A DNA stretch of 64,000 nucleotides. It comes from Sulfurimonas sp. HSL3-1. GTDB lineage: Bacteria > Campylobacterota > Campylobacteria > Campylobacterales > Sulfurimonadaceae. The translations under genes and the position numbers were made by a program. Where the stretch lies: positions 186,001 to 250,000 of the forward strand of contig NZ_CP147920.1 of NCBI RefSeq assembly GCF_039645995.1, written 5' to 3'. The notes beneath the pieces are model-generated. The model did not search any database and was not told the DNA's origin. It saw nothing but the letters and a program-made list of their open reading frames with translations. This document shows, piece after piece, positions 1-64,000 of the stretch; the stretch's first letter is position 1; each line of letters starts with the position of its first letter.

Positions 1-240
1 GGGGAGATCGCCAGGGAGCAGCCGCTGATGTATGAGGGGGAGCTGCGCTACCTCGACCTGCTGGTGCGCCAGGAGGAGCGCTGGGTCGTTATCGATTATA
101 AAAGCGCGCGCCGCTATGAGTCGGAGCACCGCGAGCAGGTCGGTTTTTATGTCAAGGCGGTCCGGGCGATCACGGAGATGCCGGTCGAAGGGTACCTCTG
201 TTATGTGTTGGAAGAGGGGGTGGAGATCGTTCGGGTTTGA
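1..240 (+). CDS. AddA/RecB-type helicase-nuclease, C-terminal end (partial)
   Basis: Only the last 79 codons are present; the frame is open to the window edge. They carry the signatures of the RecB-family nuclease domain: an acidic residue in YLDLLV, the catalytic IDYKS motif (Asp and Lys), and a following QVGFY segment matching the family Q-x-x-x-Y element. In this phylum the AddA-type nuclease-helicase for double-strand break end processing sits directly upstream of rplM, which agrees. The helicase part lies outside the window, so AddA rather than another RecB-like nuclease is an inference from context. Confidence 0.7.
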   Translation, partial: GEIAREQPLMYEGELRYLDLLVRQEERWVVIDYKSARRYESEHREQVGFYVKAVRAITEMPVEGYLCYVLEEGVEIVRV

Positions 241-285
241 CCCTTATACATAACTTAAATTCAGCAAATTATAAGTTTAAACGGG

Positions 286-291
286 TATACT
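286..291 (+). promoter_or_regulatory. Likely -10 box of the rplM-rpsI promoter
   Basis: TATACT lies 33 bases before the rplM ATG in an AT-rich stretch that follows the stop of the nuclease gene. No good -35 is visible, as is usual for Campylobacterota sigma-70 promoters. Transcription would start near 298, giving a leader of about 25 bases. Confidence 0.5.
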
Positions 292-323
292 TTCGCACTT
301 TTATATTCACTAAGGGTCGCAAG

Positions 324-746
324 ATGAAATTTACGAAAATTGCATCGCCTGAGCAGATCGAGCGCAACTGGGTGCTGATCGACGCTGAAGGCAAAACATT
401 CGGCCGTCTGATCACGGAAGTCGCGACGCGCCTCCGCGGTAAAGACAAGCCATATTTCACACCGAACGTTGACTGCGGCGACTTCGTCGTCATCATCAAC
501 GCTTCCAAAGCGAAGTTCAACGGTGCGGGCAAAGTCGCAAACAAAGAGTATTTCACGCACAGCGGTTACTTCGGTAGCACAAAGAGCGTCAAGATGACCG
601 AGCTTCTCGAGAAGAACCCGGAAAAACTCTACAAGCTGGCTACACGCGGTATGCTTCCGAAAACGAAGCTCGGCCGTGCAATGCTGAAAAAACTCAAAGT
701 CTATGCAGGCGAGGAACATCCTCACACTGCACAGATCGCTAAGTAA
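324..746 (+). CDS. rplM: 50S ribosomal protein L13
   Basis: A 140-residue protein of normal L13 length, with the N-terminal RNWVLIDAEGKTFGRL segment and the C-terminal GMLPKTKLGRAMLKKLKVY stretch typical of the family. It is a core 50S component that binds 23S rRNA early in assembly. The frame is open upstream to 237, but the ATG at 324 is chosen because the conserved L13 sequence begins there and the extension would cross the predicted promoter. It is followed 12 bases later by rpsI, the usual two-gene operon. Confidence 0.97.
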   Translation: MKFTKIASPEQIERNWVLIDAEGKTFGRLITEVATRLRGKDKPYFTPNVDCGDFVVIINASKAKFNGAGKVANKEYFTHSGYFGSTKSVKMTELLEKNPEKLYKLATRGMLPKTKLGRAMLKKLKVYAGEEHPHTAQIAK

Positions 747-758
747 GGATACTGAATC

Positions 759-1148
759 ATGGCAAAAACATACGCAACTGGACGCCGCAAGTCTTCCATC
801 GCAAAAGTATGGCTGACGCCGGGTACGGGCAAGATTACCGTAAACGGTCTCTCCCTTGATGCCTGGCTGGGCGGTCTCGAAGCAAAAAAACTGCGTGTCA
901 AGCAGCCGCTGGCAATGACGAAGCAGGACAGCTCTGTCGATATCGTCGCCACAACACTCGGCGGCGGCTTCGGCGGCCAGGCCGACGCGCTTCGCCACGG
1001 GATCTCCCGTGCCCTCGTCAAATACGACGAGACTTTCCGTGCGGTCCTCAAACCGGCGGGTATGATGACACGTGACTCCCGCGTCGTCGAACGTAAGAAA
1101 CCGGGTAAACGCAAAGCACGCCGTTCACCGCAGTTCTCCAAGCGTTAA
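759..1148 (+). CDS. rpsI: 30S ribosomal protein S9
   Basis: A 129-residue S9 with the N-terminal [13 protein letters not shown] and a basic C-terminal tail ending in SPQFSKR, which in the family reaches into the P site of the 30S subunit. The [19 protein letters not shown] core is intact. It is co-transcribed with rplM (12-base gap, AAGGA-type ribosome site before the ATG). Confidence 0.97.
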
Positions 1149-1157
1149 CGCTTTTTT
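1140..1157 (+). terminator. Weak Rho-independent terminator candidate after rpsI
   Basis: A 5-bp stem AAGCG/CGCTT with a TTAA loop overlaps the rpsI stop codon and runs into a T tract ending at 1157. A second small hairpin (1158-1164 with 1169-1175) follows. The stem is short, so termination may be inefficient. Confidence 0.4.
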
Positions 1158-1281
1158 CTGCTCCCTTCGGGGCAGACTTCATCTTCCTGTACTTTCCTTC
1201 ACAAAACATTCAACTTTATTTATTTTTCTTTCTTCGCCCGTTTCGTTAGAATCTGCGCACTTTTTTTTCAAGGCTTGGGTA

Positions 1282-2622
1282 TTGAAATATCTAATAAGTG
1301 GCATGATGGCCCTTTCGGCGTCGCTGATAGCGGCAGACAACACTGTCGCGGCGTGGTTCGCGGACGGCAAGGCATACGGCGATATCCGCTACTACTACAT
1401 CGAGACGGATAAGGATAACGGCGCAGGCACGACCTCTTCGGCGCACGCCAACACGATCGGCGGGGAGCTCGGTTACGAAACGGCGGAGCTGTACGGTCTG
1501 AAGATGGGGGCGACCTTCATGACGACCAACCCTTTCGCGCTTCCCAATGCGGTCGATACCTCCATTATCGGCAAGGACAACGGCGTGCGCGGTGCCGCGG
1601 ACCCGGCAAAGGGCTTTTCCGTCTTGGGGGAGGCCTACCTGCAGTACAGCCGCGGGCCGATGACGCTCTGGTACGGCCGTAAAAAGTACAACACGCCGCT
1701 CATCCACGCCAAGGTGGTCCGGCTGCTTCCGTCGACGGTGCAGGGGGGGATGGCCGCGGCAACGCTGGGCGGAGCAACGCTCAGCATCGGTTACCTCGAC
1801 CGTTTCAAACAGCGCACCTCCAATGATTTCGTCAATATCATCGAACACGCCCTCGGTGCGGACACCGAGACGGTGACAGGGCACACTGCCGGCTACGTGG
1901 CACCGCTGAGTATCGTCTACAGCGGCTACGACGCGAAGCTTGAGGCGTATAACTACTGCAGTCCCGACTTCATGAATGCCCTCTACGTCGGCGCGGGCTA
2001 TACGTATGCGCTGGGAACGAGCGGAGCACTCCTGGACGTGGGGGCGCAGTACATCAACCAGCAGAGCATCGGAAACGCCGCGGACAACCTTGAAAGCAAC
2101 ACGTCTATTACCGGCGGGAAAAAGCTGAACAGCAATGCCTTCGGCTTCAAGGCGACGCTCTCCCACCACGAGGGGAGTTTCTTCGTCGCTTACACGAAAG
2201 TACTCCGCAGTGCGGGCGACCATGACTCGCTCGTGCTTCCCTGGGACGGCACGCCGCTCTTTACGAACATGATCACCTCCAACGACCTCTTCCAGTCGCT
2301 CTACGGCAGCGCATTCCAGGCCGACAGCGCCTATATCGGCGGGACCCAGGGAATCAAACTCGCTTATGCGCAGGGATTCGACTTTACGGGCATCAGCGGT
2401 TTCAAGGCGACGGTCAGCTGGGCACAGTTCAGTAACAACCGCCCCGGGTATGACAAGGACCAGCAGGACATCAACGCCGTGCTGGCTTACAAGCGCGATG
2501 CCTTTTCTCTGGCGCTCAAGGGGATCTGGGTCAGCAACAACACCGGAGCATCCAAGGACGGCACCGTCAGTCAGCTTGACAACCTGACCCAATACCGCGT
2601 GATCGCGAACTACACCTTCTAA
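1282..2622 (+). CDS. Outer-membrane porin, OprD/Campylobacterota major porin type
   Basis: About 446 residues. After a signal peptide (KYLISGMMALSASLIA, cleavage before ADNT) the protein is rich in alternating aromatic and small residues, typical of beta strands, and ends in Phe (IANYTF), the usual outer-membrane beta-barrel terminus. Motifs such as GDIRYYYIET and LWYGRKKYNTPL resemble OprD-like porins of Sulfurimonas and relatives. The frame is open back into rpsI, so the start must be downstream. TTG at 1282 is preferred because an AAGG lies 8 bases upstream and it keeps a positively charged signal peptide; ATG 1303 is the alternative. Substrate is unknown. Confidence 0.75.
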   Translation: MKYLISGMMALSASLIAADNTVAAWFADGKAYGDIRYYYIETDKDNGAGTTSSAHANTIGGELGYETAELYGLKMGATFMTTNPFALPNAVDTSIIGKDNGVRGAADPAKGFSVLGEAYLQYSRGPMTLWYGRKKYNTPLIHAKVVRLLPSTVQGGMAAATLGGATLSIGYLDRFKQRTSNDFVNIIEHALGADTETVTGHTAGYVAPLSIVYSGYDAKLEAYNYCSPDFMNALYVGAGYTYALGTSGALLDVGAQYINQQSIGNAADNLESNTSITGGKKLNSNAFGFKATLSHHEGSFFVAYTKVLRSAGDHDSLVLPWDGTPLFTNMITSNDLFQSLYGSAFQADSAYIGGTQGIKLAYAQGFDFTGISGFKATVSWAQFSNNRPGYDKDQQDINAVLAYKRDAFSLALKGIWVSNNTGASKDGTVSQLDNLTQYRVIANYTF

Positions 2623-2645
2623 CGTCATCATAAAAAGGAGAAGAA

Positions 2646-3392
2646 ATGACACTCAAAACATTGGCACAATCACTGGTCGCGGCGGCACTGATCGCTACGG
2701 CCTCCTCTGCGGCGGAACATGAATCGAAAGCGCACCACGAAGCGCACTGGGACTACGCGGAAAACGGTCCGGCCCACTGGGAAGAGTTCAGCAAGACCTG
2801 CGGCATCGGGCATCACCAGTCTCCGATCAACATCGTTCCCGGCAAATCCATCGCCCTGAACCCGCAGTATGTGCTCCACCTGGATGAGGATATCCATACG
2901 ACGGCGGATATCATCGACAACGGCCACTCCATCAAGGTCACGCCGAAAGCCGGGGGAATGATTGAGCTGGGCGGCGAGAAGTTCCGTCTGCTGCAGTTCC
3001 ACTTCCACGGCAAGAGCGAGCACACCGTCGACGGCAAGCGCTACGACATGGTCGCGCACATGGTCCACCAGAACCCGGAAACGAAGCAGCTGGCCGTGGT
3101 CGCCGTCTTCTTCACCGAGGGCAAAAACAACTCGATGCTTGACAACATCATCGGCAACGTCGGCCGCGAGGCCCGTATCGACCCGCAGGATCTGCTGCCG
3201 GCAGATACCGCGCACTACTTCCACTACATCGGCTCCCTGACGACGCCGCCGTGTTCGGAGAACGTACAGTGGTACCTGTTGAAGACGCCGGTCGAGGCCT
3301 CCAAAGATCAGATCGACGCGTTCCGCAAATATTACGTGGACAACGAACGTCCCGTCCAGGAACTTTTCGACCGCTCCATCGAGGCGAACTAA
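2646..3392 (+). CDS. Periplasmic alpha-class carbonic anhydrase
   Basis: 248 residues with a Sec signal peptide (about 1-23). The zinc ligands of alpha carbonic anhydrases are visible as H119 and H121 (LQFHFHGKSEH) and H138 (VAHMVHQ). The SLTTPPCSE active-site loop is near 197-205, and C52 and C203 are placed for the conserved disulfide. The enzyme interconverts CO2 and bicarbonate in the periplasm, useful for an autotroph. A strong AAAAGGAGAAG ribosome site precedes the ATG. It follows the porin gene by 23 bases in the same direction, so the two may be co-transcribed and could together supply inorganic carbon (inference). Confidence 0.95.
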   Translation: MTLKTLAQSLVAAALIATASSAAEHESKAHHEAHWDYAENGPAHWEEFSKTCGIGHHQSPINIVPGKSIALNPQYVLHLDEDIHTTADIIDNGHSIKVTPKAGGMIELGGEKFRLLQFHFHGKSEHTVDGKRYDMVAHMVHQNPETKQLAVVAVFFTEGKNNSMLDNIIGNVGREARIDPQDLLPADTAHYFHYIGSLTTPPCSENVQWYLLKTPVEASKDQIDAFRKYYVDNERPVQELFDRSIEAN

Positions 3393-3401
3393 GCCTGATT
3401 C

Positions 3402-3419
3402 GCCTCCTTTCGGGGAGGC
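3402..3419 (+). terminator. Terminator-like hairpin after the carbonic anhydrase gene
   Basis: GCCTCC (3402-3407) pairs with GGAGGC (3414-3419) around a 6-base loop, 10 bases past the stop codon. There is no clear T run, so it may protect the 3' end or need Rho. Confidence 0.45.
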
Positions 3420-3448
3420 AGCACCCCTTGTTCTAATCTCCGCTTCTG

Positions 3449-3454
3449 TACAAT
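3449..3454 (+). promoter_or_regulatory. -10 box placed for a leaderless mRNA of the next gene
   Basis: TACAAT ends 6 bases before the ATG at 3461, so the expected start of transcription falls on or next to the start codon. No ribosome-binding sequence is visible between them. Confidence 0.45.
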
Positions 3455-3460
3455 GGCGCC

Positions 3461-4966
3461 ATGCGCATTTTTTACCTGCTGATCTTACCGCTCTTCCTGG
3501 CCGCGTCGACCCTGCACCTGGCGACCTCCTCCAACCCCGCACGCCTGAACCCGATCATTGCGACGGATACGGCCAGCAGCGAGATCGCCGGCTTTATCTT
3601 CAACGGCCTGGTGAAGTTTGATAAAGACGGCAAGGAGATCATCGGCGATCTCGCCGAATCCTACCGTTTCGAGGATAACCGTACCGTCGTTTTCAAACTG
3701 CGCCGCGGCGTCAAGTGGCAGGACGGCGCCCCCTTTAGTTCCGATGATGTCGTTTTTACCTACAACATCATCAACGATCCCTCCGTCGTCTCCCCCTACA
3801 CCTCGACCTTCCGCATGGTGGAGTCGGTCACGACACCCGATGCCTATACGGTGAAAGTGCGTTACAAACAGCCTTATTTTAAAGCGCTGGAGACCTGGAT
3901 GATGGGAATCCTGCCAGCACACCTGCTCAAGGATGAGAAGAACCTGATGAGCAGCGCGTTCAATCTGAATCCGGTCGGTACGGGGCCGTACCGCCTGAGC
4001 AAGCTCGAGTTTTCAAAGCAGATCGAACTGACGGCATTCGATGATTACTTTGAGCACCGTCCAAAGATCGACCGAATCGCTTTTCACGTCATTCCCGACC
4101 CGACAACGCGTTTTTTGATGCTCAAGGCGGGGCAGATCGATCTGAGCGGGCTTGAAGCGATGCAGTACGAGCGGCAGCTGAATGCGGCTTTTTTCAAGCG
4201 CTTCCGTCCCATCGAAGAAATTTCGCACAGCTATACCTACCTGGGCTTCAACCTTAGGCTGAAGAAGTTCAAGGACCCGCGGGTACGCCGGGCGCTCTCC
4301 CTGGCCATCGACCGGCAGGCGATGGTCGATATCCTTTTTATGGGGCACGGCAGGGCCTGTACGGGCCCGTTCCTGCCCGGCGGTCCGGCCTTCAACCCCG
4401 AAGTGCCCATTCCGCAGCCGGACCTTGAAGCGGCCAAAGCACTGCTCAAAGCGGCGGGTTATGACGACGCCCATCCGCTCACCTTTGAAATCGCGACCTC
4501 CAACGCCACACCGGTCCGCCCCTATGCGGCCGAGATCATCCAGCACCAGCTCTCCAAGATCGGGGTAAAGGTGACGCTGCGCATCATGGAGTGGCAGGCC
4601 TTTTTGAACATGGTCGTTTTCCCGCGGGAGTTCGAGACGGTCCTGCTGGGGTGGGCGCTCTCCCTGACCCCCGATCCCTACCTGCTGTGGCACTCCGATA
4701 ACGACAAGCCCGGCGCTTTCAATTTTATCGGCTACCACAACCGTGACGTGGACAGCCTGATCGAACGGATGCAGCAGACGGTGGAGCGGGACCGGCTTTC
4801 AACGATCTGGCAGCGCCTCTTCAAACTGATCACCGATGACGATCCCTACCTTTTCCTCTACATTCCCGACGAGATTATCGTGGTTGACAGGCGGATCCAT
4901 CCGATCGAGCCGGCGCTGGAGGGAATCTGGCACAACTACATCGATTGGGAAATGGCACCGGAGTGA
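3461..4966 (+). CDS. ABC-type peptide/solute-binding protein, SBP family 5
   Basis: 501 residues with a Sec signal peptide of about 16 residues and no lipobox Cys. The family 5 (DppA/OppA-like) fold is shown by GLVKFDKDGKEIIGDLAESYRF, then FKLRRGVKWQDGAPFSSDDVVFTY, the NPVGTGPY motif, and FKDPRVRRALSLAIDRQAMV. Such proteins capture peptides or other small solutes in the periplasm and hand them to an ABC permease. No permease or ATPase gene is adjacent, so the partner and substrate are unknown. It directly precedes the HAD gene with no gap, suggesting co-transcription. No Shine-Dalgarno sequence is seen. Confidence 0.85.
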   Translation: MRIFYLLILPLFLAASTLHLATSSNPARLNPIIATDTASSEIAGFIFNGLVKFDKDGKEIIGDLAESYRFEDNRTVVFKLRRGVKWQDGAPFSSDDVVFTYNIINDPSVVSPYTSTFRMVESVTTPDAYTVKVRYKQPYFKALETWMMGILPAHLLKDEKNLMSSAFNLNPVGTGPYRLSKLEFSKQIELTAFDDYFEHRPKIDRIAFHVIPDPTTRFLMLKAGQIDLSGLEAMQYERQLNAAFFKRFRPIEEISHSYTYLGFNLRLKKFKDPRVRRALSLAIDRQAMVDILFMGHGRACTGPFLPGGPAFNPEVPIPQPDLEAAKALLKAAGYDDAHPLTFEIATSNATPVRPYAAEIIQHQLSKIGVKVTLRIMEWQAFLNMVVFPREFETVLLGWALSLTPDPYLLWHSDNDKPGAFNFIGYHNRDVDSLIERMQQTVERDRLSTIWQRLFKLITDDDPYLFLYIPDEIIVVDRRIHPIEPALEGIWHNYIDWEMAPE

Positions 4967-5620
4967 ATGATGACGATTCTTTTTGACCTGGACGGTACGC
5001 TGATCGATTCGACCGAAGCGATCCTCGAGAGCTTTCACCGCACCTTTGACGTCCTGGGGGGCGAGCACCCTTCTGACGCCGAGATCAAGGCGCTGATAGG
5101 GCACACGCTGGATGACATGTACCTGCGTGTCGGGATCGCCCCCGAGGCGGTAGAGGTGTATGTCCGAACCTACAAAGAGCACTATCGCCGCATCTCAACG
5201 CTTAAAACGGTGCTGCTGCCGCAGGCGCGTGAAGCGATCGAAGCCGCTTCGGCCGTCGCGCGGCTGGGGATCGTCACGACAAAGACCGGGCTCTACTCCC
5301 GGGAGCTGATGGAACATTTCGGGGTGATGGACGCCTTCGAGGTGCTGATCGGCCGGGAGGACGTGACCCATGCCAAACCGCACCCCGAACCGGTGTTGAC
5401 GGCGCTGGAACGGATGGGGGGCGATCCGGCCCGCAGTTGGCTCATCGGAGACACCCGTCTGGATGCGGAAGCGGCACGCCGGGCCGGGGTGAGTTGCGTC
5501 GGTGTTTTAAGCGGATATGATAACGAAGAGCAATTACGCTTATTAACGCCGTTTATAGAAAAAAATGCCCTTGAAGCGGTCCGATACATCGCAAACAAGG
5601 GGAGAAACGTAACGTTTTGA
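4967..5620 (+). CDS. HAD-superfamily phosphatase, phosphoglycolate phosphatase-like
   Basis: 217 residues. HAD motif I is FDLDGT with both catalytic Asp residues near 7 and 9. A helical cap follows, then motif III Lys in HAKPHPEP and motif IV GDTRLDAEAA. The cap type and length match the Gph/PpaX subgroup that hydrolyses 2-phosphoglycolate or pyrophosphate, but the substrate cannot be read from sequence. The ATG follows the preceding TGA immediately, so translation is probably coupled. Confidence 0.85.
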   Translation: MMTILFDLDGTLIDSTEAILESFHRTFDVLGGEHPSDAEIKALIGHTLDDMYLRVGIAPEAVEVYVRTYKEHYRRISTLKTVLLPQAREAIEAASAVARLGIVTTKTGLYSRELMEHFGVMDAFEVLIGREDVTHAKPHPEPVLTALERMGGDPARSWLIGDTRLDAEAARRAGVSCVGVLSGYDNEEQLRLLTPFIEKNALEAVRYIANKGRNVTF

Positions 5621-5756
5621 CACCCTTTTTTTCTCTTCAAAAATGAAAAGCTGTATTTAAGAGCAACTGGTTTAGAATACCCGATATCTGAGAATAGTCA
5701 TCATAAGTTAGTAGTATTATGCATATACTGTTCTTAAATCTACCCGAGGAGAAACC
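5621..5756 (+). promoter_or_regulatory. Promoter and leader region of the por operon
   Basis: This AT-rich gap contains a TAGAAT -10-like box at 5673-5678 and a second AT-rich box near 5718-5735. It ends in a GAGGAG ribosome site just before the porG ATG. The leader would be about 70 bases if the first box is used. No operator was recognised. Confidence 0.4.
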
Positions 5757-6314
5757 ATGCTCGAAATCAGATGGCACAGCCGTGCGGGACAAGGTGCTGT
5801 AACCGGCGCCAAAGGACTGGCGGATGTTGTTTCCACGACCGGAAAGCATGTACAGGCCTTCGCCTTTTATGGCTCTGCGAAGCGCGGGGCGGCTATGACC
5901 GCCTATAACCGCGTTGACGACCATGAAATTCTTAATCATGAAAAATATATGAACCCCGACTTCGTCTTCGTTATCGACCCGGCATTGGTCTATACGACAG
6001 ACGTGACAATCAACGACAAGCCGGAGACGGTCTACATCATTACAACCCATATGAGCACGGAAGACCTGGTGGCATCCCAGCCCAAGCTCGACGGGAAAAA
6101 AGTTTACACTGTCGACTGTATCAAGATCGCTCAGGAAACGATCGGCCGTGCAATTCCGAATACACCGATGCTCGGTGCTTTCATGAAGATTTCCGGCATG
6201 TACGACATTGAGTTTTTCAAGGACAGTATGAAACGCATTCTTGCCAAGCTGCCGCCGAAAATCGTTGATGCGAACATGGACGCGATCCAGCGTGCCTACG
6301 ACGAAGTGAAATAA
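5757..6314 (+). CDS. porG: Pyruvate:ferredoxin/flavodoxin oxidoreductase, gamma subunit
   Basis: 185 residues of the POR gamma family, recognised by the N-terminal EIRWHSRAGQGAVTGAKGLA and the FAFYGSAKRGAAMTAYNR segment. With the next three genes it forms the four-subunit enzyme that oxidises pyruvate to acetyl-CoA and CO2 and reduces ferredoxin or flavodoxin; the reverse reaction serves CO2 fixation alongside the reductive TCA cycle. The gamma-delta-alpha-beta order is that of Helicobacter and Campylobacterota. The gap to porD is 9 bases, carrying GGAG. Confidence 0.93.
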   Translation: MLEIRWHSRAGQGAVTGAKGLADVVSTTGKHVQAFAFYGSAKRGAAMTAYNRVDDHEILNHEKYMNPDFVFVIDPALVYTTDVTINDKPETVYIITTHMSTEDLVASQPKLDGKKVYTVDCIKIAQETIGRAIPNTPMLGAFMKISGMYDIEFFKDSMKRILAKLPPKIVDANMDAIQRAYDEVK

Positions 6315-6323
6315 GGAGAGCAG

Positions 6324-6716
6324 ATGAACAACGGATGGAACGATTTTGAAATCGGCGCAATGCTGCGCTCCTTCGACGGTGCGGTCAATGATGTCGCTAC
6401 GACACTTCAGGAAGACCGCCCCTACTCCAAATCGAACTCCTTTACGGCGAGTGTCGCAGACTGGCGTATCGAAAAACCGATCTTTAACAAGGACTACTGT
6501 ATCGACTGTCAGTTCTGTTGGATCTACTGCCCGGATATCTCCATTATTTCCCGGGACAAGAAGATGGTCGGCGTCGACTATGATCACTGCAAAGGCTGCG
6601 GTATCTGTGTTGAGGTATGCCCGACGAACCCGAAATCCCTGCTGATGTTTGCCGAGCAGGAAGATGAAGACAAAGCACTTGCCGGCTGGCCGGAAAAAGA
6701 GAAGAAGGAGAACTAA
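6324..6716 (+). CDS. porD: Pyruvate oxidoreductase delta subunit, 2[4Fe-4S] ferredoxin type
   Basis: 130 residues with two four-cysteine cluster motifs: C59, C62, C65, C69 (YCIDCQFCWIYCP) and C89, C92, C95, C99 (HCKGCGICVEVCP). It relays electrons from the TPP site of PorB to the acceptor. The N-terminal 50 residues precede the ferredoxin domain as in other epsilon PorD proteins. Its TAA overlaps the ATG of porA by one base. Confidence 0.95.
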   Translation: MNNGWNDFEIGAMLRSFDGAVNDVATTLQEDRPYSKSNSFTASVADWRIEKPIFNKDYCIDCQFCWIYCPDISIISRDKKMVGVDYDHCKGCGICVEVCPTNPKSLLMFAEQEDEDKALAGWPEKEKKEN

Positions 6717-7936
6717 TGGCAGATAAAATGGAACTGCGCGACGTCGAGGTCTGGGACGGTAATATGGCCGCCAGCCAGGCACTGCGCCAGGTACAGATCG
6801 ACGTCGTCGCGGCGTACCCGATCACCCCTTCGACCCCTATTGTCGAGAACTACGGTAACTATCTGGCAAACGGCTATATCGACGGCGAGTTCGTCATGGT
6901 CGAGTCCGAGCACGCGGCGATGTCCGGCTGTATCGGTGCTGCCGCAGCGGGCGGCCGTGTCGCCACGGCGACCTCTTCCCAGGGCTTTGCCCTGATGGTC
7001 GAGACCCTTTACCAAGCATCCGGTATGCGTCTGCCGATTATCCTGAACGTCGTCAACCGTGCCCTGGCCGCACCGCTGAACGTCAACGGCGACCACTCCG
7101 ATATGTACCTCGGACGCGACAGCGGCTGGATTCAGTTCGATGCGTATAACCCGCAGCACGCCTATGACCTGAACTTCATCGCTTTCCGCGTCGCGGAAGA
7201 CCATGAGATTCGCCTGCCGGCCATGGTCCACCAGGACGGCTTCCTGACGTCGCATACGGCGCAGGGTGTCAAAACAATGGACGATGACACTGCTTATAAC
7301 TTCGTCGGCGAATTCAAGCCGATGAACGATATGCTCGACCTCGACCACCCGGTCACGCACGGTGTCCAGACCGAAGAGGACTGGCACTTCGAGCACAAAG
7401 CGCGCCAGCACAATGACCTGATGACGAAGGTCTTCCCGAAGATCGAAGCTGCATTCGATGCGTTCGAAAAAATGACGGGCCGCCGCTATAACATCGTTGA
7501 AACGTACAAGACGGAAGATGCGGATGCGGTTGTCGTCTGTATGGGAACCTCCGTTGAAACGGCGTACGAAGTGGCCGATGAGCTGCGTGCCGACGGCAAG
7601 AAAGTCGGCGTAATCGGTATCCGTGTCGTCCGTCCGTGGCCGCACGCGCAGATCGCAGAGGCCCTCAAGGGGATCAAAGCGATCGGTGCCCTTGACCGCT
7701 CTTCGCCGAACGGTACCTTCGGGATGCTCTACAACGAACTGGCCGGTACGGTCGTTAACAGCGGTGAAGTGAAAGTCCTGACGAACTACGTCTACGGCCT
7801 CGGCGGCCGTGACCTCACCAAAGTCCATCTGCGCGAAATCTACGCAGAGCTGCTTGCCAATGCGGAAGCCGGCAAGCCGACGACACCGCTGCAGCAGCTG
7901 ATCGGGGTCCGCGGACCGAAGATCAGCTTCCACTAA
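6716..7936 (+). CDS. porA: Pyruvate oxidoreductase alpha subunit
   Basis: 406 residues covering the pyrimidine-binding domain and the C-terminal domain II of the POR alpha family. Recognisable segments are VVAAYPITPSTPIVENY, the VESEHAAMSGCIGAAAAGGRVATATSSQG stretch and, late, the VIGIRVVRPWPHAQIAEAL segment. It contributes to the TPP pocket with PorB. The start overlaps the porD stop and an AAGGAG lies just upstream. Confidence 0.95.
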   Translation: MADKMELRDVEVWDGNMAASQALRQVQIDVVAAYPITPSTPIVENYGNYLANGYIDGEFVMVESEHAAMSGCIGAAAAGGRVATATSSQGFALMVETLYQASGMRLPIILNVVNRALAAPLNVNGDHSDMYLGRDSGWIQFDAYNPQHAYDLNFIAFRVAEDHEIRLPAMVHQDGFLTSHTAQGVKTMDDDTAYNFVGEFKPMNDMLDLDHPVTHGVQTEEDWHFEHKARQHNDLMTKVFPKIEAAFDAFEKMTGRRYNIVETYKTEDADAVVVCMGTSVETAYEVADELRADGKKVGVIGIRVVRPWPHAQIAEALKGIKAIGALDRSSPNGTFGMLYNELAGTVVNSGEVKVLTNYVYGLGGRDLTKVHLREIYAELLANAEAGKPTTPLQQLIGVRGPKISFH

Positions 7937-7947
7937 GGAGAAGAGAT

Positions 7948-8904
7948 ATGAGCGAAATGAAAAAGATTAAAAACCTTAAAGAGTTTTCAACCTCCGCGGA
8001 CCGTTTCGAGGGGGCAAACCTCCTCTGTCCGGGGTGTGCGCACTCTATCATCGTCCGCGAAGTTCTCAATGCGACGAACGATGACCTGATCCTTGCGGCA
8101 TCGACAGGCTGTCTGGAAGTCTGTACGGCGGTTTACCCCTATACGTCATGGGACGCTTCCTGGATCCATATCGGCTTCGAGAACGGCTCCACGGCCGTTG
8201 CGGGTGCCGAGGCGATGTATAAGGCTCTCAAACGCAAAGGGCGCCTGAAGCAGCCCGACCGCGAGCCGAAATTCGTTGCGTTCGGCGGCGACGGCGCCTC
8301 TTACGACATCGGTTTCCAGTGGATCTCCGGCTGTTTCGAACGCGGTCACAACATGATGTACGTCGTACTCGACAACGAAGTCTACGCCAATACCGGCGGA
8401 CAGCGCTCCTCTTCCACACCGATCGGTGCGAGCACGACAACGGCCCCGGCGGGTCGCGTCAGCTACGGCGAGAAGATGCACAAGAAAAACATGATGCAGA
8501 TCATGGCGGCGCACGGCTCACCGTACGTTGCGCAGGTTGCACCGAACAAGTGGAAAGATATGGTCAAGAAGATCCAGACCGGTTTCGCGACCGAAGGCCC
8601 GGTCTTCATCAACGCCATGTCCGCCTGTACGACGGAGTGGAAGTTCCTTCCCGAAGATACGATTGCGATCTCCGATCTGGCGACGGACTCCCTGGTCTTC
8701 CCGCTCTACGAGATCATCGACGGTACAAAGCTCAACATCACCTACCGTCCGAAAAATGTCATCCCGGTCAAGGACTATCTCGGTGCGCAGGGGCGCTTCA
8801 AGCACCTCTTCAAACCGGAGAACAAGCATGTCCTCGACGAGTGGCAAGCTCGCGTCGACCGCGACTGGGAATACCTCCAGCGCCGCGAAGAGGCCAGTGT
8901 CTAA
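7948..8904 (+). CDS. porB: Pyruvate oxidoreductase beta subunit (TPP-binding)
   Basis: 318 residues. The N-terminal LLCPGCAHSIIVREV and the STGCLEVC segment carry conserved cysteines. The TPP/Mg site is GGDGASYDIGF followed by LDNEVYANTGGQ. It completes the operon after an 11-base gap holding AAGGAG. The C-terminal about 60 residues, ending in WQARVDRDWEYLQRREEASV, are a helical tail. No strong terminator follows. Confidence 0.95.
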   Translation: MSEMKKIKNLKEFSTSADRFEGANLLCPGCAHSIIVREVLNATNDDLILAASTGCLEVCTAVYPYTSWDASWIHIGFENGSTAVAGAEAMYKALKRKGRLKQPDREPKFVAFGGDGASYDIGFQWISGCFERGHNMMYVVLDNEVYANTGGQRSSSTPIGASTTTAPAGRVSYGEKMHKKNMMQIMAAHGSPYVAQVAPNKWKDMVKKIQTGFATEGPVFINAMSACTTEWKFLPEDTIAISDLATDSLVFPLYEIIDGTKLNITYRPKNVIPVKDYLGAQGRFKHLFKPENKHVLDEWQARVDRDWEYLQRREEASV

Positions 8905-9005
8905 AAGACACGGCTTCGCCCCCTATTAACCCCATCCGTTAAAGCCCCCTTCAATACACAAACGCTACCATTTGAGAAATTTTCATCCGATGTTAAAGGA
9001 CAAAT

Positions 9006-9521
9006 ATGCCTCTGCTTGACAGTTTTACGGTCGACCATACCATCATGCCCGCACCGGCAGTACGCAAGGCCAAAGGGATGAAGACTCCCTGCGGAGATGC
9101 CATTACGGTCTTTGACCTTCGTTTTTGCAAACCGAACGAGGAGATCATGCCCGAGCGCGGTATTCATACGCTCGAACATCTCTTTGCCGGATTTATGCGC
9201 GACCACCTCAACGGCAACAACGTGGAGATCATCGACGTCTCCCCGATGGGGTGCCGTACCGGGTTTTACATGAGCGTGATCGGTACGCCGGAGGAGGCGC
9301 GTGTCGCCGAAGCCTGGGAAGCATCGATGAAGGACGTTCTCGGTGTTGAACACCAAGAAGATATCCCCGAACTCAACCTCTACCAATGCGGCACCTGCAA
9401 GATGCACTCCCTCGACGAGGCCAAGGCGATCGCGTCGGGCGTGCTGGACAAAGGGGTCGGCGTCATGGACAACGATGCGCTGAAACTGGACCTCTCCAAG
9501 GTTGAAAAGGCGGTCTGCTGA
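9006..9521 (+). CDS. luxS: S-ribosylhomocysteine lyase (autoinducer-2 synthesis)
   Basis: 171 residues, full length. The metal site HTLEH supplies H54 and H58, with C128 in [11 protein letters not shown] as third ligand; E57 and C83 ([12 protein letters not shown]) are the catalytic residues. It splits S-ribosylhomocysteine to homocysteine and DPD in the activated methyl cycle; AI-2 signalling is possible but not shown. AAAGGA precedes the ATG. It overlaps the next gene by one base. Confidence 0.97.
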
Positions 9522-9826
9522 TGAAGCTGCTGCTGCCGATGGACCGGGAGGACACCCAGGAGGGTTCTCTCGTTCCGATCGCGGAGGCCAAGACCTGGGC
9601 TCTGGTCGACGTGGAAGAGGGGCAGGTCGTCGAAGTCCGTTTTTTCGCACAGAAGGAGACGGCGCTGGAGGAGTGGCCCGATGCCGTTATCGTGCCGGGA
9701 GATTATGAACCGGTGATGGAGTTTATCGAACAGCAGATGATGGTCCTCGTTGCGCATATGCAGCGTTCCATCGACGACATCGTCGAAGCCTTCCTCTTCA
9801 AAGAGCTGCACGAACTGGCGTTTTGA
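9521..9826 (+). CDS. Small conserved protein, possibly NifX/NifB-C-like
   Basis: 101 residues, not firmly recognised. The start KLLLPMDREDTQEG followed by ALVDVEEGQVVEVRFF resembles the beginning of the dinitrogenase cofactor (NifX/NifB C-terminal) fold, but the family's usual glycine- and cysteine-containing tail is not seen. The second half is helical and acidic. Its ATG overlaps the luxS TGA, so it is translationally coupled to luxS. No function is proposed. Confidence 0.6.
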   Translation: MKLLLPMDREDTQEGSLVPIAEAKTWALVDVEEGQVVEVRFFAQKETALEEWPDAVIVPGDYEPVMEFIEQQMMVLVAHMQRSIDDIVEAFLFKELHELAF

Positions 9827-9898
9827 CGCCGGTTTTCTTTCAAAAAATCTGAATCAAGTATCAATATTCCCTTATTTTTCTTAACATCTTAAAAACTG

Positions 9899-9969
9899 TA
9901 TAATTACACCCAATTATACATGGGCGCCCGGGTTTACCTGGCCGGCGTGCGCCCGTTAAAAGGGTTTTT
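9899..9969 (+). promoter_or_regulatory. Promoter and structured leader of the YeiH gene
   Basis: A perfect TATAAT is at 9899-9904. The leader that follows contains GGGCGC (9922-9927) pairing with GCGCCC (9949-9954), with a further inner CCGGG/CCTGG pairing. The leader ends in AAAAGGG, 5 bases before the ATG. The hairpin is much more GC-rich than the promoter around it. Confidence 0.5.
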
Positions 9970-11046
9970 ATGGCTTTTTCCAAAGAGAAACGCAAAGGGA
10001 CGATCAGCGGCATCATCTTCGTCGCGATCGTTGCCGCCGCCGCCACCTATATTGCGGCGCTGGCCCCGGTAGCGAAACTGGGGATCTCCCCCTTGGTTGT
10101 GGGTATCGTGATCGGTATCTTCTATGCGAATACGCTGCATAACCATTTCCCGGAAGCGTGGGAGAGCGGGATCGTCTTCTCCGGTAAAAAAATCCTCCGT
10201 TTCGCCATTGTCTTTTACGGTTTCCGTATTACCTTCCAGCAGATCGCCGAGGTCGGTATCGAAGGGTTCATGGTCTCGCTGATCATGCTGGGTTCAACCT
10301 TCATCCTCGGGACATGGCTCGGGAGCAAGATCTTCGGTCTTGACCGTGATACCGCGATGCTGACGGCATCCGGCGCTTCCGTCTGCGGTGCAGCGGCGGT
10401 CCTGGCGACGGAGCCGGTCCTCAAAGCGGAAGAGCACAAAGCGGCGATCGCCGTCTCCATGGTCGTCTTGTTCGGTACGATCGCGATGTTCCTCTACCCG
10501 GCACTTTACAGTGCAGGGGTCTTTGACATGACGCCGCGCGAATTCGGTATCTATGTGGGCGGCACGATCCACGAGGTCGCGCAGGTCGTCGCCGTCGGTG
10601 GTGCCTACGGTACGGAGGCGAGCGATGCAGCCGTCATCGTTAAAATGACCCGGGTCATCATGATCGCCCCGATGCTGATCCTTCTGGGGATCTACCTCTC
10701 CTATGCCGCGAAGAAAAGCGGCGGCGAAGGCGGTGTGATCAAGCTCGTCATCCCCTGGTTCGCTGTCTACTTCGTAGGGATGGCCGGTGTCAACTCCCTG
10801 ATTCACGGCTACGTTCACGGCGGTGCGAGCGAAGCGGTCGCGGGGCTGATCACGTCGACGATCGCCTATGTAAACGAGATCGATACCTTCTTGTTGACGA
10901 TGGCCATGACGGCACTCGGTATGGGAACGCGTTTCGCGAAGTTCAAAGGCCTTGGCCTCAAGCCGATCTACGCCGCCGGTGCGATGTTCGTCTGGCTCGT
11001 TGTCGGCGGTTACTTCATCACCAAAGCGGTCGTCGCTACGTTCTAG
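9970..11046 (+). CDS. YeiH/UPF0324-family membrane protein, putative sulfate exporter
   Basis: 358 residues with about ten hydrophobic segments. The family signature is clear in GISPLVVGIVIGIFYAN, GKKILRFAIVFYGFR, and SGASVCGAAAVLATEPV, followed by GGTIHEVAQVVAVG. YeiH proteins are annotated as putative sulfate exporters by association with sulfur-acid metabolism; direct transport evidence is thin. In a sulfur oxidiser, export of sulfate or a related anion would fit (inference). No regulator is adjacent. Confidence 0.85.
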   Translation: MAFSKEKRKGTISGIIFVAIVAAAATYIAALAPVAKLGISPLVVGIVIGIFYANTLHNHFPEAWESGIVFSGKKILRFAIVFYGFRITFQQIAEVGIEGFMVSLIMLGSTFILGTWLGSKIFGLDRDTAMLTASGASVCGAAAVLATEPVLKAEEHKAAIAVSMVVLFGTIAMFLYPALYSAGVFDMTPREFGIYVGGTIHEVAQVVAVGGAYGTEASDAAVIVKMTRVIMIAPMLILLGIYLSYAAKKSGGEGGVIKLVIPWFAVYFVGMAGVNSLIHGYVHGGASEAVAGLITSTIAYVNEIDTFLLTMAMTALGMGTRFAKFKGLGLKPIYAAGAMFVWLVVGGYFITKAVVATF

Positions 11047-11140
11047 CACGACCTTTCCCCCAAATAGAGACCGCTTCGTATGAAGTGGTTTTTCCCTTCT
11101 CTTCATGACCACCCTGTAATAAACGTTGTCTTTTGCGATC

Positions 11141-11161
11141 TACAATTTGGGAAATCCCAAA
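11141..11161 (+). promoter_or_regulatory. -10 box fused to a 7-bp inverted repeat
   Basis: TACAAT at 11141-11146 runs into TTTGGGA (11146-11152) whose complement TCCCAAA is at 11155-11161. The repeat covers the expected transcription start, so it could be an operator or a 5'-end hairpin. AGGGGA follows at once as the ribosome site of the next gene. Confidence 0.45.
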
Positions 11162-11173
11162 GGGGAACGATCA

Positions 11174-11572
11174 ATGAAAACAGCTGCGTACTATGTGAAA
11201 AGCGCGCTCGTCGGATTCATGTTACTGACGGGTGCTATGGCGGACGGCAGGAGCCTGGAGGACTCGCGGCGCAACAGCGATGACGTGCCGAAGCTTCAGA
11301 GCGCAGAGCGATCTCAGGACGTGCAGGCACGCATCGAGGGGCAGTTCAGTCAGAGGGACGCCGCACATACCGCGTTGACGCGATACTTACAAAAACGGCT
11401 GCGCTTCCCGGAGAGCTTCGTCCATATCAAAACGTACTATCACCGTGAAGGCGGGCGCCTGCACGTGGAGATGGTCTACCGGGCAAAAAATGCGCAGGGC
11501 CGTTTCTGCACGGAGCGGATGCGGGCAGAGGTCTCGCCGGAAGGGGCGTTATTCGGCGTCCGCTGCGCGTGA
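11174..11572 (+). CDS. Small secreted protein of unknown function
   Basis: 132 residues. The start at ATG 11174 is set by AGGGGA about 8 bases upstream; the longer reading from 11126 would cross the inverted repeat. A signal peptide (about 1-22, ending LTGAMA) precedes a charged, mostly helical region and a basic C-terminal domain with two cysteines (RFCTERMR and VRCA) that could form a disulfide. I do not recognise the family. The last 24 bases overlap the convergent M23 peptidase gene. Confidence 0.7.
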   Translation: MKTAAYYVKSALVGFMLLTGAMADGRSLEDSRRNSDDVPKLQSAERSQDVQARIEGQFSQRDAAHTALTRYLQKRLRFPESFVHIKTYYHREGGRLHVEMVYRAKNAQGRFCTERMRAEVSPEGALFGVRCA

Positions 11573-12418
11573 CGTATCAAGCCGCGCTGTTTTGGTCTCC
11601 CGGAAAAGGCCGTTGAGCGTTGAGAGCAGCTGCATCGGATCGACCTGGACGCCCTGCAGCATCACGGCAAAATGCAGATGCGGACCGGTTACGCGGCCGG
11701 TACTGCCGCTGAGCCCGATCGGTGCTCCCTTGGCGACTTTGTCGCCGACCTTGACGTCGATACGGCTGAGGTGGTAGTAGCAGCTGTAAAGCCCCTCCCC
11801 GTGGTCGACAAGCACGGAGTTCCCGGCGTAATAGCGCTCCTTGGCGAGTACGACCACGCCGTCGTTGACGGCATAAACGGGGGTGCCGGGCTTGGCCCGG
11901 AAGTCGGTGCCGGAATGAAAACTCCTGAGGCTGCCGTTGAAGAGCCTTGCCGTGCCGAAAATGCTGGTGACATTGCTCTCCATCGGAAGGGCGAAGGGTG
12001 TGGACCAGTAGCGCTGCGGCGTAAAGCGACCGTAGATCGCCATCGCTTCACGGTACTCCCTCGAGACACGTTTCTGCTGTTCGGGATTCGGTTTGACCTT
12101 GGAGGGCTGGACATGAAGGGTTTCAGAGGGGTAGCCGCCGTCGATGATGCGGAAAGGGATCAGTTCGTCCCCTTGCGGACTGAGACGGTGCAACTGCTTC
12201 TCTCCCGGTGCGGTGCGGTACCCGACGGGAATAAGGGCAATGCGTTGATCGGGATCGGCCGGATGCTGCAGCAACGGGATCTCTTTCCCCCGGTAGAAGA
12301 GCCTCGCATCGTCATCGGCGGCAAGGCTGATCATGGCGGTCTGACCGTTGGCGATCTCTGTCGCCGCTGCCGGCAGCAGCACGCATAACAGCAGCAGGAC
12401 GCTAAGAGATAACCGCAT
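11549..12418 (-). CDS. Secreted M23-family metallopeptidase (LytM-type)
   Basis: 289 residues with a signal peptide (MRLSLSVLLLLCVLLPAAA). The C-terminal half is a LytM domain with zinc ligands in HSGTDF and HLHF, preceded by the usual YYAGNSVLVDHG and YYHLSR segments. Such enzymes cut peptidoglycan cross-bridges and in relatives shape the cell (the Campylobacter Pgp3/Csd group is one comparison, not proven here). The start is placed at 12418 because AAAGGAG lies just upstream; the longer open frame to 12583 has no signal peptide at its beginning. Confidence 0.9.
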   Translation of the reverse strand: MRLSLSVLLLLCVLLPAAATEIANGQTAMISLAADDDARLFYRGKEIPLLQHPADPDQRIALIPVGYRTAPGEKQLHRLSPQGDELIPFRIIDGGYPSETLHVQPSKVKPNPEQQKRVSREYREAMAIYGRFTPQRYWSTPFALPMESNVTSIFGTARLFNGSLRSFHSGTDFRAKPGTPVYAVNDGVVVLAKERYYAGNSVLVDHGEGLYSCYYHLSRIDVKVGDKVAKGAPIGLSGSTGRVTGPHLHFAVMLQGVQVDPMQLLSTLNGLFRETKTARLDTSRAADAE

Positions 12419-12691
12419 CGGGGCTCCTTTGTGTATGGCTTTTAACAGTATAGGCGGTTTCAGGTAAAGCGTCCTTTTAATGATAGTGGAAACGTTGAAG
12501 CCCGCAGCATTCGGGTCATGTTGCCTGCTCACCATCATCATGTTTGGAGCAGTAGAAGAATGCAGTGGAGAAAGATATACCATACTTGATTAATAAAGTA
12601 TATTTACTTGTGTATTGTGATTTTTCTTTGATATGATCGCTCTAAAGATTGAAAAAGGTCTGCAAAACGACGGACCTTTCAAGGAGATATT
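12419..12691. other. Divergent intergenic region, AT-rich, with a leader hairpin
   Basis: 273 bases between divergent genes and much more AT-rich than its surroundings. Toward the right-hand gene there is a TATGAT-like box near 12632 and a 7-bp hairpin AAAGGTC (12654-12660) with GACCTTT (12673-12679), followed immediately by AAGGAG. No gene was found in it. Confidence 0.4.
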
Positions 12692-13129
12692 ATGGCTGCT
12701 GCATGCCCCGTGGCACTGATAAAAATAGATGAGAACCTGGTAAGACTGCAGGCCTTTTTTGTGGTAATAGCTGTCGCCGCTTTTTTGTGGAGCGACTCAT
12801 TCTGGCTGCTGGCGCTGCTGGTGTATGATTTCGCGGTACGCGTTTTGGGGGCACCGAAGGGGAGCCCTTTCTTCCTGACAAGTCGAGCGGTCGTGAAACG
12901 TTTGCCTGTATCGGCGAAGCCGGTGGATGCCGGTCCGAAGAAATTCGCGGCGAAAATCGGACTGGTTTTCGTCATCACGGCCCTGCTGCTTGCGGTGGGA
13001 GGTTACGTTGAGGCTGCGACATGGCTGATGGGCGTGATGGCGCTTTTTGCGTTGCTGGAAGCCGCCTGCGGCTTTTGTGTGGGGTGTAAACTCTATGCGC
13101 TCTGTCTGCCGCTCTTTTCGCGGCAGTAG
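12692..13129 (+). CDS. DUF4395 membrane protein
   Basis: 145 residues, four hydrophobic segments. The opening CPVALIKIDENLVRLQAFFVV and the closing CGFCVGCKLYALCLPL are characteristic of DUF4395. The cysteine-rich C-terminal segment (CGFCVGC) and CP near the N-terminus suggest thiol chemistry or metal binding in the inner membrane; in other bacteria the family lies next to thiol-redox or sulfur genes. Function unproven. AAGGAG precedes the ATG. Confidence 0.8.
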   Translation: MAAACPVALIKIDENLVRLQAFFVVIAVAAFLWSDSFWLLALLVYDFAVRVLGAPKGSPFFLTSRAVVKRLPVSAKPVDAGPKKFAAKIGLVFVITALLLAVGGYVEAATWLMGVMALFALLEAACGFCVGCKLYALCLPLFSRQ

Positions 13130-13135
13130 GCGAGG

Positions 13136-13687
13136 TTACCAGTAGCGGACGCGGCCGCTGTCGACGTGGACGAAGTGGGAGTCGGGATAGTAACCGACCC
13201 CGCCGACTTTTTCACTGACGGCGGCTTTGCGAAGCATGGAGAGCTCCGTGCCCGGAAGGTTGATGTCGATCGCTTGGCCAAGCATATGGAGGCTTTTTTT
13301 CGCGACGCCGGAGGTGTTGTTGTGCAGCATGGCATTCGTCTTCGGCGAGCGGTAGCCTGAAATGATGTGAAAGGCCTCTTTGCTGTCGAGTTTGGTACGG
13401 ATGGCGTAGAGCAGGTCAAGGAGTTCGGTATCCATCGCGATCTCCGTGCCCGTCCGGTAGTCCCTCAGGATCTTATTGATATCGACGAGGGATTCCGGGA
13501 TAAAACTGCCTTCGGCCCAAAAAGTGGTTTTGAGGCTTTCACCCGTATGAATGTTGTAAAAAGAGAGCGTTTTCTCATACGCGTCGGCTGTACTGCCGAA
13601 CAGTGTGTTCGGAAGGGCGGCCGCTAGGGCCGCCGCCCCGCCCAGTTTCAAAAACGCTCTGCGATCCATTGCCTGTTCAAACGCCAT
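13136..13687 (-). CDS. Tat-exported DUF882/YcbK-type M15 peptidoglycan peptidase
   Basis: 183 residues. A twin-arginine signal (DRRAFLKLGGAAALAAALP) is followed by a YcbK/MepK-like domain: ISGYRSPKTNAML, then the zinc ligands in SLHMLGQAID (His and Asp seven apart) and HFVHVD. The family hydrolyses peptide cross-links in peptidoglycan. The start at 13687 has AGGGGG upstream; a second ATG at 13669 would sit just before the twin arginines. It lies 81 bases downstream of the L,D-transpeptidase start region on the opposite side of a short promoter gap, making a wall-remodelling cluster. Confidence 0.88.
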   Translation of the reverse strand: MAFEQAMDRRAFLKLGGAAALAAALPNTLFGSTADAYEKTLSFYNIHTGESLKTTFWAEGSFIPESLVDINKILRDYRTGTEIAMDTELLDLLYAIRTKLDSKEAFHIISGYRSPKTNAMLHNNTSGVAKKSLHMLGQAIDINLPGTELSMLRKAAVSEKVGGVGYYPDSHFVHVDSGRVRYW

Positions 13688-13768
13688 CCGAATCCCCCTG
13701 TTTCTTATTTCTTATGTATATTATTATACCAAAACGAAACATGGTGGTATAATAGTAATATATATTAC

Positions 13769-15427
13769 TCAGTATTTTTTAAGGTAATGGCTGAGTTTTC
13801 GATCGTACTTGTAGATGTCGTTGTAGAAATAGACCACGCCCTCTTCATCGACGCGCGCGGTCTGGTAGGTGATATAGACGGGGACTGGGCGGGCGAGACG
13901 GACCCAGCGGTTCTCGCCCGTCAACAGCTGTGTCAGGAGCGCTTTGTAGGTGATGTCCGGATCATCGAGGGCGAGAAGGTAATGGGCCAGCTCCATCGGC
14001 TTTCTGACCCGGATGCAGCCGGAGCTGAAGGTACCGTTGCCGTTTTTGAAGAGTGATTGCGAAGGCGTATCGTGAATATAGATGTCATAGGGGTTCTGAA
14101 AGAGGAACTTGACGTAACCCAGCGGGTTTTTCGCGCCGGGGTCTTCACGGAAAGTATAGCGACTGGTGTCGCTCTCCCGCCATTGTCTCCAGTCGATGGT
14201 CATAGGGTCGATGGGATGGCTTTCATCGGTATCGTCGGCGGCGAAAATCTTGATATGTTTAACGGCAAGGTAGTGGGGATCGGTCTGGAGTTTCGGAATG
14301 AGATCTTCGTTGAGGATCGTTACCGGTACGCGCCAATAGGGGTTGAGAACGATGTAGCGCATCATGGAAGCGAAGGTCGGGGTTTCGCGCTCGCGGCGGC
14401 CGACGATCGCCTGCATGGTGAGCAGCGGTTCATCATCCTGCATGACTTCCAGGGTGAAACCGGGGATATTGACGATGATATAGGGACCCCCGTTGTGGGG
14501 CGGCAGCCATTTCCACCGCTCCATATTGAGGCGGATCTTCTTCATGAGCGCCGATGGGGACTGGGCCATCTTCGCCGACGTGACCGGACCAACGATGCCG
14601 TCGGCCGTGATGCCGTGGCGTCGCTGGAAACGTTTGACGGCGTCGCGCAGCCGCTCCGTCTCCTCCGCTTCGTCTTCGGAGGGAGGATCGACCAGGTCGC
14701 CGGTCATGGCGAGACGGCGGTAGACATTAGCGTCGTCAGCGTAGTCTGCTGCATGGGTGCTCCAGCCTCCCGCGTCGGCGATCCTCCGATACTCGGCGAG
14801 GGCCGTACGCAGCCGCTGATAACCGATATGGTTCGGTGCGACTGAGAGCAGGACATCCTGTACGCCGCCCTGAGCGACATGCTCGCTCAGGAGGGCGGCC
14901 GGCTCGAGGAGGCTGTTGTCGAATTCATGGGTGGCATTGAGATCCGCCCCGTAGGCATGGCCGTAATGCAGATCGTGTCCAAGCGCAAAAAAAGCATCGG
15001 TGAGCAGTACGTCAAGCTGTGCAAGCTGCAGCGTTTCATTCCCCTCCTCCTGGCGGAGGGATTGGATCCTGCTCAGATGGTAGGAGGGCGTATAGGGGTC
15101 GAGCCCTTCGTCCGCGATGCCGTCGATCATCAGCCAGAGCGTGTCCGCCCCGGGAAGGAGACGGCTGTCGCGGCTCCAGAAGGGCGCGAAGCCGCGTTCG
15201 GCATAAAAACGCTTTGCCGCGGGCGCCAGCGCAGGCATCTCCGGTTTGGCGGTGGCGTTTTCATCCGCCACGCTGCGGATCAGTGCTGCGACGGGGCCTG
15301 CAGCGACCGGTACGGGTTGCGTACGGTTGGCCTCCTCTGCCGTCTCAAGGGCAACAACCTGCGTGCCGATGAGCAGGCACGCCTTCAGAACAGTGCTCAC
15401 GATCTGTTGAAAAGTAGAGTGTTTCAC
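13769..15427 (-). CDS. L,D-transpeptidase of the YcbB/LdtD type
   Basis: 552 residues beginning with GTG. Order of parts: signal peptide (to about residue 27), an N-terminal scaffold domain, a peptidoglycan-binding motif (VKRFQRRHGITADGIVG, about 270-290), and a YkuD catalytic domain whose His is in YIHDTPSQ and nucleophilic Cys in TFSSGCIRV. It makes 3-3 cross-links in periplasmic peptidoglycan. No strong ribosome site is visible before the GTG, but no better start keeps the signal peptide. Confidence 0.93.
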   Translation of the reverse strand: MKHSTFQQIVSTVLKACLLIGTQVVALETAEEANRTQPVPVAAGPVAALIRSVADENATAKPEMPALAPAAKRFYAERGFAPFWSRDSRLLPGADTLWLMIDGIADEGLDPYTPSYHLSRIQSLRQEEGNETLQLAQLDVLLTDAFFALGHDLHYGHAYGADLNATHEFDNSLLEPAALLSEHVAQGGVQDVLLSVAPNHIGYQRLRTALAEYRRIADAGGWSTHAADYADDANVYRRLAMTGDLVDPPSEDEAEETERLRDAVKRFQRRHGITADGIVGPVTSAKMAQSPSALMKKIRLNMERWKWLPPHNGGPYIIVNIPGFTLEVMQDDEPLLTMQAIVGRRERETPTFASMMRYIVLNPYWRVPVTILNEDLIPKLQTDPHYLAVKHIKIFAADDTDESHPIDPMTIDWRQWRESDTSRYTFREDPGAKNPLGYVKFLFQNPYDIYIHDTPSQSLFKNGNGTFSSGCIRVRKPMELAHYLLALDDPDITYKALLTQLLTGENRWVRLARPVPVYITYQTARVDEEGVVYFYNDIYKYDRKLSHYLKKY

Positions 15428-15513
15428 GTCTGCCGTCTTTTGATCGGGGATATATCCCTATTGTATCGAGATTTATCCCAAGGGGAAGAGCGGTTGACGG
15501 ACGCGGGCCGCTT

Positions 15514-17028
15514 TCAGGCCCGCCGGCGGTAACTGAGGGCCTCCAGGAGATGGACCGTGGCGATCTCCGGGCTCCCTTCGATGTCGGCGATGGTACGGGC
15601 GACTCTCTGAATCTTTTTGATGGCGCGGAAGGAGAGTGCGAAGCGCTGCACGGCCTGGGAGAGCAGGGTGCCGCTTTCAGCGTCCAGGCGGCAGTAGGCG
15701 TCGATACCGGCGTCGTCGAGGCGTCCGTTGAGCGCCTGCTGCCCGCGCGAGCGCTGCAGGGCGTGGACACGCAGCACCGTCTCGTGCATCGCTTCCGAGG
15801 TGAGCGAAGCGCTGTCCTCGGCCCGGACGGGCTGCATCTGTACATAGAGATCGATGCGGTCGAGGAAAGGGTCGGAGAGCCTGGAGCGGTAGCGCCTGAT
15901 CTCCAGATCGCTGCAGCGGCACTCCAGCGCGTCGTTCAGCAGGTTACCGCAGGGACAGGGGTTCATAGCCGAGACGAAGAGGAAATCCGTCGGGTACTCC
16001 ACCTTCGAGTGAACGCGCGAGATGCGGATGCGTCTGTCCTCCAGGGGTTCGCGCAGGGCTTCGAGCACCTGTTTGGAGAAGTGGGGGAGTTCGTCAAAGA
16101 AGAGGATACCGTTATGGGCCAGCCCCACCTCGCCGATCTGGGCCCTGTGGCTGCCGCCGCCGAAAATGGAGGCGGAGGTGCCGCTGTGGTGCGGAGCCCT
16201 GAAAGGACGCAGCGGCGCGAAATGGGGCGTTCTCCCTTCGAGGACATCGAGTTTAGCGATATCAAGGAGTTCGCGATCCGTCATGGGCGGTAAAATATGG
16301 CGCAGCCGCTTGGCGATCATCGACTTCCCGGAACCGGGGCTTCCTTCGAGGAGAAGGTTGTGCATCCCGCACGCACTGATGAGCGCGGCGCGTTTCGCGA
16401 CCTCCTGGCCGCGAATCTCCCTAAAGTCCTCTGGATAGCGTTTCTGATAATAGTAGCGGACATCCTGAAGCGTCTGATGGGGGAAGGGGATGGGTCTCGG
16501 TACCGCCGGCCGGACGTCTGTATGCTCCTCCTCTTTGAAAAAGGCGATGGCGTCTTTAAGCGTTGCCGCACCGACAAAGGTGATCCCGGGAATATTGGAG
16601 AGTTTATCGAGGGCCACCATCGGGACGAGGGCGTTGCGCAGCAGCCCCCTGTTGGCCAGGGAGAGAATCAGCGGATAGAGCAGGAGGTTCTCCTTGACAG
16701 TGCCGTCAAGACCCAGCTCTCCGAACGCGTACCACTCGGGGAAGTCCCGTTCGGAACTGTCCAGGGCGATCAGGAGGGCCATGGCGAGGTCGAACTGGCT
16801 GCCGTGTTTTTCAACATCGCTGGGACTGAGATTGATGGTGATGCGTTTGGGCGGGAAGGTGAAGTCGTTTGCCAGCAGGGCGCTTTTGACCCGTTCCCGC
16901 GCCTCGGATATTGAGGAGGAGGCCAGGCCGACAACGGTGAAGGAGGGAAGACCGCGTGTCAGCGTAGACTCAACCGTGACCGGAAGCGCGTCGATGCCTT
17001 CGAGGGTGGCACATTTGAGCTGTTTCAT
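15514..17028 (-). CDS. comM: ComM/YifB-family Mg-chelatase-like AAA+ ATPase
   Basis: 504 residues: an N-terminal ChlI-like domain (TVVGLASSSISEARERVKSAL, INLSPSDVEKHG), an AAA+ module with Walker A EGSPGSGKSMIAKRL and Walker B GILFFDELPHF, a Cys cluster (CPCGNLLNDALECRC), and the C-terminal Mg-chelatase domain. In naturally competent bacteria ComM drives Holliday-junction branch migration during integration of incoming DNA. In related genomes it follows def; here a lower-GC gene on the other strand separates them. Confidence 0.92.
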   Translation of the reverse strand: MKQLKCATLEGIDALPVTVESTLTRGLPSFTVVGLASSSISEARERVKSALLANDFTFPPKRITINLSPSDVEKHGSQFDLAMALLIALDSSERDFPEWYAFGELGLDGTVKENLLLYPLILSLANRGLLRNALVPMVALDKLSNIPGITFVGAATLKDAIAFFKEEEHTDVRPAVPRPIPFPHQTLQDVRYYYQKRYPEDFREIRGQEVAKRAALISACGMHNLLLEGSPGSGKSMIAKRLRHILPPMTDRELLDIAKLDVLEGRTPHFAPLRPFRAPHHSGTSASIFGGGSHRAQIGEVGLAHNGILFFDELPHFSKQVLEALREPLEDRRIRISRVHSKVEYPTDFLFVSAMNPCPCGNLLNDALECRCSDLEIRRYRSRLSDPFLDRIDLYVQMQPVRAEDSASLTSEAMHETVLRVHALQRSRGQQALNGRLDDAGIDAYCRLDAESGTLLSQAVQRFALSFRAIKKIQRVARTIADIEGSPEIATVHLLEALSYRRRA

Positions 17029-17164
17029 GACATTACTCCCATAGGTCAGTGCAATCTTATCATTTTAGAATTAATAAAAACATAAATAGTTTTTGGACGT
17101 TTCTGTTTGATGAAAGCATGAAGCAGATACCATTGGAACATATATACTAGCTTCGGAGCTATAA

Positions 17165-17737
17165 ATGTATCGCGTTCACTTAATATTACTGTTTTTAATT
17201 CTGCAGTTTGGTCTTTTCGCAGCGGCATTTGAAGATCGAGATGACAGTGCTGCAGAGATGACGGTGATCAACGGTCACCCATTGCCACCGGAACCGGACC
17301 CGGTCATCAATAATTCCACGCTCCTTGGAATCGACACCAATCATAATAATGTCAGGGATGATGTGGAGCGGTGGATATATGAGACGTATAAAGATAAACA
17401 CCCGGTTCACATTGATATCGCAATGCAGGCGGCGAGAGCTTACAAGAAAGTGTTGGAGACACCTGAAAAAGCGAGGGAGATTCACGACGAAGTGCGTGCA
17501 CCTTTGCATTGTCAGTTTCATTACCAGTATGACGCAAAATATTTCAATGAGCCGATATTAGTGGATAGTTCAATCATTACAAGCATTTTTATCAAGACAA
17601 TCTATTTTAATACAGATGAAAGATTGTCAGCGTATACACAGTATGACGAGTTGTTAAGTTGTGGAGCTTACACACTACCCAAATGGAACGAAAGTAAAGC
17701 CAAATGTGACTTTAATACCAGCAAATATGAGGAGTAG
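17165..17737 (+). CDS. Secreted protein with a calcium-loop-like repeat, lower GC
   Basis: 190 residues, signal peptide about 1-21 (MYRVHLILLFLILQFGLFAA). After a PLPPEPDPVINNSTLLGID segment comes DTNHNNVRDDVERWIYETY, a D-x-N-x-N-x-V-x-D-D loop like those of thrombospondin type 3 or dockerin calcium sites. Two cysteines in LHCQFHY and SCGAY and one in KCDF follow. Base composition is clearly more AT-rich than its neighbours. It sits alone, opposite in direction to the comM and def genes that border it, consistent with acquisition. The leader has a TAGCT/AGCTA hairpin holding the GGAG. Function unknown. Confidence 0.7.
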   Translation: MYRVHLILLFLILQFGLFAAAFEDRDDSAAEMTVINGHPLPPEPDPVINNSTLLGIDTNHNNVRDDVERWIYETYKDKHPVHIDIAMQAARAYKKVLETPEKAREIHDEVRAPLHCQFHYQYDAKYFNEPILVDSSIITSIFIKTIYFNTDERLSAYTQYDELLSCGAYTLPKWNESKAKCDFNTSKYEE

Positions 17738-17800
17738 CGCTTACATCGCCCACTGTAGTAGCAGGAATGTATATGGATCAAAGCGAAGCAGCCGAAAGGC

Positions 17801-18322
17801 TCAGCTGCCTTTCTTCTCTTTTTGAATCCGCTTGTACTCTTTCTCGAATTTCTTGCGGCGGGTGTAGGAGAGCTTTTCAATAAAGAGCTTGCCGGCGAGG
17901 TGATCCATCTCATGCTGGACGGCGACGCTGAGCAGGCCGTCGGCTTCGAGGACCTGCTCGTTGCCGTGGCGGTCCCGGTAGCTGACGGTGACCGTCTCGA
18001 AGCGTTCGACATCCTCGTAGAAGCCCGGTACGCTGAGACACCCCTCCTGGTAGAAGGTGGTGCCGTCGCTAAGCACGATCTGCGGGTTGATGATCTCCAG
18101 CAGTTCCGACCTCTCCTGTTCGCCCTGCTCGTCGGGAAGGTTGATGATGAGGACCTGGAGGGGTTTGGCCACCTGGATGGCCGCGAGGCCGATCCCGTTG
18201 GAGGCGATCATCGTGTCATACATGTCGTCCAGGAAGGTATGGAGGGCTTCGTCGAAACGCTCAACCGGCTCGGAGAGCTGTTTGAGGCGTTTATCCGGGT
18301 AGGTGACGATCGGAAGCTGCAT
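17801..18322 (-). CDS. def: Peptide deformylase
   Basis: 173 residues with all three deformylase motifs: GIGLAA (NGIGLAAIQV), EGCLSVP (Cys metal ligand) and HEMDH (two His ligands and the catalytic Glu). It removes formyl from new N-terminal methionines, acting at the ribosome. The lysine-rich C-terminal tail is typical for the phylum. It starts 5 bases after clpP, in the tig-clpP-def operon. Confidence 0.97.
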   Translation of the reverse strand: MQLPIVTYPDKRLKQLSEPVERFDEALHTFLDDMYDTMIASNGIGLAAIQVAKPLQVLIINLPDEQGEQERSELLEIINPQIVLSDGTTFYQEGCLSVPGFYEDVERFETVTVSYRDRHGNEQVLEADGLLSVAVQHEMDHLAGKLFIEKLSYTRRKKFEKEYKRIQKEKKGS

Positions 18323-18327
18323 GCGCC

Positions 18328-18918
18328 TTATTTCTTCGCGTTCTTGATGAGGACTTCGTCGATGAGGCCGTAGGCCTTGGCCTCTTCCGCGCTCATGAAG
18401 AAGTCGCGGTCGGTATCTTTCTCGACTTTTTTCAGGCTTTGTCCGGTGTTCTTGGAGAGAATGCCGTTGAGCTCCTTTTTCATGCGCAGGATCTCGTTGG
18501 CCTGGATCTCGATGTCCGTCGCCTGTCCCTGGGCGCCGCCGAGGGGCTGGTGGATCATGATGCGCGCGTGCGGCAGGGCAAAGCGCTTGCCCTGGGCGCC
18601 GGAGCTGAGCAGGAAGGAGCCCATGGAAGCTGCCTGCCCGATACAGATCGTTGCGACGTCGGGACGGATGTAGTTCATCGTATCGAAGATCGCCATACCG
18701 GAGGTGACGACACCGCCGGGGGAGTTGATGTAAAAGTAGATGTCTTTATCCGGATCCTCCGCTTCGAGGAAGAGCATCTGAGCGACGATGGTCGAAGCGA
18801 CGGCGTCATTGACCTCGCCGCTGAGCATGATGATGCGGTCTTTCAGGAGGCGGGAGTAGATGTCGTAAGAGCGTTCGCCCCGCGCACTTTTTTCAATGAC
18901 GTACGGAATATAGCTCAT
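18328..18918 (-). CDS. clpP: ATP-dependent Clp protease proteolytic subunit
   Basis: 196 residues, standard ClpP length. Catalytic Ser is in [11 protein letters not shown], His in MIHQPLGG, and the Asp follows in the [13 protein letters not shown] region. The short N-terminal stretch before [12 protein letters not shown] is the usual pore loop. Works with ClpX or ClpA. It lies 3 bases downstream of tig, so folding and degradation factors are made together. Confidence 0.97.
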
Positions 18919-18921
18919 GAT

Positions 18922-20232
18922 TTACTCTTCGGCTGTTGCCATTTTTGCGTTCAGCAGTCCGCTGAGCACTTTGTCTTCAACCATCGCCATCTGGATCGCC
19001 GGCAGGTAGCCGCTCTCTTTGTAGTGGTCGTAGGTCGCCTGCGGGTCCTGACCCGTCTGCATCGCTTCGAAGTAGATCGTCTGCATGACTTCCTGCTCAT
19101 TGACGTTGACGCCTTCGGCTCTGGCGAGGGCATCGACGATGAAGGTCGCCTTGACGGAGCGGGTTGCGTCGTCGCGGAAGGTTTCACGGAGCTCTTTGAC
19201 CTTCTCCTGGTCATCGCGCAGTGCCGTAAGCTCCTCTTCGCTCATTTCGCGCGCTTTGTTGTTCAGCGCCATGTCCATCTCTTGCTCGACGACGAACTCC
19301 GGCAGGTCGAAGTTGTACGCGGCGACGAAGGCCTCGAGGAGCTCCGGCTTGAGCTGTTCGTTGAAGAGTTTGCCGCGCTCTTCGTTCTCGAGTTGCTTCT
19401 GGACCTGCTCTTTGACCATATCCATTGTCGCGTCCTCTTCACCCGGCAGCAGCTGCTTGGCAAGCTTGGCGTCCATGCGGACCTTCTCTTTGGTCTGGAT
19501 CTTGTGCAGTTTTACTTTGAACTGTGCCGGTTTGCCGGCCAGTTTTTCGCTGCCGTAGCTCTCCGGGAAAGTGACGTCGATCATTTTCTCGTCACCCGCT
19601 TTCATACCGATGACCTGATCTTCGAAGCCCGGGATGAACTGGCCGCTTCCGATGTTGAGCGGGAACTCTTCGGCTTTGCCGCCTTCAAACGCTTCACCGT
19701 CGACGAACCCTTCAAAGTCGATGACGGCAGTGTCGCCGTCTTCAACCGCGCGGTCCTCTTCGATGTCAACGAAAGGCGCCTGTGCTTTGGCGATCTCCTG
19801 GATACGGTCGGTGACCGCTTTGGCAGTGATCTTCGGCGCTTTGAAATCGGGAACCTTGGCCTGATAGTCGCCGAGGTCGAACTCGGGGCGCATGGCGACT
19901 TTGATCGTCATCTCGATCGTACCGTCCTCTTTTTTGTCAAACTTGGAGAACTGCGGCTCACCTATCAGGGCATCGGCAGCGATCTTGAGGGCATCCAGAC
20001 CGATGTTGAGGGCTTCGCGGACCGCCTGGCTTTCAGCGTCCTGCATAAGGCGTTCGCCATACTGTTTCTTGACGGCGGATACGGGGACTTTTCCTTTGCG
20101 GAAGCCCGGGATGTTTGCTTGTTTGCTCAGCTCTTTGGCCATGTTGTCGAAGTGCTTGTCCAGGTCGCCGGCGGTGACCGTCGCACTGATTTCGGCATTG
20201 GCTGCGTTGATTTTGTTGGTGCTCATTTCCAT
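18922..20232 (-). CDS. tig: Trigger factor, ribosome-associated chaperone and prolyl isomerase
   Basis: 436 residues. The N-terminal ribosome-binding signature is GFRKGKVP, the FKBP-type domain is centred on the AVEDGDTAVIDFEGFVDGEAFEGG segment, and the rest is the helical C-terminal chaperone domain. The first ATG (20232) has an AAGAGA upstream; a second ATG two codons later is an alternative. First gene of the tig-clpP-def operon; the divergent neighbour is nifS. Confidence 0.96.
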   Translation of the reverse strand: MEMSTNKINAANAEISATVTAGDLDKHFDNMAKELSKQANIPGFRKGKVPVSAVKKQYGERLMQDAESQAVREALNIGLDALKIAADALIGEPQFSKFDKKEDGTIEMTIKVAMRPEFDLGDYQAKVPDFKAPKITAKAVTDRIQEIAKAQAPFVDIEEDRAVEDGDTAVIDFEGFVDGEAFEGGKAEEFPLNIGSGQFIPGFEDQVIGMKAGDEKMIDVTFPESYGSEKLAGKPAQFKVKLHKIQTKEKVRMDAKLAKQLLPGEEDATMDMVKEQVQKQLENEERGKLFNEQLKPELLEAFVAAYNFDLPEFVVEQEMDMALNNKAREMSEEELTALRDDQEKVKELRETFRDDATRSVKATFIVDALARAEGVNVNEQEVMQTIYFEAMQTGQDPQATYDHYKESGYLPAIQMAMVEDKVLSGLLNAKMATAEE

Positions 20233-20432
20233 GGTGATCTCTTACCTTTATCTTCTGTTTCTTCCGGCTCAGCCCATGCGGCAATACGGAGAAAAATTTC
20301 GCAATTCTACCTTAATTACATTAACACGACTCTTAGATTTCGGCGCTAGCAACTTCTTAAGCTTTTTTAAGTATTGAAATTGATTAAGGGAGATCTAACG
20401 ACAGATGATCTAATATCTCACCACGCAAAGAG

Positions 20433-20472
20433 GACAAAATTTGTCTTTTTTAAAATTGTTATCAAAATAACA
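20433..20472 (+). promoter_or_regulatory. Two palindromes upstream of nifS, candidate operators
   Basis: GACAAAATTTGTC (20433-20445) is a perfect 13-base palindrome followed by a T run. TGTTAT (20457-20462) and ATAACA (20467-20472) form a second inverted repeat with a 4-base spacer, ending 19 bases before the nifS ATG. In Helicobacter nifS is iron- and oxygen-responsive, so a Fur- or Rrf2-type regulator is plausible, but neither site is a close match to a consensus I can name. Confidence 0.4.
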
Positions 20473-20482
20473 TGTGAATTGA

Positions 20483-21703
<1,221 letters not shown>

Positions 21704-21711
21704 TCAGAACG

Positions 21712-21742
21712 CTTCCCGGGCAAAGCCCGGCAAGCTACGCTG
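21712..21742 (-). repeat. Partial copy of the dispersed hairpin element (copy 5)
   Basis: On the minus strand a CAGCGTAG linker (21735-21742) is followed by a hairpin CCGGGC-TTT-GCCCGG. The linker and the GGCTTTGC loop region match the copy before coaE (34147-34222). It begins 9 bases after the nifS stop and may also end or protect the nifS mRNA. A further 7-bp hairpin, AAGAAGC/GCTTCTT, lies at 21765-21783. Confidence 0.5.
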
Positions 21743-21789
21743 GCCGCTATGGCACTGAAGCACAAAGAAGCTATCGGCTTCTTCGTAAA

Positions 21790-21864
21790 GCGCCGACGGC
21801 GCGCGGGCTTTCCGCCGAGGAAAACCCAGTGTTAACGTAACCGTCCGGACTTTGTTCGGACGGT
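21790..21864 (+). repeat. Dispersed two-hairpin element, copy 1 (nifS-nifU gap)
   Basis: Parts in order: GCGCC/GGCGC hairpin (21790-21802); hairpin 1 TTTCC-GCCGA-GGAAA (21809-21823); linker CCCAGTGTTAACGTA (21825-21839); hairpin 2, 8 bp ACCGTCCG/CGGACGGT with loop GACTTTGTT (21840-21864). Loops and linker are shared with the copies at 35628 and 37025, while the stems differ but remain paired. It lies 59 bases before the nifU ATG. Confidence 0.7.
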
Positions 21865-21923
21865 GTATAGTAAAGGGATGTGATTCCTTTTAGTTTATTC
21901 CATAAAATCAAAGGAGAGAGATT

Positions 21924-22898
21924 ATGGCAAAGAATGATCTGTTTGGCGCATCCCTGTGGGATGAGTACTCCAACAAGGTAACGACACTGATGAACAACCC
22001 CCAGCACCAGGGGGAAATCACGGAAGAGGAAGCGGCTGCGAACGGTAACAAGCTGATCGTCGCTGACTTCGGCGCGGAGAGCTGCGGCGACGCCGTGCGC
22101 CTCTACTGGGAAGTGAACCCGGAGAACGATGTGATCGAGAACTCCAAGTTCAAAAGCTTCGGCTGCGGGACGGCGATCGCCAGTTCCGACATGATGACGC
22201 AGCTCTGTCTGGGCAAAACGGTCGACGAAGCGGTCAAGATCACGAACATCGACGTCGAAATGGCGCTGCGCGATACGCCGGACGTTCCGGCCGTTCCGCC
22301 GCAAAAGATGCACTGTTCAGTCATGGCCTACGACGTCATCAAGAAAGCGGCAGGTCTCTATAAGGGTGTCGACGCGGAGAGCTTCGAAGAGGAGATCATC
22401 GTCTGCGAATGTGCCCGCGTCAGCCTCTCGACCCTTAAAGAGGTGATCAAGCTCAACGACCTGAGTACGGTCGAGCAGGTCACCGACTATACGAAAGCGG
22501 GCGGCTTCTGTAAGAGCTGTATCAAGCCGGGCGGCCACGAGGCGCGCGAATACTACCTCGTGGACATCCTTGCCGACGTCCGCCGCGAGATGGACGAAGA
22601 AAAGATGAAAGCGGCGGCCGAAGCCGGTATCGGCGGCGACTTCGAAGCGATGACCCTGGTCCAGAAGATCAAGGCAATCGACGCGGTCGTTGACGACAAC
22701 ATCCGCCAGTTCCTCGTCATGGACGGCGGGAATATGGAAGTCATCGACGTCAAGGACGGCGAAGAGTACATTGACGTCTATATTCGCTATCTCGGTGCCT
22801 GCTCCGGTTGTGCGAGCTCCAGCACGGGCACGCTCTATGCTATCGAAGCGGCCCTCAAAGAGAAGCTCTCCGACAAGATCCGCGTTCTGCCGATCTGA
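21924..22898 (+). CDS. nifU: NifU, modular Fe-S cluster scaffold
   Basis: 324 residues in three modules. An IscU-like domain (about 1-140) has Cys in AESCGDAV, FGCGTAIAS and KMHCSVMA. A central BFD-like [2Fe-2S] domain follows with CEC and CKSC (about 171-200). Last is a C-terminal Nfu domain with the CSGC motif in LGACSGCASSSTGTLY. It assembles clusters using sulfur from NifS. A 220-base gap full of hairpins separates it from nifS, with AGGAGAGAG as its own ribosome site, so the two genes may be controlled separately. Confidence 0.95.
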   Translation: MAKNDLFGASLWDEYSNKVTTLMNNPQHQGEITEEEAAANGNKLIVADFGAESCGDAVRLYWEVNPENDVIENSKFKSFGCGTAIASSDMMTQLCLGKTVDEAVKITNIDVEMALRDTPDVPAVPPQKMHCSVMAYDVIKKAAGLYKGVDAESFEEEIIVCECARVSLSTLKEVIKLNDLSTVEQVTDYTKAGGFCKSCIKPGGHEAREYYLVDILADVRREMDEEKMKAAAEAGIGGDFEAMTLVQKIKAIDAVVDDNIRQFLVMDGGNMEVIDVKDGEEYIDVYIRYLGACSGCASSSTGTLYAIEAALKEKLSDKIRVLPI

Positions 22899-23034
22899 CG
22901 ACATGGCGAGGGGCCCGGCCCCTCTTCCTCTCCTATCATTAACGATTTCCCCCCTTTTTTTATCAGCGGCTGTTGCTTAAATGCCGACTTTTTCTGTACA
23001 ATGCCGCCTTTCAAACGTTCACAAGGAGATAATA

Positions 23035-23604
23035 ATGTTCAAAAACATACTGGCACTGATCGGTGCGGTGACACTGGTCGCAGTGATCGGCGGATACGCG
23101 ATGTTCGGCGGGAAAGTCCAGCAGCTTGACGGCGGTGCCCTTCCGGCGTATATGAAGATGTTCGGCAATATCCTGGAAAACGGGGATGCGGCACGGGCCA
23201 TGATGAAAGAGTGGAAGATCAGCGATGAGGTCACGAACGACGATGCGGCGGAACTGATCAAGGCGCTGGCCGAAGAGTACAACATGCGTATCACGGGCGA
23301 CGTCAAAATGTATACAAAAGATGACGCCGCGGCAACTGAAATCAAGCACGCGCGCATCTTCTCGCTCTGCAGCCTTCCGATCGCGAAGGTGTTCCTGAAC
23401 TACTCCCGCTGGTACGGCGGGTTCATGCCGTGCCGCATTATGCTGGTCGAATACGGCAGCGGCGAGCGCTTCCTCGTGGCAATGGACATGACGCTGGCGA
23501 TCCACGGCGGCCACCCGCTCCCGGCCGATATGCTCACGATGGCCCTCTCTGTCAAAAAAGCGATGGAAGAGATCCCGGAGCGTGCCGCCAAAGGCGACTT
23601 CTAA
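23035..23604 (+). CDS. DUF302 protein with N-terminal membrane anchor
   Basis: 189 residues. A single hydrophobic segment (residues 5-22) is followed by a DUF302 domain toward the C-terminus (IFSLCSLPIAKVFLNYSRWYGGFMPCRIMLVEY to HPLPADMLTMA). In this phylum DUF302 proteins often accompany sulfur-oxidation or respiratory genes; no biochemical role is established. The start is ATG 23035 with AAGGAGA upstream, and a TACAAT box sits at 22997-23002. Confidence 0.8.
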   Translation: MFKNILALIGAVTLVAVIGGYAMFGGKVQQLDGGALPAYMKMFGNILENGDAARAMMKEWKISDEVTNDDAAELIKALAEEYNMRITGDVKMYTKDDAAATEIKHARIFSLCSLPIAKVFLNYSRWYGGFMPCRIMLVEYGSGERFLVAMDMTLAIHGGHPLPADMLTMALSVKKAMEEIPERAAKGDF

Positions 23605-23613
23605 CTTCTTCTT

Positions 23614-23649
23614 GTTCGGGCCCTCTTTGGCCTGAACGTCCTCTTTTTT
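23614..23649 (+). terminator. Rho-independent terminator after the DUF302 gene
   Basis: A 9-bp stem GTTCGGGCC (23614-23622) with GGCCTGAAC (23629-23637), one G-T pair, loop CTCTTT, then GTCCTC and a T6 tract ending at 23649. Confidence 0.75.
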
Positions 23650-23662
23650 ACCCCGGATAGTC

Positions 23663-23668
23663 TACAAT
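23663..23668 (+). promoter_or_regulatory. -10 box placed for a leaderless mRNA
   Basis: TACAAT ends 5 bases before the ATG at 23674 and just after a terminator, so this is a new promoter whose transcript should begin at or very near the start codon. Confidence 0.45.
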
Positions 23669-23673
23669 CCGGT

Positions 23674-24120
23674 ATGCATTTTATTTTATACATCCATATT
23701 CTTTCCGCGACGGCATGGATCGGCGGGTCGCTGCTCCTTTTCGCCCTGGGCATCTTGCTGCGCGACAAAGAAGCCCAGCTGCAGACCTATGAGCACCTGG
23801 GGCCCATCTACGGCTGGTTCGAGGTCTTCTGGCTGGTCTCGCTCTGGGTGACGGGGACGCTGCTCTACCTGCACCACGGTTTCCATGAGGTCTTCAAGTA
23901 CGCCTACGATTCGGAACTGTCGCAGATGATGCATCACAAGGTCTACCTGGTCATCGTTTTGACAATGTTAACGTTTGTTCATTTGGCGATCGCCTTCAAA
24001 ACGCACATGATCAGCCGGACGAAATGGCAGCAGTTCCTCTCGCGGGGGAGTTCGCTGGGGATCTTCTTTCTGAACCTGATCATCCTTTGGTATGCGATCG
24101 GCGTGAGGAGCATGCTGTAG
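23674..24120 (+). CDS. Four-helix membrane protein, CopD/DUF2269-like
   Basis: 148 residues with four transmembrane segments. The opening HFILYIHILSATAWIGGSLLLFALG has the His and WIGG pattern of CopD and DUF2269 membrane proteins, in which such histidines can bind heme or metal. Further His residues are in LHHGFH, MMHHK and VHLAIAFKTH. Exact family and function are uncertain. No ribosome site is visible, agreeing with a leaderless transcript. Confidence 0.7.
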   Translation: MHFILYIHILSATAWIGGSLLLFALGILLRDKEAQLQTYEHLGPIYGWFEVFWLVSLWVTGTLLYLHHGFHEVFKYAYDSELSQMMHHKVYLVIVLTMLTFVHLAIAFKTHMISRTKWQQFLSRGSSLGIFFLNLIILWYAIGVRSML

Positions 24121-24163
24121 CGGATGGAAAAGGCTTAGGAACAGTGGATGACAGAGGTATGTG

Positions 24164-24871
24164 ATGGTTTACCGGATTGATCGCGAAGATCTCGGGGATC
24201 TTCGTCTGATGGAGAAGATCTATCGGGACATGGAGCACTATTACTATTGGAGCGACGATTTTTCCGAGGCGATGTACCGTGCGCTGGCCAATGCCGGCTT
24301 TATCAGCGTGTCGCTGGAGCATGGCGGCAGACAGCTCCTGCTGGGAGAGATCCAGCGCTCCTACGCGATCCTGCGTTTTGACGAGATGCATGTCAGCAAG
24401 AAGGTCGCGAAACTGCTGCGGAGGGCGAAATTCCGGTTCGCGTTCAACACGGCATTCGATGACGTCGTCCGCGGGATTCAGGCCTCGCATGAGGAGTGCT
24501 GGATGGTCGGGGAGTATGCGGCGCTGATGCAGCGCCTGAATGCGGATAGCAGCGAGGCTTTCAGGCTCTTTAGCGTGGAACTGTTCGACGAGGAGACGGG
24601 CACCCTCGTTGCCGGCGAGATCGGCTACATCACGGCCAACAACGTCTATACGAGTCTCTCGGGCTTCCATCGTCCCGAGCGACGGTACGGCAGCTGGGGG
24701 ACGCTGCAGCTCGTCCTGCTGGGCCGGCACCTGCAAAAGTCCGGTCTGCGCTTTTGGAATCTGGGGCATCCCTACATGAAGTACAAGAGCGATCTTGGCG
24801 CCGTGGTCGTGCCGCGCCGCACCTTCTTGAAACTCTGGTATCCGCGCAGGTTCGGTTCGCTAGCCCACTAG
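24164..24871 (+). CDS. Divergent leucyl/phenylalanyl-tRNA-protein transferase homologue
   Basis: About 235 residues. From MHVSKKVAKLLRRAKFRF through NTAFDDVVRGI, EECWMVGEYAALMQRLN and SVELFDEETGTLVAGEIGYI to the end segment KSDLGAVVVPRRTFL it follows Aat in order and length. Aat adds Leu or Phe to N-termini with Lys or Arg, marking them for ClpS/ClpAP. The family motif GESMFS reads YTSLSGFH here and the usual D-x-Q after it is changed, so specificity may differ. ATG 24164 is preferred (AGAGG 6 bases before); an in-frame GTG is 3 bases upstream. Confidence 0.65.
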   Translation: MVYRIDREDLGDLRLMEKIYRDMEHYYYWSDDFSEAMYRALANAGFISVSLEHGGRQLLLGEIQRSYAILRFDEMHVSKKVAKLLRRAKFRFAFNTAFDDVVRGIQASHEECWMVGEYAALMQRLNADSSEAFRLFSVELFDEETGTLVAGEIGYITANNVYTSLSGFHRPERRYGSWGTLQLVLLGRHLQKSGLRFWNLGHPYMKYKSDLGAVVVPRRTFLKLWYPRRFGSLAH

Positions 24872-24901
24872 CGGCGAGGTGCTTCCGACGGGCTCCTGCA
24901 G

Positions 24902-26374
24902 TTACAGGTTCTTGTCGAACCAGTTGGCGACTTCGGAGCGGATGGTGTGTCGCAGCTGGATCCCGGCGAGGAAATCGCTGTGCTGTGCCTTGTTGAGCAT
25001 CGTCACAAGGGCGTTGCGGCGCTTGGAGAGGAAGGGGTGGTCGATCTGGTGCGGATCGCCCATGACGACAAGCCGTGTTTCATCGCCCATCCGGGTCCCG
25101 ATGAGCTTCATCGTCGCGTTCGTCATATTCTGCGCCTCGTCGATGATGACGAATTTGCGCGAGATCGTCGTCCCGCGCATGTGGGCGATATCCATCACCT
25201 CGATGTTGTACTTGGCCATGAAGAGCTCCGTCGCGTTTTCGCGCTTGGTGGAGTTCGTATTGCCGGTGAACTCCACCTGCGATTCGATGGAGTGCTTGTT
25301 CTGGTGCTCGATGGTGTAGTTGATGGCGGAGTAGAGCGGGTACATGAAGTAGCCGAGCTTCTCGTGCTCGTCCCCTTTGCGGAAGCCCAGTTCCGCCTGC
25401 GGGTCGGAGGCGGTGACGGTGTTGCGCGCGTAGACGATCCCCTCGACGATCCCCTCTTTTACCATCTCCAGTCCCGCCTGCAGGGCCATCAGGGTTTTGC
25501 CCGAACCGGTAGAGCCGGCAACGACGGTCAGGTGGTTCTGGGGATGGGTGAGGATCGTGTAGTAGAACTTCTGCTCCAGGTTGATGGGGCGGATCAGGGT
25601 CTCGTCGAAATACTCTCCGAAGCGCTTGTCGAAGTCGCACCACTCCAGGTGGCCGTTGTAGGTGACGGCGTAACGCTGCAACCCGGTTTCATAGATCTCG
25701 TTGTGCCCTTCGCTGGTGGCTTCCTGGATAAAGCTGAACTGTTCGAAATTGCGGAAGTCGTTCTGGGGGTCGAGGACGGGTTCCTCATGGTAGGTGACGG
25801 TGTGGGCAAACTCGATGGCATCGGGGCGTTCGACGCTCGCATTTTTAAGGCTCTGCGCCTCGATCCCCTGTACCTCGGCCGCTATCTTGAACGAGATGTC
25901 GTTGGTGACGAGCTTGAGGTGGTAATCCGCGGCGATCTCGGCGATCTTGGCGTCGTTAAAACCCTTCGGCTCGGAGTAGGATTTGGCAATCCGATACTCC
26001 TCGCGGTAGATGATCAGCAGTTCGACGTTCGTATTGCCTTCCGCTTCGGGGTTGAGGTCCGGGGCGAAGGGGAGGGTGAGACGGTAGTAGCAGTCGCTGT
26101 TGTTGGGCGCCGTCTCGCGCGAACGGCGCAGCGGTTCGGGCAGGGCGTCGAAGGTCAGGGTCTGTCCCACCTCGTAATCGGCGAGCCGGAAGAACTCGCG
26201 GGCCCGGAACCCGGCGTCCGAGCGCATGTCGTCTTTTTTGTTATTGAGCTCTGCAAGCACTGTGTTGGTGATGGCGACAAGATTTTTATTGTTCTCGGAA
26301 ATGCGCAGGATGTTGGCCGGATCATCGAGAATGACTGAGGTGTCGAGGAGGTAGCATTTTTGTGTGGGACTCAT
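24902..26374 (-). CDS. PIN-PhoH fusion: RNase domain plus PhoH-type ATPase
   Basis: 490 residues. The N-terminal PIN domain (about 1-150) starts KCYLLDTSVILDDP and keeps acidic residues at the expected places (LAELNNKKDD, then NDAKIAEIA). The C-terminal PhoH ATPase has Walker A AGSTGSGKTLMA and Walker B VIIDEAQNMT, with GDPHQIDHPFL following. This architecture (PhoH2/YlaK) combines RNA unwinding and cleavage and is linked to stress and RNA turnover. It stands alone on the minus strand upstream of the convergent Aat-like gene. Confidence 0.92.
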   Translation of the reverse strand: MSPTQKCYLLDTSVILDDPANILRISENNKNLVAITNTVLAELNNKKDDMRSDAGFRAREFFRLADYEVGQTLTFDALPEPLRRSRETAPNNSDCYYRLTLPFAPDLNPEAEGNTNVELLIIYREEYRIAKSYSEPKGFNDAKIAEIAADYHLKLVTNDISFKIAAEVQGIEAQSLKNASVERPDAIEFAHTVTYHEEPVLDPQNDFRNFEQFSFIQEATSEGHNEIYETGLQRYAVTYNGHLEWCDFDKRFGEYFDETLIRPINLEQKFYYTILTHPQNHLTVVAGSTGSGKTLMALQAGLEMVKEGIVEGIVYARNTVTASDPQAELGFRKGDEHEKLGYFMYPLYSAINYTIEHQNKHSIESQVEFTGNTNSTKRENATELFMAKYNIEVMDIAHMRGTTISRKFVIIDEAQNMTNATMKLIGTRMGDETRLVVMGDPHQIDHPFLSKRRNALVTMLNKAQHSDFLAGIQLRHTIRSEVANWFDKNL

Positions 26375-26470
26375 GGAAAGAGCATCCTTCGGTTATATGA
26401 GTTACATTGATTATAACCCCGGAAAGCTTAATGCGAAAGGATGCGGTGGATGAAGTTTGGGCAGCACGCG

Positions 26471-27547
26471 TTACACGTGGTAATAGCGTGCGACCCCCTC
26501 TATGGTGCGTCCCATATTGAGCAGAAGCATATCGGCGACGACAAGGGCGGCCATCGCTTCGCAGACGACGGAACCGCGGATGGCGACGCAGGGGTCGTGG
26601 CGCCCTTTGAGCGCGAAATCGACATCTTCACCCTCGGTGGTGGTCGTATGCTGCTCCCGGAAAATGGAAGGGGTCGGCTTGAAGTAGACGCTGAGGCGCA
26701 CCGCGTCGCCGTTGCTGATCCCGCCGAGGATGCCGCCGCTGTGGTTGGATTCGAAGCCGCTGTGGCGTATGGGGTCGTTGTTCTCGGAGCCGTGCAGGCG
26801 CGTCCCCAGAAGCCCGTCGCCGATCTCGACGGCCTTGACGGCGTTGATGCCCATCATCGCGTCGGCGAGGACGGCGTCCAGCTTGTAGTAGAGCGGTTCG
26901 CCGAGGCCCACCGGAAGGTTCTCGATACGGACCTGCGCCACCCCGCCGACGGAGTCATGGTCGTTTTTGGCAAGCAGGATCGCGTCTTTTTGCGCCTGTT
27001 CCACGCTGGGATCGAGGGCATAGATCTCGCTGGTGAGGACGTGGTCGAAGTCAAAGCTGCTCGCGGCGATCCCCGCGATCTCGCTGATGCCGCTTTTGAC
27101 GGTAATGCCGACCTCGCGCAGCATCAGTTTGGCAATGGCCCCCGCCGCGACGCGGGCTGCCGTTTCGCGGGCACTGGAACGCCCGCCACCGCGGTAGTCG
27201 CGGATGCCGTACTTGTGCCAGTAGGTGTAGTCGGCGTGGCCGGGGCGGAAGATGTCTTTGATGTTGGAGTAGTCTTTGGATTTCTGGTTGGTGTTATAGA
27301 TCACCATGGCAATCGGCGTGCCGGTGCTTTTGCCTTCGAAGACGCCGCTGAGGATCTCGACGGTGTCCTCCTCTTTGCGGGCCGTGGCGTAGGCGTTCTG
27401 TCCCGGCTTGCGGCGGTCGAGCTCGCGCTGGATGTAGGCCTCGTCGATCGTCAGGCCCGCGGGAACGCCGTCGACGACGCAGCCGATCGCCTTGCCGTGG
27501 GATTCGCCGAAAGTGGTGAAACTGAAGCGGATGCCGAAACGGTTCAT
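26471..27547 (-). CDS. aroC: Chorismate synthase
   Basis: 358 residues. The conserved signatures [32 protein letters not shown] and [19 protein letters not shown] are present, with the FMN-site segment toward the C-terminus ([17 protein letters not shown]). Last step of the shikimate pathway, giving chorismate from EPSP with reduced FMN. Its ATG overlaps the rnc stop (ATGA), last in the LapB-like/rnhA/rnc/aroC operon. Confidence 0.97.
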
Positions 27548-28224
27548 GAAAGCTCCTCTTTGAGTCGGGCGATGGTTTGCTGGGCCGCCTCCTGCTGGGC
27601 GGTTTTTTTGCTCTTGCCGGTGGCTTTGGCGTACTCCTTGCCGTCGATCACGATGGCGATGGTGAACTCTTTCTTGTGGTCAGGACCGCTGCTGCCCACG
27701 AGGCGGTACTCGGGGGTGATGCCGAAGTGCGCCTGGGTCAGCTCCTGCAGCGCCGTCTTGTGGTCTTTGAAGAGGGTGTCGAGGGAGATCTCTTTGTAAA
27801 CGCTCTCCAGCAGGGTGGTCGCGATCGTTTTGACCGGAGCGAGCCCCGCTTCGAGGTAGATGGCGCCGATCACGGCTTCAAAGGCGTTGGAGAGCAGAGA
27901 GGGTTTGGAGCGTCCGCCGTTGTTCTCCTCGGCGTTGGAGAGGAAGATGGCCTGGCCCAGCTTGATATGGTCGGCCAGGCGCGCGAATCCCTCTTCGTTG
28001 ACAAGGGAAGCCCGCATCTTGGAGAGTTTGCCCTCGTCGTGCTTGGGGAAGTGCTCAAAGAGGTATTCGCCGACGATGAGGTCGAGGACGGCGTCGCCCA
28101 GGAATTCGAGGCGTTCGTTGTTGTAGGGCTGTTTGAAACTTTTATGCGTCAGGGCTTCGCGCAGCAGCTGTTTGTTTTCGAAGGTGTAGCCGAGCGTCTG
28201 CTCAATACGCGCCATCTGGTCCAT
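27544..28224 (-). CDS. rnc: Ribonuclease III
   Basis: 226 residues: the catalytic domain with the [21 protein letters not shown] signature (Glu and Asp metal ligands) and a second acidic pair in [14 protein letters not shown], then a double-stranded RNA-binding domain ([11 protein letters not shown] to [16 protein letters not shown]). It processes rRNA precursors and structured RNAs. It starts 2 bases after rnhA, joining two RNases in one operon. Confidence 0.97.
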
Positions 28225-28226
28225 GC

Positions 28227-28652
28227 TTATCCTCTTTTCATCTTTTCGGCGACGCCCCGGGCCAGGGTGTCGCAGCGTTCGTTTTCCGGGTGGCCGTCAT
28301 GGCCCCGGACCCAGGTCGCTTTGATACGGTGGGGGGCGCTGGCGACGATGTAGTCACGCCAGAGATCGGGGTTCTTCACCTTGGCGAAATCGCGTTTGAT
28401 CCAGTTCTGAAGCCACTCGTTGATCCCCTTGACGACGTAGGAGGAGTCCGAGACGATCTCCACGTCGCAGGGCTCTTTGAGGGCTTTGAGGCCTTCGATG
28501 ACGCCGCGCAGCTCCATACGGTTGTTGGTCGTATGGGGTTCGCCGCCGCTGAGCTCGCGCTCTTTGTCGCCGAAGCGCAGGATCGTCCCGTAGCCGCCGG
28601 GGCCGGGATTGCCCAGGGCGGAACCGTCACTGAACAGGGTGATATGTTTCAT
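28227..28652 (-). CDS. rnhA: Ribonuclease HI
   Basis: 141 residues with the DEDD residues in [34 protein letters not shown] and [11 protein letters not shown]. Degrades RNA in RNA-DNA hybrids. The frame is open to 28799, but the family begins with the [10 protein letters not shown] segment. ATG 28652 overlaps the stop of the upstream LapB-like gene, with AAAGGG just before it. Confidence 0.96.
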
Positions 28653-29713
28653 ACTTCGTAAGCCCTTTCCGAGCGTTCCGACGGGGCGAAATCCGCTACG
28701 GCTTTGCCCAGCAGCGGTTCGGTGACGACGGAATCGATCGTATGGCAGTTCGGGCAGCGGTGAAACGGGAAAGGGAAGATCTGCTTGCAGTGGCCGCACA
28801 GGTATTCAAACTGCAGGGTTGCCCCGCTTTGGCCGCTTTGGCGAAGTTTGATCAAAACATCCAGTTCGAATTCGGAACTGTTCTGAGCAAGATTCACGCT
28901 TCCTCTGGCGCTATACAGCTGCCGCAAATAGCCATCACCTGAAATTATATCCAAATTCAGGTGCTCCTCGGGTAAATACCATAGGATGTCCGCGATGATG
29001 CGGCTGGCGGAGAGCTCCAGGGCCGCCCAGGCCACTGCCGGGTCGTGGCGGAAAAGGTATTCGAAGGTCAGGTAGGTGAGGGTGTGGTGTTCGCGGTACT
29101 CCTCGGCGAGCCGCCGGCATTTCGCCGCCGTATCGGTTCGGGCGTCCTGCAGCAGGCTGACGGTCTCCAGGTAGCGGCGGTCGCCGGCGATGTCGTTGCC
29201 GAGTTCGTCGAGGGGCTCAAGCACCTGCAGGGCCTTGTCAAAACTCCGGAGCCGTTCGTAGGTGAAAAGCAGCAGCTTCAGCGCCTGCGGCGTGCGGGGA
29301 AAACGGCCGAGGATCTTGAGCAGGATCGTCTCGCACCGCTCCAGGAAGCCGGCTTTGAAATAGGTCTGGGCGAGCAGCAGCAGCAGTTCGCGGCGGCGGT
29401 GGGGTTCGTGCTGCATCTCCAGGAGGCTGCGGTAGATTGCGACGGCCTGTTCGAAATCGCCGTTTTGCACATAGGTCTGGGCGACGAGCAGCCATGACTT
29501 CTGCGAGACGGCGCTGCTGCCGATCTCGCGGTGGAGTTCGGTCTGGGAGGGGGGCTTGGTAAACGAGCGCAGGAAGCGTTCGAGGTAACGGTGGTCCTCC
29601 TTGCTGCGCAGCCGTCCCCACCAGTAGCTCACGAACGCGATGATGAATATCAGTGCGACGAAAACGATGATGCCGAATAGCGGGTCGCGGAATTCGATAA
29701 AGAGGCTGTTCAC
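28649..29713 (-). CDS. LapB/YciM-like TPR protein with C-terminal zinc ribbon
   Basis: 354 residues: one N-terminal transmembrane helix (about 13-31, ending in SYWWGRL), a TPR array (about 65-290), and a C-terminal rubredoxin-like metal site CGHCKQ and CPNCHT. This is the LapB plan; LapB tethers to the inner membrane and tunes lipopolysaccharide synthesis through FtsH and LpxC in enterics. Whether that holds here is unknown, since Campylobacterota differ in LpxC control. First gene of the rnhA-rnc-aroC operon. Confidence 0.75.
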   Translation of the reverse strand: MNSLFIEFRDPLFGIIVFVALIFIIAFVSYWWGRLRSKEDHRYLERFLRSFTKPPSQTELHREIGSSAVSQKSWLLVAQTYVQNGDFEQAVAIYRSLLEMQHEPHRRRELLLLLAQTYFKAGFLERCETILLKILGRFPRTPQALKLLLFTYERLRSFDKALQVLEPLDELGNDIAGDRRYLETVSLLQDARTDTAAKCRRLAEEYREHHTLTYLTFEYLFRHDPAVAWAALELSASRIIADILWYLPEEHLNLDIISGDGYLRQLYSARGSVNLAQNSSEFELDVLIKLRQSGQSGATLQFEYLCGHCKQIFPFPFHRCPNCHTIDSVVTEPLLGKAVADFAPSERSERAYEV

Positions 29714-29824
29714 GTCGGCTCCTGTCGCACTGCCATGGGGGATCTTGGATTGCAGCCATTATAGCGCTTTTGAACTTTTCCGAGAAAATGAGATAAAAAT
29801 GTGACGAAAAAAACTGATAAAACA

Positions 29825-29854
29825 TTGACATTACTTCGCCAAAAAGGGTAGAAT
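29825..29854 (+). promoter_or_regulatory. Consensus sigma-70 promoter of the recombinase-like/ccoG operon
   Basis: TTGACA (29825-29830), an 18-base spacer and TAGAAT (29849-29854). This is the only near-consensus -35/-10 pair I noticed in the window, in an AT-rich divergent gap. The start site would be near 29861. Confidence 0.7.
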
Positions 29855-29892
29855 GACGTTGAAACTGGAGAATGCGAAAGGTTTATACGTCA

Positions 29893-30549
29893 ATGATATT
29901 CAGTTATATCCGTGCCGATAGCCACTTTCACGGTGTATACGAACAGCTGAAAGTGATCAGTGCCTATGCCAAGAAACATGATCTGGTGATCGAAGACGAG
30001 ATGGTTGATCAGCTGTCGCAGAACAGCCGCCTCAGTGAACGTGACGAGGCTGTGCGTTATATGCGCCAGCCCGAACACATGGGGGGTACGCTGCTGATCT
30101 ACGACCTGTGGGTGCTCAGCAGCAATATCGAGGATGTCGTACAGATGTTGAGCTGTCTGCTCAAAAACGGCATCGAAACCCACTTGATCAAACCTTCAAT
30201 CGTCTTGAATGCGCAAAGTGATATCATCGTCGCGATGGGGTTGGTTGACCAGCTGCGACAGACGATACAGTCGGTGGAGAAGAAGGTGATCGGCCGCCCG
30301 AGAGGGAGCCGTTCTTCTTCGAAGTTCGACCCTTATCTCGAGGTGATCATCGGTTCGCTTCGGGAAGGACAGAGTGTCAGCGAGATCGCTAGAGTATTGG
30401 ATGTGAGCCGGAGTTCCCTGAAAGATTACATCGAGTCGCGGGAGCTCAAAGAGGTGGCGATGGGAAGCAGTTTCTTGGAAAACGTCGACAATGCCGAAGC
30501 CAGCATTATCGAAACGATCGAATGTCCGCAAGTCAATGAAAAGGAGTAG
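29893..30549 (+). CDS. Serine-recombinase-like protein lacking catalytic residues
   Basis: 218 residues. The N-terminal half has the resolvase/invertase fold pattern (FSYIRADSHFHGVYEQL, GGTLLIYDLWVLSSNIEDVVQML). The C-terminal half is a Hin-like DNA-binding region: GRPRGSRSS, then the helix-turn-helix VSEIARVLDVSRSSLKDYI. Where active enzymes read YIRVS, this one reads YIRAD, so Asp takes the place of the catalytic Ser (a Ser follows). The D-R-L-G-R-S arginine motif reads DLWVLSS. It is therefore probably a DNA-binding regulator. ATG 29893 is chosen over 29872, whose GGAG is only one base away. It ends 3 bases before ccoG. Confidence 0.75.
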   Translation: MIFSYIRADSHFHGVYEQLKVISAYAKKHDLVIEDEMVDQLSQNSRLSERDEAVRYMRQPEHMGGTLLIYDLWVLSSNIEDVVQMLSCLLKNGIETHLIKPSIVLNAQSDIIVAMGLVDQLRQTIQSVEKKVIGRPRGSRSSSKFDPYLEVIIGSLREGQSVSEIARVLDVSRSSLKDYIESRELKEVAMGSSFLENVDNAEASIIETIECPQVNEKE

Positions 30550-30552
30550 ACA

Positions 30553-32025
30553 GTGAGTCAGGCAGAAGTCTCAGGCCAGGCCGGATCGGCCAAGGTCAGT
30601 AAGAAAGAGTATTTAAAAGGGTGGGTATCCTACCGCGTAAAACGCTACTGGTTTTTCGTGGGGATGACCATCGTGTCACTGGTACTGCCGTGGATTACGA
30701 TCAACGGCAACCATATTTTCCTGCTGAGCTTTGACAAGCTCAAACTGCACCTGGCGTTTGTCCAGTTCGACATGCAGGAAATGTACCTCATGCCGTTCAT
30801 TCTGATGATCCTTTTTATCGGGGTCTTCGGGATGACGGTGCTCGGCGGCCGCGTTTTCTGCGGCTGGGTCTGTCCGCAGACGATCTTCCGCGTCATCTAC
30901 CGTGACCTGATCGAAACGAAGATCCTGAAACTGCGCAAGCGGATCAAGAACAAGCAGAAAGAGCCCGACTGGAGCAAGCCGGAGAACAAGGCCAAGCGTG
31001 TTGTCGCCATTGCGCTCTGGACGGCGCTCTCCCTGCTGGCGACGGCGAACTTCCTGTGGTTCTTCGTCCCGCCGGAGGACTTTTTCCCGTACCTGCTGAA
31101 CGCGGGTGACCACCTGATCCTCGTCGGGATCCTGCTGATCACAACGCTCTTCCTGGTCGTGGATGTCGTCTGGTTCAAAGAGAACTGGTGTGTCTACGTC
31201 TGTCCCTACTCCCGTATCCAGTCGGTCCTGTACGACGAAGATACGGTGATGGCGATCTACGATCCGCACCGCGGTGGCGAGATCTACGACGAAGCGAAGC
31301 ACAAGCAGTACACGAAACAGAAGGATCTGCAGGCGGTCGAGCCAAATGCGGAGTGTACGACCTGTGAAAGCTGTGTGACCGTCTGTCCGACCCATATCGA
31401 TATCCGCCAGGGGTTGCAGCTCGAGTGTATCAACTGCCTCGAGTGTGTCGACGCCTGTACGGAAGTTATGGGTGCGCTCGGACGTCCGTCGCTGGTCCGC
31501 TGGTCGAGCGAAAAAGAGGTGCTGTTCCAGAAAGGCAAAACGCACTACCTGCGTCCGAAGATCATCGGGTATGCCGTCGTCCTGGTGATCATCATGGTCG
31601 TTCTCGGTATGATGGGAAGCAAGAAGGAGCATATGCTGCTTAACATCAACAAAGAGAACCGTCTCTATGCCATCGAGAAAACGCCGGAAGGCAAAACGCT
31701 GGTCGAGAACGATTACATCTTCCTGCTGCAGAATACGCAGGATAAAGACCACAAGTTCTATTTCGACATCGAGGCACCGAAGGGGATGGAAGGCAAGATC
31801 AAAATTCTCAAGCCGACCAAACCCTTCACCGTCCATCCGGGCGTGAAGAAGAAGAAAATCGTCCGCCTCTATACGACGGAGGAGCTGGTTAAGGATGAGC
31901 GTAAGGATACGGTACTGCCGATCAAGATCCACGCCTATGCCATCGACGACAAAGAGAAGATCGCCGTCGACCGCGAATCAACCTTTATCTTCCCGCGCTA
32001 CGACAAATACGAGGCGGCGGAATAA
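30553..32025 (+). CDS. ccoG: CcoG (RdxA/FixG), cytochrome cbb3 oxidase assembly protein
   Basis: 490 residues, GTG start 5 bases after AAGGAG. Several transmembrane helices carry the GGRVFCGWVCPQTIF motif and VCPYSRIQ. Then come two [4Fe-4S] motifs (CTTCESCVTVCPTHIDIR and CINCLECVDAC), a further helix near 345, and a C-terminal Ig-like domain. CcoG reduces Cu(II) to Cu(I) for delivery to cbb3 oxidase. The oxidase genes themselves are not in the window; the partner in the operon is the recombinase-like gene. Confidence 0.93.
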   Translation: MSQAEVSGQAGSAKVSKKEYLKGWVSYRVKRYWFFVGMTIVSLVLPWITINGNHIFLLSFDKLKLHLAFVQFDMQEMYLMPFILMILFIGVFGMTVLGGRVFCGWVCPQTIFRVIYRDLIETKILKLRKRIKNKQKEPDWSKPENKAKRVVAIALWTALSLLATANFLWFFVPPEDFFPYLLNAGDHLILVGILLITTLFLVVDVVWFKENWCVYVCPYSRIQSVLYDEDTVMAIYDPHRGGEIYDEAKHKQYTKQKDLQAVEPNAECTTCESCVTVCPTHIDIRQGLQLECINCLECVDACTEVMGALGRPSLVRWSSEKEVLFQKGKTHYLRPKIIGYAVVLVIIMVVLGMMGSKKEHMLLNINKENRLYAIEKTPEGKTLVENDYIFLLQNTQDKDHKFYFDIEAPKGMEGKIKILKPTKPFTVHPGVKKKKIVRLYTTEELVKDERKDTVLPIKIHAYAIDDKEKIAVDRESTFIFPRYDKYEAAE

Positions 32026-32341
32026 CCTTCCGCTCAATCTTTCCGTGCGGCGCCCGGCGCCGCGCGCTTTAACGGATCCGTTCCGTTTCCTCCCTTTAAC
32101 GGCCGCCCGAACTGCTGAACCCCGGGCGGGTTCCGTTCTTCCTTCCATTATTTCGAAACAGCCGATCGACTTCACGTATCCAAAAACAGGTGTATGCCGA
32201 GGCATGGTGGCGGTTTTCATAGGCTTCGCCGAAAGGCAATATTGTTATGTGTCGATGCAGGTCTGTCAGAGGTGTGGCGGGAGAGGGGACAAGGCCCCCG
32301 GCGGGATGCCCTGTCTTTCGAGGAAGGTTGTCTGGAACGGT
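32026..32341. other. Convergent 3' region with two GC-rich hairpins, no gene seen
   Basis: 316 bases between ccoG and the convergent purM. A perfect 7-bp hairpin GCGGCGC/GCGCCGC (32047-32063) lies 21 bases after the ccoG stop, and a 7-bp CCGCCCG/CGGGCGG pair is at 32103-32129. These may end transcription from the left. The rest has no convincing coding frame; a small open frame from 32204 runs into the antisense of purM and is not accepted. Confidence 0.5.
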
Positions 32342-33337
32342 TTAGACGATCCGGGCCTCTTTGTCGCCCGGTTCGATCTCGCCAATCAGGTAGCCATCGG
32401 TCGCGTCGAGGACGGCGTTGACGTCGTCGGGACGGACGACGAGGACCATTCCGACACCCATATTGAAGGCGCGGAACATCTCGTCGCGGGCGACGTGTTC
32501 GCTCATCAGTTCAAAGAGCGGCAGGACGCGGACGTCGTCGCCTTTGATGACGGCGCGCAGCCCCTCCGGCAGGACGCGCGGCAGGTTCTCGACAAGACCG
32601 CCGCCGGTGATGTGCGCCATGGCCTGGATTTTCGGTTTGAGCTGCTTGAAGGTCTTGACGTAGATGCGTGTCGGCGCGAGCAGGGCGTCGATAAGTGGCG
32701 CGCCGTTAAAGTCGTCGTCGAATTTCATCCCCATCTTCTCAAACAGGACCTTGCGCGCCAGGGAGAAGCCGTTGGAGTGCAGACCGGAGCTCGGCAGGGC
32801 GATCAGTTTGTCGCCCGCGCGGACGTTGGCGGGGGTGTCGAGCTCGCTCTTCTCCGCGACGCCGACGGCGAAGCCGGCGAGGTCGTAGTCATCTTTGGAG
32901 TACATGCCCGGCATCTCCGCCGTTTCACCGCCGATCAGGGCGCATTCGGCCTGGCGGCACCCTTCGGCGATCCCGCTGACGACGGCGGTGGCGACATCGA
33001 CCTCGAGTTTGCCTGTGGCATAGTAGTCGAGGAAGAAGGTCGGGGTGCCGAAGTTACAGATGAGGTCGTTGACGCACATGGCGACGAGGTCGATGCCGAC
33101 CGTGTCGTGTTTGCCGGAGTCGATGGCCAGTTTCAGCTTGGTGCCGACGCCGTCGGTCGCGGCGAGGAGGACGGGTTCCTTGTATCCAGTTGGCATCTCG
33201 AAGGCGCCGGCGAAAGAGCCGATCCCGCCCAAAACACCGGGGATGCGGGTCGACTTGACCAGGGGCTTGATGTTCTCGACGAAACTGTTCCCGGCGTCGA
33301 TATCGACACCGGCGTCTTTGTAGCTGATTTGACTCAT
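32342..33337 (-). CDS. purM: Phosphoribosylformylglycinamidine cyclo-ligase (AIR synthetase)
   Basis: 331 residues, full length. The N-terminal [13 protein letters not shown], the [16 protein letters not shown] and [14 protein letters not shown] segments, and [11 protein letters not shown] are characteristic. Converts FGAM to AIR with ATP in purine synthesis. It stands alone with no adjacent pur gene in the same direction. Confidence 0.97.
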
Positions 33338-33578
33338 AGATCGCTCCAGATGATTATTAATGGAAGTATAGCGAAGGTGGGGTTAGGATAGGGTTTGGCA
33401 GGGCGTTTCAGCGCAGATGCGTTATCCTTCGCCTACATGTTCGGCGCGTCCAAAGCTTGGCCGGTGAGAAGTTGGGATTTTCTTCATTCCGGTTTAAATG
33501 TAAGATGCTAAAATCGCGCCACTTTCGGCACAAGGGCCGTTCTAAACAAAGCCCTTAACGCCCCGAGGAATTGAGAAA

Positions 33579-34124
33579 ATGAGAGAGTTTGTCTACCCTG
33601 AAATGATGGTACACGTCCCGATGTGTACCCACAAGGCGCCCCAGAATGTTCTGGTGATCAGCGAGGCGCCCAAACGCCTTCAGACGGAAGTGGCGCGCCA
33701 CGAGGGCGTCGTTGTCGTCCATGCGCCGGCCAGCCTTGAGGCGCTGCGCGAAGTCGCCGACGGCAGTGTCGACGTCGTCATTTGCGAAGCGGATGTCGAT
33801 GCGGCGGTGGCCGGACACATCAACCGCGTCCTTAGTGAAGAGGGGGTCGTTTCCATGCGCCACGCTTCGCTCGAGGAAGTCCAGGCCAATACGGTCCTGC
33901 TCGGCGTGCTGAGCAACTATTTCAAGGTGATCATGCCTTACCGCCTTGCCAACGAGGAGACCCTGCTGCTGGCCAGCAAGGGTAACCATCCGACGGCGGA
34001 CATCAACCTCCACCGCGCAGACATGCTCGACGGGCTGGAGTACTACAACACGGATATCCACCCGGCCGCGTTCGCGATGCCGAATTACATCCGCAAAACC
34101 TACCTCGGAATCATCCGCAACTAA
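33579..34124 (+). CDS. Degenerate spermidine-synthase-like protein
   Basis: 181 residues against about 260-280 for SpeE. The opening EFVYPEMMVHVPMCTHKAPQNVLVI aligns with the SpeE core (Y-H-E-M-x-x-H-x-P and the first Rossmann strand). However, the following GGGDGG nucleotide-binding loop is replaced by SEAPKR, and the N-terminal beta domain is missing. The end VLSNYFKVIMPYRL and YYNTDIHPAAFAMPNYIR is SpeE-like. Its place before coaE is where Helicobacter has speE. It is unlikely to make spermidine. TAAAAT at 33509-33514 and an AAGGGC/GCCCTT leader hairpin (33532-33556) precede it. Confidence 0.7.
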   Translation: MREFVYPEMMVHVPMCTHKAPQNVLVISEAPKRLQTEVARHEGVVVVHAPASLEALREVADGSVDVVICEADVDAAVAGHINRVLSEEGVVSMRHASLEEVQANTVLLGVLSNYFKVIMPYRLANEETLLLASKGNHPTADINLHRADMLDGLEYYNTDIHPAAFAMPNYIRKTYLGIIRN

Positions 34125-34146
34125 ATGGCATTCATTATGAGTACGC

Positions 34147-34222
34147 CGAAGGAGCAAAGCCCCTCCGACTACGCTGACGCTTTGTCCGCCTCGGCGGCGG
34201 GCCCACGCCTTCACAGGGGACT
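34147..34222 (-). repeat. Dispersed two-hairpin element, copy 4 (before coaE)
   Basis: Read on the minus strand: CACAG-TCCC-CTGTG hairpin (34222-34209), hairpin 1 CCGCC-GCCGA-GGCGG (34200-34186), linker with CAGCGTAG (34176-34169), hairpin 2 CGGAGG/CCTTCG with loop GGCTTTGCT (34167-34147). The one non-Watson-Crick pair in hairpin 2 is G-U only in this reading direction. The first hairpin encloses the coaE ribosome site on the other strand. Confidence 0.6.
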
Positions 34223-34225
34223 GTG

Positions 34226-34819
34226 ATGGCTTTTGAGTATGCGATCGCACTGACCGGGGGGATCGCGACGGGCAAGAGTACCGTCGCTTCCCTGCTGGCC
34301 CTGCACGGCCTGCGGGTCATCGACGCCGATGCGATCGCGCACAGGCTGCTGGACGAGCACAGCGGATGGGTCGCCGAGACCTTCGGCGCACGCTATGTCG
34401 AAAACGGCAAGGTCCTGCGCAGCGAACTGGGCAAAGTGATCTTCTCCGACCCCACGGCCAAGGCGACGCTCGAATCTTACCTGCACCCCAAGATCCGTCA
34501 GGCGATCGAGGAGGAGAGCGAACGCCAGGACGCTTTCAAATTCCCCTACCTGATCGACATCCCGCTCTACTTCGAGACGCAGGCCTATCCCATCGCGGAC
34601 TCCGTCGTCGTTTACACTCCCAAAGCGACGCAGCTGCAGCGGTTTATGAAACGCAACGGCTTCGACGAGGCCGAGGCGCTGCGCCGCATCGAGTCCCAGA
34701 TGGACATCGAGGAGAAGAAAAAGCGCGCGACCTGGGTGATCGACAACAGCGGCAACCTCAAACACCTTCAGGCTGAGTGCGAGGCCTTTGTCGATACGAT
34801 CAAAGCAAAATATCAATAA
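34226..34819 (+). CDS. coaE: Dephospho-CoA kinase
   Basis: 197 residues. P-loop GGIATGKSTVASLLA, DADAIAHRLL and the HPKIRQAIEEE segment identify CoaE, which phosphorylates dephospho-CoA to CoA. ATG 34226 is preferred to GTG 34223 because AGGGGA ends 5 bases before it. That AGGGGA lies in the loop of a CACAG/CTGTG hairpin, which may limit initiation. Followed by dapF after 53 bases. Confidence 0.95.
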   Translation: MAFEYAIALTGGIATGKSTVASLLALHGLRVIDADAIAHRLLDEHSGWVAETFGARYVENGKVLRSELGKVIFSDPTAKATLESYLHPKIRQAIEEESERQDAFKFPYLIDIPLYFETQAYPIADSVVVYTPKATQLQRFMKRNGFDEAEALRRIESQMDIEEKKKRATWVIDNSGNLKHLQAECEAFVDTIKAKYQ

Positions 34820-34872
34820 CTTTTCAAGCAAGACCCACTACACTTCCATACTGATATCTCTAAAAGGCCCAT

Positions 34873-35625
34873 ATGATGATGATCGCCAAATACAGCGCCA
34901 GCGGTAACGACTTTGTCCTCTTCCACAGCTTTATCGCAAGAGACCGCTCCGAATTGGCCCGTACCCTCTGTGACCGCCAGAGCGGCGTCGGTGCCGACGG
35001 GCTGATCGTCCTCGTGCCGCACGCAGAGCACGACTTCGAGTGGCAGTTCTACAACAGCGACGGCTCGACGGCGGAGATGTGCGGCAACGGCAGCCGTGCC
35101 TGCGCGCACTACGCCTACAGCAACGGCCTGGCACCGGCGAACATGACTTTCCTGACGGAAGCGGGTGTTATCGGCGCCGAGGTAGAAGGCGATATGGTGC
35201 AAAGCGACCTGACCCCGCCGAAGATCCTCCGTGACGACATCGTCGCGGGTGGGAAAAAGTGGTGGCTGCTCGATACGGGCGTGCCCCACCTCGTCACCTT
35301 CGATGCCGACATGGACAATTTCGACCTCGTAGAGGCGCGTGCGCTGCGCTTTGAACACAATGCCAACGTCAACATCGCCTCTGTCAACAGCGACGGTTCC
35401 ATCCGGGTACGGACTTATGAGCGCGGCGTCGAGGATGAGACGCTGGCCTGCGGGACGGGGATGGCGGCCTGTTTCTACCGCGCCAATCGTGAAGAACTTG
35501 TCGGTGACAAAGCGGAGGTCTACCCCAAAAGCGGGGAGACGCTCTATCTCGGGCTGGAAGAGGGGACGATTACCTTCAAAGGGCTGGTGAAGAAGACGTT
35601 TGAGACGGTTTTGGATGTGAAGTAA
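34873..35625 (+). CDS. dapF: Diaminopimelate epimerase
   Basis: 250 residues. Both catalytic cysteines are present: one in GSTAEMCGNGSRACAHY and one in ETLACGTGMAACFY. N-terminal KYSASGNDFVLF is typical. Makes meso-diaminopimelate for peptidoglycan and lysine. Three ATG codons in a row open the frame, so the exact start is uncertain by up to two codons. It ends 2 bases before copy 2 of the repeat element. Confidence 0.96.
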   Translation: MMMIAKYSASGNDFVLFHSFIARDRSELARTLCDRQSGVGADGLIVLVPHAEHDFEWQFYNSDGSTAEMCGNGSRACAHYAYSNGLAPANMTFLTEAGVIGAEVEGDMVQSDLTPPKILRDDIVAGGKKWWLLDTGVPHLVTFDADMDNFDLVEARALRFEHNANVNIASVNSDGSIRVRTYERGVEDETLACGTGMAACFYRANREELVGDKAEVYPKSGETLYLGLEEGTITFKGLVKKTFETVLDVK

Positions 35626-35627
35626 TA

Positions 35628-35707
35628 AGCGCGGGTTGTCTGCGCGTGAGCACTCTGCTGAAGAGAACGCAGTGTTAACGCAGGTACCCGGATTTTGTTC
35701 GGGTGCC
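35628..35707 (+). repeat. Dispersed two-hairpin element, copy 2 (after dapF)
   Basis: Parts: GCGC-rich arm (35629-35646), hairpin 1 CTCT-GCTGA-AGAG (35653-35665), linker CGCAGTGTTAACGCA (35668-35682), hairpin 2 GGTACCCG/CGGGTGCC with loop GATTTTGTT (35683-35707). Stems differ from copies 1, 3 and 4 yet pair; the loops match. It could serve as the 3' end of the dapF transcript. Confidence 0.7.
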
Positions 35708-35729
35708 GTATAAAATGTTTTTGTTCCCC

Positions 35730-35755
35730 TTCTTCTTTGTGTGCCCAAAGAAGAA
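35730..35755. repeat. Perfect 10-bp inverted repeat
   Basis: TTCTTCTTTG and CAAAGAAGAA flank a 6-base loop in the 264-base convergent gap between dapF and prfA. It could act as a bidirectional terminator, but no T tract follows on either side. The remainder of the gap up to 35889 shows no gene. Confidence 0.55.
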
Positions 35756-35889
35756 GCCGAACCCGGAAGAAGAAAGGGCAACAAGCTGCCGCTTTCGGGA
35801 CATCCCACTCCCCGGTGATCCTCCTGACACGCTAATTATCATTTCGGACTTATATAAAAAGCGGATAGTGGCTTGGGCAGCGATGCCGC

Positions 35890-36957
35890 TTAGAGGCCTG
35901 CAGCCTCCATGCTTTTTGCTTGGGCGTCAGCGATGAGAGGGTCGATGATCTCGTCGAAGAGGCCGCCGGTCATGATCTCGTTGAGGCGGTAGAGCGTCAG
36001 GTTGATGCGGTGGTCCGAGATGCGGTTCTGAGGGTAGTTGTAGGTGCGGATGCGGCCGCTGCGGTCGCCGGTACCGACCTGTTCCTTGCGCGCGGCGCCC
36101 TCGGCCTCCTGGGCTTTCTGCTGCTCGATCTCAAAGAGGCGCGCCTGCAGGACCTTCATCGCTTTTTCTTTATTCTTATGCTGCGATTTCTGGTCCTGGT
36201 TGGTGACGACGATGCCGGTGGGCAGGTGGGTGATACGCACCGCGGAGTCGGTCGTATTGACGGACTGCCCGCCACAGCCGGAGGAACGCATGACGTCGAT
36301 TTTGAGGTCGTTCGGATCGATCTTAACGTCGACGTCATCCGCTTCGGGCATGACGGCCACGGTGATGGCGGAGGTGTGGACGCGTCCCTGGGACTCCGTC
36401 GCCGGGACCCGCTGCACGCGGTGGGTCCCCCCTTCAAATTTCAGACGGCTGTAGACCTTGTCACCCTTGATGAGCGCCGTGATCTCCTTGTAGCCGCCCA
36501 TGTCGGAGGGGCTGGAGCTGATCAGTTCGATCTTCCACCCTTTGATCTCCGCGTAACGGGTATAGGCGGTAAAGAGGTCGCCGACAAAGATTGCGGCTTC
36601 GTCCCCGCCGGTGCCCGCGCGCATCTCCAGGATAATGTTGCGCTCGTCGTTGGGGTCCGTCGGCAGCAGGAGGACCTTGATCTCCTCCTCCATCACGGGG
36701 ACCTGCGGTTCGAGGGTTTTGAGCTCCTCTTTGGCCAGTTCTCCCAGTTCGTCGTCGTAGACAAGAGACTTGTTCTCTTCGATGTCCACGAGCAGCTGTT
36801 TGTAGGCCTTGGCCGTATCGACGATGTCTTGCAGGGAGGATTGCTCTTTGGAGAGTGCGGTCATCCGTTTGATGTCGTTGGCGATGTCGGGACTGCTGAG
36901 TAGTTCGCTGAGTTCGTTATAGCGGTCGATAAAAGGGGTCAGTTTGTCAGAAAGCAT
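35890..36957 (-). CDS. prfA: Peptide chain release factor 1
   Basis: 355 residues. The GGQ loop is in [17 protein letters not shown] and the [18 protein letters not shown] segment is typical. The PAT-type anticodon-mimic region ([12 protein letters not shown]) marks RF1, which reads UAA and UAG. It follows rpsT on the same strand with repeat copy 3 between them. Confidence 0.97.
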
Positions 36958-37024
36958 TCATACTCCCAGTATGTGAAGAACATTCAGTATTCATGTAATG
37001 TCTAGGATGAAAATAGGGGGAGAT

Positions 37025-37132
37025 TAAGCGCGGTTAATCTGCGCGCGCCCCGCAGGAAGTACCCTTGGGGTGCGGGCCCGCCGCCTAGGCGAACCCAGTG
37101 TTAACGTAGACAACGGGGCTTTTGCTCCGTTG
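37025..37132 (+). repeat. Dispersed two-hairpin element, copy 3 (rpsT-prfA gap)
   Basis: Parts: GCGC-rich arm (37028-37046), an extra CCCGCA/TGCGGG arm found only here (37049-37076), hairpin 1 CGCC-GCCTA-GGCG (37079-37091), linker CCCAGTGTTAACGTA (37094-37108), identical to copy 1, and hairpin 2 CAACGG/CCGTTG with loop GGCTTTTGCT (37111-37132). It lies antisense to the rpsT-prfA transcript. Confidence 0.7.
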
Positions 37133-37137
37133 ACGTA

Positions 37138-37398
37138 CTACAGGCTGTTTACAGCTTTTTGCAGGCGGCTGACTTTGCGGGAAGCTGTCTCTTTTTTCAG
37201 GATCCCTTTGGTGACGAACTTGTGGATCTGCTGGTTAGCGACAGTCATAGCGGCAGCTGCTGCTTCTTTGTTGCCTTCATCGATGGCTGCGCGGACAGCT
37301 TTGACGATGTTTTTCAGGCGCGTGCGGTAAAATCTGTTACGTTCCGTACGTTTTTCAGTTTGACGGATACGTTTCATTGATGACTTATGGTTTGCCAT
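37138..37398 (-). CDS. rpsT: 30S ribosomal protein S20
   Basis: 86 residues, basic and helical: [17 protein letters not shown] at the N-terminus and the [21 protein letters not shown] segment are the S20 pattern. AGAAGGAT precedes the ATG. Divergent from glmM, with TAGAAT-like boxes in the 112-base gap. Confidence 0.97.
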
Positions 37399-37510
37399 AG
37401 CCTTTATCCTTCTGGAAAAAAATTTAGGGTAGAATACTACCTTAAAAATATTTAAATTTAAGTTAAACTTTAGTGTATTCCCCGCTTTCTGGGCGATGAG
37501 AAGGGTAGAA

Positions 37511-38851
37511 ATGAAATTATTCGGGACCGACGGCGTACGTGGTGAAGCGGGAACATTTTTGACGGCGGAGCTGGCGATGCGTACGGCGATGGCAGCGGGG
37601 ATCTACTTCAAAAAGAGCTCTAAGACGAAGAAGATCCTGCTGGGCAAAGATACGCGCCGCAGCGGCTATATGATCGAAAACGCCATTGTCAGCGGCCTGA
37701 CCGCCGTCGGGTACGACGTCGTGCAGATCGGGCCGATGCCCACACCGGCCATCGCCTTCCTGACCGAAAACATGCGCTGTGACGCGGGCATCATGATCTC
37801 GGCGAGCCACAACTCCTTCGAAGACAACGGCATCAAGCTCTTCGACGCCCACGGCAACAAGTTCTCCGAAGAGGTCGAAGCACAGATCGAAGCGATCTAC
37901 CGGGACGACGCGCAGATCGCCAAAGCGCAGGTCACGGGCCGCGCCATCGGTTCGGCAAAGCGGATCGACGACGTCATCGGCCGCTACATCGTCCAGCTCA
38001 AGAACTCCTTTCCCGATGTGCTCAGCCTACAGGGGATGCGCATTGTGCTCGATACCGCCAACGGCGCGGGCTACAAGGTCGGTCCGACGGTTCTTGAGGA
38101 GCTGGGGGCGGAAGTGATCGTCCTGCACAACGGCCCTGACGGTTTCAATATCAACGAGGGGTGCGGCGCGCTGCACCCCAAAGACGTCCAAAAAGCGGTC
38201 AAGCAGTACCGTGCCGACATCGGTTTCGCCCTCGACGGCGACGCGGATCGCCTGGTCGTGGTGGACGAAAAGGGCGAGGTGATCGACGGGGACCAGTTGC
38301 TCGGCGCTCTGGGACTTTTCATGCACAAGTACGGCCTGCTCAAGGGCGACGGGATCGTGGCGACGGTGATGAGCAACCAGGCGCTTGAAGACGCGATGGC
38401 CGCCGCGGGGCTCACGCTTCACCGTTGCGGCGTCGGCGACAAGTACGTGCTGGAGGCGATGCGCGAACACGGCATCAACTTCGGCGGCGAACAGAGCGGG
38501 CACGTCATCATGCACGACTTCGCCAAGACCGGCGACGGCCTCGTGACGGCGCTGCAGGTGCTGGCGATGGTGCTGATGACCGATGCGAAGGCCTCCACGG
38601 CGCTGCGCCCGTTCGAACTCTATCCGCAAATGCTCGTCAACCTCAATGTCAAAACGAAAAAGCCGCTGGATGCCATCGACGGACTCGCAGACGTGCTGCA
38701 GGGGATCGAGGCTGTGGGCATGCGCCATCTTATCCGCTACAGCGGGACGGAGAACAAGCTGCGCCTTCTGCTCGAAGGGCGGGACCGCGAAGCGATGACC
38801 GCGGAGATGGCGCGCCTCAGCGACTTCTTCAGGCATGTCCTCAATGACTAG
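37511..38851 (+). CDS. glmM: Phosphoglucosamine mutase
   Basis: 446 residues. [14 protein letters not shown] opens the family, the phosphoserine loop is [17 protein letters not shown], the metal loop is [15 protein letters not shown], and the sugar-binding GGEQSGHVI and [10 protein letters not shown] follow. Converts glucosamine-6-phosphate to glucosamine-1-phosphate for UDP-GlcNAc. The start at 37511 is chosen because AAGGG lies about 6 bases upstream. The 3' end overlaps lspA. Confidence 0.97.
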
Positions 38852-39293
38852 GGGCGTGCTCGCACTCTTCCTGGCCCTGGCCGGGATCTTCATCATCGAC
38901 CAGAACATCAAAGCGCTTTTCCTGGGCGGCTACCGGTTTTACAGCGACTGTATCGATCTGACCCTCGTCTACAACAAAGGGGTCGCTTTCTCGATGTTCG
39001 CTTTCCTGGAATCATGGCTCAAGTGGCTGCAGCTGCTGTTGATCGCCGGGGTGGTTATTTACGTCCTGCGGTTGAAAAAAACCTGCTACATGTTCCCGGT
39101 CGGCATCTTGGTGGGTGCGGGCCTCTCCAACGTCTACGACCGTTTTGTGCACCCGGGAGTAGTGGATTACGTCTATTGGCACTGCGGCTTCGATTTCGCC
39201 GTCTTCAATTTTGCCGACGTGATGATCGACGTGGCGGTGCTCTGGCTGCTGCTGCTCAATCTGAAAGCGCATTGGTGCAAAACCGGAAGCTGA
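38835..39293 (+). CDS. lspA: Lipoprotein signal peptidase (signal peptidase II)
   Basis: 152 residues with four transmembrane segments. The two catalytic aspartates lie in [19 protein letters not shown] and [10 protein letters not shown], with IIDQNIK and [11 protein letters not shown] earlier. It cleaves prolipoprotein signal peptides in the inner membrane. The first ATG overlaps glmM by 17 bases; a second ATG at 38844 is equally possible. glmM-lspA is a conserved pair in the phylum. Confidence 0.94.
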
Positions 39294-39319
39294 GAGTTGC
39301 ATTCCGGGGCGTGATGCGG

Positions 39320-39325
39320 TATAAT
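39320..39325 (+). promoter_or_regulatory. -10 box of the SRP RNA gene
   Basis: A perfect TATAAT in GCGGTATAATTACAC, 27 bases after the lspA stop and about 32 bases before the RNA stem begins. A short 5' extension would be trimmed from the precursor. Confidence 0.6.
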
Positions 39326-39356
39326 TACACTAGCGCTCAGGACGGTTCGCTGTTTT

Positions 39357-39467
39357 GAACGCTCTCCTTTAGACCTGTGCAATGCGTAGGCGAGGCACTG
39401 GGTCAGGATGGGAACATAGCAGCCCACCTTTTCTGTGCATGTGCCGCAGGTATCTGGAGGAGAGTTC
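39357..39467 (+). ncRNA. ffs: 4.5S signal recognition particle RNA
   Basis: The diagnostic SRP domain IV is present: GGGTCAGGATGGGAACATAGCAGCCCA split by the conserved GGTCAGG and AGCAGCC internal-loop strands (around 39400-39425). The outer strands GAACGCTCTCC (39357-39367) and GGAGGAGAGTTC (39456-39467) close the rod. It binds Ffh and targets membrane proteins. A T-rich tract from 39474 probably ends transcription. It lies after lspA, as in related genomes. Ends are uncertain by several bases. Confidence 0.9.
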
Positions 39468-39602
39468 CTCACTACTTCTTTTTATATAACCCCCCAAAAA
39501 AACTGTTTATGAAACGTTATTGATGCTGTGCGATCATGCTCGTTGATGGTATTGAGCCCTTCCCGCTACAATGCTTTCAGACAGATCGAACACAAGGAGT
39601 GT

Positions 39603-39857
39603 ATGATGAGAACGTATAAGTTGGCGGCAATGCTGCTCGGCGCGGTCCTGTTGATGGGAATCGGCGCGACGTCGGCCTTTGCAAAATGCAACGGCGAAAA
39701 AATGGAAACACCGGCAACCAAGTGCAGCGGTGAGAAAAAAGCACCGATGAGTACGAAGTGCAACGGCGAGAAGAAGCCTGAGACATCCAGCAAGTGCAAC
39801 GGTGAGAAAAAAGTACAGCCGCAAGGAAAATGCGGCCAGGGCAAATGCGGCGGGTGA
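39603..39857 (+). CDS. Secreted cysteine-repeat peptide, bufferin/EGKCG-like
   Basis: 84 residues. A signal peptide (MMRTYKLAAMLLGAVLLMGIGATSAFA) precedes four 12-residue repeats of the form KC-(N/S)-GEK-x6 and a final GKCGQGKCGG, giving six evenly spaced cysteines and many lysines. This resembles the Cys-rich EGKCG-type bufferins (periplasmic metal-buffering peptides, in known cases modified by a DUF692 enzyme). No DUF692 or DUF2063 gene is adjacent; the next gene is DoxX. The start is set by AAGGAG; TACAAT is at 39567-39572. Metal binding is an inference. Confidence 0.75.
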   Translation: MMRTYKLAAMLLGAVLLMGIGATSAFAKCNGEKMETPATKCSGEKKAPMSTKCNGEKKPETSSKCNGEKKVQPQGKCGQGKCGG

Positions 39858-39895
39858 TCCCGCAGCAGTGAGTTTCGCGCAGGAAAGGAGCCGCC

Positions 39896-40345
39896 ATGCA
39901 ATGCCAGCTTTCCAACCTATGTAAAATCGTCGAACCGGCCGTGGAAAAGCTTCAGAGTGTCGCACTGCTTTTCGTACGGCTGATCCTCGCTTATGGTTTC
40001 TATGAACCGGCGAAGATGAAGTGGAATGACATCGGCTCCGTGGCCGAATGGTTCGCTTCCATGGGCCTCCCAATGCCCACACTGCAGGCATACCTGGCGG
40101 CAACGACGGAAGCGTCGGGTGTCGTGCTATTGACGCTGGGGCTATTTACGCGGCTGATCTCCATTCCGTTGATGGTCGTCATGCTCGTTGCCATTACCCT
40201 CGTGCACCTGCCAAACGGCTTCCAGTCAGGCAACAACGGGTTTGAAATCCCGCTGTATTATTTTATTATGCTTTTCGTCCTGCTGACGCACGGCGCCGGT
40301 AACCTCTCCTTCGACCGGCTGCTGTTCAAACGCAAAGAGGCCTGA
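39896..40345 (+). CDS. DoxX-family membrane protein
   Basis: 149 residues, four transmembrane helices. The N-terminal VALLFVRLILAYGFYEPAKMKW and the GLFTRLISIPLMVVMLVAITLVHLP stretch are DoxX-like. DoxX proteins occur in thiosulfate or sulfite handling and near bufferin genes, but the activity here is unknown. GGAAAGGAG lies 6 bases before the ATG, 38 bases after the cysteine-repeat gene, so the two are probably one operon. Confidence 0.85.
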   Translation: MQCQLSNLCKIVEPAVEKLQSVALLFVRLILAYGFYEPAKMKWNDIGSVAEWFASMGLPMPTLQAYLAATTEASGVVLLTLGLFTRLISIPLMVVMLVAITLVHLPNGFQSGNNGFEIPLYYFIMLFVLLTHGAGNLSFDRLLFKRKEA

Positions 40346-40361
40346 CCCCTACGGGGCCTCT
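40336..40361. terminator. Hairpin at the end of the DoxX gene
   Basis: AGAGGCC (40336-40342) pairs with GGCCTCT (40355-40361) across the stop codon, with further CCCC/GGGG pairing inside. It lies in the short convergent gap before the next gene and may stop transcription from both sides. No T run. Confidence 0.4.
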
Positions 40362-40376
40362 ACTCCATCTTCCAAT

Positions 40377-40604
40377 TTAATCTTCCCGGTATTTTGAGAT
40401 CCCGCACGGCTGGTTCGGCGAGGGCGGATGCGCTTCAAGGTATTCGAGATCCTCGAGGGTCTGTTTGAGGACCTTCTGCTGCTGCAGCAGCGGCAGCATG
40501 GCGTTGTCTTTCTGGGTCAGGTTGAGCTTCATATCCATCAGGATCGCCTGCACCTCTTTGTCGAGGTCGGACAGGGCGTTTCTTACGTGTTCGATCGGTT
40601 TCAT
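40377..40604 (-). CDS. Small helical protein of unknown function
   Basis: 75 residues, strongly predicted to be a pair of helices: IEHVRNALSDLDKEVQAIL and QQQKVLKQTLEDLEYLE have heptad spacing. The C-terminus NQPCGISKYRED has one Cys. I do not recognise a family. It lies alone between convergent DoxX and uppP. Confidence 0.5.
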   Translation of the reverse strand: MKPIEHVRNALSDLDKEVQAILMDMKLNLTQKDNAMLPLLQQQKVLKQTLEDLEYLEAHPPSPNQPCGISKYRED

Positions 40605-40666
40605 GCCGCGATTATAGCCAAAGGGCGTTGGACGGAAGCCCCGGGTTTTTGGCTAATGCAGCCGTT

Positions 40667-41443
40667 TCAGTGGACGAGTTCGACGCCGAAGAGCCCGTAC
40701 AGAAGACCGCTGGCGATCAGGTAGACGCCGAAGGGTTTGAAGCTGTAGCGCGAGACGACGGCGAGGAAGGTTTTGACGGCGATCCAGCCGACGACAAAGG
40801 AGACGACGAAGCCGATGGCCAGTGCGCCGAAATGCTCGAAGGAGAGGGCCGAGTACTCCTTGAGCAGCGTATAGCCCGAGGCGGCCCCCATCGTCGGGAT
40901 GGCGAGCAGGAACGAAAAGGCCATGGCCGTGTCCCGCGACAGTCCGCCGAGCATCCCGCCGAGGATCGTCATCCCCGAGCGCGAAACCCCCGGCACCAGG
41001 GCGAAAACCTGGAAGACACCGACGGTGAGGGCCTGTTTCATGCTGACCCCCTCAAGGTCTTTGACGGCGTGCGCCTTGGGCTTGTAGGCGAACTCGACGG
41101 CAAGAAAAGCGATCCCGGTGAGGATCATCAGAGCGACGGTGGAGTTGGCGGCGAACATCGCCTCGATCTGTTTGTGAAAGAGCAGGCCGACGATGCCCGT
41201 CGGGATGAATGCGGCGATGAGTTTGATCCAGAGCGCCGCGCTCTGCATGAGCCGTTCGCGGTAGATCAGCATGACCGAGAAGATCGGCGCGATCTGGATG
41301 ATGATCTCGAAGGCGGTCAGGAAGGTGTCCTGCTTGAGACCGAGCATCTGTCCGGCGAGGTAGAGGTGGGCGGTAGAAGAGACGGGAAGATATTCAGTAA
41401 TTCCCTCGACGATGCCGAGGATAAAGGCGTCAAAAAGCGTCAT
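40667..41443 (-). CDS. uppP: Undecaprenyl-diphosphatase
   Basis: 258 residues from ATG 41443, multi-pass membrane protein. The two catalytic motifs are GIVEGITEYLPVSSTAH near the N-terminus and PGVSRSGMTILGG. It recycles the lipid carrier used for peptidoglycan and O-antigen. A TTG at 41464 would add seven residues; the ATG is preferred because the family starts at about FDAFILGIVEG. A TACAAT box lies upstream on the minus strand near 41478. Confidence 0.95.
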   Translation of the reverse strand: MTLFDAFILGIVEGITEYLPVSSTAHLYLAGQMLGLKQDTFLTAFEIIIQIAPIFSVMLIYRERLMQSAALWIKLIAAFIPTGIVGLLFHKQIEAMFAANSTVALMILTGIAFLAVEFAYKPKAHAVKDLEGVSMKQALTVGVFQVFALVPGVSRSGMTILGGMLGGLSRDTAMAFSFLLAIPTMGAASGYTLLKEYSALSFEHFGALAIGFVVSFVVGWIAVKTFLAVVSRYSFKPFGVYLIASGLLYGLFGVELVH

Positions 41444-41528
41444 AAAATTGGGTCCGGATGTCAAGATGCGTCATTGTACCTATTCGGCCCGAAAACCAAC
41501 CTTGAGAGACCCTTAAATGAACATAGAG

Positions 41529-41534
41529 TATAAT
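41529..41534 (+). promoter_or_regulatory. -10 box of the aminotransferase-hisZ-purA operon
   Basis: TATAAT followed 13 bases later by a 7-bp hairpin AAGGCGG/CCGCCTT (41548-41568) that would sit close to the 5' end of the mRNA. The leader of about 60 bases ends in TAAGGA before the ATG at 41602. Confidence 0.6.
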
Positions 41535-41601
41535 ACGCGGCTTGAAAAAGGCGGTGCAAATCCGCCTTGCCGCATATGCATATCATTTAAGGAAAAAAAG
41601 C

Positions 41602-42707
41602 ATGCTGCTCTTTACCCCCGGTCCTACCCCTGTTCCGGAATCTGTCCGCAAAGCGATGGCGGAGGAGACGATCCATCACCGCACGCCGGAGTTTGAAGCG
41701 ATCTTCGAACGGGCGCGCAAAGCGCTCTTCGGCCTGATGAAAACCGATGAGGTCGTGATGCTGGCCTCGACGGGTACCGGCGCGATGGAAGCGGCCATCA
41801 CCAACCTCTGCCGCGATACCCTGCTGAACATCAATGCGGGTAAATTCGGCGAGCGTTTCGGCAAGATTGCCCAGGCGCACGGGCTGCAGAACGTTGAATT
41901 GACCTACGAATGGGATACGCCTTCAACGCCCGAGGATGTCCTCGCCGCGCTGCAGGAGAACCCGCGCATCGACGCCATCGCCGTTCAGATCAGCGAGAGC
42001 GCCGGCGGCCTGCGCCACCCGGTCGAAGCGATCGCCGCGGCCGTCAAGGCGGTGCGCCCCGACGTCATGATCATCGCGGACGGCATTACCGCTGTCGGCG
42101 TCGAAGCGATCGATGTTACCCACATCGATGCCTTGCTGGCGGGAAGCCAGAAAGCGCTGATGCTGCCGCCGGGCCTTGCCGTCATCGGTCTGAGCAATGC
42201 GGCGGTCGAGAAGATCGGCGCAGGGAAGGGGTACTACTTCAACCTGGCGACGGAGATCAAGAAGCAGCGTACCAATACGACGGCCTGGACGGCGGCGACG
42301 ACGCTCGTGATCGGCCTGGAAGCCGTCCTGGCGGAGATCGAGGCCAAGGGCCTCGAGACGCTTTACGACGAAACGGCCCGCCGCGGTGCCGCGACACGGG
42401 CCGCCTTCGAGGCACTGGGACTGCACATTTATCCGAAAACGCCTGCGGCGTCCATGACAACGATTGATGATGCGAACGCCAACGAGATCCGCGCGCTGCT
42501 GAAAAAAGAGTTTGACGTCAACATGGCCGGCGGTCAGGACCACCTCAAAGGGAAGATCTTCCGTGTCAACCACATGGGGCTGATCAAGCCGTTCGAGGCC
42601 GCTTGGGTCGTCAACGCCGTCGAGGTCGCCCTCGACAAGCTCGGCCGCCGCAGCTACGACGGCACGGCGGGCCGCGTCTTTAACGAAATCTATTTCGGGC
42701 TGACGGC

Positions 42708-42711
<4 letters not shown>
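41602..42711 (+). CDS. Class V PLP aminotransferase (alanine/serine-glyoxylate type)
   Basis: 369 residues. LLFTPGPTPVPESVRKAM and HHRTPEFEAIF open the family; the PLP Lys is in LLAGSQKALMLPPGL. The C-terminal domain includes DHLKGKIFRVNHMGLIKPF. Related enzymes use alanine or serine as donor and glyoxylate or pyruvate as acceptor; the true substrate is not decided by sequence. It overlaps hisZ by 4 bases. The start is ATG 41602; the earlier in-frame ATG 41542 lies at the transcription start and is rejected. Confidence 0.88.
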
Positions 42712-44815
<2,104 letters not shown>

Positions 44816-44850
44816 GTGTCACACCTCTAACGGAGTCGGTCACTTTTCGA

Positions 44851-44856
44851 TATAAT
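44851..44856 (+). promoter_or_regulatory. -10 box very close to the GGDEF-EAL start codon
   Basis: A perfect TATAAT ends 8 bases before ATG 44865, so the mRNA would start at or within two bases of the start codon. No Shine-Dalgarno sequence is seen. Confidence 0.5.
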
Positions 44857-44864
44857 CTATCGTA

Positions 44865-47267
44865 ATGAAGTTGACAATCTGGAACTCCCTAGCATCGAAA
44901 CTGCTGTTCTCCCTGGCGTTTTTCAGCCTGCTGCTCGTCTTCGGGCTGGCATACGTCAATACGAAAATCGTCATCAGCGGGTACAAAAAACAGCTTCAGG
45001 AACTGGTGGAACAGAAGATCGACTTTATGCTTCCCCAGCTCTCCGATGCCCTGCACAACGACAAACAGCTTCTTGTCGAAGAGCAGCTCATCCGCCTCAG
45101 CTCGGCGCAGGTGATCAACGGCGTACGTCTGCTTAGAAACCACGGGCGTCCCCTTGTCGTCGGCAACTTCGGCTCTTCGCACCGGCTCTTTACCCTGGCG
45201 CTTCCCGTGACCAATATCAACGGCGAGATCATCGCCTCGATGGATGTTGCCGTCTCCGACCGAAATTTCCGCTCGATGATGGAACAGTATTTCCAGTTCC
45301 TCGCCGCGATCATCGCCGGGTACGTCCTGCTCGTCCTGCTGCTGCTGCGGCTGCTCTATCGCTCCTTCCTTCCGCTGCGGGAGTTGACCCGGAAACTGGA
45401 AGCCTTCGACCCGAGCCACCCCGTGCCCATTGAACTGCGGGATACCAGCGCGAACGAGATCGGCATGATCGCCGAAGCGGCGAACAAAATGAGTGACAAC
45501 ATCATCCACCACGCCGACTTTATGAACGAACTGCACAAAGAGATCGAAGAGGGGCGCCAGCACCTCAAAGAGGCGCAGCAGATCGCACGGATGGGAAGCT
45601 GGCGGATCGATACGCAGACGCACGACTGCAGTTTCAGTGACCAGATGTACGTGCTGCTGGGCCTGCCGATGGACGGTATGCCGCTGACCTGGGAAGCACT
45701 GCTCAACGTCATCGAGCCGTCGCAGCGCCAGGCGTTTATCCGCGCCCTCGAGAACACGGCCCAGACCCACACCCCGTTCCGCCTGATGCACAAGCTTGTC
45801 AATGCCCACGGGGAGGCGATGCACGTACTGACCGAGGGGAAACTGAGCCTCCGGCGTGACGGGAAGGCGTTTATTTCGGGGATTACGATGGACGTCAGCG
45901 AGCAGGCGGAGAGCCAGCAGATGATCGAAAAGCTCGCCTTCTACGACCCGCTCACCAACCTGCCGAACCGGGTGCTCATGCAGGACCGTCTGCAAAAAGC
46001 AATCAAGGACGCCAACCGCCGGGGCGAGAAGCTGGGCGTGCTTTTCCTCGACCTCGACGGCTTCAAAAACGTCAACGACACTCTGGGACATACCCTGGGA
46101 GACCGGCTGCTCAAAGAGGTGGCGGAGCGCCTCAAGCGCACCCTGCGCGACTCCGACACGATTTCGCGGATCGGCGGGGACGAGTTCATCGTTCTGCTGC
46201 CGCTGATCAATTCGGAAAAAGACATTACCATCGTCGCGAAGAAGATGATCGACGCCCTGCAGGAGCGCTGGGAGTTCGGGGACAAGGCGATCTTTACGAC
46301 GACGAGTATCGGGGTGGCGATCTACCCGGATCACTCCGACGACGCCGACACCCTGATCAAGTTCGCGGATACGGCCATGTACAAGGCGAAAGAGGACGGG
46401 CGTAATCGCTACCGTTTCTACGATACGACGATGGGAGAGACGATCCGCAAAAAGCTCCAGGTCGAGCACGAGATGCGCGAAGCGATCGAAACGATGGAGC
46501 AGTTCGAGCTTTACTACCAGCCGAAGATCTCCCTGCGCACGGGCGCCATCACCGGTGCCGAGGCGCTGATCCGCTGGAACCACCCGAAGATCGGTACGGT
46601 CTACCCGGACGACTTCATCCCCGTCGCCGAGCACACGGGGATGATCATCAAGATCGGCGAGTGGGTCATGCACGAGGCGGCCCGCCGCATCGAGCAGTGG
46701 CGCGCCTCGGGGATCGTACCGCTGAAGCTGGCCGTCAACCTCTCCGGGCGCCAGTTCGGCAGCCCGCTGCTGCTGCACCAGATCCGGACCGTGTTGCAGC
46801 GCTACGACATCAAGCCGGAGTATCTGGAGTTCGAGGTGACCGAAAGCGTCTCCATGATCAGTCTGACCGAAAGTCTGAAAGTCCTGCACCAGCTGCGTGA
46901 CCTGGGTGTCGGCGTCAACATCGACGACTTTGGGACGGGCTACTCCTCCCTGGCCTACCTCAAGCAGTTCCCGGTCGATACCCTCAAGATCGACAAGGCG
47001 TTCATCATGAACATGCTTGATGACCAGGATGACCGGACCATCGTCGAATCGATCGTCTCACTGAGCAAGGCGATGGGTCTGAAAATCGTTGCGGAGGGCG
47101 TTGAAAGTATCGAACACGTCCGCCTTCTCAAGAAGCTCGGCGTCGACTACGGGCAGGGGTATTTCTTCAGTAAACCGGTGCCGTTCGGCCAGCTTGACCG
47201 CATGTACCGGAACAACCTCGTGAAGATGAAGACGCTCCGCGAATCGGAACGCCGGGAAGCAGTTTAG
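44865..47267 (+). CDS. Membrane GGDEF-EAL c-di-GMP signalling protein with PAS domain
   Basis: 800 residues: transmembrane helix about 13-31, short periplasmic domain, second helix about 143-165, HAMP-like linker, PAS-like domain (about 240-345), GGDEF domain (intact GGDEF about 437-441, with an RxxD inhibitory site RDSD five residues before it), and EAL domain (AEALIRW about 565). The catalytic residues of the EAL part look complete (EVTES, IDDFGTGYSS, KIDKAF, AEGVES). It may make and break c-di-GMP; which activity dominates cannot be told. Confidence 0.93.
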   Translation: MKLTIWNSLASKLLFSLAFFSLLLVFGLAYVNTKIVISGYKKQLQELVEQKIDFMLPQLSDALHNDKQLLVEEQLIRLSSAQVINGVRLLRNHGRPLVVGNFGSSHRLFTLALPVTNINGEIIASMDVAVSDRNFRSMMEQYFQFLAAIIAGYVLLVLLLLRLLYRSFLPLRELTRKLEAFDPSHPVPIELRDTSANEIGMIAEAANKMSDNIIHHADFMNELHKEIEEGRQHLKEAQQIARMGSWRIDTQTHDCSFSDQMYVLLGLPMDGMPLTWEALLNVIEPSQRQAFIRALENTAQTHTPFRLMHKLVNAHGEAMHVLTEGKLSLRRDGKAFISGITMDVSEQAESQQMIEKLAFYDPLTNLPNRVLMQDRLQKAIKDANRRGEKLGVLFLDLDGFKNVNDTLGHTLGDRLLKEVAERLKRTLRDSDTISRIGGDEFIVLLPLINSEKDITIVAKKMIDALQERWEFGDKAIFTTTSIGVAIYPDHSDDADTLIKFADTAMYKAKEDGRNRYRFYDTTMGETIRKKLQVEHEMREAIETMEQFELYYQPKISLRTGAITGAEALIRWNHPKIGTVYPDDFIPVAEHTGMIIKIGEWVMHEAARRIEQWRASGIVPLKLAVNLSGRQFGSPLLLHQIRTVLQRYDIKPEYLEFEVTESVSMISLTESLKVLHQLRDLGVGVNIDDFGTGYSSLAYLKQFPVDTLKIDKAFIMNMLDDQDDRTIVESIVSLSKAMGLKIVAEGVESIEHVRLLKKLGVDYGQGYFFSKPVPFGQLDRMYRNNLVKMKTLRESERREAV

Positions 47268-47272
47268 CCCTC

Positions 47273-48451
47273 TTAGAGCCCCGGCAGGCGCGGGACCTTA
47301 CCCAGTTTGCTGTTGCGGCAGTACCATCCCCACCCTTTTTTCATCCAGTGTCCCAGGATGGGCATCGGCATCATGAAAGCTTTCTTGTCGTCGCGGAAGA
47401 CGAAACCCGCCCCGCTGCCGGTATCCATGACGCAGAGGATGTTGAGGTGCTCCTGATACCCTTTGCGTTCCGCCTTCCCGGCGTCGCGCGCGGCGATATT
47501 GAAGGCGATATTCTTGGCCATGACTTCGGCCACATGCCCCTGTTTCGCCCGCCACTCCGGCCCTTCCAGCGCCGCGACGTCTCCGGCGGCATAGACGTTG
47601 CTGACCTCGCCGTCGATCACGACTTCGCTGTAGTCGTTAACGGTGACGAAGCCGGCCTCGCTGGTCGGGAGGTCGGACGCCTTGATGACACCGTGGCCGT
47701 CTCCGGCGGGAATGAACATCGTGAAGTCCGATTCCAGCTTGCTCTCATCCTCGAAGACGACGCCGTCCTCCTCGAAACGTTTGATTTTTTTGCCGAAGTG
47801 CTTGTTCAGATCGGCGCGCGCGAACATCGTGTCCATCATGCTAAGCGCCTGGTCGCCCATACGCGCACCGGGCTTGGGCATCGGGGCAAAAAAGGTCAGT
47901 TCGAAACGGTCGCGGACCCCTTTTTTTTTCAGGAGTTCATGGAGGTTGAAAAAGAGTTCAAAGCCGGGACCGCCCCGTACGGCGGAGGTGTCTTTGGGGT
48001 TGCCGCCGAAGCCGAAGGCGACCTTGCCGCTCCCTTTGGCGACCAGGGCATCGATCCGCTCCTTGATCCGCAGCGATTCGCGCGGGTCGCCGCAGATGGA
48101 GAGGGTATGCTCGATGCCGGGGTGCTTCATCTTGTGCGCTCCGAGGGCGACGACGAGGTAATCGTAGTCGTCGATCACCTTCCCGGAGGCAAGGGTGACC
48201 CGGTTCGCTTTCGCCTCGATCGTTCCGACTCCGTCGACCAGGAGGGTGAAGCCGTGGGCATCCCGCAGCTCCTCCAACGACACCTTGACGTCGTCAAAGG
48301 AGGCTTCGCCCGTCGGGACCCAGATGGAGGTCGGATAGATGTAAAAGTAGTCCCGGTCGCTGACGAGCGTCACGTCATAACCTCTTTTGCGCAGATGCGT
48401 CGCCGCATCGACCCCTGCAAACCCTCCGCCAAGCACCAACACCTTTTTCAT
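47273..48451 (-). CDS. FAD-dependent oxidoreductase, sulfide:quinone-reductase-like
   Basis: 392 residues. The N-terminal dinucleotide fold is VLVLGGGFAGVDAATHL and a second FAD-binding segment is NVYAAGDVA. GFGGNPKDTSAVRGGPGFELFFN and the C-terminal HWMKKGWGWYCRNSKLGK are shared with SQR/FccB-type relatives. Three cysteines at about 120, 340 and 378 are of interest because SQRs use cysteines near these regions, but spacing does not assign a type and an NDH-2-like role is possible. It lies between two c-di-GMP genes, with GGGGTAGAG before the ATG. Confidence 0.75.
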   Translation of the reverse strand: MKKVLVLGGGFAGVDAATHLRKRGYDVTLVSDRDYFYIYPTSIWVPTGEASFDDVKVSLEELRDAHGFTLLVDGVGTIEAKANRVTLASGKVIDDYDYLVVALGAHKMKHPGIEHTLSICGDPRESLRIKERIDALVAKGSGKVAFGFGGNPKDTSAVRGGPGFELFFNLHELLKKKGVRDRFELTFFAPMPKPGARMGDQALSMMDTMFARADLNKHFGKKIKRFEEDGVVFEDESKLESDFTMFIPAGDGHGVIKASDLPTSEAGFVTVNDYSEVVIDGEVSNVYAAGDVAALEGPEWRAKQGHVAEVMAKNIAFNIAARDAGKAERKGYQEHLNILCVMDTGSGAGFVFRDDKKAFMMPMPILGHWMKKGWGWYCRNSKLGKVPRLPGL

Positions 48452-48473
48452 CTCTACCCCTATAATTTGGATT

Positions 48474-48493
48474 GATAATAATCATAATATAAT
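48474..48493 (-). promoter_or_regulatory. Candidate Fur-type operator upstream of the SQR-like gene
   Basis: GATAATAATCATAATATAAT consists of imperfect GATAAT-type hexamers, as in Fur boxes, and lies 23-42 bases before the start of the flavoprotein gene on its promoter side. Agreement with the 19-bp consensus is only partial and AT-rich promoter sequence could look the same. Confidence 0.3.
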
Positions 48494-48520
48494 GACGATA
48501 AAATCAAAATTAAACGGCAG

Positions 48521-51295
48521 TTATTTCGTCAAATTCTTCCGGTGGCGATGGAGGTTAAGGGTGAGCTCCCGGGTCATTGCTTCGGCATGTTTCGGTAGAT
48601 AGAAGTGATTGCCCTGGACTTTGTCGCAACGATACTTTTTCAGCGCATCGGCCTGTTCGGGAAGTTCGACGCCTTCGGCAACGACCTGATATCCGAGCTC
48701 ATGGGCCATGGCGATGATGGATCGGATCAGGGCCTGGTTCTGGCTGCTTTCGTATTCCTGGACAAAGCTTTTGTCGATCTTGACCGTGTCAATGGTGAGG
48801 CGGCTTAGATAGCTGAGCGAGGAGTATCCGGTGCCGAAATCGTCGATGCTGATATGGATGCCGAGGTCGCTGAAGGCGCCGAGCACGCTCTTGGCTGCTT
48901 CCGTATCCAGGTCGATCAACTGCCCCTCGGTGATCTCGATGCCGATAAATACGGGATCGATATTGTACGTTTCGAGCAGATGGACGACATAGGTGAGGAT
49001 CTCTTTGTTCGCCAGCTGTTCCGCCGGGACGTTGACGTCAATCCGGATCAGCGCCAGGCGCAGACGCCGCCACTGGTCAAGCAGCCGGACGGCGTGTTCG
49101 AAGGCCCTTTGTGTCAGGGTCTGCATCAGATGCGCCTTCTCGACGATGGGCAGGAACGTTATCGGCGGGATGTAGGCGCTGTTCTCCTCGTCGTACCAGC
49201 GTACCAGCGCCTCGCAGCTCACGATGACACCGGTATGGAGGTCGACCTGCGGTTGGTAGAAAAAGGTGATCTTGTCATCTTGAAACGTCTGTCGAAGGGC
49301 ATTCTCCATCGTCAGTTGGCGCTCGATCTCTTCGGTCATCTCCGCCGTGAAGTAGGTGAACTGGTTTTTGCCGCCGCGTTTCGCTTTGTACATGGCGGCA
49401 TCGGCCTGTTTGAGCAGGACGTCGAGTGCACTGCTGTTCTCCGGAAAGAGCGTAATCCCGATGCTGGCGCCGACGTAGAGCTCCTGCTCTTTGATGTTGA
49501 AGCCCTCTTGCAGGACGCTGATCATTTTCTGGGCGATATGGGAGGTGACAAAGTGATCCTCGCCGTACTCCACCGTGACGATAAACTCGTCGCCGCCGAA
49601 ACGGGCGATGTAGTCGGATTCGCGCAGGACATGCTGCAGGCGCCGCGCGGCCTGGACTAGCAGTTTGTCGCCGTAGTTATGGCCGAACGTGTCATTGATG
49701 TACTTGAAGTTATCCAGGTCGATGAAGAAGATGGCAAACTGTTTTTCTGCTCGCTGCGCCCTCGTGATCAGGGACTGGAGATGGTAGTTGAGGTGATGGC
49801 GGTTCGGCAGCATCGTCAAAGCGTCGTAGTCGGCGAGCTGTTTTAGCTTTGATTCCGCGGCTTTTTGAAGACTCAGATCGATGTCGATGGCATAGAACTG
49901 CGGGTTTTCCGTGGCCCGGTCGAGGAGGATACGCGCACTCTGTACGGGGATGGAGATGCCGCTTCTGGCAAGAACGGTATGCTCTTCGGCCCCCATCGCA
50001 TCGTTATGGTTCAACCACGCCGCGATCCCCGCGGCAAAATGGTTTTGTTGGGATCGGGGAAGGATCAATTCGTCGATCTTCCGACCCAGGGCCTCTTCGG
50101 CGCTGTAGCCGTACAGCGCTTCGCTTTGACGGTTCCAGTAGTTGATGTGCCGCTGCTCGTCGAAGCCCTGGATCGCGACGGTCGGCATCTGATCCAGCAG
50201 CGAACGGAAACGCTGCTCCGTCGTTTCATGATAGTTCTGGGCACGGTACTGGAAGGTGTAATCGATATAGGCGATGACGACGCCGACGATGCGGCCGTTG
50301 GGATCGCTGAGCGGGGCGCGGCTGCTGAGCCGCCACATCTCTCCCTGCTTTTCAATGCGGTTGAGCAGTTCGGTCCCGTGCTCCAGTACCTTCCGATCCG
50401 ACATTTCGAAGAGCCGCGCTTCTTCGGCCCCGAAAAGGTCATGATCGGTTTTTCCTTTGAGCGCATCGGGCTTGCCCAACCGGACATCTTTGGCAAAAGA
50501 GAGATTGCCTCCGAGGTAGACGAGATCACTGTTTTTCCAGCAGATGCGTATCGGCGCGGCGTTGATGAGCTGTGCATAGAAACGGCTGGCGGAGTGGACC
50601 GTATTGTATTGGGCCAGGACCCGGTGGTAAAGCGCGTTTTGATGGGAAAAGGCCATGAAACGGTTTAGCAGGTTCGTCAGGTAGGTCAGTATATCGTTGT
50701 CCATGCAGGCGGTATCGGTGTAGAGCGTGACGATGCCCTCGGGACGTGCCCGGTCGGGGGAGAAGAGCGGGATAGAGAGGACAGAGACCAGCGGGGCGTA
50801 GCGCAACCGTTTCTGCCATGCCGTGTCCATCGGGGCTTCAAGCGCATTGCTGAAGAGATGGGGCTGGGCGGAAACAAAGGCGTATTCGGTCGGGTTTTCT
50901 GCCTCGTCGATCGCCGCGGCATGCCGGACACCGTAGTGCTCCGTCAAAAAACCCGGTTCGGTTTCGTCATAGACATAAAAGGGGTCGATGGCCCCCTCTT
51001 TGTTCGTGAAGCCGGCCCAGAGGGTCATGACGGGAGGCAGGCTGCTCAACTGCTCGAAAAGCTGCTGCTTCTGGCTTTCCGGTGAGAGCTCCAGTGTGCA
51101 GAGCCGGTCGATGCGCTCGCCGAGATCAAACCACATGCGCTCCTGCAGGCTTGGATCGGGCAGCACATCCGGGGAGGTATCTATGGGACCTTCGGTGACC
51201 GGCAGCGGCAGCGGTTTGATACGCCAGTAGAGAAATAGCGTGGAAGCGATGGCGAGCGGCCATAAGATGTGAAGGAAAAGATCCGCGGTCGTCAT
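48521..51295 (-). CDS. GGDEF-EAL c-di-GMP protein with GAF-like and PAS sensors
   Basis: About 924 residues from ATG 51295. Order: N-terminal membrane helix (LFLHILWPLAIASTLFLYW), a GAF-like region (about 60-215), two PAS domains (about 230-330 and 350-455), GGDEF (intact FGGDEF near 565, with RESD inhibitory site before it) and EAL (CEALVRW near 693; IEITEG, IDDFGTGYSS, KIDKSF and AEGVE present). The longer open frame to 51385 adds 30 residues with no membrane character. AAGGGA is 12 bases upstream, a loose spacing. Confidence 0.92.
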   Translation of the reverse strand: MTTADLFLHILWPLAIASTLFLYWRIKPLPLPVTEGPIDTSPDVLPDPSLQERMWFDLGERIDRLCTLELSPESQKQQLFEQLSSLPPVMTLWAGFTNKEGAIDPFYVYDETEPGFLTEHYGVRHAAAIDEAENPTEYAFVSAQPHLFSNALEAPMDTAWQKRLRYAPLVSVLSIPLFSPDRARPEGIVTLYTDTACMDNDILTYLTNLLNRFMAFSHQNALYHRVLAQYNTVHSASRFYAQLINAAPIRICWKNSDLVYLGGNLSFAKDVRLGKPDALKGKTDHDLFGAEEARLFEMSDRKVLEHGTELLNRIEKQGEMWRLSSRAPLSDPNGRIVGVVIAYIDYTFQYRAQNYHETTEQRFRSLLDQMPTVAIQGFDEQRHINYWNRQSEALYGYSAEEALGRKIDELILPRSQQNHFAAGIAAWLNHNDAMGAEEHTVLARSGISIPVQSARILLDRATENPQFYAIDIDLSLQKAAESKLKQLADYDALTMLPNRHHLNYHLQSLITRAQRAEKQFAIFFIDLDNFKYINDTFGHNYGDKLLVQAARRLQHVLRESDYIARFGGDEFIVTVEYGEDHFVTSHIAQKMISVLQEGFNIKEQELYVGASIGITLFPENSSALDVLLKQADAAMYKAKRGGKNQFTYFTAEMTEEIERQLTMENALRQTFQDDKITFFYQPQVDLHTGVIVSCEALVRWYDEENSAYIPPITFLPIVEKAHLMQTLTQRAFEHAVRLLDQWRRLRLALIRIDVNVPAEQLANKEILTYVVHLLETYNIDPVFIGIEITEGQLIDLDTEAAKSVLGAFSDLGIHISIDDFGTGYSSLSYLSRLTIDTVKIDKSFVQEYESSQNQALIRSIIAMAHELGYQVVAEGVELPEQADALKKYRCDKVQGNHFYLPKHAEAMTRELTLNLHRHRKNLTK

Positions 51296-51483
51296 GATGG
51301 TCTGCGTTCCCTTGCGCGAAGAATTTTTTAGAGTACTGTATTTTATATTAATATTGTTTGTTGTAATTGAACAGAAATATAGCAATTTTTATGTTCTGTC
51401 ATTTTTGGCGTTGCCGTTTAGATTGAAGCCATGGGGTGCCTTGAAGGTACGCTTTGGCATTATTGGGGCAAAAAAGGATGACG

Positions 51484-52014
51484 ATGGCTAAGGAAGTAGC
51501 GCTCCTCGGGGGCGGGTGTTTTTGGTGCATCGAGGCGGTCTACCGCCGGGTCAAAGGGGTCAGCAGCGCCATCAGCGGTTACGCGGGCGGCGAAACGGAG
51601 CATCCCGATTACCGTGCGGTCTGCAGCGGAACGACGGGGCACGCCGAAGTGGTCGAGGTCACTTTCGATCCCGACGTTATCTCCTTCGGGGAGATTCTCG
51701 ATATTTTCTGGGTCATTCACGATCCGACGACGCTGAACCGCCAGGGCGCGGACGTCGGGACCCAGTACCGCTCGGTCATCTACTATCAGAACGATGTACA
51801 GAAAGCGGAAGCAGAGGCCGCCATTGCCGAAGCACAGGCCGGTTTTTCCGACCCGATCGTGACGGAACTCTCCCCGGCCCCGACATTCTATCCGGCCGAA
51901 GCGTACCACCAGAACTATTTCGACCTCAATCCCCAACAGGGATACTGCCAGGTCGTCATCGCACCGAAGGTGCAGAAATTTATGCAGACGTTCCGGGAGA
52001 AGCTTGATGTTTGA
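51484..52014 (+). CDS. msrA: Peptide methionine sulfoxide reductase A
   Basis: 176 residues. The catalytic motif GGCFWCIEAVYRRVKGV is at the N-terminus, with GYAGG, GTTGHAEVVEV and QGADVGTQYRS following; a resolving Cys is near the C-terminus (GYCQVV). Repairs S-methionine sulfoxide in proteins. ATG 51484 is chosen because AAAAGG lies 6 bases before it. It overlaps the DUF420 gene by 8 bases. Confidence 0.97.
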   Translation: MAKEVALLGGGCFWCIEAVYRRVKGVSSAISGYAGGETEHPDYRAVCSGTTGHAEVVEVTFDPDVISFGEILDIFWVIHDPTTLNRQGADVGTQYRSVIYYQNDVQKAEAEAAIAEAQAGFSDPIVTELSPAPTFYPAEAYHQNYFDLNPQQGYCQVVIAPKVQKFMQTFREKLDV

Positions 52015-52468
52015 GGCGGGTTTTCTGGGGACGCGCGCCCTCTGGTTTATGGACATCGTCACCCTTTGGTTTGCCGCATTGCCGTTCTTGATGGGCGGGG
52101 CCATCCTTCTGATTAAAGGCGGGTATGAAAAGGGCCACAAACGCGCACAGACACTGCTCTTCGCAGTCACGCTGGCGATGGTCGTGCTGTTCGAAGTCGG
52201 GGTGCGCTTTACCGGCGGTTTCGTCGCCTACGCGGAAGAGAGCGGCGTGGAATTCTCCTCGCTGGCGGTGTTCCTGGCGGTGCATGTGCTGATCGCCGTC
52301 GCCGCCGTTGCCGGGTGGGCATGGCTGCTGATCGACGCTCTGCGAAGCTATGGTGGCAGTGAAACGGTGGCCGCCACGCACAAACGCAACGGGGTGATCG
52401 TTTTTTCGGGGATGACCGTCACATCCCTGATGGGCGTGACGATCTACGGCATGCTTTTTATGACCTAG
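52007..52468 (+). CDS. DUF420 membrane protein
   Basis: About 153 residues with four transmembrane segments and the DUF420 pattern: KGGYEKGHKRAQTLLFAV, VRFTGGF, FLAVHVLIAVAAVAGWAWLL and HKRNGVIVF. Several His residues lie at helix ends. Members near oxidase genes are linked to heme-copper oxidase assembly; no oxidase is adjacent here. ATG 52007 preferred over TTG 52004. Translationally coupled to msrA. Confidence 0.8.
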   Translation: MFEAGFLGTRALWFMDIVTLWFAALPFLMGGAILLIKGGYEKGHKRAQTLLFAVTLAMVVLFEVGVRFTGGFVAYAEESGVEFSSLAVFLAVHVLIAVAAVAGWAWLLIDALRSYGGSETVAATHKRNGVIVFSGMTVTSLMGVTIYGMLFMT

Positions 52469-52471
52469 CGG

Positions 52472-52645
52472 ATGTGTTTCGTCGTTTTCATCGTCGTCGG
52501 CGCCTTCGCCGTCTCGCTCTGGATGCACGGGCAGCTGCTCTACGGGGCAGCCGCCGGGGCCGTCTCCCTTCTCTTCCTCTTCTTCTCTGTTCGCAAGATC
52601 ATCAAAAACGGCCCCTGTCTCTTCGGCAAACGCAGAGACTGCTAG
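52472..52645 (+). CDS. Small two-helix membrane protein
   Basis: 57 residues: CFVVFIVVGAFAVSLWMHG, then LLYGAAAGAVSLLFLFFSV, then a basic tail KRRDC. The ATG begins 4 bases after the DUF420 stop, so it is probably translated from the same mRNA; there is no separate ribosome site. Two hydrophobic helices and basic ends are what a real small membrane protein would show. It is not recognised as a named family. Confidence 0.55.
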   Translation: MCFVVFIVVGAFAVSLWMHGQLLYGAAAGAVSLLFLFFSVRKIIKNGPCLFGKRRDC

Positions 52646-52648
52646 CGC

Positions 52649-52870
52649 TCAGAGCCGCCCCTGTTTGACCAGGGAGAGGACCATCGCCAGCGAATAGCCG
52701 TCGTTCTCATACCCGTCTTCGATACAGGACTCGCATTTGTTGCCCAGTTCGCACTCGCGGTGATTGAGCATCGCGTCGACGCTCTCCCAGCCATGGGTTT
52801 TGATGCATTCGGCAATCGCCTTCATATCCATCGAATTGCAGACGCAGATCATGCGGTCGGTGTCGATCAT
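52649..52870 (-). CDS. BFD-like [2Fe-2S]-binding protein
   Basis: 73 residues. ICVCNSMDMKAIAECI gives the C-x-C and CELGNKCESCI the C-x2-C of the BFD fold, the same fold as the central module of NifU. BFD proteins hand electrons or clusters to partners such as bacterioferritin. The ATG overlaps the hemD TGA, tying it to heme synthesis. No bacterioferritin is in the window. Confidence 0.75.
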   Translation of the reverse strand: MIDTDRMICVCNSMDMKAIAECIKTHGWESVDAMLNHRECELGNKCESCIEDGYENDGYSLAMVLSLVKQGRL

Positions 52871-53520
52871 ACTTGCTCCTTTGCCAGCTGTTTTGCGAGG
52901 GTGATACAGGCCGCGACGGTCGGTTCGGGGGCGATGTGGACCTTCCGGCCGGGAAGGCTCTTCTCTGTCGTGCGGCCGATGGCGACGACGCTGTGGGTCT
53001 GGGCCAGGACAAAGCGGCTCTGAAAGCAGTGCAGTGCCGAAGGCGAGGTAAAGATCAGTATGCTGTCGTCGGGAATCGCAACGTCCATTTTATCGGCCCG
53101 GCAGAGGGTCTCATAGACCACGGCCTCCTCCACGACAACCCCCTCTTCGCGCAGCCGGGAGGCAAAATCCGACGCAACGACCCGGGGGCGTGCATAGAGC
53201 CAGCGGAAACGGGGGAAACGCTCCCGGATAAGTTCATACAGCATCTCGCCGTACCCCTTGACCGTCCCCGCAACCGTGCCGCCGAGTGCTTCCACACGCT
53301 GACGGGTTCCCTTCCCGACGCTGAGCACGGGCACGCTTTTCCACTCCGGGGCGATCTTTTCGAGGGCGTCGACGCCGTTTTTCGAGGTAAAGATGATGCC
53401 GTCGATCCGTGAAAGATCGACTTTGGGTTGCAGCCATGCCGTTTCCAGGATCGGCAGATGGGTAATGTCGGGATCATCGGAGGGGGTCACAGAAAGAAGA
53501 TAGATGGGCCGTATTGTCAT
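52867..53520 (-). CDS. hemD: Uroporphyrinogen-III synthase
   Basis: 217 residues. The family is weakly conserved, but DGIIFTSKNGVDAL, VLSVGKGTRQRVEALG, ARPRVVASDFASRLREEGV and LIFTSPSALHCF follow the two-domain HemD pattern. Closes the tetrapyrrole ring for heme and siroheme. ATG 53520 is preferred to 53538 because a TATAAT box overlaps the six extra codons. Confidence 0.85.
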   Translation of the reverse strand: MTIRPIYLLSVTPSDDPDITHLPILETAWLQPKVDLSRIDGIIFTSKNGVDALEKIAPEWKSVPVLSVGKGTRQRVEALGGTVAGTVKGYGEMLYELIRERFPRFRWLYARPRVVASDFASRLREEGVVVEEAVVYETLCRADKMDVAIPDDSILIFTSPSALHCFQSRFVLAQTHSVVAIGRTTEKSLPGRKVHIAPEPTVAACITLAKQLAKEQV

Positions 53521-53527
53521 AGAATGG

Positions 53528-53533
53528 ATTATA
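53528..53533 (-). promoter_or_regulatory. -10 box placed for a leaderless hemD mRNA
   Basis: On the minus strand TATAAT ends 7 bases before the ATG at 53520. A CTCCCG/CGGGAG hairpin at 53538-53557 lies between it and the regulator gene upstream and may terminate that transcript. Confidence 0.5.
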
Positions 53534-53615
53534 ACCAACTCCCGGTGGATGTCGGGAGAAGGAGACGCTTTGAATGAAGGTAGGGAAAGTATAGTAAAGA
53601 AAAGTTACTAAACTG

Positions 53616-54032
53616 TTAACGCTTTTTCTGGCACGCCGGGCAGATGCCCCGCAGCACGATATCGCTGCTTTGGATGCTGTAGCCGCTGACGGCTTCGGCG
53701 TGCGCTCTGATCTGCTCCGTATCGAAGGAAAAATCTTCGATCTTCCCGCATTCGCTGCAGTGCAGGTGCAGGTGCGGCTCTTTTCGGATCTCGAAAACAC
53801 TCTTGCTCTCGGGGACTTTCACCTCTTCGAGCAGTCCGTTTTCCGTCATTATGGCAATATTCTTGTACACCGTCGCCAGCGAAACGTTCGGATACGCTTC
53901 TTTTACCTCCTGGTAAAGCATATCGATGTTCAGGTGGCCGAAGGTGTTGAGGCTTTCGACGATCTTGAGCCGCTGCGGGGTCACCTTGAGATGGTGGTTC
54001 CGCAGGTTTGTGGCTATGAGTTCTTTATTCAT
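53616..54032 (-). CDS. Fur-family regulator, PerR-like
   Basis: 138 residues: a winged helix (LKVTPQRLKIVESL, then VSLATVYKNIAIMTENGLL) and a dimer domain with HLHLHCSECGK and a final CPACQ zinc site of four cysteines. The HLHLHC stretch, the paired CxxC motifs and the place next to a cytochrome c peroxidase gene favour the peroxide sensor PerR over Fur, but residue-level proof needs an alignment. The 195-base divergent gap is AT-rich. Confidence 0.88.
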   Translation of the reverse strand: MNKELIATNLRNHHLKVTPQRLKIVESLNTFGHLNIDMLYQEVKEAYPNVSLATVYKNIAIMTENGLLEEVKVPESKSVFEIRKEPHLHLHCSECGKIEDFSFDTEQIRAHAEAVSGYSIQSSDIVLRGICPACQKKR

Positions 54033-54154
54033 AGTAGCATTAAAGCACCAAAAAGGTAAAAGTCGAAATAATCGTAGAAGGAAGGCGGTGTTTATTATTT
54101 TCCATTAAGTAAAAGTAGTCTATTTATTTAAGGAAAAAAATTATCGTTTGTAGG

Positions 54155-54160
54155 TAGAAT
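54155..54160 (+). promoter_or_regulatory. -10 box of the cytochrome c peroxidase gene
   Basis: TAGAAT in the AT-rich gap, 67 bases before the ATG, with AAGGAG as ribosome site near 54216. AT-rich tracts between 54090 and 54150 could hold a PerR or Fur site, but I could not identify a good palindrome. Confidence 0.45.
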
Positions 54161-54227
54161 TTTCCCATCACATGAATTTGGAACTTCCGCATTTCCGGCG
54201 GAGGATTGAATAATCAAGGAGAGAAAA

Positions 54228-55253
54228 ATGTTTAAAAAAATTGCGTTGACAGCATGTGTCCTGGCTTCCGCCGCATCCGCGGAGACACTGGCCGATCAGG
54301 CCAAGGCGATGGGCCTCGCCCCCATTCCGAAAAGCACGACCGAACTCTATAAACTCATCGACAATCCGAAGAACCCGATGAATGCCCAGAAGGTCGAGCT
54401 CGGCAAACAGCTCTTTTTCGATCCGCGCCTTTCAAAGAGCGAGATCATCAGCTGTAACACCTGTCACAACCTCGCCACCGGCGGTGTGGACGGCGTGCCG
54501 GCGGCGATCGGCCACAACTGGGCGCACAACCCCCACCACCTGAACTCTCCGTCGGTCTACAACGCCGTTTTTGCTGAGAAGCAGTTCTGGGACGGACGCA
54601 GCCCGGACCTTGAAGACCAGGCGCAGGGACCGATGCAGGCGGCGCCGGAAATGGCGGCCAAGCCTGAGCACGTCGCCGCCGTCGTCAACTCCATTCCCGA
54701 TTATGTCGCGGCGTTCCGCCACGCCTACAATGACCAGAAGATGGTTCCGACCTTCAAAGACATTGCGGATGTCATCGCCTCCTTCGAGCGCACGCTGGTA
54801 ACGCCGTCACGCTTCGACGAGTACCTGCGCGGCTGTGACAAAGCGCTTTCCAAAGAGGAGAAGGCCGGTCTGCAGACCTTTATTGACAAAGGGTGTGCGA
54901 GCTGTCACACCGGCGTGGCCGTCGGCGGCGGGATGCAGCCGTTCCCGCTGATGGGCAAGTTCAAGTATATGGGCGTCGGCGACTTCAAAGGCGATGCGAA
55001 CGGGATGGTCAAGGTTCCGACGCTGCGCAACGTCGAAGAGACGGCGCCTTATTTCCACAACGGTACGGTCTGGAGCCTGAAAGAGGCGATCAAGATCATG
55101 GGCGAGACCCAGCTGGGTGTCAAACTGACTGACGCAGAGACGGAGAGCATCGAGACCTTCCTCAAAGCGCTGACGGGCGAGAAACCGGTCGTCGAGTACC
55201 CGGTCCTGCCGGCCCGTACGGCCAAAACACCGCTGCCGGATTCCGGCAAGTAA
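54228..55253 (+). CDS. Diheme cytochrome c peroxidase, periplasmic
   Basis: 341 residues. Signal peptide about 1-18. Two heme c motifs are visible, CNTCH and CASCH, with NSPSVYNAVF and WDGRSPDLEDQAQGP between them and LRNVEETAPYFHNG in the second domain, as in CcpA/MauG-type peroxidases. It reduces hydrogen peroxide with electrons from cytochrome c. Divergent from the PerR-like gene, a sensible regulatory pair (inference). Confidence 0.95.
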   Translation: MFKKIALTACVLASAASAETLADQAKAMGLAPIPKSTTELYKLIDNPKNPMNAQKVELGKQLFFDPRLSKSEIISCNTCHNLATGGVDGVPAAIGHNWAHNPHHLNSPSVYNAVFAEKQFWDGRSPDLEDQAQGPMQAAPEMAAKPEHVAAVVNSIPDYVAAFRHAYNDQKMVPTFKDIADVIASFERTLVTPSRFDEYLRGCDKALSKEEKAGLQTFIDKGCASCHTGVAVGGGMQPFPLMGKFKYMGVGDFKGDANGMVKVPTLRNVEETAPYFHNGTVWSLKEAIKIMGETQLGVKLTDAETESIETFLKALTGEKPVVEYPVLPARTAKTPLPDSGK

Positions 55254-55257
55254 CCCT

Positions 55258-55857
55258 CTAGCGGCCGGCCAGCGCCAGCCGCACCATCAACTCCCCCTTT
55301 TCCTCATAAACCTCAAGCTGTGCAGCGAGCGCAAGACGCCGTCTGCGTATGATCCCTTCCATGGTATGAAAGACATGAAAATACTCCGGCGTGAACGGTG
55401 TCTGGATATACTGCAGTCGTTTGGCGGCGACCAGGGTGACGAGGGCGCCGGCCGCGCTGTAGTAGAGGCTCTTATTGACGGTGCGCTGCAGGCGGTAGTC
55501 GCGCATCAGCATCAGGTTGGTCCGCAGGACGGAGCGGGCTTCGGCGGAGAGCGAAAGCGCGCTCTGCACCCGCCGGAGTTCTTCGTCGAGTTCGGCCGCT
55601 TTGTCGTTCAGGCGCCTTTGCGCCTCGGTTTTCGCATTCTGGCAGTGCGCGGTGATGATCCGAAGCAGCTCTTCGTCGCTGTAATGCTTCCGGTCGGGCG
55701 TATAGGTATAGTTTTGCGACGAGGTGTAGTCGTGGTCGAGGGCCAGCAGCAGGGAGACGGTGAAGGGGATATAACGGTACTTGTCCTCTTTTTTCCTGTC
55801 GAAGACGATGCCGCTGTGGGAGATAAGCGGCTTGGGGCCGGCGTAGGTTAATTTCAT
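55258..55857 (-). CDS. Conserved protein of unknown function, last gene of the Bat operon
   Basis: 199 residues, soluble and largely helical. It begins with KLTYAGPKPLISHSGIVFD and has a lysine/arginine-rich helix in the middle (TEAQRRLNDKAAELDEELRRV). I do not recognise a family. It ends 4 bases after the peroxidase stop in the convergent direction. It is 66 bases downstream of the thioredoxin-like gene and may belong to that transcript. Confidence 0.65.
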   Translation of the reverse strand: MKLTYAGPKPLISHSGIVFDRKKEDKYRYIPFTVSLLLALDHDYTSSQNYTYTPDRKHYSDEELLRIITAHCQNAKTEAQRRLNDKAAELDEELRRVQSALSLSAEARSVLRTNLMLMRDYRLQRTVNKSLYYSAAGALVTLVAAKRLQYIQTPFTPEYFHVFHTMEGIIRRRRLALAAQLEVYEEKGELMVRLALAGR

Positions 55858-55923
55858 CCTCTCTCCTTGGGGCGCGTTGGCAACAGTGTACCACCCTTTG
55901 GTAACGGCTCGCGCTGCGCGGTG

Positions 55924-56328
55924 CTACCGAAATTGGGGGTTGTCGTCGATGACGCTGTGCAGGGTCTCCAGGAAGCGGGAGGGCGGTTTGCCCCCGACGA
56001 CCTGCTCAATGATCTCGTCCCCGTCGGCGTCGAGGAAGGTAAAAACGGGGCTGGCGGTGACCCGGTACTTTAGGGGCAGGCTCTCATGGTCGTTCCAGAT
56101 ATCGGCGGCGATGAAGTGGGCTTCGATGTACGCGGCGACCTCCGGGTCCGTGAAGACATCCTTTTGCATAAAGCCGCGGACTTTGCATCGGGGTTTTGTG
56201 AGGAAGAGCATCAGCGGCTTGTGGGCGAGTTTTGCGGCCCGTACCGCCTCATCATACCCGGTATACCAGGCGATATCGGCATGCAGGATGCCGTAAAACA
56301 GGAAAAGAGCCGGAAGTATCAGGCGCAT
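55924..56328 (-). CDS. Periplasmic thioredoxin-fold protein with a single cysteine
   Basis: 134 residues, signal peptide about 1-17. KPLMLFLTKPRCKVRGFMQKDVFTDPEV follows the Thioredoxin_7/DUF255 pattern and YRVTASPVFTFLDADGDEI contains the cis-Pro. The active site, normally CxxC, reads CKVR, so one cysteine is missing. A dithiol oxidoreductase role is therefore unlikely; mixed disulfide or chaperone-like function is possible. It follows batD by 64 bases. Confidence 0.7.
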   Translation of the reverse strand: MRLILPALFLFYGILHADIAWYTGYDEAVRAAKLAHKPLMLFLTKPRCKVRGFMQKDVFTDPEVAAYIEAHFIAADIWNDHESLPLKYRVTASPVFTFLDADGDEIIEQVVGGKPPSRFLETLHSVIDDNPQFR

Positions 56329-56392
56329 GGGGTCTCCTCCGAAAACACTCCATTATAGCAGAGCGCACGCCGGAAACCTGTACAAAATTGCG

Positions 56393-57955
56393 TCAGATTA
56401 AGGCGACATCCTCCCCGGTCTGACCGCCGAAATAGTCCGCCAGTGCTTTGCGGTCGACGGCATGGTCGGCGCCGCGGTAGAGGTTGGCCTCCAACTGGGC
56501 CAGGGCGTCGTCAATCGGTTTGGCGCTCCCCTTGAGCGGCAGCAGCAGTTCGAAGAGGGTGCGGTCGCTTTTGGCGGCTTTGACCCGTTTGGCCATCGGG
56601 GGAAGCTCCCTCTTTTTCGGGAGACGGTCGCGGCCGCGCAGTAGCAGTAGCCAGTACGACAGGACGCCCGCGGCCGCCCCGGCGGCGAAGATGCCCAGGG
56701 CTTCCAAGGGGCTGAAACGGCTGCTACCCGACAGGGCAGGTGTCTGTACTGCCGCCGCCGTCGCGGGGGCGGCCGTTTCGACATGCGGTGCCGCCGCGGC
56801 CGCCGGTACCGATGCCGCGCCCTTGACCTTGACAAAGAAAGGCGGGGTCTGCAGGGTTGCCGGTTGCGCGGTTTTGGCATCGAAATAGCGGAAGGTCTGC
56901 GGCGTGACGGTGAGATCGCGGTCAGGGATAATGGCAATGGTCTGGTCAAAGGTACCGAAGTATTTGCCGTCTTGAAGCGTGCTTGTCGTTTTCGGGTCGT
57001 TGGCGTAGACGATGGCGTGGGCGAAGTGCGGGTCGAACTTGGGGATATCCTCGACGTTGCCGTTGCCTTCGATATGGATGTGGAGGTTGACTGGCTTGTT
57101 GGTGTCCACGGACGTTTTATCGATGTCGGCATGCATCGTGAACCGGCCGTAGACCTCCAGCCCCTGCGGCAGTGCGGTGACATGCAAGGTCGCCGGCTCG
57201 GAGTAGACTTTGCGGTACTGCATCCGGGCCGCGCCGAAGAAGGGGTCGTTGAAGAAGGGATCGCCGCCCATCCCGCCGCGGCCGGTGCTGACCTTGGTGC
57301 CGATCTGGGCGAAAATGGCGGGGATTTCGAGGTCGCCGCTCTGCTGCGGAAAGAGCAGGTAGCGGTAGGACTGGGTGATGTACCCTTCGCTGTCGGCGGA
57401 ACGTTCGGCCTGGGTGTTGATGCGCTTGATCCAGAAGTGCTCGAGGGTCGGTTCGCTGATGCGGATGTCGTCGATGCGCTCCCCGGGCAGGTATTTGAAG
57501 ACGAGGTCGAGTTCGACCGGCTCGCCGACATAGGCTTTCGCTTTGGAGAGGCGCAGCAGCATCTGTACGGGCGCCCCCTTCGCTGCGGCCTGGGGCGCGA
57601 CGACTTTGACATGCAGAGGAAGGGTGTGTTCGACCGTGCCGTCAACAGTCACGTCGAGGGCGGGGATGGCAGTGTCCTCCGTCGGGGTAAAGACGAGCCG
57701 CTGCTCGACCGCACGCGTCGTATGGCCGTTCACGATGGAGATGTTCCGGCTCGTGCCGCGGCTCTGGATGGGGTAGCCTGCGATCTCCGTCAGCGCCGGG
57801 AAGCGGATGTCGTCGCCGGTGGCGCTGATCGTCAGGGTGACCGGGTCGCCGCGGGTGACGGCGGGGTTGTCGACGGTGGCGGTCACCGCCGCGAAAAGCG
57901 GCAGCCCTAGCAGCAGCAGCGCCAGGATCTTACCAAGGGGTCGTTTCGTCATCAT
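56393..57955 (-). CDS. batD: BatD-family oxygen-tolerance protein
   Basis: 520 residues: signal peptide (LALLLLGLPLFA), Ig-like repeats starting ATVDNPAVTRGDPVTL, VNLHIHIEGNGNVEDIPKF in the middle, a transmembrane helix about 425-445, then a cytoplasmic tail. In Bacteroides the Bat genes support aerotolerance; the molecular role is unknown. The ATG lies inside the batC 3' end (26-base overlap), with AAAGGAG before it. Confidence 0.88.
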   Translation of the reverse strand: MMTKRPLGKILALLLLGLPLFAAVTATVDNPAVTRGDPVTLTISATGDDIRFPALTEIAGYPIQSRGTSRNISIVNGHTTRAVEQRLVFTPTEDTAIPALDVTVDGTVEHTLPLHVKVVAPQAAAKGAPVQMLLRLSKAKAYVGEPVELDLVFKYLPGERIDDIRISEPTLEHFWIKRINTQAERSADSEGYITQSYRYLLFPQQSGDLEIPAIFAQIGTKVSTGRGGMGGDPFFNDPFFGAARMQYRKVYSEPATLHVTALPQGLEVYGRFTMHADIDKTSVDTNKPVNLHIHIEGNGNVEDIPKFDPHFAHAIVYANDPKTTSTLQDGKYFGTFDQTIAIIPDRDLTVTPQTFRYFDAKTAQPATLQTPPFFVKVKGAASVPAAAAAPHVETAAPATAAAVQTPALSGSSRFSPLEALGIFAAGAAAGVLSYWLLLLRGRDRLPKKRELPPMAKRVKAAKSDRTLFELLLPLKGSAKPIDDALAQLEANLYRGADHAVDRKALADYFGGQTGEDVALI

Positions 57956-58796
57956 GGGGTTCTCCTTTGCCCGATAGCGGGATCATCAATGTTTTGATGC
58001 CGCGCTTGTCGAGCATCTGGTTGTATTTGCGCTCTTCCATATCGCTGATGGGGTCAGCCATCGCGGCCTGCTGTTTGCCTGTTTCGGGGCTTTCCGGTGC
58101 TTCTTCAGGCTGCCTCTCAGCCTCCTGCTGTTTTTCGTCCTGCTTGCCGCTTTGTTCTTTCGATTCCTGCTGTTTGTCGCGTTCTCCGTCCGCCTGTTTC
58201 TCCTGCTCCTTCTGTTCGCCGTTCTGCTGATCCTTTTTTTGCTGCTGATCTTCTCCCTTTGAGGCGTCGTCCTGGCTCTTTTGGTCCTTGTTTTGTTGAT
58301 CACCCTGTTGCTTCTGCTTGTTTTGCTGCTGATCATTCTGCTTGGACTGGTTCTGGTCGTTCTGATTGTTTTGGTTGTCCTCTTTTTGCTGCTCCTGCTC
58401 CTGCTCCTTCTGTTTTTTCAGGAGGTCGAGATTGTACTGCGTATCGTCGTCTTTGCCGAGTTTCAGCGCTTCTTCGTAGGCCTTGATCGCTTCGTCGGTT
58501 TTGCCCAGGTTGGCGAGGCTGTTCCCGAGGTTGTGCAGCGCTTTTTGTTTGAGCTCCGGGGCACGGATCTGCGTAAAGACGTCTGCCGCCTCTTTATACT
58601 TCTGCTGTTTATAGAGGGCGTCGCCGTAGTTGAAGCGGGCGGCGTCGTTTTTGCTCTGCAGCATGCCATAGCCCTCAGCTGCCGCGGCGTAATCGCCGCC
58701 GTTGTAGGCCGATGCGGCGTTGGAGAGGGTGTGGAAATCCGTCACCCCCGCATGGAGCACTCCCGCGGCGAGGCAGGGCAGAAGGTATCTAAGCAT
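57930..58796 (-). CDS. batC: BatC-like TPR protein with a Gln/Lys-rich tail
   Basis: 288 residues. Signal peptide about 1-15 (MLRYLLPCLAAGVLHA), three TPR units (about 28-125, e.g. ALHNLGNSLANLGKTDEAIKAYEEAL), then a low-complexity stretch of about 125 residues made mostly of Q, K, E, D and N, then DPISDMEERKYNQMLDKRG. The tail is highly charged and likely unstructured. It overlaps batB by 8 bases. Confidence 0.85.
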   Translation of the reverse strand: MLRYLLPCLAAGVLHAGVTDFHTLSNAASAYNGGDYAAAAEGYGMLQSKNDAARFNYGDALYKQQKYKEAADVFTQIRAPELKQKALHNLGNSLANLGKTDEAIKAYEEALKLGKDDDTQYNLDLLKKQKEQEQEQQKEDNQNNQNDQNQSKQNDQQQNKQKQQGDQQNKDQKSQDDASKGEDQQQKKDQQNGEQKEQEKQADGERDKQQESKEQSGKQDEKQQEAERQPEEAPESPETGKQQAAMADPISDMEERKYNQMLDKRGIKTLMIPLSGKGEPHDDETTPW

Positions 58797-59760
58797 GGCG
58801 TCTCCTTCGCTGCGGCAGGGAGTAGAGTGCCATCAGCAGCAGGAGAACGCCAGCACTAAGCGGCCAGACGAAGAGCTCCTGCAGATCGCGGATGACGTCG
58901 CTCTTTTCCCTGCGCGGCGTAAAGCATGACTTCAGCGCATCGGCAAGGGCCTTGATGTCATTGTGTTTGAGGGAGTAGGGCAGATAGGCGCCGCCGCTTT
59001 GCAGGGCGAGGGCTTTCACGTCGTCGTTGCGGCGGACGACGACGATGTCGCCGTGCTTGTCCGTCATGGCCCCCTGTTCGGTCGGGATGACCCCGCCCTT
59101 CTCCGTGCCGATGTTATAGAGGAAGACGACGATGTTGTGGGCCCTGGCGTAGGCGATCTCTTGATCGAAATCGCTGCCGCCGCCGCCGTCGGTAAAGAGC
59201 AGGAGCGCTTTTTTGTCGCTCCCCTCCAGGAGGGTATCGGTCTGCTGAAGGGCCTGGAGCAGGTCGGTGCCGCGCAGGCTGATGGAATCGGTGTTCATGT
59301 TTGAGACGAGGTAGCGCAGGGTCGCAAAATCCTCGGTCAGCGGGGAGACCATGAAGGCCCGGGCGCTGAACCCGATCACCCCGATGCGGGTGCCGTTGAT
59401 GTCGCCTAGCAGGGCGTCAAATTTCCGCTTGGCCAGGGCAAGGCGGCTGGGGTAGACGTCGTTGGCGAACATGGAGCGGGAGATGTCGAAGCCGACGATG
59501 AGGTCGATCGTACTGCTCTGTACCTTGATCTCGCCATGGTCGACGACCGGTCGGGCGAGGGCGACGATGAAGAGCGCCGCTGCCGCGAGCAGCAGAGCGC
59601 TGCGCAGCCACTGCGGCACGGTGGAGGTGCGCTGAAGCAGTAGTTTCAGCACCTCCGGGGCAAAGGCGTTCCGGGCCGCTTTGCGCGGCGCGAAAAGCAA
59701 CAGCGCGAGCGGTAGCAGTACGATCAGCAAGAAAAGCAGGTGCGGCTGTTCAAAGTGCAT
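58789..59760 (-). CDS. batB: BatB-like von Willebrand A domain membrane protein
   Basis: 323 residues from ATG 59760. Two N-terminal membrane helices (FLLIVLLPLALLLF; LRSALLLAAAALFIVAL), a VWA domain with the metal site VGFDISRSMFAND, a conserved threonine in SLRGTDLLQAL and DGGGGSDF, and a C-terminal helix (LSAGVLLLLMALYSL). It is thought to form periplasmic complexes with BatA and BatC. The start has AAGGAGAGG 5 bases before it; the longer frame to 59784 runs inside batA. Confidence 0.88.
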   Translation of the reverse strand: MHFEQPHLLFLLIVLLPLALLLFAPRKAARNAFAPEVLKLLLQRTSTVPQWLRSALLLAAAALFIVALARPVVDHGEIKVQSSTIDLIVGFDISRSMFANDVYPSRLALAKRKFDALLGDINGTRIGVIGFSARAFMVSPLTEDFATLRYLVSNMNTDSISLRGTDLLQALQQTDTLLEGSDKKALLLFTDGGGGSDFDQEIAYARAHNIVVFLYNIGTEKGGVIPTEQGAMTDKHGDIVVVRRNDDVKALALQSGGAYLPYSLKHNDIKALADALKSCFTPRREKSDVIRDLQELFVWPLSAGVLLLLMALYSLPQRRRRHA

Positions 59761-60646
59761 GGCCTCTCCTTCGCATGGCGGCATAAAGCACGAGCAGCAG
59801 CAGCGCCGCGCCGAGCGGGTACTGGAAGTAGTAGCGCTTCTTGACGTACTTGTCCGCCTTGATCTCGCTCTTCTCCAGGGTGTCGATCTCGTCGTAGATC
59901 CGTTTCAGCCGTTCGACGCTTCCCGCCTCGTAGAATTTCCCGCCCGTCTCCCGGGCGATCTTTCTGAGTACCTCCGGGTTGTAGTCTCCGCGGCCGCCGA
60001 CGCCGATGACGTAGACTTTGATGCCGTGCTTGACGGCACTCTGGATGGCCACGTCGAGGGGAACCTGGGAGGTGTTGTCGATCCCGTCGGTGAGCAAAAT
60101 GGCGATCTTCTCCTTGGCGTCGGAGGATTTGAAGAGCTTGGTGCTCATGAAGAGCGCCTCGTAGAGCGCCGTGCGCTGCATGCCGGCGATGCCGACGTCG
60201 ACCTTGGAGAGCAGCTGTTTCAGGCTCTGTTTGTCATAGGTCAGCGGCATGGCGACGTAGGCGAAGTCGGCGAAGAGGGTCAGGGCGAGCTTGTCGTGCT
60301 CACGCTTGTCGATGAAGTCGAGCACGATCTTCTTGACGATGCCGAATTTGTCCATTTGGCGCATGGAGCCGCTGGCGTCGAGGACGAGGGAGAGCTCGTA
60401 CCCCTTGTCGTCGCTGACGACGACCTCGTTCTGGCGGATCGGCGAAGCGAGGGCGAGGGCGAGCAGGGCGAAGAGGAGCAGTTTGATCCCCCGGGTGAGC
60501 CAGCCGCTCCGGGCGGAAAGGGTGCGCAGCAGCGCCGTGTCGGGAAAGAGCATCTGCTGCGTCTTGGCCCGGCAGAGGGCCTCGCAGAGGAAAAAGAGGG
60601 CGATCAGTCCCAGCGCCCAGGGGTACTCCAGCGTCCACTCACCCAC
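59750..60646 (-). CDS. batA: BatA-like von Willebrand A domain membrane protein
   Basis: 298 residues from GTG 60646. Membrane helices near the N-terminus, VWA domain with MIDAS SLVLDASGSMRQMD, MQRTALYEALFMSTKLF and LLTDGIDNTS, then RYYFQYPLGAALLLLVLYAA near the end. The GTG start is chosen because AAGGAGG lies 6 bases upstream and the helix-rich N-terminus begins there; the open frame to 60817 runs inside the upstream gene and is not family-like. Overlaps both neighbours by a few bases. Confidence 0.88.
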   Translation of the reverse strand: MGEWTLEYPWALGLIALFFLCEALCRAKTQQMLFPDTALLRTLSARSGWLTRGIKLLLFALLALALASPIRQNEVVVSDDKGYELSLVLDASGSMRQMDKFGIVKKIVLDFIDKREHDKLALTLFADFAYVAMPLTYDKQSLKQLLSKVDVGIAGMQRTALYEALFMSTKLFKSSDAKEKIAILLTDGIDNTSQVPLDVAIQSAVKHGIKVYVIGVGGRGDYNPEVLRKIARETGGKFYEAGSVERLKRIYDEIDTLEKSEIKADKYVKKRYYFQYPLGAALLLLVLYAAMRRRGHAL

Positions 60647-61031
60647 GGCGTGCCTCCTTGATGAAATCGCGCAGCCTCGTTTCGAGCGCGGTGTCCAGGG
60701 CGGGGACGCTTTTTTGGTACTTGTAGGGTTCGAGTTCCGCGAGCAGCGCCCGGAAGGTCGGCATCGTCTCCGGCGTCGCCACGAAGTGCCCCAGCAGGCT
60801 GAAGTCGTAGACGGCACTTTTCGTGTCGCTGAAATCGAGCGCCTGCAGCCGTTTCAGCGCCTCGGTCCGTTTGGGGTCGCCCCCATTGCGGCGCCGTTTG
60901 AGCAGCCAGAAGAGCAGAAGGCCCAGCAGGAGGATGCCTACTGCGACAAGGGCGGTGAGGAGCCAGAGTGAGTGGTCGGGGACGGCGACAATGGGCTTGA
61001 TGTCTTTGAGCGGGAGGGTCTGTCCGGGCAT
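60639..61031 (-). CDS. DUF4381-like small membrane protein of the Bat operon
   Basis: 130 residues. LPLKDIKPIVAVPDHSLWLLT leads into one transmembrane helix (about 25-43), then a soluble helical domain ending LRDFIKEARRG. The order between DUF58 and BatA, size and the DI-P-P-like opening are those of DUF4381. Function unknown; presumably an assembly partner of BatA. Confidence 0.7.
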   Translation of the reverse strand: MPGQTLPLKDIKPIVAVPDHSLWLLTALVAVGILLLGLLLFWLLKRRRNGGDPKRTEALKRLQALDFSDTKSAVYDFSLLGHFVATPETMPTFRALLAELEPYKYQKSVPALDTALETRLRDFIKEARRG

Positions 61032-61034
61032 CGC

Positions 61035-61868
61035 CTACCTCCGGAACAGCGCGGAGAGCTTCACGAAGGGCTCTTCGTCGGTGTAGAGTTTCGTCGCGGT
61101 GATGCGGTGGGAGGCGAGGTGCTCGACGAGGGTCTTGTCCCGCGCCTCCAGTGCAGCGCGGTAGCGTGCGGCGAGGGCGGGGGAGAGTTCCAGGGTCGTG
61201 CCCTCCATGCTCTGCGCGTCGAGCAGGCCGATCTCGCCGGAGAGCGCGGGGTTCTCCTCGAAGCGGTCGCGGACGATGATGGCGTAGACCTCGTGGCGGG
61301 CGAGCAGCGAAAGGTCGATGCCGTCGCCGTAGAAGTCGCCGATGAGGAAGATGAGCGAACGCTGGCGGACGCGGCCGTTGAGGTGGTCGACGAGCGCGGC
61401 AAAATCGACGCGCTTGCCCAGCGGGTCGCGGCCCAGTACCTCGGGGACGGTGACATGCAGGGAGCCCAGGGCGCGGGTCGGCGGCAGGAAGAACTCCTCT
61501 TTGTCGCTGAAGACAAGGGTGGAGACGCGGTCGTCGTTTTTCAGCGCCGAGTAGGAGATGAGTGAGAGGGCTTCGGCCATCACCTCCTGCTTGAAGCGTT
61601 GCGAGCCGAAAAAGATGCTGCCGCTCTCGAGGTAGACGCAGACGATGTTGAGTTCGCGCTCCTCGTTGAAGACGTTGACGAAGGGGCGCTGCTCCCTGGC
61701 GGTCACCTTCCAGTTGAGGGTACGCACGTCATCGCCGATGGTGTACTCTTTGAGTTCGGCGAAGTCCAGCCCGTTGCCCGCGAAGATGCTCGGGTTGCCC
61801 CCGGCGTTGCTGCCGAAGATGTTGCGGCGGGTACGGATCAGGATCTCTTCGCTCTTGTGCGCCAGCAC
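61035..61868 (-). CDS. DUF58 protein
   Basis: 277 residues. GSNAGGNPSIFAGNGLDFAELKEYTIGDDVRTLNWKVTAR is the diagnostic DUF58 segment (the R-x-Y-x-x-G-D-D and W-K pattern); the rest resembles a VWA fold without its metal-binding serines. It usually accompanies MoxR and Bat proteins. Gap to the downstream gene is 3 bases, to moxR 9 bases. Confidence 0.92.
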   Translation of the reverse strand: MLAHKSEEILIRTRRNIFGSNAGGNPSIFAGNGLDFAELKEYTIGDDVRTLNWKVTAREQRPFVNVFNEERELNIVCVYLESGSIFFGSQRFKQEVMAEALSLISYSALKNDDRVSTLVFSDKEEFFLPPTRALGSLHVTVPEVLGRDPLGKRVDFAALVDHLNGRVRQRSLIFLIGDFYGDGIDLSLLARHEVYAIIVRDRFEENPALSGEIGLLDAQSMEGTTLELSPALAARYRAALEARDKTLVEHLASHRITATKLYTDEEPFVKLSALFRR

Positions 61869-61877
61869 TCTCAGGCC

Positions 61878-62825
61878 TTAGGGGAGCTTGATCGTCTGCA
61901 TGATCGTGCCGATGAGGTCGTCGGCGGTGACACCGGCGGCTTCGGCCCGGTAGTTCAGCACCATACGGTGGCGCAGGACGCCCCGGACCGTGTCGGCGAC
62001 GTCGAGGGGGGTGACGAAGTCATTGCCGCGCAGGTAGGCACGGGCCTTGGCGGCCTTGTAGAGGTTGATGGAGGCCCGGGGGCTTGCGCCGTATTCGAGG
62101 TATTCGGCGATCTCGCCGACCCCGTACTTCTCCGGCTCGCGGGTAGCGAAGATGATCTTCATCATGTAGCGGGTGACGGCCTCGTCGACATGGATGCTCT
62201 GCACTTCGTCGCGCATGGCGAGGATGTCATCGGCACCGGCGACCTGCATGATCGCCCCGACGCTGCGGTTCGCGATGCGGTCGACGATCTGCATCTCCTC
62301 CTCGAAGCTGTTGTAGTCGACGAGGACTTTGAGCATGAAACGGTCGAGCTGCGCCTCGGGGAGGCGGTAGGTCCCCTCCTGCTCGACGGGGTTCTGGGTC
62401 GCGAGGACGAGGAAGGGGTCGGCGAGTTTGAAGGTGTCGTCGCCGATGGTGATCTGGTGCTCCTGCATCACCTCCAGCAGGGCCGATTGCACCTTTGCCG
62501 GGGCGCGGTTGATCTCGTCGGCGAGGAGCAGGTGGGTAAAGGCGGGACCCATCTTGACCTTGAACGCGCCGTTGCGCTGGTCGTACATTTCGGTCCCGAC
62601 GATGTCGCTGGGGAGCAGGTCTGGGGTGAATTGTACCCGTTTGAAATCCAGTCCCAACGCCTTGGCCAGGGAGTTGATGGCCGTCGTTTTCGCCAGGCCC
62701 GGCACCCCCTCGACGAGAATGTGGCCGTCGGTGATGAGGCCGATCAGCAGTGCGTCGATCAGCGCCTCCTGTCCGACCATCACCTTGGCGATTTCGGTCT
62801 TGATGGCGTGGATTTTCTCGTTCAT
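61878..62825 (-). CDS. moxR: MoxR-family AAA+ ATPase
   Basis: 315 residues. Walker A VEGVPGLAKTTAINSLA, Walker B LLLADEINRAPAKVQSALLEVMQE, sensor segment LVLATQNPVEQEGTYRLPEAQLDRF. MoxR ATPases act as chaperones loading metal or maturing VWA-containing complexes. The start at 62825 is set by a GGATGGG about 6 bases before it; an upstream ATG at 62861 lacks a site. First gene of the operon. Confidence 0.95.
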   Translation of the reverse strand: MNEKIHAIKTEIAKVMVGQEALIDALLIGLITDGHILVEGVPGLAKTTAINSLAKALGLDFKRVQFTPDLLPSDIVGTEMYDQRNGAFKVKMGPAFTHLLLADEINRAPAKVQSALLEVMQEHQITIGDDTFKLADPFLVLATQNPVEQEGTYRLPEAQLDRFMLKVLVDYNSFEEEMQIVDRIANRSVGAIMQVAGADDILAMRDEVQSIHVDEAVTRYMMKIIFATREPEKYGVGEIAEYLEYGASPRASINLYKAAKARAYLRGNDFVTPLDVADTVRGVLRHRMVLNYRAEAAGVTADDLIGTIMQTIKLP

Positions 62826-62954
62826 TTTTTCCCATCCTCGGATCGTGTGATACGCAATCATATTCGGGCGGGGTAAATCGGGTGTAAATCCACATATAAC
62901 AATTGGTAAATCGTGGCAGCGGTGTTGCGCGGCGTAGCGCGCCTCACCTGTTTG

Positions 62955-64000
62955 TTAGGCGATGCGGCTGCGTTTGCCGCTGTCGACGAGGCTCAGCCAC
63001 GCGGGGAGCATCAGCAGGTCGATGACGACGGCGATCACCAGGGCCGAGGCCGTGACGATCCCGAAGTTGACGTTGGGGACGAAGTCGCTCAGCGCGAAAA
63101 TCATAAAGGCCGCGCTGAGGATAAGGGTGGTAAAGACGATCGCCTTGCCCGCATAGTGGTAGACGTAGGCGAGCGCCGCTTCGAAGCTTTCACCCTCCCG
63201 CCGCGCTTCGCGGTATTTGACGAGGAAGTGGATGGTGTCGTCCACCGCCACCCCGATAATGATGGCCCCGGAGACCGCGACGCCGAGGTCGATGGTGATC
63301 CCCAGCCACCCCATGACCCCGACGACGAGGGCGATGGGCAGCACGTTGGGGATGATAAAGAGGGGGATCATGCGGAGGTTGCGGAAGATCAGCATCATCA
63401 TCAGCGAGACCGCTGCGATGGCGAGCAGGATTGACTCGACAAGGGTGTCGGTGACGTCATGCTGCATATGCGCGAACATCTCCGTCTGTCCGTTGACCTG
63501 GGCGCGGTAGGGGGTCTGGGCCCACCAATCCTCGACCCACTGCATCATCTCCAGGTCGAGGGAGGTATCGACGATGTCCACTGACGCGGTGACCCGAAGC
63601 CGCCGTTCGTTGACGTCCATGCGGTCGTTTATTTCCATCCCCTGGGGCAGGGAGAGCGAGTAGAGCAGCAGGTACTGGGCGATCAGGTTGCGCCCGTCCG
63701 GTACGGTCGGGCTGCCATCCATGACGTCGTTGAACTTTTCGACGACGTCGACGAGGGAAGTGGTGTGGCGCACCGCCGGATACTGCGCTTTGAACGCCTC
63801 GGTGAAGCGGGCGACGGTCCGCATGAATTCGGGGGATTTGATGCCGTCCTTCTCCCCCGAATCCACGACGATCTCGTAGGCCATCGGCCCGGTAAGGTTG
63901 CGCTGCACGAAGGTCACCGTCTCCCGGAAGGGGACATGCTCTTTGAAATAGCGCACCGTATTCGAGTCGACCTTTACCCAGGCGATCCCGATGCCGATCA
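62955..64000 (-). CDS. RND/MMPL-type exporter, C-terminal part (partial)
   Basis: The frame is open to the right edge, so the N-terminus is missing. 348 residues remain: a periplasmic loop domain, then a bundle of membrane helices with MMMLIFRNLRMIPLFIIPNVLPIALVVGVMG, the SGAIIIGVAVDDTIHFLVKYREAR signature of RND permeases (two Asp), and VVIDLLMLPAWLSLV near the end. The subgroup is the MMPL/HpnN-like lipid or hydrophobic-substrate exporters rather than AcrB. It reads toward moxR on the same strand with a 129-base gap. Confidence 0.85.
   Translation of the reverse strand, partial: IGIGIAWVKVDSNTVRYFKEHVPFRETVTFVQRNLTGPMAYEIVVDSGEKDGIKSPEFMRTVARFTEAFKAQYPAVRHTTSLVDVVEKFNDVMDGSPTVPDGRNLIAQYLLLYSLSLPQGMEINDRMDVNERRLRVTASVDIVDTSLDLEMMQWVEDWWAQTPYRAQVNGQTEMFAHMQHDVTDTLVESILLAIAAVSLMMMLIFRNLRMIPLFIIPNVLPIALVVGVMGWLGITIDLGVAVSGAIIIGVAVDDTIHFLVKYREARREGESFEAALAYVYHYAGKAIVFTTLILSAAFMIFALSDFVPNVNFGIVTASALVIAVVIDLLMLPAWLSLVDSGKRSRIA

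Follow-up and report, generated by a model that had tools for sequence, protein, structure and literature searches.

An hvfA-hvfX-type gene pair without MNIO in Sulfurimonas, with a GMC flavoprotein pair as candidate partner

Some bacteria use an iron enzyme, MNIO, to convert small exported cysteine-repeat peptides into copper binders, with 5-thiooxazole or other modifications at Cys. HvfX/DoxX takes its name from MNIO-dependent maturation; in Haemophilus, HvfX is the DoxX-like product of the hvf operon (PMC13419390). For the FonBC-type MNIO, single-position variants of the precursor are tolerated only with Gly or Ala directly after Cys (PMC12668002). Buf_EGKCG precursors in genomes without MNIO have been recorded as rare (67 of 2583 genomes, Table 3), with their modification state left open (PMC12452194). 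Fructose and glucose dehydrogenases are made up of a flavin subunit containing a 3Fe-4S cluster, a hitch-hiker subunit of the Tat type, and cytochrome c (PMC9727119). Here we describe a locus of the sulfur-oxidising bacterium Sulfurimonas sp. HSL3-1. The reading that we favour, at about even odds, is that it is the hvfA-hvfX pair of an MNIO-free variant of the oxazolin/captophorin type, with a flavoprotein as redox partner.

The window, that is the whole stretch of 64,000 nucleotides that was analysed, contains on its forward strand an hvfA-like gene (39603-39857) for an 84-residue peptide, predicted to be exported and scoring below threshold against NF050137. Read by eye, the peptide opens with a typical Sec signal peptide of 27 residues ending in AFA, which is kept in orthologues (39603-39683, forward; MMRTYKLAAMLLGAVLLMGIGATSAFA). 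Four 12-residue repeats of the form KC(N/S)GEK plus six residues follow (39684-39827, forward; KCNGEKMETPAT/KCSGEKKAPMST/KCNGEKKPETSS/KCNGEKKVQPQG), and the C-terminal KCGQGKCGG (39828-39854, forward) resembles HvfA EGKCG motifs in the NF050137 alignment, which covers residues 63-84. The cysteines stand at positions 29, 41, 53, 65, 77 and 82, so that the regular spacing claimed for all six in a preliminary description of this DNA applies to five of them at intervals of 12, 12, 12 and 12, the sixth lying 5 residues further on. A likely sigma-70 promoter, by consensus match only (TTGATG, 18-bp spacer, TACAAT; 39543-39572, forward), and an AAGGAG-type Shine-Dalgarno sequence precede the ATG. Because the first ATG is missing in the sister genome G007, the start may instead be at 39606. 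Between lspA and the peptide gene lies a bacterial small SRP RNA (39366-39463; RF00169, 62.5 bits).

The region upstream of the peptide gene, including leader and promoter, is highly conserved, at about 90% identity among four members of the genus. Orthologues in three sister genomes occupy the same genomic place and keep all six cysteines, every KC dyad and GEK, and dN/dS against genus orthologues is 0.10-0.20, indicating purifying selection. Conserved position, conserved cysteines and dN/dS together establish that the peptide gene is under selection and is no chance open reading frame.

The family of the peptide is less simply stated. It has no Pfam match at E values up to 1, DUF2282 included, and identity with the Buf1 bufferins, which is defined by that domain, was rejected. 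Against the HvfA model NF050137 it scores 14.2 bits with an NCBIfam cut-off of 19.5, and by sequence it is not placed in HvfA (NF050137/NF050188); nor are an MNIO (HvfB) and a DUF2063 protein (HvfC) encoded alongside or elsewhere in the genome. In the genus member G005, the peptide in the same glmM-lspA-peptide-HvfX neighbourhood scores 25.2 bits, above the cut-off, and because of this synteny we read the Sulfurimonas peptide as a diverged HvfA. It is thus likely to descend from HvfA, an assignment made by position and not by sequence membership. The preliminary description had rightly called it bufferin-like and signal-bearing; more precisely it is to be grouped with the HvfA/EGKCG kind (oxazolin, captophorin) and not with Buf1.

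The start of the second gene, hvfX (39896-40345, forward), lies 39 bp downstream of the peptide gene; both members of the pair are present as first described. Its product, a DoxX-family helical membrane protein of 149 residues, scores 130.8 bits against the HvfX model NF050144 (cut-off 80) and 67 bits against PF07681, its AlphaFold2 model has a pLDDT of 92, and its dN/dS among sister genomes is 0.01-0.13. A fold search of HvfX against the PDB gave no confident match, the best being weak. Judged by model score and by the adjacent HvfA-type gene, this protein is the HvfX of oxazolin/captophorin (hvfABC-X) operons. At its own locus it is, as had been noted, the only partner linked to the peptide.

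The known maturation enzymes are absent. The genome is a single closed contig of 2.5 Mb, and neither MNIO (DUF692, PF05114), even in a loose first look, nor DUF2063 (PF09836) gave a match anywhere in it, which disposes of the suggestion that the known maturation genes lie elsewhere. Asn or Ser, not Gly, follows the cysteine at four of the six sites, and these four should for that reason be unsuited to a FonBC-type MNIO. The same trend is visible more widely: Gly follows Cys at 170 of 173 positions (98%) in peptides beside MNIO, as against 270 of 410 (66%) in MNIO-free, HvfX-linked peptides (per-genome p=1.4e-5). Lys precedes Cys at 138 of 173 and 396 of 410 (97%) positions respectively, a count partly raised by a peptide filter demanding two KC and drawn from genomes that are not independent. 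It seems that these peptides have been freed from a constraint set by the active site of MNIO, and that Lys-Cys has become the retained feature.

Such loci are common among relatives. In a survey of 299 Campylobacterales genomes with a completeness of 90% or more, HvfX exceeded its cut-off in 66 and MNIO was found in 27 (PF05114, E below 1e-80), and 48 of the 66 HvfX-bearing genomes lacked MNIO, named records among them including ones labelled Sulfurimonas, Sulfurovum and Sulfuricurvum. In most of the MNIO-free genomes examined, a signal-bearing Cys-Lys peptide adjoins an HvfX gene. The Sulfurimonas locus is no orphan accident, and since many genomes keep HvfA and HvfX in the absence of MNIO, it is indicated that HvfX does something for which MNIO is not needed. 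Two further arrangements were seen. At five Sulfurovum-type loci (L138, L147, L149, L151, L163) two different Cys-Lys peptides flank HvfX, the signal being lipoprotein-like in the upstream peptide and ordinary in the downstream one, and in f9 genomes (g26, g72; L234, L238, L242, L253) an HvfA-motif peptide lies just 3' of a YceI-like gene, apart from both MNIO and GMC.

What accompanies HvfX in MNIO-free genomes is a pair of genes for a GMC oxidoreductase and its Gluconate_2-dh3 small subunit (GLD3), the latter bearing a twin-arginine motif. The pair occurs in 43 of the 48 MNIO-free HvfX genomes versus 4 of the 18 with MNIO; MNIO only is found in 14 HvfX genomes, GMC only in 43, both in 4 and neither in 5 (Fisher p=3e-7; p=0.03 when collapsed by genus), p-values that are not fully corrected for kinship, the HvfX tree being poorly resolved with 1 independent pair on supported branches. 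Genomes with an HvfA motif over the cut-off (n=42) divide similarly, into 24 with GMC only, 11 with MNIO only, 5 with both and 2 with neither. Switches have occurred within genera: g37 comprises four GMC genomes and one with MNIO, g21 five with MNIO and one with GMC, and g68 one of each. Over all 299 genomes, regardless of HvfA or HvfX, exclusivity is not seen (p=0.64), and the claim is for this reason limited to genomes bearing either; five f9 genomes carrying both MNIO and GMC count against it. A further point against a GMC partner is that 43 of 72 GMC genomes lack an NF050137 match, although the same model also misses the peptide studied here.

The association extends to gene order. When neighbours were clustered at 62 MNIO-free peptide-HvfX loci, GMC oxidoreductase appeared in 29 and Gluconate_2-dh3 in 24, in the same operon as peptide and HvfX or divergent from them. 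Of 69 genomes inspected, 41 have the pair adjoining the peptide, and it was seen at none of the MNIO loci inspected, linkage counts that come partly from loci fetched via HvfX; it also stands beside the peptide where HvfX is lacking (L202, L204, L209, L231). Directly 5' of the GLD3-GMC pair of G070 is a Met- and Cys-rich reading frame (L227:2928-3596) unlike the KCG type.

In the Sulfurimonas genome itself, a profile search found one GMC match (C1:1,246,176-1,247,837), with a Gluconate_2-dh3 gene just upstream. This pair spans C1:1,245,643-1,247,876 and is unlinked to the hvfA-hvfX locus, as it is across the genus, which speaks against a GMC partner. A second HvfX gene, followed by a gene for an FMN-binding, glutamate-synthase-like membrane protein (PF01645; C1:2,300,381-2,302,588, L038:1382-3589), was considered as a hidden peptide locus and rejected, there being no Cys peptide and the FMN gene in its place. 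Genes of this FMN type adjoin HvfX or GLD3-GMC at 48 fetched loci, in MNIO and GMC genomes alike. Peptide, HvfX, the FMN synthase-like gene, Gluconate_2-dh3 and GMC form one cluster in four Sulfurimonas-like genomes of g2 (G008, G106, G149, G299), and G246 has all of these except the peptide in one cluster. The genome studied here seems to carry the g2-type module divided among three loci. The preliminary idea of a simpler, unmodified peptide system overlooked a third partner, the GMC flavoprotein pair elsewhere in the genome, which is peptide-linked in relatives.

The GMC protein combines a conserved frame with an altered centre. By Pfam and Foldseek it has the GMC fold and the Tat small subunit of GMC sugar and gluconate dehydrogenases, and among solved structures it comes nearest to fructose dehydrogenase and FAD glucose dehydrogenase, its best Foldseek matches; the model of the Sulfurimonas protein has a pLDDT of 77, with low confidence in the Cys (Fe-S) loop. 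Fructose dehydrogenase has at its active site His1147, mutated in PDB entry 8k6j, and Asn1190 (8xcn). The position of the catalytic His1147 is Leu in 57 of 57 peptide-clade GMC proteins, a change shared by Bacteroidales GMC proteins, and at the Asn1190 position every readable sequence has Pro or Ala; the Cys triad of the cluster region is kept in nearly all 57. A Campylobacter-type homologue (G303, locus L229) retains both His and Asn. Because both residues are replaced, the partner is, as far as its active site tells, not an ordinary sugar dehydrogenase.

The pattern recurs outside the order. Among named genomes with HvfX and MNIO, a strong GMC match was absent in six of six (two Bacteroidales, Chlorobiota, Chitinophaga, Pedobacter and a Melainabacteria record), and most MNIO-free named genomes, including a Caldithrix record, had one. 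The GMC protein occurs in 12 of 393 Bacteroidales genomes, and at the 12 loci picked by GMC sequence alone a KCG peptide adjoins the pair in four (L288, L291, L295, L300), upstream and on the same strand in three; the peptides of L295 and L300, the two scanned, exceed the HvfA cut-off. One of the four (G334) was known before the search and three were new; with these three, what had been predicted from Campylobacterales was borne out in a second phylum. At the Bacteroidota/Chlorobiota HvfA-type loci L139, L150 and L265, the surroundings of the peptide include a gene resembling a sigma factor and a small one for a putative anti-sigma factor, with or without MNIO.

If the pair does operate with the flavoprotein, HvfA would be exported via Sec, and its cysteines beside Lys would stay free or form disulfides. 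By analogy with its family, it may bind periplasmic copper or other soft metals. Exported by Tat together with its small subunit, the GMC flavo-iron-sulfur protein could determine whether the Cys or Lys-Cys sites of the peptide are oxidised, reduced or modified. Electrons would pass from its Fe-S cluster into the respiratory chain, and HvfX might serve as the membrane partner. A bolder form of this idea, tentative and in our judgement less likely than not, is that Campylobacterota and some Bacteroidota have repeatedly given up the cytoplasmic MNIO/DUF2063 system that serves HvfA-type copper peptides in favour of a flavo-iron-sulfur enzyme of GMC fold, which Tat exports to the periplasm and whose rebuilt active site would oxidise or modify Lys-Cys sites after export. 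Were this true, there would be a route of ribosomal peptide maturation outside the cytoplasm.

A plainer account, which we consider rather unlikely, has the peptide remain unmodified and take up copper or other soft metals in the periplasm as a thiol sponge, with HvfX as its sole partner and with the GMC pair belonging to the same stress response and having no action on the peptide. The genus is in keeping with it, since only hvfA and hvfX stand together there and GMC is unlinked; a relaxed Cys-Gly context is what would be expected without a modifying enzyme, and the four sites unsuited to FonBC-type MNIO (PMC12668002) point the same way. Peptide-GLD3-GMC operons without HvfX in two phyla, and co-occurrence in 43 of 48 genomes, suggest more than common regulation. 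The dependence might also run in the opposite direction, with the peptide serving the GMC enzyme as a metal or thiol accessory for dehydrogenase assembly, Fe-S protection or substrate handling. The frequent adjacency of GLD3-GMC to the peptide in Campylobacterales suits this proposal, and the 3Fe-4S cluster of homologous enzymes (PMC9727119) could be protected by a periplasmic thiol peptide; we nevertheless find it improbable, and against it stand genomes that lack the GMC pair and in which peptides of this family work with MNIO. That the locus is the decaying remnant of a captophorin operon after loss of MNIO and DUF2063 would agree with the missing MNIO and with a motif diverged below the HvfA cut-off, but is highly improbable given dN/dS of 0.10-0.20 with all cysteines kept, the lack of MNIO in 48 of 66 HvfX genomes and the expansion of repeats in many lineages. 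A diverged MNIO missed elsewhere in the genome is least credible of all: very distant homologues can escape profile searches, yet PF05114, which detected 27 of the 299 Campylobacterales genomes with E values under 1e-80, gave no candidate here, and its usual partner DUF2063 is likewise absent.

Returning to the flavoprotein as redox partner, the GMC pair adds a second, concrete enzyme to the candidates and could account, in a way open to test, for the precursor genomes without MNIO reported in PMC12452194. If it acts on the peptide, copper-handling peptides, a widespread class, would gain a second chemistry, in sulfur oxidisers that are abundant in the sea.

Compared with known systems, the locus stands close to the oxazolin/captophorin operons (hvfABC-hvfX of Haemophilus and fon of Fontimonas; PMC13419390, PMC12668002), with the same exported Lys-Cys repeat precursor and HvfX-family DoxX and, in relatives, HvfA-type motifs that exceed the NCBIfam cut-off. 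It differs from them in a genome without HvfB and HvfC, in Asn or Ser, not Gly, after four of its six cysteines and in having the GMC pair as recurrent partner. The survey of Buf_EGKCG precursors without MNIO (PMC12452194) proposed no alternative partner, whereas in Campylobacterales the MNIO-free state is commoner than the MNIO-bearing one and is accompanied by the GMC pair. Buf1 (DUF2282) and Buf2 are likewise exported Cys peptides adjoining DoxX and are thought to buffer copper, but the peptide described here has no DUF2282 match, a different Cys pattern and no MNIO. On the enzyme side, FAD glucose dehydrogenase (6a2u) and fructose dehydrogenase (7w2j, 8jej) share with the candidate partner the GMC fold, the Tat small subunit and the Fe-S cysteines; the partner differs in having Leu for His, Pro or Ala for Asn1190 and linkage to a Cys peptide, and no cytochrome c subunit was seen alongside it. 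The Campylobacter-type gluconate dehydrogenase homologue likewise pairs GMC with subunit 3 and comes from the same bacterial order, but is 25% identical, keeps the catalytic His and Asn, and had no adjacent peptide.
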